Shown here: positions 1-38,187 of the stretch, in pieces
How positions within the stretch are numbered: the stretch's first letter is position 1
Layout: every line of letters starts with the position of its first letter
DNA from: Gammaproteobacteria bacterium
Lineage (GTDB): Bacteria; Pseudomonadota; Gammaproteobacteria; Eutrophobiales; Eutrophobiaceae
Direction: 5' to 3'
Assembly (NCBI GenBank): GCA_021773245.1
Contig: JAJFKK010000168.1
Location: 1 to 38,187, forward strand
DNA: 38,187 bases
Position numbers and translations under genes: made by a program
Notes under the pieces: model-generated
Told to the model about the DNA's origin: nothing
Database searches by the model: none
The model's input: the letters and a program-made list of their open reading frames with translations, nothing else

Positions 1-743
1 TTAAATTATCATCTTTATTATTCGTATTAATTTTGTTCACAGGAACAATTGTCCAAGCTGAAGTTGTTATTAGCAGTCCTGATACACGAGTGAGTTTACT
101 TGAACTATACACTTCTGAAGGATGTAGTAGTTGTCCCCCTGCTGATAGATGGATAAGTAAACTTAAATCACATCCCGGTTTATGGACAAGCTTAATACCC
201 GTTGCATTCCATGTTGATTACTGGAATTACATAGGTTGGGCAGATCGATTTTCTTCACCTGAGTATTCGGCAAGACAAAGACGTTATGCAAGAACGAAAA
301 ATCTGAAAACAGTTTATACGCCTGGATTTTTGTTAAATGGAGAAGAATGGCGTTCTTTTTTTGGATTAAGAAAATTGAGTGTTGATGAAGATAAAAATGC
401 TGGACAACTGAAATTAAAAATTAATGACATGGAAATAAAAGCTGAATATTTACCAACTGAAAAAATTAATGATGAATCACTCGTGTTAAATATTGCTGTA
501 CTAGGTTTTGATATAAAGACGGATGTACGTTCAGGTGAAAACCGCAATAAAGAACTCAAACATGATTTTACGGTGCTAGGTTATAAAACGATTCCTCTAT
601 ATAAAAATGAATCTACTTATGAAGTTATGACTGAATTACCAGACATAGTTGAAACGGCACCAAGAATGGCGATATCAGCATGGATAAATAAAGAGAACAA
701 TATGACGCCGTTGCAAGCAGCTGGTGGTTGGTTAGGTAATTAA
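1..743 (+). CDS. DUF1223 family secreted thioredoxin-like protein (5' partial)
   Basis: The frame is open from base 3 and reads a hydrophobic stretch (LSSLLFVLILF) followed by a likely signal-peptidase site after VQA, so the true start lies upstream of the window. The TTG at 33 is an internal Leu codon of the signal peptide, not the start. The mature part opens with LLELYTSEGCSSCPPADRW. Its CSSC motif and context are typical of DUF1223, a family of exported proteins with a thioredoxin-like fold. The family's function is not well established; a redox or thiol role is inferred only from the CxxC motif. It ends 150 bp before the convergent cusA-like gene. I am confident of the family, not of the activity. 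Confidence 0.85.
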   Translation, partial: KLSSLLFVLILFTGTIVQAEVVISSPDTRVSLLELYTSEGCSSCPPADRWISKLKSHPGLWTSLIPVAFHVDYWNYIGWADRFSSPEYSARQRRYARTKNLKTVYTPGFLLNGEEWRSFFGLRKLSVDEDKNAGQLKLKINDMEIKAEYLPTEKINDESLVLNIAVLGFDIKTDVRSGENRNKELKHDFTVLGYKTIPLYKNESTYEVMTELPDIVETAPRMAISAWINKENNMTPLQAAGGWLGN

Positions 744-893
744 TATCTAATAGTCGCTATCGGCCAGAAGCGGACGACCGGGTTAAAAATGACCGATCCA
801 TACTAAAAGCGGATTTCTAAGATAGAAGTGTTCATAAGTGACGTGCTAATCACATCATATAAATTGCCAGATGAAGTTATAACAGTACTTAAT

Positions 894-3800
894 CTAATCT
901 TTTATTAACGAGTGCTGTTTCCATACATAAAACACCGCAGGTATAACAAGGAGTGTTAATAATGTAGAACTGAGCATTCCACCTATCATAGGTGCGGCAA
1001 CACGAGTCATGATCTCTGAGCCTGCACCATCTATAAACATAATGGGTAGTAAGCCTACGACAGTTGAGCAGGTTGTCATCATGATCGGTCTGACGCGCTG
1101 ACTTGCTGCATCAGTAATATAGCCAATTAATTTATTTCTATTTAAGTTTTCCTCTGAAGATTTAAAAGAATCAACGGCTTTATTGAGAAATTCAATCATA
1201 AGCACACCATCTTGAACAGCTATTCCTGCTAATGCAATAAATCCAACACCTACTGCCACGGATAAATTGTAATCTAATAAATAGAGAAACCATGCTCCGC
1301 CACCAAAAGCAAAAGGCAAAAATCCCATAATTAAAAATACATCACCTATTTTTTTAAAGTTCATATAGAGCAATACAAAGATAATGAAAAAAGTAATCGG
1401 TAGAACAATACTTAATCGCTCCATTGCTCTTAACATATATTCATACTGACCAGACCAGCTAATCGAGTAGCCCGGCGGTAAATCCACTGTCTTCGTAACA
1501 TGTTCTCGTGCTTCATTGACATAACTGCCCAGATCACGATCCTTGGTATCAACATATATCCAACCATTAATACGCGCATTTTCACTTTTAATCATCGGTG
1601 GTCCATCTGTCACACTAATGGATGCAACATCACCTAAGGGGATTCTTGCGCCTGAAGGAGTCACTATGGGTAATAAACGTAATTGTTCCAAAGAATCTCG
1701 AAGTTCATGAGGATAACGAATATTGATTGGATAACGTTCCAAACCCTCAACTGTTTCCGAAACATTCATCCCACCAACGGCAGTGCGAACAATATCCTGA
1801 ATGTCACTTATATTAAGTCCGAGTCGCGCGGCATTAATTCTGTTGATATCAACGGTAAGATATCGGCCACCCGCAACACGTTCAGCATAAACTGAAGCTG
1901 TACCAGGAACGTCTTTTAATACCTGTTCGATCTGACGACCTATGTTTTCTATAACTTTAAGATCGGTGCCTGCTATTTTAATACCGACGGGCGTTTTAAT
2001 CCCCGTTGCTAACATATCAATTCGGGTCTTAATTGGCATGACCCAAGAATTTGTAACACCGGGCAATTGCACCACACTGTCCAATTCAACTTTAAGCTTC
2101 TCCATTGTCATTCCTTCGCGCCATTCATCTCGCGGCTTAAAACGTATTATCGTTTCGATCATCGTCAAAGGTGCCGGATCTGTTGCTGTTTCAGCTCGCC
2201 CAATCTTTCCAAAAACGGTATCAACTTCTGGTACGGTATGAATTAATTTATCTGTTTGCTGTAATATTTGTCGCGCCTTTCCGATAGAAATAGCAGGTAA
2301 TGTTGTTGGCATATACATCAAATCGCCTTCATCCAAATCAGGCATGAACTCACTACCTAATTTTGTGAATGGCCAGAGTCCAACAATCATAATTATTAAC
2401 GCAATGAACACGGTCATAATTGGGAAACGAAGAACGAGACTAATGTTTGGTTTATAGAGACTAATTAACGAACGTGAAATTAGATTCTTTTCTGAAGGAA
2501 CAACACTCCCTTTAATAAAATAACCTAGTAAAACAGGTATGACTGTAACAGCTAATATGGTTGCCGATAACATGGCATATATCCATGTGTACGCGAGAGG
2601 AGAAAACATACGGCCTTCCTGAGCCTGTAGTGTAAAAATCGGCAGTACACTCAATCCTGTTATCAGTAATGAAAAGAACAATGGTGGACCAACCTCAGTT
2701 GTCGCTTCCATAATGACTTTCCAATGATCAGCATCATCACTTTTACGTTCAATATGTTTGTGAACGTTATCAATCATTACGATAGCAGCATCGACCATGA
2801 CACCAATTGCTATGGCTATCCCGCCCAAGGACATTATGTTCGCATTAATGCCTTGAATATTCATTATGATAAACGCCATCAATATTCCAAGTGGCAAGCT
2901 AATAATAACGACCAGAGCAGAGCGTAAGTGTAATAGAAAAAAGATACATACAATTGCGACAAGAATCAGTTCTTCCTGTAATGCAGTTTTCAAAGTATTT
3001 ACTGCACGTTCAATTAGACCTGATCGATCATACGTCTCAACAATTTCGACACCATCAGGCAAGCCCTGTTGTAACTCGTTTAATTTTTCTTTTACTGAAT
3101 CAATTACTTTTTTGGCGTTTTCTCCCCAACGCATGACGATAACACCGCCGACAACTTCTCCTTCACCATTTAACTCTGCGATTCCACGGCGCAACTGTGG
3201 TCCAATTCGTACTTGTGCTACATCGCTAAGTAACACGGGTGTGCCTCTAACATTCACACTAATCGGTATGTTACGTAATTGTTCAAGACCAGTGATGTAA
3301 CCTGTTACCCGAACCATATATTCAGCTTCTGCCATTTCTATAACAGACGCACCTGCTTCCTGGTTTGCTTTTTTTATCGCGTTACTAATAGTAGATATTG
3401 GAATATCGTATGCACGTAATTGATCGGGATCGATAACTACCTGATATTGTTTAACCATACCGCCAATAGTTGCAACTTCTGATACACCCGGGACAGTTTG
3501 TAATTCATATTTAAGAAACCAATCTTGAAGTGAGCGTAGCTGTGATAAGTCATGATTACCTTTTCGATCAACTAATGCATATTCATAGATCCAACCGACG
3601 CCTGTTGCATCTGGACCAAGTTCAGGTTTTGCTCCCGACGGTAAACGACTTGTTACCTGACTCAGATATTCAAGTACACGAGAACGTGCCCAATAAAGAT
3701 CAGTCCCTTCTTCAAAGATGACATAGACATATGAATCACCAAAAAAAGAATAACCTCTAACTGTAACGGCATAGGGTACTGATAACATGGCGGTCGTTAA

Positions 3801-4004
3801 TGGATAGGTTATTTGATCTTCAACTACCTGTGGTGCTTGCCCAGGGAAAGGTGTTTTTATAATAACTTGGACATCTGAAAGATCCGGTATTGCATCTACA
3901 GGAGTTTGTTTGATGATGTAGACGCCACTTACAAAGACAATAACAGTAGCTAGAATAATCAAAAATCGATTATCAATTGACCAACGTATAATTTGTCCAA
4001 TCAT
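894..4004 (-). CDS. cusA: CusA-type heavy-metal efflux RND transporter (Cu/Ag)
   Basis: Inner-membrane pump of a tripartite CusCBA complex that expels Cu(I)/Ag(I) using the proton gradient. At 1036 aa it is full length for the HME-RND family. It has an N-terminal helix (about 12-31), two large periplasmic loops and the family signature around GVMVDAAIVMID (401-412). The three methionines that bind metal in E. coli CusA (M573, M623, M672) have counterparts at M565 (DLMYM), M615 (APLTM) and M664 (RIDML), all offset by exactly eight residues. This supports Cu/Ag rather than Zn/Co/Cd specificity. It is the last gene of the operon, starting 3 nt after the cusB-like stop. The symbol is assigned by similarity; no close paralogue choice can be tested here. 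Confidence 0.93.
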   Translation of the reverse strand: MIGQIIRWSIDNRFLIILATVIVFVSGVYIIKQTPVDAIPDLSDVQVIIKTPFPGQAPQVVEDQITYPLTTAMLSVPYAVTVRGYSFFGDSYVYVIFEEGTDLYWARSRVLEYLSQVTSRLPSGAKPELGPDATGVGWIYEYALVDRKGNHDLSQLRSLQDWFLKYELQTVPGVSEVATIGGMVKQYQVVIDPDQLRAYDIPISTISNAIKKANQEAGASVIEMAEAEYMVRVTGYITGLEQLRNIPISVNVRGTPVLLSDVAQVRIGPQLRRGIAELNGEGEVVGGVIVMRWGENAKKVIDSVKEKLNELQQGLPDGVEIVETYDRSGLIERAVNTLKTALQEELILVAIVCIFFLLHLRSALVVIISLPLGILMAFIIMNIQGINANIMSLGGIAIAIGVMVDAAIVMIDNVHKHIERKSDDADHWKVIMEATTEVGPPLFFSLLITGLSVLPIFTLQAQEGRMFSPLAYTWIYAMLSATILAVTVIPVLLGYFIKGSVVPSEKNLISRSLISLYKPNISLVLRFPIMTVFIALIIMIVGLWPFTKLGSEFMPDLDEGDLMYMPTTLPAISIGKARQILQQTDKLIHTVPEVDTVFGKIGRAETATDPAPLTMIETIIRFKPRDEWREGMTMEKLKVELDSVVQLPGVTNSWVMPIKTRIDMLATGIKTPVGIKIAGTDLKVIENIGRQIEQVLKDVPGTASVYAERVAGGRYLTVDINRINAARLGLNISDIQDIVRTAVGGMNVSETVEGLERYPINIRYPHELRDSLEQLRLLPIVTPSGARIPLGDVASISVTDGPPMIKSENARINGWIYVDTKDRDLGSYVNEAREHVTKTVDLPPGYSISWSGQYEYMLRAMERLSIVLPITFFIIFVLLYMNFKKIGDVFLIMGFLPFAFGGGAWFLYLLDYNLSVAVGVGFIALAGIAVQDGVLMIEFLNKAVDSFKSSEENLNRNKLIGYITDAASQRVRPIMMTTCSTVVGLLPIMFIDGAGSEIMTRVAAPMIGGMLSSTLLTLLVIPAVFYVWKQHSLIKD

Positions 4005-4007
4005 AAT

Positions 4008-5309
4008 CTATTTCTTATCCATTACAGACTGTTCCATTGAATGGTCAATCATGTCATGTTCAACGGCTTGCATGCGATTTAAACTTGCTTTGAGATTTGA
4101 TTCGGAATCAATCAAAAATTGTGAAGAGATAACAATTTCTTCTCCTTCGTTTAATCCCGAAGTGATTTCGACCCGTTCACCACTCTCCATTCCTGCAACA
4201 ACTTCCTGTGCTTGAAAACGACCATCTCCAATCGCCTTAATAACTCGTTGCTGCTTGGCATCTCGTATCAAGGCTTCTTGCGGAATACTAATGACATCCT
4301 TTTTTTCACCAGCAAATATAGTGACCCGTGAATACATATTCGGTTTTAACTTTTCTTTCGAATTATCAAAACGTATTCGAACGCGTAAAGTCCGTGTAAC
4401 GGGATCAAGATCGGGATAGATATATTCAACAGTCCCTTTCCATATAACCCCGGGCATTGAAGGCAATGTAGCTTCGGCACTTTGACCTACCTCAACCCAA
4501 TTCGCTTGTCGTTCAAATACTTCAGCCAGCAACCAGATAATATCAAGGTTAGCGATACTTAAAATTTGAGTTTCCGGTTTGATATACATACCTTCACGTA
4601 CACCAAGATTAATTAGCACGCCCGATTGCGGAGCATAAAAACGAATGTTCTGGGTAATTTTTTTATCTTTCTCCAATCTGTCTATCTGTGATTTTGATAT
4701 ACCCAAAGCAGAAAGTTTTTCTAGTGACGCTGCAGCCAAACGTCGATTACCACTCGCTAATGCTTGTAAATACTCTTCTTGCGCATTCACTAATGGCGGC
4801 GAGTACAGTTCAAATAACAGTTGACCTCGCTTAACCTGTTCTCCTTCAGCGCGGACTTGTAACTTTTCTATCCAACCTTCTGTTCTTGTATGAATATGAT
4901 TGATTCGTGTTTCGTCATAATCAATATAACCAACCGTGCCGATCCTTTTCCAGAGTGGTCCGCGTTCTACCTTGGCTGACCTTACACCGAGGTTATTAAT
5001 CACTTCCGGTCTTATTTTAACGATGGACATATCTTCATTCATGTCATCTTTATCACCTTCATAAACAGGAATCAGATCCATTCCCATAGGTGATTTTCCA
5101 GGCTCATCGCGACGGAAAGTTGGATTCATCGGTGCCACCCAATATTTAATTGTTTTCTTTTTAGATATCGAGTCTGAATTGTTTACATTTCCATTTAAAT
5201 TCATATCTGATTTAAAAACTAATTTAGAAACATCAAATTCATTTTCAACAAAAACACCAACAAAGAGTCCGACAATGATTAATATAAAAGTAAGGATTAA
5301 TCTATTCAT
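4008..5309 (-). CDS. cusB: CusB-type efflux RND periplasmic adaptor
   Basis: Membrane-fusion (adaptor) subunit linking the CusA-like pump to the outer-membrane channel. It has an N-terminal hydrophobic anchor (about 3-22), then a short metal-site region at 55-84 containing APMNP (M61) and SPMGMDLIP (M75, M77). These correspond to the N-terminal methionines through which CusB hands metal to CusA. The usual YxCPMHP/CGM cysteines of the related heavy-metal-binding domain are absent, as they are in E. coli CusB. The lipoyl/barrel-sandwich and beta-barrel regions follow. It overlaps the upstream cusC-like gene by ATGA (5306-5309), so translation is probably coupled. The C-terminal tail is His/Met-containing (HDMIDHSMEQS). 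Confidence 0.92.
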   Translation of the reverse strand: MNRLILTFILIIVGLFVGVFVENEFDVSKLVFKSDMNLNGNVNNSDSISKKKTIKYWVAPMNPTFRRDEPGKSPMGMDLIPVYEGDKDDMNEDMSIVKIRPEVINNLGVRSAKVERGPLWKRIGTVGYIDYDETRINHIHTRTEGWIEKLQVRAEGEQVKRGQLLFELYSPPLVNAQEEYLQALASGNRRLAAASLEKLSALGISKSQIDRLEKDKKITQNIRFYAPQSGVLINLGVREGMYIKPETQILSIANLDIIWLLAEVFERQANWVEVGQSAEATLPSMPGVIWKGTVEYIYPDLDPVTRTLRVRIRFDNSKEKLKPNMYSRVTIFAGEKKDVISIPQEALIRDAKQQRVIKAIGDGRFQAQEVVAGMESGERVEITSGLNEGEEIVISSQFLIDSESNLKASLNRMQAVEHDMIDHSMEQSVMDKK

Positions 5310-6568
5310 ATTATTTCTCTTGAGTAGAACAACAGGTTTGCTTGAGATTTAGCTTGGTTAACACGAATCTTCAACATATCCAATTGCGTATTTAACTCAG
5401 TTAATCGTGCGCGCATTAAGGTCGTAAAATCAGTTTGACCGTTTTGATACGCTTTTAACGTTGATTCTGAATTTTGAGCAGCATCGACAGTCGCACGTGT
5501 TTTATAAAGTTCAAGTCGTTGTCCCATACGTATCCAGTTTGCATGTTCCTTTTCAACCTGTCGTTTCAGTTCCAATAGGCGATCACTACGTGCATATTGA
5601 GACGCCATATGTTCTAACTTTCTAGCGGCTAAACGTTTGTCCTGTCGTTTATCAGTAAAGATAGGCAATTCCACCATCACCATGGCGGATGCAAAATCAT
5701 CTCTACTACTACCATTCAGGTTATTACCTGTTCGTTCACCGTAGGTCAGATCTAACATCCAACCTGGCTTATATTGTTCTTCGGCTATCATGATGTTTTT
5801 ATTACTGGCATTAACAACAGCATCTTCAACTTGTATTATTGGATGGGAAGTTAAGCTCGAAACAATTTCATCAAGATTCAATGGTGAGTTTATTTCTGGA
5901 AAATTCCCTGGTAACGGTCTTTGTGCAGAGACATCACCAACCCATTTAGCTAACTCGGCCAATGAAATTTCTTTTTCACCTGTAATCTGGGTAATACGAT
6001 CATCAATAAGTGCTAATTCAAGTTGGGCACGAAGTACATCATGTTGGTTGTCGCGACCTACAGCATATTGACGTTGTGTAATATCGAGTAACTGTGTAAA
6101 TAGGTTACGATTCTCTTGAAGGAGTGCTTCAGTTTTTACATTTAAATATAAACTAAGATAACTGTTGCGTAATGATCGCAAAACTTTTTTCTCTTGCTCT
6201 AATGCCTTTGCTTGATCGATATCAGCAATATCTTCAGTTTGAAGACGCTTATAATGAAGTGTACGACCACGAGGAAATGATTGTTGAACTCCAAACTGTA
6301 ATTGCGTCATGTTTTCCTGACTACGATCAAAACTATTAATAGGCAGATTCATGATACCTAGCTTTAATTTTGGATCAGGTAGTTGCCCATCCGCAATTGC
6401 TCGTTCGTTCAGACTTTCTGAACGCGCAGTATATTGTTTGATAATAAAGTCTGAATCTAACGCCAACTGCTCAGCCTCTACCAGGGTCAATTCATTAGCG
6501 ATTAACTCAATTGGAATTATAAATAATAAAAATAAACCAATGTATTTCTTAATTCGGGTAACACACAT
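5306..6568 (-). CDS. cusC: TolC-family outer membrane efflux protein (CusC-like)
   Basis: Outer-membrane channel component of the copper/silver efflux complex. The 420-aa product has a hydrophobic signal sequence (about 8-24, ending near LIANE). Long alpha-helical, coiled-coil-prone segments fill the rest, with the internal duplication typical of outer membrane efflux proteins. There is no clear lipobox Cys, unlike E. coli CusC. The ATG at 6568 is preceded by GAGGTG, supporting this start. It is the first structural pump gene and lies 75 nt downstream of the small Cys-rich ORF. The cusC symbol rests on operon position as much as on sequence. Confidence 0.85.
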   Translation of the reverse strand: MCVTRIKKYIGLFLLFIIPIELIANELTLVEAEQLALDSDFIIKQYTARSESLNERAIADGQLPDPKLKLGIMNLPINSFDRSQENMTQLQFGVQQSFPRGRTLHYKRLQTEDIADIDQAKALEQEKKVLRSLRNSYLSLYLNVKTEALLQENRNLFTQLLDITQRQYAVGRDNQHDVLRAQLELALIDDRITQITGEKEISLAELAKWVGDVSAQRPLPGNFPEINSPLNLDEIVSSLTSHPIIQVEDAVVNASNKNIMIAEEQYKPGWMLDLTYGERTGNNLNGSSRDDFASAMVMVELPIFTDKRQDKRLAARKLEHMASQYARSDRLLELKRQVEKEHANWIRMGQRLELYKTRATVDAAQNSESTLKAYQNGQTDFTTLMRARLTELNTQLDMLKIRVNQAKSQANLLFYSREII

Positions 6569-6643
6569 AACACACCTCTAAAACAGTAAACTAAAACAAC
6601 GACCGATTAGTAAATCGTTCAGCGAATACAAGAGATGGTGTGT

Positions 6644-7075
6644 TTAAATCAGAAGTACGTTGTAAGTCTGAAGCGGAAGGAGAATTGCTCGTTCAGGGGT
6701 TGTTGATATCCTATAACTTGGAGGTGCTCGAGTAGAAATTATTACTTCAGGGGTAACATAAGAATATATATCAGATGAATATTTAGTCTTTTCTTTTAAT
6801 TCAGAATTCTTGTCTGAACTAACAGCAATTGTTATAGCATCACAATCACAAACACCTAAACAAGGCTCATCATTAGCTTCACTTGATTGTTCTAAGGCAC
6901 TATTTTCAGGTGTATGACATGAGGTTAATACTTCAGTTGAAGGTTCGCTATGGCTTTTAACATCGTTGTCAGCAGAAAAACATGTTTGACACAATAATAA
7001 CAGCCAGCTACCCATGAATAGAGATACTGTTATAGACGCGATTTTTCGCTGTTTATTTTTAAATTGCATCAACAT
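6644..7075 (-). CDS. small exported Cys-rich protein at head of cus operon
   Basis: The 143-aa product is not a family I can name. A positively charged N-terminus (KNKQRK), a hydrophobic core (about 13-29) and a probable cleavage after CFSA (35) indicate export. The mature part carries cysteines at 53 (SCH), 72, 76 and 78 (CLGVCDC) and several acidic residues, which suggests metal binding or a disulfide-stabilised fold. The C-terminal third is Pro/Thr/Leu-rich. It is co-directional with cusCBA, so periplasmic copper sensing or buffering is a reasonable inference. Two ATGs (7075, 7069) are possible. Neither has a Shine-Dalgarno sequence, and a TATAAT lies only 8 nt upstream of the first, so the mRNA may be nearly leaderless. 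Confidence 0.7.
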   Translation of the reverse strand: MLMQFKNKQRKIASITVSLFMGSWLLLLCQTCFSADNDVKSHSEPSTEVLTSCHTPENSALEQSSEANDEPCLGVCDCDAITIAVSSDKNSELKEKTKYSSDIYSYVTPEVIISTRAPPSYRISTTPERAILLPLQTYNVLLI

Positions 7076-7083
7076 AGTGAACC

Positions 7084-7114
7084 ATTATAGTCCAATTTAA
7101 ATCAATTTGGTTCA
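7084..7114 (-). promoter_or_regulatory. candidate MerR-like promoter of the cus operon
   Basis: On the minus strand, a TATAAT (7084-7089) lies 19 nt from a TGAACC -35-like hexamer (7109-7114). The long spacer contains the imperfect 19-bp dyad CCAATTTAAATCAATTTGG (7092-7110). A dyad inside a 19-20 bp spacer is the hallmark of MerR/CueR-type metal-responsive promoters. The half-sites do not match the CueR consensus as I know it, and no merR-type gene is in the window, so the assignment is tentative. Confidence 0.4.
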
Positions 7115-7325
7115 TTTTATAGCTATCGGACTAAGGATTTGATAGATATGAGTCAAATAATACTACGAGTATTTGTATTGGAACTATGACGAAATAGTAT
7201 TTTTAATTATCTGAAAAAATCTACAATCAATGTCTGCTTACGCTGGGATACAGAAGTATTTTTAATTAACTTTAATGACCGCTTTGGGTTGTTAACAGTA
7301 TTAATTATCACATATAAAAAATAAG

Positions 7326-7340
7326 CTACATGTCATGTAG
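7326..7340. promoter_or_regulatory. perfect inverted repeat CTACATG-T-CATGTAG, candidate operator
   Basis: Seven-base perfect arms around a single central base, about 100 bp upstream of the MFS exporter start. Length and symmetry fit a homodimeric repressor site (TetR or MarR type). No regulator gene is adjacent, so the binding factor is unknown. Confidence 0.4.
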
Positions 7341-7440
7341 AACTGTTCCATGGATTTAATCTCATCTATCGTATTAGGTGGGCTTTTTTATATGCGTAAA
7401 AACTGTAGAATTCATACAAATAATAAATATTTCTAAAAGC

Positions 7441-8826
7441 ATGCAAGATCAACAGTCGGATTCTTCATTACAACGCATAACTCTGGTAATGGTATTGTTG
7501 AATGCTTTTACGACGCCATTAATGTTATCTGCGGTCAATGTTGCTTTGCCTTCTATTGCAAATGACTTATCAATGAATGCAGTATTGTTGAGTTGGATTC
7601 CAATGGCTTATCTTATGGCTAGTGCGATGTTTGTTTTAATCTTCGGTCGACTAGCAGACATGGTTGGGCGAAAACGAATATTTCTATTGGGTACGGCAAG
7701 TGTCATAGTTACGTCCTTAATTGCGGCCTTCGCGGTTAATAGCACAATGTTAATTTCAGCACGATTCTTACAGGGAGTTAGCGCGGCGATGTTATATGCG
7801 ACTCAAGTCGCTATCGTTTCATCAGTATTCCCACCAGCAAAACGTGGTCAAGCGATCGGTTTAACCGTATCAACAATTTATTTAGGGTTAACTATTGGCC
7901 CGCTAATAGGTGGGTTTGTTATTGATAGCTTTGGTTGGCGTGCAAGTTTTATAGTGCATATTCCATTGGCTGTTATGGTCTTATTTGTCGGGTTGTTTTT
8001 TGTGAAAGGTGACTGGTCTGCGGATGAGCGCGGTAGTTTTGATTTGTTTGGTGCTCTTTTATATGCATTATCGATATTAATGATTTGTATTGGCGTTTCC
8101 TTCTTACCTTCATATATCAGTTTTATTTTTCTTACTATTGCTGTATCAGGATTTATATTCTTCTTTTTATTTGAGAGAGTGCATAAACACCCGATATTTG
8201 ATGTGAGCTTGTTTTTTACAAATCGAATCTTCACATTTTCTTGTCTTGCCTCATTAATAATTTATACAGCGACCTTTGCAAATGTGGTACAGGTTAGTCT
8301 GTATTTACAGTATTTAAAGGAATTGTCTGCTACAACGGCCGGTATGATAATGATGTGTCAACCGTTGACGATGGCAGTCTTCTCTCCATTGGCTGGAAGG
8401 TTGTCTGATCATTTTGAGCCTAAGCATCTTGCCACAATGGGTATGGCCATTAGTGCATGTGGGTTGATCTTGCTTTCAAATCTACAGATTACATCAACAT
8501 TGAATTACTTGATCTTTGCTCTAGTAACTACAGGGCTTGGATTTAGCCTGTTCTCATCACCGAATGTGAATGCAATTATGAGTTCAGTAGAGAAACGTTC
8601 TTATGGTAGTGCTAATGGTGTTATGGCCACCATGCGTATCGTTGGTCAAATGAGCAGTATGGTGTTGGTAACATTAATCTTTGTAATTGTTATTGGAACT
8701 GTAGAAATAGAACCATCAAATTATGACTCATTGGAAAAGGCGATACGCTTGACTTTTACTATTGCAGCGATGTTATGTGTGCCCGGGCTTTATTTTTCTA
8801 TGGCAAGAGGACGATTGCGTCGTTAA
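7441..8826 (+). CDS. MFS drug/solute exporter (DHA2/EmrB-QacA type)
   Basis: Inner-membrane proton-coupled exporter of 461 aa from the ATG at 7441. That start is chosen because the first transmembrane helix begins about 15 residues later; the upstream GTG (7378) would add 21 residues with no clear role. MFS motif A is seen as GRLADMVGRKRI (69-80) and the antiporter motif C as GLTIGPLIGG (149-158). About 14 hydrophobic segments can be counted, fitting the DHA2 drug:H+ antiporter group. The substrate cannot be told from sequence. It stands alone, with no membrane-fusion partner beside it. No strong Shine-Dalgarno precedes the chosen ATG. Confidence 0.85.
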   Translation: MQDQQSDSSLQRITLVMVLLNAFTTPLMLSAVNVALPSIANDLSMNAVLLSWIPMAYLMASAMFVLIFGRLADMVGRKRIFLLGTASVIVTSLIAAFAVNSTMLISARFLQGVSAAMLYATQVAIVSSVFPPAKRGQAIGLTVSTIYLGLTIGPLIGGFVIDSFGWRASFIVHIPLAVMVLFVGLFFVKGDWSADERGSFDLFGALLYALSILMICIGVSFLPSYISFIFLTIAVSGFIFFFLFERVHKHPIFDVSLFFTNRIFTFSCLASLIIYTATFANVVQVSLYLQYLKELSATTAGMIMMCQPLTMAVFSPLAGRLSDHFEPKHLATMGMAISACGLILLSNLQITSTLNYLIFALVTTGLGFSLFSSPNVNAIMSSVEKRSYGSANGVMATMRIVGQMSSMVLVTLIFVIVIGTVEIEPSNYDSLEKAIRLTFTIAAMLCVPGLYFSMARGRLRR

Positions 8827-8858
8827 ATGATGTAATGCAATGAATATCAGGAGTAATT

Positions 8859-8883
8859 GATTATAATGAATGAATTTATAATC
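8859..8883. promoter_or_regulatory. perfect 8-bp inverted repeat upstream of TerB-like gene
   Basis: GATTATAA (8859-8866) and TTATAATC (8876-8883) are separated by 9 nt, and each arm includes or abuts a TATAAT. It could be an operator over a promoter of the following small gene, or a weak hairpin. No -35 element is convincing. Confidence 0.3.
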
Positions 8884-8900
8884 TTCACAGGTGTAAATTG

Positions 8901-9146
8901 ATGGATGAAAAAAACTCCAAGGCTAGAGAAATTGCCGGGTTTTCGTTTTTAGTTGTATTTGCTAATGATTACACGATTGACGAACATGAACTTAAGTTTA
9001 TGGAAAGATTGGCATTAGAAGATAATGTGGTTGATGAAGAAGAGAAAAGGGTGCTGCGAGATATCTTCGGACGAGTCAAAGATGAGGATTTAGAAAAAAA
9101 TGTATTGGAAGAGATAAAGGCGTTTAGAAAAAAATATAATTTTTAA
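8901..9146 (+). CDS. small acidic TerB-like protein
   Basis: An 81-aa cytoplasmic, all-helical, strongly charged protein. The pattern IDEHELKFMERLALEDNVVDEEE resembles the helix-loop-helix of TerB/TerB-like domains, whose acidic residues can bind divalent metal. ATG 8901 is favoured over the TTG at 8898 because AGGTG (8889-8893) lies 7 nt upstream. It converges with ycgL 12 nt downstream. The family call is by motif impression only; function is unknown. Confidence 0.65.
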   Translation: MDEKNSKAREIAGFSFLVVFANDYTIDEHELKFMERLALEDNVVDEEEKRVLRDIFGRVKDEDLEKNVLEEIKAFRKKYNF

Positions 9147-9158
9147 ATAAAATTTTTC

Positions 9159-9428
9159 TTAATCGCCATAATGTAGATGAGGTTTCAGTGGATCAGGAGG
9201 CATTTGTAAGTGGTAATCTTTTTCTTCCAGGTTTTTCATGACTATGTTCACATCTTCGCTGGCTAATTTTCTTTCAGGTGTTAATTCCAAATCGATAACG
9301 TGAGTTAGCTCTTTAACCATTTTGATTAATTCTTCAGGAAGATCTTCGCTGGTTTTATCGGAATGTATATAAAGATACATTCCATCTTGTTTAGCACAAC
9401 GATAAATTTTGCAGTTAATTTTTTTCAT
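9159..9428 (-). CDS. ycgL: YcgL domain protein
   Basis: An 89-aa protein matching the YcgL family along its whole length. It has an N-terminal strand pattern (CKIYRCAKQDGMYLYI), the central PEEL segment and the C-terminal YHLQMPP followed by a short charged tail. YcgL is a small conserved gammaproteobacterial protein of uncertain function, often found near minD/rnd in enterics; here that linkage is absent. It lies downstream of fhs on the same strand, but the strong terminator between them suggests separate transcription. Confidence 0.85.
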   Translation of the reverse strand: MKKINCKIYRCAKQDGMYLYIHSDKTSEDLPEELIKMVKELTHVIDLELTPERKLASEDVNIVMKNLEEKDYHLQMPPDPLKPHLHYGD

Positions 9429-9447
9429 AATATTTTAGTACATAAAA

Positions 9448-9469
9448 AAGGGCGCATTACTGCGCCCTT
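9448..9469 (-). terminator. Rho-independent terminator of fhs
   Basis: Perfect 9-bp stem AAGGGCGCA/TGCGCCCTT with a TTAC loop. On the minus strand it is followed by six T residues (complement of 9444-9449). It starts 24 nt past the fhs stop. Confidence 0.9.
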
Positions 9470-9492
9470 AAGAGTTTTATAAATTTTAATAT

Positions 9493-11166
9493 CTAGAATA
9501 AGCCGGTAATATTGCCATCATCATCGATGTCAATACGTTCAGCCGCAGGTACTTTAGGTAAACCAGGCATGGTCATCATGTTGCCACAGATAGCAACGAT
9601 GAAGCCGGCACCATTCGCAAGACGTGCTTCACTGACATGGACATTATGACCTGTCGGTGCACCTATAGCCGTTGGATCTGTTGAGAAAGACATTTGTGTC
9701 TTAGCCATACATATTGGATAAGCACCATATTCTTCATTCCAATCCTCTAATTGCTTTTTCACTTTAGGATCAAACGATACGGTAGCAGCACCATATACTT
9801 TGGTAGAAACAGCTTCGATTTTTTCTATAAGAGATGCACTGTCTTCATAAACATATTTATGCTGACCGGGATTATTATCAACAACATCAACGACTGTCTT
9901 TGCTAAGTCTTCCGCACCAGCGCCGCCATCAGCCCAATGTTTAGATACAACTGCTTTAACACCTAATGATTCGCAACGTTTCATCAACATATCAACTTCC
10001 GCATCAGTATCTAGCGTAAAGTGATTAAGACAAACAACACAAGGAAGACCATAAACTTCCTGAATGTTTTTAACATGGCGTTCCATATTAACCATACCTT
10101 TATCTAACGCTTCAAGGTTTTCATTATTAAGGTCCCCTTTAGCAACACCGCCGTGGTATTTCATAGCACGAATAGTCGCAACGAGAACAACAGCCGCAGG
10201 ATTTAATCCGGCCATTCTGGATTTAATGTCGATAAATTTTTCAGCGCCTAAATCTGCGCCAAAGCCACCTTCAGTCACAACGTAGTCAGCTAGTTTTAAA
10301 CCAGTCTTAGTTGCCGTTACGGTGTTACAACCGTGCGCGATATTAGCAAATGGACCACCATGAATAATAGCAATGTTATTTTCCAGGGTTTGAACCATGT
10401 TAGGATTGATAGCATCTTTTAATAATGCCGCCATAGAACCCTGTGCGTTTAAATCACGGGCATAAACGGCTGTTTTATTGTCACGTTTGTAACCAATAAC
10501 AATTCGACCTAAACGTTCTTTTAAATCTGCACGACTCGTTGCAAGACACAAGATAGCCATAATTTCAGAAGCAACGACGATATCAAAACCATCTTCGCGT
10601 AAATAACCATTAGCCGGTCCGCCCTGACCAACTGTAATCTTACGTAATGCACGATCATTCATATCAACAACACGTTTCCATTGAATGCGACGTGGATCAA
10701 TACCGATTTCATTACCGTGATTAATATGGTTATCAATCATGGCTGATAATAAAGCGTGAGCGACACCGATAGCATGGAAGTCACCGGTAAAATGCAGGTT
10801 GATATCTTCCATTGGGACTACTTGAGAATAACCACCACCAGCTGCGCCACCCTTCATACCGAAACAAGGACCTAATGAAGGTTCACGTAAACACATGATG
10901 GCTTTTTTACCAATACGATTGAGTGCATCACCTAGACCAACAGTGGTGGTTGTTTTACCTTCGCCCGCTGGAGTAGGGCTAACAGCAGTAACAAGAATAA
11001 GTTTGCCATCTTCTTGGTCTTTAAGACTGTCTATGTAGTTGAGTGATAATTTTGCTTTGTAGTGACCATAAGGTTCGAGATGCTCACTTTCGATTCCATA
11101 TTGATCTTTGGCCAGATCAACGATTCGTTTCATTTTTGCCTTTTGAGCAATTTCAATATCAGACAT
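9493..11166 (-). CDS. fhs: formate-tetrahydrofolate ligase
   Basis: ATP-dependent enzyme making 10-formyl-THF from formate and THF, feeding purine and formyl-Met synthesis or one-carbon assimilation. The 557-aa length is normal. The nucleotide-binding loop [10 protein letters not shown] (65-74) and the FTHFS signatures ([20 protein letters not shown] and the C-terminal MTMPGLPK) are intact. The ATG at 11166 has a strong Shine-Dalgarno (GGGAGGA) 5 nt away. It is monocistronic: a terminator follows and a divergent ClC gene precedes. Its presence suggests formate use as a one-carbon source, but it is not diagnostic of a lifestyle. Confidence 0.97.
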
Positions 11167-11230
11167 TACGTCCTCCCAAAAAAAGTATAAAATACAAAAA
11201 GTTATATAAAAAACATGATGAAATTGTTAT

Positions 11231-11265
11231 GTTCACTTATTATTGTAATTATTGTTGTAGTGAAC
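11231..11265. promoter_or_regulatory. inverted repeat GTTCACT-21nt-AGTGAAC upstream of fhs
   Basis: Perfect 7-bp arms (11231-11237, 11259-11265) lie 28 bp apart centre to centre, about 65-99 bp upstream of fhs. The near-three-turn spacing would put both half-sites on one DNA face, so a regulator site is possible. Evidence is symmetry only. Confidence 0.3.
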
Positions 11266-11460
11266 TTTTCGCGTATTTTAGCCTGTTCTAGCGCGATTAA
11301 CTAACTTGTTTATTTTTGTAAGGTTTGTTAGCAGTTAAAAAAATCAGATTGTCTATTGATGCTTAACTATAAATAATTTAATGCAGTGTTTAATTCATAA
11401 ATTTATTTCTATGTGTAACGTTAGTATGCAGTTAATGATGCAATCCCTACTGAGGATTCA

Positions 11461-13191
11461 ATTATAAACGTTTTATTGGAATATTTGGTTCGTACCCGAG
11501 TTTTGCTGGCCGGGAAACAAGCACTATTCGCGCTTTCATTACTTGGCCTAGTGACAGGTATTGTGGTTGGCCTGGTGATTATTCTTTTTCGTTATAGTAC
11601 TGAATACACGCAGATGTCATTTTTACCAGGCGCTGATCCTGAAAATTATGAAGCTGTAGCTTGGCAGAGTCGCTTATTAATGGCTTCTGCGGGTGGACTG
11701 TTTCTGGGTTTACTATTTTATTTTGTTTCACGTGTTCCTCTCCGCGTTGGGGTCATCCATGTATTGGAACGCTTGTCTTATCATGAAGGCAATCTGCCAT
11801 TAAAAAATCTTTTGATGCAATACATAGGTGCAGCTGTGGCGATAGTTTCAGGACAATCTATCGGCCGTGAAGGCCCCTGTGTTCATCTAGGCGCGGGTAG
11901 CGCCAGTTTATTGGGCCGATACTTACATTTGCCGAATAATAGTATCCGCACGCTTGTGGGTTGCGGTGCTGCCGCTGCCGTCGCCGCTTCTTTTAATACG
12001 CCTCTTGCAGGGGTGATCTTTGCGATGGAAGTGATTTTGATGGAATACACGATCACTGGATTTACGCCTGTCATTTTGTCTGCAGTTAGTGCGACTGTAG
12101 TTTGTCGACTTGTGTTCGACGCAGAACCGATATTCACTGTTCAAGCCGTTGATCTCGAATCATTTCTTGAATTACCTATTATTGTCTTAATGGGTATTTT
12201 AATAGGCGCTATTGCTGCCGGTTTAATCCGACTGACACGTGCGTTTACAAAACTGGGTTTAAAAATCGATATATGGTTGCGAATGACCCTTGCTGGTGTC
12301 GGTGTCGGTGTGATTGCAATAGTGAGCCCGGAAATTATGGGAATAGGTTATGACACGGTTGATGCCGTGATTTTAGGACAGCTTGGAATACTGGCATTAC
12401 TCTTATTGATAATTACCAAGCTATTTGCAACAGCACTTTGTGTCGGCTTTAGTATTCCTGCCGGCTTGATTGGCCCTGCCATATTCATCGGTGCCTTGGC
12501 TGGCGGCATAGTTGGTAAATTAGTCGAAATGTTCAATAGCAATTTTTCTGATATCGGTCTCTATGCCATGCTTGGTATGGGGGCAATGATGGGAGCGACA
12601 TTGCAGGCACCTTTGGCAGCTTTACTGGCCTTATTAGAGTTAACTGGAAACCAGAATATTATTTTCCCGGGCATGCTTGTGATTGTCAGTGCAAATTTAT
12701 CGGCACGAGAACTATTCAACAGTGACTCTATTTTCTTATCTCAATTCAGAGGAATTGGTCTTGATTATCGAAATGATCCAATAGCGCAATCATTACGGCG
12801 TATTGGTGTGGAATCAGTATTGAACAAATCCTATGTCATAACAGAGCCAAATATTCTAAGAAATGTTGCTTATGACCATTTGAAGGATGCACCCGATTGG
12901 TTGTTGATCCGGCACGAAGAAGGCAATCAATTAATGCCAGCGACAGATTTAGCGCGGCATTTGGAAGAAACCGATGATGAAGAAATTGATTTACTAGAAA
13001 TTCCTGCCAAACGACGACAATTAGCTCAGGTTAATCTTGAATCGACTCTCCAACATGCACAACAGCTATTAAATGAATCGGATGCTGAGGCGCTTTACGT
13101 TATCAGAAAACTAGGTATATCGGCTGATCGTATTTATGGCATCTTGACTCAGGAAGATATTGAAAAGCATTATCGTGTTGTTAGTAATTGA
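11461..13191 (+). CDS. ClC-family chloride channel/transporter with C-terminal CBS region
   Basis: Integral-membrane ClC protein, about 571-576 aa. The first helix (LFALSLLGLVTGIVVGLV) begins near residue 17, so the start must precede it, yet no ATG or GTG exists between the in-frame stop at 11422 and that helix. Candidates are ATT 11461, four nt after GAGGA (11452-11456), or TTG 11476, whose spacing to that Shine-Dalgarno is too long. The anion-pore motif GREGP is intact (130-134 counting from the TTG). The FAMEV motif (182-186) has Val where antiporters carry the proton glutamate, and the usual GSGIP motif is replaced by VGVIH (91-95). The last ~140 residues look like CBS-type sequence. Channel-like or weakly coupled transport is an inference. 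Confidence 0.85.
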   Translation: MINVLLEYLVRTRVLLAGKQALFALSLLGLVTGIVVGLVIILFRYSTEYTQMSFLPGADPENYEAVAWQSRLLMASAGGLFLGLLFYFVSRVPLRVGVIHVLERLSYHEGNLPLKNLLMQYIGAAVAIVSGQSIGREGPCVHLGAGSASLLGRYLHLPNNSIRTLVGCGAAAAVAASFNTPLAGVIFAMEVILMEYTITGFTPVILSAVSATVVCRLVFDAEPIFTVQAVDLESFLELPIIVLMGILIGAIAAGLIRLTRAFTKLGLKIDIWLRMTLAGVGVGVIAIVSPEIMGIGYDTVDAVILGQLGILALLLLIITKLFATALCVGFSIPAGLIGPAIFIGALAGGIVGKLVEMFNSNFSDIGLYAMLGMGAMMGATLQAPLAALLALLELTGNQNIIFPGMLVIVSANLSARELFNSDSIFLSQFRGIGLDYRNDPIAQSLRRIGVESVLNKSYVITEPNILRNVAYDHLKDAPDWLLIRHEEGNQLMPATDLARHLEETDDEEIDLLEIPAKRRQLAQVNLESTLQHAQQLLNESDAEALYVIRKLGISADRIYGILTQEDIEKHYRVVSN

Positions 13192-13329
13192 TATACTTGG
13201 CTAAAATGTCTAAATAATCCAGTTTTCATTTCGAAAATCAGAGTTTCTATGATGGTGTATTGCACGCTATTCTGTTAGTCTTATTTCCCCTGAATATGAA
13301 ACTATTTAGGCGATTATTTACCCCTAAAA

Positions 13330-13347
13330 CCGGTTGTCTTAAACCGG
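13330..13347 (+). other. hairpin in pyrG leader
   Basis: CCGGTT-GTCTTA-AACCGG forms a perfect 6-bp stem about 45 nt before pyrG. No T-run follows, so it is not a standard terminator. It might be a leader structure or part of a clcA 3' end; nothing more can be said. Confidence 0.3.
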
Positions 13348-13366
13348 ACAGATTCGCTCCCTCTAA

Positions 13367-15845
<2,479 letters not shown>

Positions 15846-15865
15846 TATTAAAAATAATTAATTAG

Positions 15866-17170
<1,305 letters not shown>

Positions 17171-17173
<3 letters not shown>

Positions 17174-17299
17174 TTACGACTACTACACTCGGCTACTCTT
17201 CGTTAAAAATGAACAAACAATGCTCATGTATTAACATATACACTCCGCTTGTTTATTCATTTTTGCCTCGATTAGCCTTCGTTCGTTACGCCGTAATCA
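17171..17299. repeat. 129-bp palindromic intergenic repeat (eno-ftsB)
   Basis: The ends TGATTACG (17171-17178) and CGTAATCA (17292-17299) are perfect inverted repeats. Inside, AAAAATGAACAAACAA pairs imperfectly with TTGTTTATTCATTTTT, and GGCTA with TAGCC. The whole element folds as one long interrupted hairpin centred near 17235. Seven T residues follow (17301-17307), so it could end eno transcripts on the plus strand. It looks like a dispersed palindromic repeat; only one copy is in the window. Confidence 0.7.
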
Positions 17300-17328
17300 A
17301 TTTTTTTAATAGGTTTATTTTTATATAG

Positions 17329-17625
17329 ATGAAAATAAGTACCGCACTTTTTGTTTTATTGTTAGTACTGCTGCAATACCGCTTATGGTTTGGCAATGGC
17401 AGTATGACTGAAGTACATCATCTTAAAAATCAAATTAGCCAAGTCGAAGAAGCGAACCGTAAGGTTAAAGAACGTAATCTTTCATTAACGGCAGAAGTAC
17501 ATGACCTTAAACAAGGTCAGGAAGCTATTGAAGAAAGAGCGCGCAGTGAAATGGGGATGATCAAATATGATGAAACTTTTTATCAGATAATTGATTATTC
17601 AGGTTCTCAAGCTAACACTAAATAA
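17329..17625 (+). CDS. ftsB: cell division protein FtsB
   Basis: A 98-aa bitopic divisome protein that bridges FtsL and FtsQ. A short cytoplasmic N-terminus is followed by one transmembrane helix (about 4-20) and a coiled coil (about 28-65: VEEANRKVKERNLSLTAEV). The conserved EERARSEMGMIKYDETFY segment follows. Position before ispD-ispF is the standard gammaproteobacterial order. ATG 17329 is directly after an AT-rich stretch with no strong Shine-Dalgarno. Palindromic repeats flank it on both sides. Confidence 0.95.
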   Translation: MKISTALFVLLLVLLQYRLWFGNGSMTEVHHLKNQISQVEEANRKVKERNLSLTAEVHDLKQGQEAIEERARSEMGMIKYDETFYQIIDYSGSQANTK

Positions 17626-17630
17626 ATTAA

Positions 17631-17791
17631 GGAGGCTGTCAAAGAATAGATAACCTACTGTGGAAAAGCTGATTTTGGTCAGATTTTTCCCTGATTATCG
17701 TTAAATAGAATGACTATTCGCCTCAAATCATGAAAAAATTTGACTCAAAACAGCTCTCCCTCGCTACGGTTCTTATTCTCAGACAGCCTCC
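17631..17791. mobile_element. 161-bp palindromic MITE-like element
   Basis: The ends are perfect 10-bp inverted repeats, GGAGGCTGTC and GACAGCCTCC, extending imperfectly to about 24 bp. The halves stay complementary almost to the centre (near 17711): AGCTGATTTTGGTCAGATTTTT pairs largely with the matching 3' arm. It contains no transposase. It starts 5 nt after the ftsB stop and ends 2 nt before the ispD ATG. The terminal repeats suggest mobilisation by an insertion-sequence transposase elsewhere, but no clear target duplication is visible. Confidence 0.65.
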
Positions 17792-17793
17792 AC

Positions 17794-18495
17794 ATGCCAG
17801 ATAATGCAAGATACTGGGTTGTTATTCCGGCAGCGGGCGTTGGCAAACGCATGGAAGTTGATAAACCAAAACAATATATTTCCGTAAATGACAAAACAAT
17901 TCTTGAGCATACAATTAATTGTTTTATTAATCGCGAGGAAATAGTAGGTGTTGTCGTTGCGATATCAAAATCTGATGAATATTGGCCAACATTGGAAATT
18001 GCGGAACATGAAAAGATAATCGTTGCTCCGGGTGGAGAAGAGCGTTATCAATCTGTATTTAATGGTTTGCAGATGCTTAAAAATAAAGCTGAAAGTGATG
18101 ACTGGATTATGGTTCATGATGCGGCTAGACCTTGTTTGAATCAATCGGCGATAGATAGATTGATAATTAACTTACGTTCACATGATGTCGGTGGAATTTT
18201 GGCAATGCCTTGTCGAGATACAATGAAAAGAGGGAATCCATCAGGCGAAATTGTAGATACAGTAGAACGAGAATTTCTTTGGCATGCCCAAACACCACAG
18301 ATGTTTAAATTTGGAAAGCTTTTTTCTGCAATTGAAAAAGTACTAGATAAAGATATTATTGTTACTGATGAAGCGATGGCAATGGAGTTGTCAGGCCATA
18401 AACCAATGCTTATTCAAGGACAGCAGGATAATATAAAAATCACCCATAAAGATGATCTTCAACATCTAAAATACTATTTAAATGAGATGACATAA
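17794..18495 (+). CDS. ispD: 2-C-methyl-D-erythritol 4-phosphate cytidylyltransferase
   Basis: Third step of the non-mevalonate isoprenoid pathway, coupling CTP to MEP. From ATG 17794 it is 233 aa. Family motifs are PAAGVGKRM near the N-terminus, [14 protein letters not shown] and [10 protein letters not shown]. An in-frame TTG at 17740 would add 18 residues encoded wholly by the palindromic element (a low-complexity Ser/Phe stretch), so it is rejected. The chosen ATG has no Shine-Dalgarno: the preceding bases are the CCTCC end of the element. The stop is 1 nt before the ispF ATG. Confidence 0.95.
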
Positions 18496-18496
18496 A

Positions 18497-18970
18497 ATGC
18501 GAATTGGACACGGATATGATGTACACCGTCTTGTTGAAAATAGGCCTTTAATTTTAGGTGGCGTTACTATTCCTTACGATAAAGGTTTAGAAGGACATTC
18601 AGACGCAGATGCAGTTATACATGCGTTATGTGACGCCATACTTGGTGCATTGTGTTTAGGTGATATCGGCAATCATTTTCCTGATACCGATCCTGAGCTT
18701 AAAAATGTCGATAGTCGTTTGTTATTAAAGCAAGTGTATAACTTGATGAAGGATAAAAAATACGTATTAGGTAATGCTGATATTACTATCTTGGCACAAG
18801 CGCCAAAGATGGCAGGGCATATTTCTGGTATGCGAGAAATATTAGCTGCTGATCTAAATTCAAAAATTGAAAATATTAATGTAAAAGCTACGACTACTGA
18901 AAAAATGGGTTTTGTTGGTCTCGGTGAAGGCATTGCCGCACACGCTGTTGTTCTATTAAATACTGACTAA
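18497..18970 (+). CDS. ispF: 2-C-methyl-D-erythritol 2,4-cyclodiphosphate synthase
   Basis: Cyclises CDP-ME-2-phosphate in the non-mevalonate pathway. It is 157 aa. The zinc-site motif GHGYDVHRL (4-12), the [12 protein letters not shown] segment and the C-terminal [22 protein letters not shown] signature are all present. It is translationally coupled to ispD. In many gammaproteobacteria truD follows; here the quorum-sensing locus follows instead. Confidence 0.98.
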
Positions 18971-19010
18971 TTAGACAGTATTCTCTCTTCATAAAATCTC
19001 AAAAAGTAAT

Positions 19011-19107
19011 ATAGTTAAAGTTCGTCATCGTTCGATTTTGAGTCATTGTGCTCATTATCTTTTTTGATGAGTGTTCTCGAAATCAAAGGATGATTTTTTT
19101 TAACTAT
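19011..19107 (+). promoter_or_regulatory. long stem-loop leader directly before the rpfF ribosome-binding site
   Basis: ATAGTTAAA (19011-19019) pairs with TTTAACTAT (19099-19107). Further in, TCATC pairs with GATGA, CGATTTTGAG with CTCGAAATC (one G-T, small mismatches), and CTCAT with ATGAG around a T-rich loop. This gives an interrupted hairpin of about 35 base pairs. It ends exactly where the Shine-Dalgarno AAGGAG (19108-19113) begins. It could control rpfF translation, stop ispF read-through, or be another palindromic repeat. Confidence 0.55.
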
Positions 19108-19120
19108 AAGGAGATCCATT

Positions 19121-20023
19121 ATGAATACTGTCAGATACAGTAGTGAGGCTTTATTTAATAATTTTAAACATTTAAAAATTGAAATCGAACCTGAACAAAA
19201 TCTTGTTTGGGTTTATTTAGACCCTCTACCTACCCCCTGCATCACTCGAACATTACTTTCCGAATTAAAGTATTTTCAACAACAATTAGTTTTATATAAG
19301 GGAAGCTTGCCTTATGAAAATAAATTGGTTGATATTAAATACCATGTGATTACATCTAATCATCCTGTTTTTAACTTCGGCGGTGATCTTCAATATTTTT
19401 TCAATTGCATAGACAATAATGATGAAGATGGTTTAAGAAATTATGCCTATTCTTGTATTGATACAATGTATCCCAACCTAAATGGTTTTGATCTTGGTAT
19501 TACAACAATATCATTGATTCATGGAAATGCATTAGGTGGAGGATTTGAAGCAGCATTATCAAGCAATGTATTAATCGCTGAAAGAGGCGCTGAAATGGGC
19601 TTTCCTGAAGTGCTATTTAATTTATTTCCTGGCATGGGTGCTTATAATTTAGTTGCTCAACGTGTCGGCCCTGTGTTTTCAAAGGAAATGATATTAAGTG
19701 GTAATTTATACTCTGCTGACGAATTACACGAAATTGGTCTAGTTGATGTGCTCGTTGAGAAAAATCAGGGGAGGTTAGCTGTCCATGATTTTATCGATAA
19801 TACTGACAGGAGAAATAACGCTTATAAAAATATTTATAAACTAAGAAATATTTCTAACCCTATACATTATAAAGATTTGATTTCAATTTGTGATGTATGG
19901 GTAAAAGCGGCATTAGATTTATCTGAAAAAGATAAACGCACAATGAAGCGTCTTGTTCGAAGTCAACATAGGTTTGAAATAAAGGATTCACATATTCCGT
20001 TATCAAAATTAACTTCAAATTAA
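19121..20023 (+). CDS. rpfF: RpfF-type DSF synthase (crotonase family)
   Basis: Enoyl-CoA hydratase-fold enzyme that, in Xanthomonas, releases and dehydrates 3-hydroxyacyl-ACP to give the cis-2-unsaturated DSF signal. It is 300 aa. The oxyanion-hole region FNFGGDL (84-90) and both catalytic glutamates are visible: E143 in GNALGGGFEAALS and E163 in GFPEVLFNLFPGMGAY. These correspond to E141 and E161 of the X. campestris protein. The C-terminal KDKRTMKRLVRSQ also fits RpfF rather than ordinary crotonases. Start ATG 19121 has AAGGAG 7 nt upstream. It is followed 41 nt later by a desaturase gene on the same strand. Chain length and branching of the product cannot be told. Confidence 0.92.
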   Translation: MNTVRYSSEALFNNFKHLKIEIEPEQNLVWVYLDPLPTPCITRTLLSELKYFQQQLVLYKGSLPYENKLVDIKYHVITSNHPVFNFGGDLQYFFNCIDNNDEDGLRNYAYSCIDTMYPNLNGFDLGITTISLIHGNALGGGFEAALSSNVLIAERGAEMGFPEVLFNLFPGMGAYNLVAQRVGPVFSKEMILSGNLYSADELHEIGLVDVLVEKNQGRLAVHDFIDNTDRRNNAYKNIYKLRNISNPIHYKDLISICDVWVKAALDLSEKDKRTMKRLVRSQHRFEIKDSHIPLSKLTSN

Positions 20024-20064
20024 ATAGAAGTTTGTTTTTTTAATTATTATTTAGGAGTATGAAT

Positions 20065-21141
20065 ATGAGTCATTCAAATCTACGTAGATTACGTAAAAGT
20101 CTTTCTGTCTATACGAAAAAGACAACATCGAAAGCACTAGTGATATTTTTAATTGATGCACTTATCTATATTGGCGCCATAATCGGTGTTATTTTATTTA
20201 ATAGTATTTTATTAAAAATAACTTTTGCTTGCATCATTGGTTTCAAGATGGCATCACTCTTTGTCATTGCACATGATGCAGCACATGATAGCTTTACTAA
20301 TAATACTATACTCAATAGGATTATAGGTAGATTGGCATTTTTACCTTGTTATCATAATTACAGTCTTTGGTTAATTGTTCATAACCGTTTACACCATCAA
20401 TTTACTAATATGAAAAATGTAAATTCATGGTCTCCTTTAACAAAACAAGAATATGATTGTTTACCTATATGGAGAAAAAAACTGGAACGTTTATATCGGA
20501 GTCCTATAGGCATACCTTTCAATTATATGATAGAGCGATGGTGGAAAAATAAATTTTTTCCATACAAAAGATTAGTTGGAGAATACAAGTCAAGATATTG
20601 GATAGATTTTTTCTTTGCATTATCTTACTTGGTTTGTTTGGTTAGTTTTTTTATTTATCAAGGCTATATTTCATATAATAGCAATGTGTTAGAGATGCTG
20701 GTTTTTGGAATAATTTTACCATTTATTGTTTTTAGTTTTATGGTTGGATTTTCCGTGTATCAACAACATACGCATGAAAGTGTGCCATGGTTTGATGATA
20801 ATGAACTAAGAAACAGTTATGGCCATGTTGAAGATGTAACGTTACATGTTAAATATCCTCAATGGTATAACTTCCTAAGTCACAATGTTATGGAGCATAC
20901 AGCACATCATATAGATCCAAGAATACCATCATATAATTTAGAAAAAGCTCAAAAAGAGCTTAACCATTTATATGGTGACAAAATGAAAATAATGAAATTT
21001 TCATTGAGAAACATTTTGGAGACGATTAAAAAATGTAAGTTGTATGATTACAAACAACACTGTTGGCTTGATTTTGAAGGTGTTCCAACAACTTCGCCAA
21101 CTCTAACTATAGAAAAAGTTGAATACGCTAATGCAGCGTAA
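20065..21141 (+). CDS. membrane fatty acid desaturase, paired with rpfF
   Basis: Di-iron membrane desaturase of 358 aa. ATG 20065 is chosen because AGGAG (20053-20057) lies 7 nt away; the ATG at 20059 is too close. Four His-containing clusters fit the acyl-lipid (DesA-like) desaturase group: HDAAH (about 70-74), HNRLHH (106-111), QQHTHE (233-238) and HTAHH (278-282). Hydrophobic segments at about 26-70 and 180-230 form the membrane parts. The gene probably shares a transcript with rpfF. It could add a second double bond to the signal or its precursor, or adjust membrane fluidity; the sequence does not decide. Confidence 0.9.
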   Translation: MSHSNLRRLRKSLSVYTKKTTSKALVIFLIDALIYIGAIIGVILFNSILLKITFACIIGFKMASLFVIAHDAAHDSFTNNTILNRIIGRLAFLPCYHNYSLWLIVHNRLHHQFTNMKNVNSWSPLTKQEYDCLPIWRKKLERLYRSPIGIPFNYMIERWWKNKFFPYKRLVGEYKSRYWIDFFFALSYLVCLVSFFIYQGYISYNSNVLEMLVFGIILPFIVFSFMVGFSVYQQHTHESVPWFDDNELRNSYGHVEDVTLHVKYPQWYNFLSHNVMEHTAHHIDPRIPSYNLEKAQKELNHLYGDKMKIMKFSLRNILETIKKCKLYDYKQHCWLDFEGVPTTSPTLTIEKVEYANAA

Positions 21142-21157
21142 GTAAGTTAATAATAAC

Positions 21158-21227
21158 TATTGTTATGAGATTAGGATGTCTCTTAACAAATTATTGTTAT
21201 TGTTTTGAGATCAGGATGTCTCTTAAC
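21158..21227. repeat. 30-nt direct repeat between convergent desaturase and rpfC genes
   Basis: Two copies (21158-21187 and 21198-21227) share TATTGTT, TGAGAT, AGGATGTCTCTTAAC with two substitutions, at a 40-nt period. The second copy abuts the rpfC stop codon. Each unit has a short GAGA/TCTC dyad, too weak alone for a terminator. It fills most of the 86-bp gap, so a transcription-end or binding role is possible. Confidence 0.6.
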
Positions 21228-23774
21228 TTAATTATTTTTAACAATCGATTCCTTTTTATCAAGGTAAGTAATGAGTGCTTGTTCTGTTTCATGAAATACA
21301 CTATTTATGGAGTTGAAAACTTCAGTAAGGCTGGAATGGTTATCCGTTCTCGAAAGGTTTGATAATTTTTCAGCTATTTTAGCTAATTTTTGAGCACCTA
21401 TTGTGCGTGAAATACCATCCAGTGCATGGGCAAGCTCAGGTATTTTTTTATAATCTTTATTATTTATACTTAAATTTAGTTGTTCAATATTAGATAATGC
21501 ATTGCTGATATATCGGTCAATTAGATTACGCATGAAATTTTCTTCATGCGCCATGAAAAATAATGTATCAAACGTTTTTGTATTTATTAGTGAAAAATTA
21601 TCCAGATTATTTATATCTACAACATTTAACGTACTATTTAGTAATTCTATGTCATTAGCATTACCTATAAGTGAATTAATTATATTAAGTAATTTTTCAG
21701 GTTCGATAGGTTTTGTTAAATAAGCATCTAATTTAGCTTGTTCACAAGCATCTTTGGCTTCTTTTGTTGCATTAGCAGTTAATATTAGAATTGGGATATT
21801 CCTTTTTTCAGGATACATAAAACGGAATATTTTTGCCGCTTCTATACCTCCCATTATAGGCATCTGCATATCAAGTATAAGTAGATCAAATTCATTTTCC
21901 TCAAGAATATCCAGAGCTTCTTCACCATTACTTGCTAGAGTAACGCTAAAATTCCCATATTCAAGAATATTTTTAACTACTATCTGATTTATTTCATTAT
22001 CGTCAACAACCAGTATTTTTAAACCTTCAGTCTTCGGCTGATAGTCTGTTAATTCTTTTGCATAAAGAGTATCAGTATCATTTTCAGAATAACTCGTGAC
22101 TATATTAGTATTAGCTGAGTGTATTATTCTAAATAAGGTACTTCTATCAGGCGTACTTTTTATTATTAATGAGTAACCTGATGTTAATAAATTAGATTTC
22201 GTAGATAATGGTGTTTCCTCATCATTAATCAGTATAAATGTATGGTTTTTAAATGATGATTCAGACTTTGCCTGTGTGATAAATTTAATTGGATCAGTAT
22301 CTAAGTATTTCTGAAATACGAAAATAATAAAATAGGGATTATCTGAATCATTGGCACTATTAATCATTTTAATTGCATGCTCAACATGATTAGCAAAATC
22401 ATAAGTGATAGACCATAAAGATAGATGTTCAGCAATGGGTTGACCCTTTTCTTTGAAAGGATTGATTATTAGAGTGCGGTAATTGGAAAACTCGATGAGA
22501 CAATTATTTTCTTCTGAAAGTACTTCTTGTTGCTCAAATTCCAATTCAAACCAGAATGTTGATCCTTCACCGAATGTACTTGTAAAACCGATTTCACCAT
22601 TCATAGTCTCGACAAGTTGTTTTGCTATAGCCATACCAAGACCCGTGCCACCGTACATTCGAGTTGTTGATTCGTCAGCTTGAGTAAATTTATTGAATAA
22701 TTTTGATTTTTCCTGTTCTTTTATACCAATACCAGTATCTATTATTTCAAATCTTAATCTTAAATTATTATTTTCAGATATGACTTCTTTTATATAAACT
22801 CCAATTGAACCTTCATTAGTAAATTTAATAGCGTTACTAACTAAGTTAATTATGATTTGTCGAAGATGTTGTGGATCACTTCGTAAAAGAAAAGGGATAT
22901 TCGGGGATATATGAATTGTGAATATAACGCCCTTATTTTCAGCCTGATGTTTCAAAATCATTGTTGTTGAATTAACCAATGAATGAAGATCAAAATCAGT
23001 TGTTTCGACAGTGATTTTTCCGGCTTCTATTTTCGATATATCAAGAATATCATTTATTAGTGAGAGTAATATTTTTGCTGAAGCATTTATGGTGTTTGCA
23101 AATTCTTTTTGTTTGGTTTGGAGTTCTGTATTACATAATAAACTGCTCATTCCTATAATGCCATTTAGAGGAGTTCGTATCTCATGACTCATATTGGCAA
23201 GAAACTGACTTTTTTCTTTATTTGCTGCGTTTGCAGCAGTTATAGCTTTATTTAGCTGTGAGACAAGGGTAGAAGCATATGCAGGAAGTATGAATAAAGT
23301 TAATAATAAGCTTGCACTTAAAAATGGTTGACTATGCCAATAAGTATTATTTAAAGCGATATAAGAAAAACTGACCAAAGAAATAATAGTATTTATGAAA
23401 AGATATGTATTTCCATAACGAAAGCCATAGCCAAAGATAGTCGTTAAATATATTGCAAATAGTGGCGCTCCTATTTGCCCTGTGAATAACATAGATAAAT
23501 TTATGCAGTATGCATCTAATATTATTGCTGTCAGCCTACGCAATATTGATATTTTTGGGTTAATTAGTGCCCATATAAAAATAACAGAATTAATAACCAG
23601 GTATAAATAAGCGATAGTAATGACTGACGGCAATACTTCATATTTAGTATCGGCCCAAAGAATGAATAATAACCAAATCATTCCGCCAGTAAATCTGACA
23701 TAGATTTGTTGATGCTCTGTATCTTGACGATTTTTTAAACGTGATTTTATAAAAGATAGAGAATTATTTTCCAT
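21228..23774 (-). CDS. rpfC: RpfC-like hybrid sensor kinase 1 (with extra degenerate receiver)
   Basis: An 848-aa membrane hybrid kinase. About five hydrophobic segments fill residues 28-172, including the YGFRYG motif that resembles the RpfC input region. Then come HisKA with H197 ([12 protein letters not shown]), the ATPase domain (N314, DTGIG 346-350, GGTGLG 375-380), a receiver with D635 (LLILDMQMP) and K688, and a C-terminal Hpt domain with H783 (AHALDGISRTIGA). Between ATPase and receiver, 430-560 reads as a second receiver-like fold without the acidic pocket or the phospho-Asp. X. campestris RpfC is about 726 aa, so this domain explains the extra length. It lies 34 nt after rpfG. Confidence 0.88.
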   Translation of the reverse strand: MENNSLSFIKSRLKNRQDTEHQQIYVRFTGGMIWLLFILWADTKYEVLPSVITIAYLYLVINSVIFIWALINPKISILRRLTAIILDAYCINLSMLFTGQIGAPLFAIYLTTIFGYGFRYGNTYLFINTIISLVSFSYIALNNTYWHSQPFLSASLLLTLFILPAYASTLVSQLNKAITAANAANKEKSQFLANMSHEIRTPLNGIIGMSSLLCNTELQTKQKEFANTINASAKILLSLINDILDISKIEAGKITVETTDFDLHSLVNSTTMILKHQAENKGVIFTIHISPNIPFLLRSDPQHLRQIIINLVSNAIKFTNEGSIGVYIKEVISENNNLRLRFEIIDTGIGIKEQEKSKLFNKFTQADESTTRMYGGTGLGMAIAKQLVETMNGEIGFTSTFGEGSTFWFELEFEQQEVLSEENNCLIEFSNYRTLIINPFKEKGQPIAEHLSLWSITYDFANHVEHAIKMINSANDSDNPYFIIFVFQKYLDTDPIKFITQAKSESSFKNHTFILINDEETPLSTKSNLLTSGYSLIIKSTPDRSTLFRIIHSANTNIVTSYSENDTDTLYAKELTDYQPKTEGLKILVVDDNEINQIVVKNILEYGNFSVTLASNGEEALDILEENEFDLLILDMQMPIMGGIEAAKIFRFMYPEKRNIPILILTANATKEAKDACEQAKLDAYLTKPIEPEKLLNIINSLIGNANDIELLNSTLNVVDINNLDNFSLINTKTFDTLFFMAHEENFMRNLIDRYISNALSNIEQLNLSINNKDYKKIPELAHALDGISRTIGAQKLAKIAEKLSNLSRTDNHSSLTEVFNSINSVFHETEQALITYLDKKESIVKNN

Positions 23775-23808
23775 GTCAAAAACATTCCTTGTCGAATCAT
23801 GATAGATA

Positions 23809-24879
23809 TTATGTATTATCTTGTAAGTTTATAATTTTATTTTGACTAGCAAATAATGCCTCAACGCAGTCAGGGTCGAAGTGTTTGCCTTTTTCTTCTT
23901 TAATGTAATCGAGAGCTTTTGTTACAGGCCATGCCTCTTTATAAGGGCGATGATTTGTTAACGAGTCATAGACATCAGCTACAGCAACTATTCTGGCTTC
24001 TATAGGTATTTCATCACCGGCGATTCCATTCGGATATCCTGTGCCGTTGTGTTTTTCATGGTGGTTTAATGCGATTAATGCCCCTGTTTGAAGATAAGGA
24101 GATGGGCTATCTTTTAAAATATCATATCCAACAGTTGTATGAGTTTTTATTTGAACAAACTCTTCGTTGGTTAGCGGGCCCTTTTTTAATAGGATTGAAT
24201 CTGGTATAGCCAGCTTTCCGATGTCATGTAATGGTGAAGCTGTTTGTAATGTTTCTGCTTCGGACTTATTTAACCCAAGCTTTAGACCAAGAATATAGCT
24301 TATTAGTCCAATTCTTTTTAAATGTTCACCAGTAATGCAGTCTTTATATGCACAGGCTTTTGTTAATCTATCCAAAGTCTCATGTTCTCTAATGAGAATT
24401 TCGTTAGTTGATGTATTAACAATGTCAGTTAAAAATTTGCTGCGTTTTTTTAATTTCGATTGATGTTTTCCAAATGACAACAAATTTTTGCATTTTGATT
24501 TATATTCAGTTTTATCAAATGGCTTATTTAAAAAATCATTAACACCATTTTCAAGTGCTTCATACAATATTTTCCTATCTTTCATAATGGTGATCATCAT
24601 GATCGGTATATCTTGACAATTTGGTAAGCGGCGTAATTTTTTAGTGAATTCGATTCCATTCATGACTGGCATTTTATAATCTGTAATAATCAAATCAGGT
24701 GCAGAAATTTTAATTTCGCTAAGTGCTGCCTTTGCATCTTGAAAAGGTTTTATTAAAACATTTGAGTCAATACTCCTTAATGTTTCACTTAGAACATGCA
24801 GACTGGTTGACTGGTCATCAATAATCATCACTGTAGATGCGAATTGATTTTCAGATAGGTTATTTATTGATAGAGCCAT
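23809..24879 (-). CDS. rpfG: RpfG-type response regulator, HD-GYP cyclic-di-GMP phosphodiesterase
   Basis: Two-domain output protein of 356 aa. The receiver (about 15-135) has acidic pocket D21/D22, phosphoacceptor D67 (IITDYKMP) and K119. The HD-GYP domain (about 165-345) has H218-D219 in SPLHDIGKLAIPD, further metal ligands in LNHHEKHNGTGYPNG, and GYP at 281-283. All catalytic residues are present, so it should hydrolyse cyclic di-GMP when phosphorylated. It sits between the two RpfC-like kinases. The 121-bp AT-rich gap upstream, with a TATACT, leaves room for its own promoter. Confidence 0.95.
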   Translation of the reverse strand: MALSINNLSENQFASTVMIIDDQSTSLHVLSETLRSIDSNVLIKPFQDAKAALSEIKISAPDLIITDYKMPVMNGIEFTKKLRRLPNCQDIPIMMITIMKDRKILYEALENGVNDFLNKPFDKTEYKSKCKNLLSFGKHQSKLKKRSKFLTDIVNTSTNEILIREHETLDRLTKACAYKDCITGEHLKRIGLISYILGLKLGLNKSEAETLQTASPLHDIGKLAIPDSILLKKGPLTNEEFVQIKTHTTVGYDILKDSPSPYLQTGALIALNHHEKHNGTGYPNGIAGDEIPIEARIVAVADVYDSLTNHRPYKEAWPVTKALDYIKEEKGKHFDPDCVEALFASQNKIINLQDNT

Positions 24880-25000
24880 GGTTAATTTTCTTTTATTATT
24901 TTAATAGAGTAAGTATAGCTAATAAATCATTGTTTTATATAAATAATAAAAAAAACATATATGCTTGTCTATTGTTATTAATAAAAATGAAACTAAAATA

Positions 25001-27127
25001 TTAGCTCCTTGTTGTAAGCAGTTGTTTACCCTGTTTATTAAGGCGGATTTTCTGTCTTTTCAGATATGAGTTTAATTCGTTTCTTGTTTTTTCAAATGTA
25101 GCGTTGAGTAGTTTGATATCTTCTAGGTTTAATAAGCCCTTATTGTTTTTTATCGAATTGGATAAAGACTGTATAGATGACGTCATTTCTTTAGCGCCTA
25201 TTGAACGTGAGCTTCCATCTAAAGCATGAAGAAGTTTATTTGTTTCATCAGTGCAACCATCTTCTACCGCTAAAGATAATTTATGAATGGAGGATGACGT
25301 GTCACGAAGAAATCCATCAATAAGGTTTTTCATAAAACCAGTATCTTGAGTCATAGAAGACAATTTATCTAATGTCTTAATGTAAATAACGGATGGTTCA
25401 TCAACTGTATTATTTTTACCCTCGATTTGACGATTCTCAAAGACCAAAGTAATGGTCTCTAGTAACTGATCAGGTTCAATAGGCTTAGTTAAGTAGGCAT
25501 CTACCTTTGCTTCTTTACATTCTTCAACTGCTTTTGTTGTTGCATTAGCTGTTAAAATTATAATAGGTGTATTATTTTTCTGGTTGTTACTATGAAATAA
25601 TGTTGCAGCTTCTATACCACCCATTACTGGCATTTGCATATCAAGAATAATGAGATCAAATGTTTTATTCTTTAATAATTCTAACGCTTCGTTCCCATTC
25701 TCGACGATGGTGACGTCATGTTGTCCGTATTCAAGTATATTTCTTATGACATTCTGATTTGTTTCATTATCTTCTGCCACGAGAATGTTTAGATTTTTTA
25801 AAAGTGTACCTGTAATAGTATTTTCATCTTTCTGTTTATTAATAGTGATAGAATCATTACTGCTTTTATATAAATTATTTTGTAACTTAAATTCAACTTC
25901 AAACCAAAAAGTGGAACCTTTATCTTGTTGGCTGGAAAAACCAATATTTCCGTTCATACTTTCTACCATTTGTTTAGCAATCGACATCCCTAAGCCACTT
26001 CCGGCGTATTTACGAGTTGCTGATTGATCTGCTTGAGTAAACTTATCAAATAGAGTTGCTTTTGCTTTATCAGGTATTCCAATACCACTATCAATTACTT
26101 CAAATTTTAATTTTGTTTTTTTATCCGATGTATAAAGAGATGTGATATTGATCTTTATAAAACCTTGATTTGTAAATTTAATGGCATTACCAATAAGGTT
26201 GATTAAGGTTTGCCGGATATATTGTTGATTACCATGTAATAGCAGTGGAACATCAGATGCAATATGGACATTAAAGTCCACGCCTTTGTTTTCAGCTTGC
26301 GGAGAAAGCATTAATGTTGTTGAGTTAATTAGAACCTTTAGATCAAAGTCTACTTTTTCAACGCTAGCCATTCCAGCTTCTATTTTTGATATATCAAGAA
26401 TGTCATTTATTAATGCTAAAAGTGTTTTTGCAGAAGTATTAATTGTTGCAGAGTATTCTGTTTGTCTATCATCAAGTTGAGTAGTCGAGAGCAAAGAACT
26501 CATACCAATGATGCCATTTAAAGGCGTGCGTATTTCATGACTCATATTTGATAAAAATTGAGTTTTTGCTTTGTTTGCAGCTTCAGATTGTTTAACTGCA
26601 CTATGTAGTCTGGAAATAAGTAGTGATATATATAAAGAAAGAGCTATGGTGATAATAAAGAAGCCGTAAGCCAGATTTTTTTGCTCTTGCCAGAACTCGC
26701 TGAAGTTAATGACAATGCTAAAACTAATAATACTAAAGATGGTACTTGCAAATAAAAGCTTTTTCCCAAATCGAAGACCATTGCCAAATGTAATCCATAG
26801 ATACAAAAATATTAATGGAGAACCAGCATCGTTAGATACGTAGATCATATATGTCAGTATGGCCATGTCTAAAAAAGCAGTAACCATCTTAAAGGCAATA
26901 GAGTTCTTAATAGAAGAATTAGTGCTAGTTATGAAAAGCACTATGAATGCAAAAATAAATGACACAAGGCATGTTATTAATACAGAGTTAAATTCTTTAA
27001 TTAACTCCTCAAAAAGATAAAAATAACCGGTTAAAAAACAAAGCATAATAATTCTTATCATGCTTTGCTGTTGAGCATTATCAGGTTTGTTTTTTAATAA
27101 ACGTTTAAATCTGTCTCTTAACCCCAT
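25001..27127 (-). CDS. RpfC-like hybrid sensor kinase 2
   Basis: A 708-aa membrane hybrid kinase close in length to X. campestris RpfC. Hydrophobic segments at about 24-172 include FGNGLRFG, the RpfC-like input motif. H197 ([12 protein letters not shown]), the ATPase boxes (N314, DSGIG, AGSGLG), receiver D496 (LIILDMQMP) and K548, and Hpt H634 ([13 protein letters not shown]) are all present. It shares long identical stretches with kinase 1, so the two are paralogues, but it lacks the degenerate receiver. Its ATG (27127) lies inside the 3' end of the smr gene (23-bp overlap), suggesting shared transcription. It could be the true RpfC; which kinase senses the signal is not decidable here. Confidence 0.88.
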
Positions 27128-27671
27128 GAGTATTAATTCCCTTTAATAATAAATATATCGCTCCAGTCCCTCCGTCAGCGGGTAATGCCGAACAGAAGGC
27201 TAAAACATCATCTCTTTGACGTAACCAATTGTTTACTTTGTTTTTAATGATAGGTTTTTTATTATCTGATCCAATACCTTTGCCATGAATAATTTGAACG
27301 CAACGTCGTGAATGCATGTGACAATCTAATAGAAAATCAGATAGTGCCGTTCTAGCTAATTCAACAGTAAGGCCATGAAGGTCTAATTCTTCTTCCATGT
27401 TAAATTGACCACGGCGTAACTTTCTTAAGGTTTGTTTCTGGATACCGGATCTTGAAAACAATAATTCATCGCCTCGTTCAAGCAAGTTTTGATCATATTC
27501 ACTATCAAGTAGTGCTTGCATCTCAGGTGGTTCATTTTCAACTCGAGAAGGATTAGGCGAAGGTTTCGGCTTTTCATGGAGGACGCTATCCTGTTTTAAC
27601 GGTTTAATCTTGCCAACCGCTTCTCTGAATAGCGCACTATCTTCCTCTGATATATCTGATTTTTTTTTCAT
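27105..27671 (-). CDS. Smr-domain protein (SmrA/SmrB type)
   Basis: A cytoplasmic 188-aa protein from the ATG at 27671; a GTG at 27689 would add six residues. A charged, Pro-rich N-terminal half (1-90) leads to the Smr domain with LDLHG (96-100), HGKG (129-132) and GAIYLLLK (170-177). Stand-alone Smr proteins are endonuclease-like. E. coli SmrB cleaves mRNA at collided ribosomes, and this length fits SmrA or SmrB. The gene lies downstream of purL with hairpins between them, and its end overlaps the start of the second RpfC-like kinase. Confidence 0.88.
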
Positions 27672-27712
27672 TGTGCGATTGTGTAGCACTGATTAAACAA
27701 TGATTTTATCTG

Positions 27713-27755
27713 ATACCCGACTTAATGTCAGGTATTCACTTAGTGAAGATAAGTG
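27713..27755 (-). other. two adjacent hairpins after purL
   Basis: ATACCCGAC-TTAAT-GTCAGGTAT (27713-27735) is a 9-bp stem with one mispair on this strand (G-T when read as minus-strand RNA). CACTTA-GTGAAGA-TAAGTG (27737-27742 and 27750-27755) is a perfect 6-bp stem. They sit between the purL stop and smr. No clear T-run follows on the minus strand, so an intrinsic terminator is uncertain. Confidence 0.4.
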
Positions 27756-27774
27756 ATAGTGATGTAGCGTTGTC

Positions 27775-30700
27775 TTACTTTAGCCATTCACGAGCATTTG
27801 TAAATAGTTTCATCCATGGACTGTATTCACTATTCCAGCTTTGATCCAGGTAGGAGAATTGTTTACTTAAGAAAACACGTTCGGGGTGAGGCATCATGAT
27901 CGTGATACGACCATCATCATTAGTGAAACCAGTGAGCCCATCAATTGAACCATTAGGATTCAATGGATAATTTTCAGAAACTGTACCTGAGTTATCAATA
28001 TAGCGTAGTACTGAATTTGTTTTTGAATCATTTGATGTGCGTCCTTCGCCATGAGCAACAACAACCGGTATTTTAGATCCAGCCATACCTTTAAATAAAA
28101 CCGAAGGCGAATCTATGATTTCAGTCATGACTAAACGGGCTTCGAATTGTTCAGATTTATTCTTAATGAAGTCAGGCCATGAAGCTGCACCAGGAATTAA
28201 TTCTCTAAGTTGAGACATCATTTGACAGCCATTACAGACACCAAGCGAAAAAGTATCTGTGCGACTGAAGAAACCTTCAAACATTTTGCTTAATTTATCA
28301 TTGTACAAAATGGTTTTTGCCCAACCACCGCCAGCACCTAATACGTCACCATAAGAAAAACCACCGCAAGCAACAAGGCCATTAAATGATTCAAGGTTAA
28401 TATGGTTATCAATTAAATCCTGCATATGAATGTCGATGCATTCAAAACCAGCACGGTCAAAAGCGGCTGCCATTTCAATTTGACCATTCACACCTTGTTC
28501 ACGAAGAATTGCCATTTTAGGTTTGATGCCGGTATTGATAGCAGGAATGCAACTCGCATCAAATTCAAATGTGGTGTCAAGAAATAGGCCGTTATTATTT
28601 TTATCAGAAACGAGATCAAATTCCTGTTTTGCACATTCGGGATTATCACGAAGTGCCTGAATTTGATAACTGGTTGCAGACCATTTTTGATGCAATTCAT
28701 TAATCGCAATACTTAATACATCAGCTTCATTATGTTTAAGGTTAAATTGATAATCATTATTCAATGTGCCAATAGTTTGAATAGATTTCGTATCTATACC
28801 TGAGTTAATAAAGGTTTGTTTAACATTTTTCTCATGTTCTTTTTTAATTTGAATAACAGCACCAAGTTCTTCATTAAATAGACTTGTGTGTAAGTCATCG
28901 GAACCATCAATGTTGATATCGATACCAGTATGTCCGGCGAATGCCATTTCAGCTAATGTCACAAATAAACCACCATCTGAACGATCATGGTAGGCTAATA
29001 TTAAGTCAGATTCGTTGAGTATCTGTAGTGATTGGAAGAAACCAATTAAATCGTCAGAGTTGTCTAAATCAGGTGTTTCATTACCAACTTGATCGTAAAC
29101 TTGACATAAGGCAGAACCACCCAAGCGTTGTTTACCGTTTGCCAAATCGATATATAATAAAATGGTTTCGTCATCTTGATGTAATTGCGGTGTGAGTGAT
29201 TGACGTACATCTGCAACACGGGCAAAAGCAGTAATGTTTAATGATAATGGTGATGTGACTTTCTTTTCTTTTTCTTTATCTGTCCAAACAGTATTCATTG
29301 ATAATGAATCTTTACCAACTGGAATAGCAATGCCTAGTTCTTTACATAGCTGACTCACTGCTGAGACTGTTGCATATAATTTAGCATCCTGATCAGATTC
29401 ACCACATGCAGCCATCCAGTTTGCTGAAAGTGCGATGTCGCCAAGTTTTAAAATACGTGCAGCGGATATATTCAAAATGGCTTCAGCTATCGCCATACGC
29501 CCTGAAGCAGGTGCATTGTTAATAGCGATAGGCGTACGTTCACCAAGTGCCATCGCTTCACCAATATAATCATAATAAGATGAACTGGTAACAGCACAAT
29601 CCGCAACCGGAACTTGCCAAGGGCCCACCATCTGGTCACGAACAACTAAACCAGAAATAGAACGATCACCAATGGTAATTAAAAAGTTTTTACTCGCAAC
29701 AGTCGGTAGGTGCAGAACTCGATCGATTGACTCGACTAAATCTAATGAAGAAGTATCGAAATCAATTGCTTTATTTGATCCGCTTTTTGCATTGCGTTTT
29801 ATACTTGGCATCTTTCCAAGCAGCACTGACATCGGAATATCAATCGACTTATTATTAAAGTGCGAATCGTTTAAGATGAGTTGTTCTTCTTCAGTAGATT
29901 CACCAAGCACCGCGTATGGCGCACGCTCTCGTTGGCAAAGACTAATAAATTTTTCAATTTGTTGAGGGTTAATTGCCAGTACATAGCGTTCTTGAGATTC
30001 ATTACACCAAACGCCCATCGGTGACATACCGGGTTCATCATTTGGTATTTCGCGTAATTCAAGGTTCGCGCCGCGATCACTGGCGCTAACTAACTCAGGC
30101 ATGGCGTTAGAAAGTCCACCAGCACCAACATCATGAATACTTAAAATCGGATTGTTTTTGCCGAGTGACCAGCATCGATCAACAACTTCCTGACAGCGGC
30201 GTTCCATCTCCGCGTTATCACGTTGTACAGATGCAAAATCTAAAGAGGCATCACTGGTTCCCGATGCCATTGATGAAGCTGCACCGCCACCTAAACCGAT
30301 CAACATTGCTGGACCACCTAAAACAACTAACTTCGCACCTACAGGGATATCCAATTTTTGTACATGTTCATCTCGAACCATACCGTAACCACCAGCAAGC
30401 ATGATTGGTTTATGGTAACCACGAATAACAGAGTCAGTTTCACGTTGTTCATAAGTACGGAAATAACCACACAAAGCAGGGCGGCCAAATTCATTATTGT
30501 AGGAAGCCGAACCAATCGGACCATCAATCATAATATCTAATGCAGATACTATTCGTTCAGGTTTACCATTATTTTTTTCCCAGGCTTGTTCAAATTCAGG
30601 AATTTTTAAATTAGAAACGGCAAAGCCAGATAAGCCGGCTTTTGGTTTTCCGCCACGACCAGTTGCTGCTTCGTCTCGTATCTCACCACCAGATCCTGTT

Positions 30701-31632
30701 GCTGCACCGGGGTAAGGTGAAATTGCTGTTGGATGATTATGTGTTTCAACTTTCATTAAAATATGAATATCTTCATCCTTATATCCATATTGATTTAGTT
30801 CAGGATCTGTAAAAAACCGTTGTCCTTTATAACCAGCCATAACCGCAGCGTTGTCATGATAAGCGGAAAGTACATTGCCTGGGTTTTCCAGATGCGTTTG
30901 TCGAATCATGTCGAATAAAGAATGATCCTGTTTCACATTATCAATTGTCCATTCGGCATTAAAGATTTTATGACGACAATGTTCAGAGTTGGCCTGTGCA
31001 AACATCATTAGTTCAACATCAGTTGGATTACGACCGAGTTTTTCAAATGATGAAAATAAATAATCAATTTCTTCCGCAGATAATGCTAAACCCATTTCAG
31101 AATTTGCTTTTTCCAGAGCAGGCTTTCCGCCATCAAGAATATTCACATGTTCTAATACAGCAGGCTCTGCGGTTGAGAACAATGCTTGGGCTTCTTGTTC
31201 GTCACCAATAACGACGTCAGTCATACGATCATGTAGTAACGGTTTTATCTGTTCAATCTGATCCTCGGTTAAATTTGAACCGGCTGTTAAGGTAATTAAA
31301 TAAGTAATACCGCGTTCAATACGGACAACTTTGTCCAATCCAGAGTTATGAACAATATCTGTTGCCTTACTCGACCATGGTGAGATTGTTCCAGGACGCG
31401 GAATGACAACGAGTTTTGTTGATTCATCATTCACCAAATTAATAGCCAAACCATAATTAAGCAGTGCATCTAACTGGGCTTGTTCTTTATCGTTTAAATC
31501 CGAGCTGTTTTCAGCAAAATGAATAAAATGTGCCTGAATCGAGCTAATTTCGGAAACACAGGCCTGCAAAGCAGGAAGAAGTTTATTGACGCGAAAGTCA
31601 GAAAGGGCATTACCGCCTTGCAGTATTAACAT
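27775..31632 (-). CDS. purL: phosphoribosylformylglycinamidine synthase
   Basis: Fourth step of purine synthesis, making FGAM from FGAR, glutamine and ATP. The 1285-aa single chain is the large gammaproteobacterial form: an N-terminal PurS-like part, two AIRS-like synthetase halves ([26 protein letters not shown] region; HDRSDGGL) and a C-terminal glutamine amidotransferase with GVCNGCQMM and PHPERVF. ATG 31632 agrees with the usual N-terminus. It is likely its own transcription unit; a 74-bp gap separates it from the secretin-like gene upstream. Confidence 0.98.
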
Positions 31633-31706
31633 TAAATCTTTGAATCTTGTTTGATGAAGAAAATTGAGGGAGCTATTTTATCAGCCCTTGGAGGATGAAG
31701 CGAAAA

Positions 31707-32570
31707 CTATTTAATTTCTTCTACTTTAATCAAAACAGTTCTTTGTTCCTGTCCACGTTGTTTGGTGCGGATTACGTTTCTTTGACTATCATTATTGAAA
31801 TGCTGGGTGGTGCCACCGATTTGAATCCATTCGCCTAATCTGCCTGTAGCAGTTGTTTCTACCTCTTGGATGTCAAATATAGCCGCCTGATTGGGACTAA
31901 CGCGTGATAGACGTGGTGCGACTAGCAGTGTGACATTATCACCTTGTAAACGCGGTAAAACATAAAAACCAGAAGTGACATCACGGTATTCCACTCCATT
32001 TTGGACAACAACACCGGCACCAGTGATAACGGCGCTTTGTGTTGGTATCGGTACGGAATTCCCAACATTGATGTGAGCATGGTGGCCTTCAAGTGTTTGC
32101 ACACGAAAAACATTTCTATCTTCAATATTTGAACGTGTTTCTATTGTGCGATAACGAAGCACATTGCCGTCACTGTCTCGTCCCTGAACGATTAAGCCTT
32201 CATTGCTTGTATCTGGTGATTCAATTCTGACATTGCCGGAATTATATCGCCCAGACAAACCACTCTCATTCCGCTTTAAATTACCATCAACGTCTTGTTT
32301 GACACTGATCATTAAACGGCGTGGTGCTTTATCAAGTTGAGCAAGTATTTCTTTTAATTGTTTCAGATTTGAAGGGGTAGTTTTTAAGATGAGTTTGTTG
32401 TTCATTCCGGTAACGGTACCGCCTTCAGCTACTAGCGGTTTCAGAACAGGAACAATGTCAGATACGACACCGCTCTTTAATTCAATAATCTCCAGTTTCA
32501 TTGATTCCGCTATCACGGGTGATGAACCAATGATGAAGATAAATAGACTATGTAAAAATAATTTTATCAA
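31707..32570 (-). CDS. stand-alone secretin-domain periplasmic protein
   Basis: A 287-aa exported protein. The signal peptide (1-21, ending VIA) requires the TTG at 32570 as start; AAGGA lies 7 nt upstream, and TTGA overlaps the previous gene's stop. Residues about 24-85 resemble the NolW/N1 domain of secretins (LKSGVVSDIVPVLKPLV, LKQLKEILAQLDK). Residues about 165-250 resemble part of the secretin beta-domain (VGNSVPIPT, SGFYVLPRLQGDNVTLLVAPRLS). It is much shorter than a true secretin, and no other secretion genes are nearby. A role in envelope assembly is only a guess. Confidence 0.7.
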   Translation of the reverse strand: MIKLFLHSLFIFIIGSSPVIAESMKLEIIELKSGVVSDIVPVLKPLVAEGGTVTGMNNKLILKTTPSNLKQLKEILAQLDKAPRRLMISVKQDVDGNLKRNESGLSGRYNSGNVRIESPDTSNEGLIVQGRDSDGNVLRYRTIETRSNIEDRNVFRVQTLEGHHAHINVGNSVPIPTQSAVITGAGVVVQNGVEYRDVTSGFYVLPRLQGDNVTLLVAPRLSRVSPNQAAIFDIQEVETTATGRLGEWIQIGGTTQHFNNDSQRNVIRTKQRGQEQRTVLIKVEEIK

Positions 32571-33082
32571 ATGTGCATCCTTCGTAAATTTGCATCCGGT
32601 TTAGCGGTTTCCCACATCTTGTTAAATGCTTCTAACAGGTGTTTCGACTCTCGCCGGCCATTGAAGTTTAGTTTTCCTTTATAACGTTCCGTACTTTGTC
32701 GATATAGATATCCTGAGTTATCGGCAACAAGTAAGGTTTCATTAAATGATTTATATTCTTTAGCAACCTTGCGCATTTGTATAAAACTGCTAACTTTCCC
32801 TGCTAAATCAACGATTTTGTGGCCTTTACGAACAATTAACTCAGGCTCAAAAACAATGATACGAATTTCAACATTGCGGCTTTTTAGTGCTAATTGTCGC
32901 ATCGCCTCGACCAAATCAGCCTGATCATAAACAAGCGGATCAAGCTCATGGCTGATAATGGCCAATTTTTGCTTACATTGCTTTATCAACTCGAGAGCTG
33001 CTTCCGCATTGTCATCTCGTGTTGATACATCTAATGTTTCGTCTGGAGATTCTCCCAGTCGGTATTCAGAGTAATCACGCAT
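32567..33082 (-). CDS. DUF7931-like protein (phospholipase D-like fold suspected)
   Basis: A 171-aa soluble protein. The pattern KLAIISHELDPLVYD, then EAMRQLALKSRNVEIRIIVFEPE, VRKGHKIVDLAGK and LVADNSGYLYRQ resembles a widespread gammaproteobacterial family that I recall as DUF7931. It is reminiscent of half a phospholipase-D-type domain without a clear HKD motif. It starts 2 nt after the purB stop and overlaps the secretin-like gene, so the three probably form one operon. No function is assigned. Confidence 0.6.
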   Translation of the reverse strand: MRDYSEYRLGESPDETLDVSTRDDNAEAALELIKQCKQKLAIISHELDPLVYDQADLVEAMRQLALKSRNVEIRIIVFEPELIVRKGHKIVDLAGKVSSFIQMRKVAKEYKSFNETLLVADNSGYLYRQSTERYKGKLNFNGRRESKHLLEAFNKMWETAKPDANLRRMHI

Positions 33083-33084
33083 AA

Positions 33085-34473
<1,389 letters not shown>

Positions 34474-34517
34474 TTATTTAGTAATGAAACGAGATTATAC
34501 CTTTTATATCTTGATTA

Positions 34518-34712
34518 TTAAGGGTGCCTATAAAAATAGTGAATTTTTCGTGAGAGCGAGGCGGCAGCGCACGGACGCCTGCATGGAGGCAGGCGGTAGA
34601 GCGACGCAGGACGCCAAAGCCGAGAACCTCAGTGTATAAGCCATACATGAAGGTTTGAGTATGTTGCTAACGAAGCGCTTACGAGAAAAGTGCATTTTTA
34701 AGGTACCCTTAA
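34518..34712. repeat. 195-bp GC-rich palindromic element
   Basis: The ends TTAAGGGTGCC (34518-34528) and GGTACCCTTAA (34702-34712) are inverted repeats with one mismatch, extended by TAAAAAT/ATTTTTA. The centre is strikingly GC-rich for this genome and has its own hairpin, CGCCTGC-6nt-GCAGGCG, plus GCGACGCAGGACGCC-like segments. No transposase is encoded. It looks like a dispersed or mobile non-coding element in the purB upstream region; short ORFs through it are incidental. Confidence 0.65.
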
Positions 34713-34740
34713 GTAAATTTGAGCAAAATTTAATTGAAGA

Positions 34741-35127
34741 CTAATTTTTCTCAATGATATTTTTAGAATGTCTTAATAGCTTGTACTGGATAACAGGCAA
34801 AATGAAAACAATGATGCCGATTACAGAAAAATGCAGTAGTACTTCCACTAATTTTTCTGTTGTTTCATGATAATAAGTAACACCTAAGCCAAGACTCATG
34901 AATATGATGGCGGCAATAATGGACATTAATACCAGTTGTTTCGTTTTAAAATTTTTCATCAGCATAGCAAGCAAAACAAGTAGTGCTTGTGCGGCGAGAA
35001 CAAAATAAACTGGAATTAAAAATACATATAGCCAGATATTCTCTGCCTCTGACGAAGCGAAGACAGAGCATGAAATAAAGCTTAAGACTAAAAAGAAGTT
35101 AAGGTGAAGGATTTGGAATTTTTTCAT
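34741..35127 (-). CDS. small membrane protein, unknown function
   Basis: A 128-aa protein from ATG 35127; a TTG at 35139 would add four residues. It has an N-terminal signal-like helix (cleavable near VFA) followed by three hydrophobic segments (about 33-57, 66-85, 95-115). A basic C-terminus (KLLRHSKNIIEKN) ends it. I do not recognise a family. It overlaps the 3' end of the aldo/keto reductase gene by 29 bp, so co-transcription is likely. Confidence 0.65.
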   Translation of the reverse strand: MKKFQILHLNFFLVLSFISCSVFASSEAENIWLYVFLIPVYFVLAAQALLVLLAMLMKNFKTKQLVLMSIIAAIIFMSLGLGVTYYHETTEKLVEVLLHFSVIGIIVFILPVIQYKLLRHSKNIIEKN

Positions 35128-36139
35128 GTATTTCTTCAATTGCTCGAATTAAGTCTTTTGATAATTTAACATCAATACTGTCAATATCTGTTTTCAATTG
35201 CTGCATTGTCGTCGCACCAATGATATTACTTGTTAAGAATGGACGACTATTCACATAAGCTAATGCCATCTGCGAAGGGTCAATATTACTTTCATTAGCA
35301 AGCGCGATATAAGCTTCAGTTGCTGCATTAGCTTGTGGATTGGTATATCGAGTAAAGCGATCAAACAATACTAAACGTGTTCCTTCCGGTTTTGCATCAT
35401 TTAGATACTTGCCACTTAAAACCCCAAAAGCTAATGGAGAGTAGGCAAGCAAGCCGACATCTTCACGGTGAGCAAATTCGGCTAAGCCGACTTCAAAGCT
35501 TCGGTTTAATAAGTTATATGGGTTTTGAATACTAACGATACGAGCTGAATTTTGTTCATTGGAAGCACGTAAATATTCAGAGCACCCCCAGGCGGTTTCA
35601 TTTGAAATACCTATCGTTCTGATTTTTCCTTCCTTAACTAAATCATCAAGTACAGCAAGCGTTTCAGCAATGGGAACGCCGTCTTTTTCTGGTGCATGGT
35701 AATAACCCAGTTTACCAAAGAAATTGGTATCTCTTTCCGGCCAATGCATTTGATAAAGATCGATATAATCAGTTTGTAAACGTTTTAAAGATGCATCTAA
35801 CGCCGCATGAATATTTTTTTTATCAAGCCTGGCCTCACCATTACGTAAATAAGGAAGCCAATCCTGCTGAGCACACACTTTGCTTGCAATGATTAATTTA
35901 TCGCGATCCTGTCTTTTCGCTAGCCAGGTTCCAATATAGGTCTCTGTTAATCCTTGAGTTTCTTCTTTAGGAGCAACCGGATACATTTCAGCGGTATCAA
36001 TAAAATTAATACCCGCATCAACGGCGTAATCTAATTGTTCGTGCGCCTCAGCCTCGGTATTTTGCTCTCCCCAGGTCATGGTTCCCAGACAGATGCGGCT
36101 GACTTCAATATCTGTCTTTCCGAGTTTTGTGTATTCCAT
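35099..36139 (-). CDS. tas: NADP(H)-dependent aldo/keto reductase, Tas type
   Basis: A 346-aa TIM-barrel oxidoreductase, the same length as E. coli Tas and sharing characteristic stretches (LGTMTWGEQN, DTAEMYPV, ETQGLTETYIG, NPYNLLNRSFEVGLAE, GATTMQQLKT). The catalytic tetrad is visible as D48, Y53, K87 and H132 (YQMHWP). E. coli Tas can complement tyrosine auxotrophy under some conditions, but the physiological substrate is unclear. It is divergent from pyrC across 103 bp. Confidence 0.93.
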   Translation of the reverse strand: MEYTKLGKTDIEVSRICLGTMTWGEQNTEAEAHEQLDYAVDAGINFIDTAEMYPVAPKEETQGLTETYIGTWLAKRQDRDKLIIASKVCAQQDWLPYLRNGEARLDKKNIHAALDASLKRLQTDYIDLYQMHWPERDTNFFGKLGYYHAPEKDGVPIAETLAVLDDLVKEGKIRTIGISNETAWGCSEYLRASNEQNSARIVSIQNPYNLLNRSFEVGLAEFAHREDVGLLAYSPLAFGVLSGKYLNDAKPEGTRLVLFDRFTRYTNPQANAATEAYIALANESNIDPSQMALAYVNSRPFLTSNIIGATTMQQLKTDIDSIDVKLSKDLIRAIEEIHEKIPNPSP

Positions 36140-36242
36140 AGTCTTTACCTAAATAATTTTGATGTGTGACAGTCTACATTCGCGGACAATTACTGTCGCT
36201 TATGATACCTTTCAATTTTCAATAAGACATCTTCATTCGAGA

Positions 36243-37277
36243 ATGCAAACATTAACCATAACAAAACCGGACGATTTTCATCTACACCTGCGTGATGGTG
36301 CTGCTTTGGCGAGTATTATTGATCATACCGCCGCTCAAGTTGCACGTGCGATTATTATGCCGAATCTAAAACCGCCCGTTGTGACAACAGAAATGGCACT
36401 GGAATATCGCGATCGAATTTTGGCTGCAGTAGATGAACAATATAATTTCGAACCGTTAATGACCTTATATTTAACGGATAACACCTCAGCTGAAGATATA
36501 AAAACTGCGGGAGAAAATAAAAGTATTCATGCTTTAAAATATTATCCAGCCGGTGCAACAACCAACTCTGACCAAGGTGTGACAGACTTTAAGAAAACCT
36601 ATAAAGCATTAGAAGCAATGATGGAGCAAGGTTTACCGTTATTAGTCCATGGCGAAGTGACCGATGCTGATGTTGACATCTTTGATAGAGAAGCAGTATT
36701 TATAGATAAAGTATTAACACCGCTAGTTAAAGACTTTCCTGACTTAAAGATTGTCTTTGAACATATCACTACCCGAGCAGGTGTCGATTTTGTTTTAAGC
36801 GCAAAAGAAAATATTTCCGCGACGATTACACCACAACATATTCTATTAAATCGAAACGATCTATTTAAAGGAGGTTTACGCCCACATAATTATTGTTTAC
36901 CCATATTAAAAGTAGAAAATGATCGTCAGGCTGTAGAAGCAGCAGCAATTAGTGGGAACCCTAAATTTTTTCTTGGTACAGATAGCGCACCACATGAGCG
37001 TAAGCATAAAGAAACAGGTTGTGGTTGTGCCGGAATATTTTCTGCTCACATCGGTATCGAGCTTTATGCGGAAGCATTCGATGCAGTAGGTGCGTTAGAT
37101 AAGCTGGAAGCCTTTGCCAGTCATTACGGCGCTGATTTTTATGGTCTGCCACGTAATCAAGAAAAAGTGACATTAATTAAAGAAGACTTAACCATACCAG
37201 AAACAATTGCCTTCGGTGATAGTGTGTTGGTTCCTTTCCGTGCAGGCGAAACGTGTTCATGGCAACTGAAGAAATAA
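36243..37277 (+). CDS. pyrC: dihydroorotase
   Basis: Zinc enzyme of pyrimidine synthesis that cyclises carbamoyl-aspartate. The start at ATG 36243 gives 344 aa (E. coli PyrC: 348) beginning MQTLTITKPDDFHLHLRDG; the GTG-like extension to 36159 is unlike the family. Metal ligands are visible: HLH (13-15 region), the carbamylated Lys in ALKYYPAG, His in LVHGEVTD and FEHITT, and Asp in LGTDSAPH. It overlaps rnt by 19 nt. Confidence 0.97.
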   Translation: MQTLTITKPDDFHLHLRDGAALASIIDHTAAQVARAIIMPNLKPPVVTTEMALEYRDRILAAVDEQYNFEPLMTLYLTDNTSAEDIKTAGENKSIHALKYYPAGATTNSDQGVTDFKKTYKALEAMMEQGLPLLVHGEVTDADVDIFDREAVFIDKVLTPLVKDFPDLKIVFEHITTRAGVDFVLSAKENISATITPQHILLNRNDLFKGGLRPHNYCLPILKVENDRQAVEAAAISGNPKFFLGTDSAPHERKHKETGCGCAGIFSAHIGIELYAEAFDAVGALDKLEAFASHYGADFYGLPRNQEKVTLIKEDLTIPETIAFGDSVLVPFRAGETCSWQLKK

Positions 37278-37960
37278 ACGAAACAAACTCCCATTTAAAT
37301 TCTCAGGAAAAAGAAGGCAAGGGAAAAGAAAAGACAGCGGTTGCGAAACGTTTTCGTGGTTACTTGCCCGTTATCGTTGATATAGAAACAGCTGGGTTTA
37401 ATGCTGCAACGGATGCGATGTTAGAAATTGCAGCCGTCACCGTCAAAGTGAACGATGAAGAGCAATGGTGTATAGATGAAATTGTTTCCAAGCATGTTAA
37501 TCCTTTTGAAGGTGCGAACTTAGATAAAGCCTCATTAGACTTTACCGGTATCGATCCCGAACATCCTTTCCGCAAACAGATTGCAGTAGATGAAACAGAA
37601 GCTTTACGTGAAATATTTAAACCGGTACGAACAAAAATTAAAGAGCACAGATGTAGTCGTGCAATTCTAGTAGGACACAATGCAGCATTTGATATTAATT
37701 TTTTAAATGCCTGCGTTGAGCGTAACGATATAAAACGTAATCCCTTTCATCCCTTTAGTACATTTGATACCGCAACCATGGCAGGACTTGCCTATGGGCA
37801 AACTGTATTAGCACGTGCTGCTGAAGCAGCAGGTCTTGAGTGGGATCAAAAAGAAGCGCACTCAGCAAGATACGATGCAGTACAAACGGCAAAGTTGTTT
37901 TGTGAGATTGTTAATCAATGGAATGAGTATTCAGGGATGTTTAAGATTGATTCAGAGTAG
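37259..37960 (+). CDS. rnt: ribonuclease T
   Basis: DEDD-family 3'-5' exoribonuclease that trims tRNA and other stable RNA 3' ends. It is 233 aa from ATG 37259, inside the end of pyrC. The catalytic residues are in VDIETAG (Exo I), GHNAAFDINFL (Exo II) and HSARYD (Exo III, DEDDh type). FRGYLPV and RNPFHPFSTFDTATMAGLAYGQTVL match RNase T closely. A charged, Lys/Glu-rich N-terminal extension of about 30 residues precedes the domain. Confidence 0.96.
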   Translation: MATEEINETNSHLNSQEKEGKGKEKTAVAKRFRGYLPVIVDIETAGFNAATDAMLEIAAVTVKVNDEEQWCIDEIVSKHVNPFEGANLDKASLDFTGIDPEHPFRKQIAVDETEALREIFKPVRTKIKEHRCSRAILVGHNAAFDINFLNACVERNDIKRNPFHPFSTFDTATMAGLAYGQTVLARAAEAAGLEWDQKEAHSARYDAVQTAKLFCEIVNQWNEYSGMFKIDSE

Positions 37961-38187
37961 TTCTTTTATTTAGTAATTCTTTTTAGCTTTTGTTTCGTCT
38001 GATGACGAGTCACTTCTTTTTGCGTGGCCAAAAAGAACTAACGAAGAAAAAGGCCACCCCAAATGACTTGCCCTGCGGGTACCCGAGTCGTTGTATTATT
38101 TCAACGGCACGCGCATACGGACTCCTGTCCTAATGCGCTCTCGCTACATCCCTGTAGCTCAACCGATGAAATAAAACAACGCCTCGG
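37961..38187. repeat. complex palindromic repeat at window end
   Basis: No gene is seen after rnt. TTCTTTTTG-CGTGGC-CAAAAAGAA (38014-38037) is a perfect 9-bp hairpin. CCGAGTCGTTG...CAACGG (38083-38107) and its imperfect complement (38163-38187, four mismatches in 25) enclose GGAC-TCCT-GTCC and GCTACA-TCCC-TGTAGC (38143-38158). This cloverleaf-like unit may continue past the window. The AAAAAGAA/GGCCACCCC part resembles repeats I have seen in many gammaproteobacterial genomes. Confidence 0.65.

Follow-up and report, generated by a model that had tools for sequence, protein, structure and literature searches.

A DSF-type rpf locus with an rpfF-linked fatty-acid desaturase and a diverged extra RpfC-like kinase in the Eutrophobiaceae

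Organization of the rpf locus

The window analysed here is a 38,187-nt stretch of DNA from an uncultured gammaproteobacterium of the Eutrophobiaceae (Eutrophobiales; GCA_021773245.1, contig JAJFKK010000168.1; genome label G000). Five genes of the locus are confirmed, each with a full open frame: RpfF and a desaturase on the forward strand, and RpfC2, RpfG and RpfC1 on the opposite strand, where they span positions 21228-27127 (Table 1). Coding begins at 19121, so that position 19011, given as the start of the block in the initial annotation, is intergenic. The gap between rpfF and the desaturase gene measures 35 nt and a GGAG site stands ahead of each, so the two are likely carried on one transcript. 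A promoter scan returned matches at chance level (46 found vs 48.9 expected).

Table 1 Coordinates of the rpf genes, their domains and motifs, and the cassette borders in the window
Feature	Coordinates	Strand	Remarks
ispD-ispF	17740..18970	+	Conserved left border of the cassette; outside the circuit
RpfF, crotonase-fold DSF synthase (by family)	19121..20023	+	Catalytic E143, E163; GGAG ribosome site upstream
Fatty-acid desaturase, PF00487	20059..21141	+	Histidine boxes HDAAH, HNRLHH, HTAHH; own GGAG site
RpfC2 hybrid sensor kinase, likely cognate receptor	21228..23774	-	Membrane sensor, HisKA, HATPase_c, extra segment, REC, Hpt
RpfC2 extra segment, ~residues 425-575	22050..22502	-	Matches no Pfam family; absent from RpfC1
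RpfC2 sensor domain, residues 1-183	23226..23774	-	Portion tracking RpfF type and desaturase presence
RpfC2 DSF-binding motif (by homology), R16-Q-D18-T19-E20-H-Q-Q23	23706..23729	-	Five published contact positions kept
RpfG	23809..24879	-	Receiver and HD-GYP c-di-GMP phosphodiesterase domain
RpfC1, diverged extra RpfC-like hybrid kinase	25001..27127	-	Without the extra segment
RpfC1 counterpart of the DSF-binding motif, K14-P-D16-N17-A18-Q-Q-Q21	27065..27088	-	S18 -> N, E19 -> A
smr-purL	27105..31632	-	Conserved right border of the cassette; outside the circuit

The genes follow the convergent order rpfF > < rpfC < rpfG, which is the layout of Xanthomonas (PMC4504480) and is repeated in Luteimonas, Pseudoxanthomonas, Rhodanobacter, Methylophaga and other proteobacterial loci. 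Since this order is standard elsewhere, a rearranged locus is ruled out and the word 'rearranged' in the title of the initial annotation is unsupported. The window departs from the standard layout solely by two additions: the desaturase, and the RpfC1 kinase upstream of rpfG. No rpfB-type acyl-CoA ligase or AMP-binding gene was identified within the window, either beside rpfF or further away, and four AMP-binding matches lie elsewhere in the genome. In Xylella and Burkholderia rpfB is also unlinked (PMC4504480), and its adjacency is therefore not strictly defining for an Rpf cluster.

The rpf locus forms an accessory cassette flanked by ispF and smr. Its position between ispD-ispF and smr-purL is conserved across the family, with a 23-bp overlap between the end of smr and the start of rpfC1 in the window. 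The cassette is missing from at least four relatives (G008, G010, G030 and G033), where ispF directly adjoins smr. In G003 (L132), a 3'-truncated rpfF adjoins smr, and rpfC and rpfG are lost; purL is also split there, into several frames, and sequencing errors may contribute. Outside the cassette, positions 894-5309 of the window hold ordinary genes for a CusA/CzcA-type heavy-metal RND efflux pump and a CusB-like adaptor.

The RpfF synthase and the RpfG regulator

The window RpfF has the crotonase fold and, as annotated initially, retains both catalytic glutamates. Residues E143 and E163 show no variation in an alignment of 23 members, and the motifs in which they are located, GGGFEAALS and PEVLFNLFPGMGAY, can be aligned with solved RpfF structures, 3m6m among them. 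The best solved relatives are themselves RpfF structures (178-185 bits to those of Xanthomonas type), and the closest relatives overall are RpfF proteins from other genera. The NCBIfam RpfF equivalog model yields 228 bits, below its cut-off of 550; with the broader PRK08788 model the score of 327 exceeds the cut-off of 177. The strict model appears to be tuned to close Xanthomonas relatives, so the result weakens the label 'Xanthomonas-type RpfF' and not the label 'RpfF-like synthase'.

RpfG consists of a receiver followed by an HD-GYP domain with intact motifs (HDIGK, HHEKHNGTGYP), again in agreement with the first description. About 38 GGDEF matches are found in the genome, which therefore very likely makes c-di-GMP. 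By gene content, the set leading from fatty-acid signal to c-di-GMP is complete as initially proposed, with synthase, sensor and HD-GYP regulator all present. At the loci of G035 (L035) and G024 (L036), rpfF, desaturase and rpfC are present and rpfG is missing; the output regulator may lie elsewhere. The second contig of G035 (L050, 2820-5437) bears a further rpfF-rpfC pair, whose kinase core clusters with L053 and not with the family locus.

Comparison of the RpfC2 and RpfC1 kinases

Both kinases display the RpfC domain order of membrane sensor, HisKA, HATPase_c, REC and Hpt, including hydrophobic N-terminal segments, a REC domain with DMQMP and an Hpt site reading HALDG. The earlier description of two full RpfC-like kinases holds to the extent that each has the full RpfC domain set, but RpfC1 (708 aa, compared with 848 aa for RpfC2) is missing a stretch of about 150 residues that would separate HATPase from REC. 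The RpfC1 Hpt domain has the His but, at 22.0 bits, scores slightly below the Pfam cut-off of 24.6. The missing stretch is contained in RpfC2 and in nearly all RpfCs of the family. It also occurs in several other proteobacteria, though not in RpfC of Xanthomonadaceae length, and is perhaps a degenerate receiver. A separate kinase insertion is seen in G404 (L225, 11335-13773), where an extra RpfC-like kinase lies between ispF and rpfF, an independent second-kinase gain.

In X. campestris RpfC, residues R15, D17, S18, E19 and Q22 are required for full DSF sensing, with S18T tolerated (PMC5391125). The residues at these positions are R, D, T, E and Q in RpfC2, which thus keeps the DSF contacts, and K, D, N, A and Q in RpfC1, where N and A replace S18 and E19. 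RpfC1 was found in only four family genomes (the window, G001, G004 and G007) and is damaged in the two nearest ones: the G001 copy is a pseudogene, and in G004 a frameshift-split RpfC1 remains with the rest of the cassette gone. G007 carries the second intact RpfC1, with all contact residues present. Because RpfC1 of the window has lost two DSF-binding residues, and the gene is rare and broken in two of its four genomes, RpfC1 and RpfC2 are unlikely to be equivalent sensors. Taken together, the residue losses, the missing segment and the broken copies indicate that RpfC1 is, judged from its sequence, a diverged and often lost extra receptor.

Linkage of the desaturase to rpfF

The desaturase belongs to PF00487 (E 1.8e-24) and has the four histidine clusters described at the outset, HDAAH, HNRLHH, HTH and a closing HTAHH. 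Its nearest named models are DesA Delta-5 and DesB Delta-10, and its scores fall far under their cut-offs. Conservation of the rpfF linkage in relatives, put forward for checking in the initial annotation, is borne out: the desaturase is found in 9 of 53 genomes of the family, which is the entire order in the database surveyed, and lies directly downstream of rpfF in 9/9. A one-genome accident is ruled out by these linked copies. Among 369 genomes of the class, RpfF is present in 69 and the desaturase in 10, and the two are neighbours only in the window genome. Across 398 genomes of the phylum, the 1.5-kb flanks of out-of-family desaturases (E 1e-60 or better) contained no RpfF or RpfC homologue.

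Confinement of the linkage to one family would suit a desaturase that travels as a passenger and is functionally unconnected with the rpf genes. This reading is highly improbable, as the nine linked copies are spread over five genera in which the rest of the locus differs, and desaturase presence fits the sensor tree with one change, as described below.

The nearest desaturase outside the family, 41% identical, belongs to G368 of another family (L230, 8529-12304, at a contig end) and stands head-to-head with an RpfC-like kinase; RpfF was not found in the G368 genome. In Bacillus, DesK and Des form a pair of a sensor and the desaturase that it regulates. By analogy, the RpfC-like sensor might answer membrane or unsaturated fatty acids without any private signal, with the desaturase as its regulated partner, and both the G368 arrangement and the compact bundle of membrane segments that forms the RpfC input would suit such a role. 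It is nonetheless improbable, because the family desaturase always sits in the predicted rpfF transcript and not beside the kinase promoter, RpfC2 retains its DSF-contact residues, and the G368 kinase sensor is just 24% identical to that of RpfC2.

Co-variation of RpfF, the RpfC sensor and the desaturase

With flanking genes controlled, RpfF distances follow those of the RpfC sensor domain more than those of the kinase core: partial r is 0.72 for the sensor, or 0.74 after thinning of the set, and 0.37 for the core, in Mantel-type tests, which are lenient with related genomes. When RpfC1 replaces RpfC2 as the cognate sensor, partial r is 0.65 vs 0.74, a difference too small to decide. The distribution of the desaturase, with only about three independent contrasts, can be explained by a single change on the sensor tree, by two on either the RpfF or the kinase-core tree and by three on the flank-gene tree; G015, which has a related RpfF and sensor yet no desaturase, is an exception. 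The synthase-sensor co-variation fits the possible distinct signal dialect raised initially. The position of the desaturase beside the synthase, and its tracking of receptor type, suggest, short of proof, a role in modifying the signal.

For most PF00487 enzymes the substrate is a membrane acyl chain. The main rival explanation, possible but rather doubtful, is that the desaturase works on membrane lipids, either as an output or as an offset to the thioesterase drain of RpfF on acyl chains, and that its place in the rpfF transcript lets membrane fluidity follow quorum state; the signal would then be an ordinary mono-unsaturated DSF. Unlinked relatives of the desaturase (30-41% identity) exist without RpfF, and the G368 desaturase and kinase, lacking RpfF, suit this role. 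RpfF broadly releases free fatty acids (PMC4504480), and salt induces a joint increase of rpfF and a desaturase in Leptospirillum ferriphilum (PMC9053815). A membrane-lipid function alone, however, leaves unexplained why the desaturase tracks RpfC sensor type better than it tracks the flanking genes.

Sensor and kinase body of the G001 receptor

The sister genome G001 resembles the window genome in eno (93% identity), ispF (87%) and RpfG (74%), but its RpfF is only 42% identical and it has no desaturase. The data reject a single RpfF clade comprising the genus and G017 (p 0.0015). The sister pairing of the G000 and G001 RpfF proteins is not rejected (p 0.20), so for this pair rapid divergence, and not replacement, may account for the gap.

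The sensor of the single intact G001 RpfC falls, in the sensor tree, into one group with the RpfC1 sensors of the window, G004, G007 and the G001 pseudogene (support 100/99). In the body tree, built from RpfC without its sensor, the G001 RpfC groups with the window RpfC2 (support 95). The corresponding body clade for a plain RpfC1 orthologue is rejected (p 0.0002), with the kinase core alone not rejecting G001 RpfC-RpfC1 orthology (p 0.07-0.18), and orthology between the sensors of G001 RpfC and RpfC2 is rejected (p 1.3e-6). Given the conflict between the sensor and body trees, the G001 RpfC is best read as an RpfC2-like body bearing an RpfC1-type sensor.

This grouping also bears on the role of RpfC1. 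It could be a working second receptor for another dialect, for example a G001-type signal, by which the cell hears its neighbours as well as itself; the shared sensor clade, the differing type of the G001 RpfF and the intact copies in the window and G007 would all agree with such a role. The absence of S18 and E19 from its DSF site, the pseudogene in G001, the frameshift in G004 and the lack of RpfC1 in most family members make it unlikely.

Proposed mechanism

The preferred reading, to which we give a chance slightly short of even, is a standard DSF-to-c-di-GMP circuit in which the desaturase alters the signal, RpfC2 reads the altered signal and RpfC1 is a diverged extra receptor. By family, RpfF would dehydrate 3-hydroxyacyl-ACP and free a cis-2 fatty acid. 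The co-encoded membrane desaturase would introduce a further cis double bond into the acyl chain, before or after the action of RpfF, giving a dienoic DSF-type signal; this is the least certain step. RpfC2, as the putative cognate receptor, would bind the signal through its membrane sensor and pass a phosphorelay through HisKA, REC and Hpt to RpfG, whose HD-GYP domain would then break down c-di-GMP, as in the respective families. Ordinary DSF binding is probably lost in RpfC1, which may feed another input into RpfG or be decaying.

In favour of this circuit are counted the 9/9 linkage, the one-change fit to the sensor tree, the co-variation of RpfF and sensor, the RpfC2 contact residues, the natural occurrence of a dienoic DSF (PMC4542539), the GGDEF matches and the desaturase-kinase pair of G368. 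Against it are counted the low scores of the desaturase with the nearest named models, the small number of independent desaturase contrasts, the desaturase-free G015 with its related RpfF and sensor, and G368 for its lack of RpfF.

A wider proposal is that the ispF-smr island is an exchangeable DSF dialect cassette, in which RpfF type, signal-modifying desaturase and RpfC sensor half change together, and RpfC1 represents the sort of gene that can supply a new sensor half to an old kinase body, as in G001. It is offered as a speculation that is less probable than its negation.

Discussion

The window shares with the X. campestris rpfF / rpfGHC system both RpfF glutamates, the convergent order, the RpfC domain order, an HD-GYP RpfG and, in RpfC2, the DSF-contact residues. 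It differs in the added desaturase, the second RpfC, the extra segment of RpfC2 and in having no rpfB-type gene identified in the window, and its RpfF has moderate similarity only, as the bit scores to the Xanthomonas-type structures indicate.

Two elements of the reading are already known: co-varying RpfF and RpfC sensors (PMC4517397) and a dienoic DSF (PMC4542539). In the rpf-1 / rpf-2 variants of Stenotrophomonas maltophilia, RpfF and the RpfC input region co-vary at one locus, and horizontal exchange has been inferred (PMC4517397). The joint variation of RpfF and sensor is common to both cases, but the S. maltophilia variants have one common signal and no desaturase described, whereas the variation here is far deeper, with desaturase gain or loss and, in one relative, a receptor whose sensor and body differ in origin. 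CDSF, which occurs naturally in Xanthomonas oryzae and X. campestris, is a dienoic member of the DSF family and so has the second double bond predicted by the model for the present locus; it is a minor, RpfF-dependent product for which no dedicated desaturase is named in the paper (PMC4542539). In the open-access literature searched, whose coverage is incomplete, no prior report of an rpfF-linked desaturase was found.

How DSF systems acquire private signals is poorly understood. In conclusion, this locus is a concrete candidate, in which a dedicated desaturase would yield a polyunsaturated DSF and would be paired with a receptor half to match, in an otherwise ordinary rpf system, and the window genome with the desaturase and G001 without it, their enolases 93% identical, provide a natural contrast.
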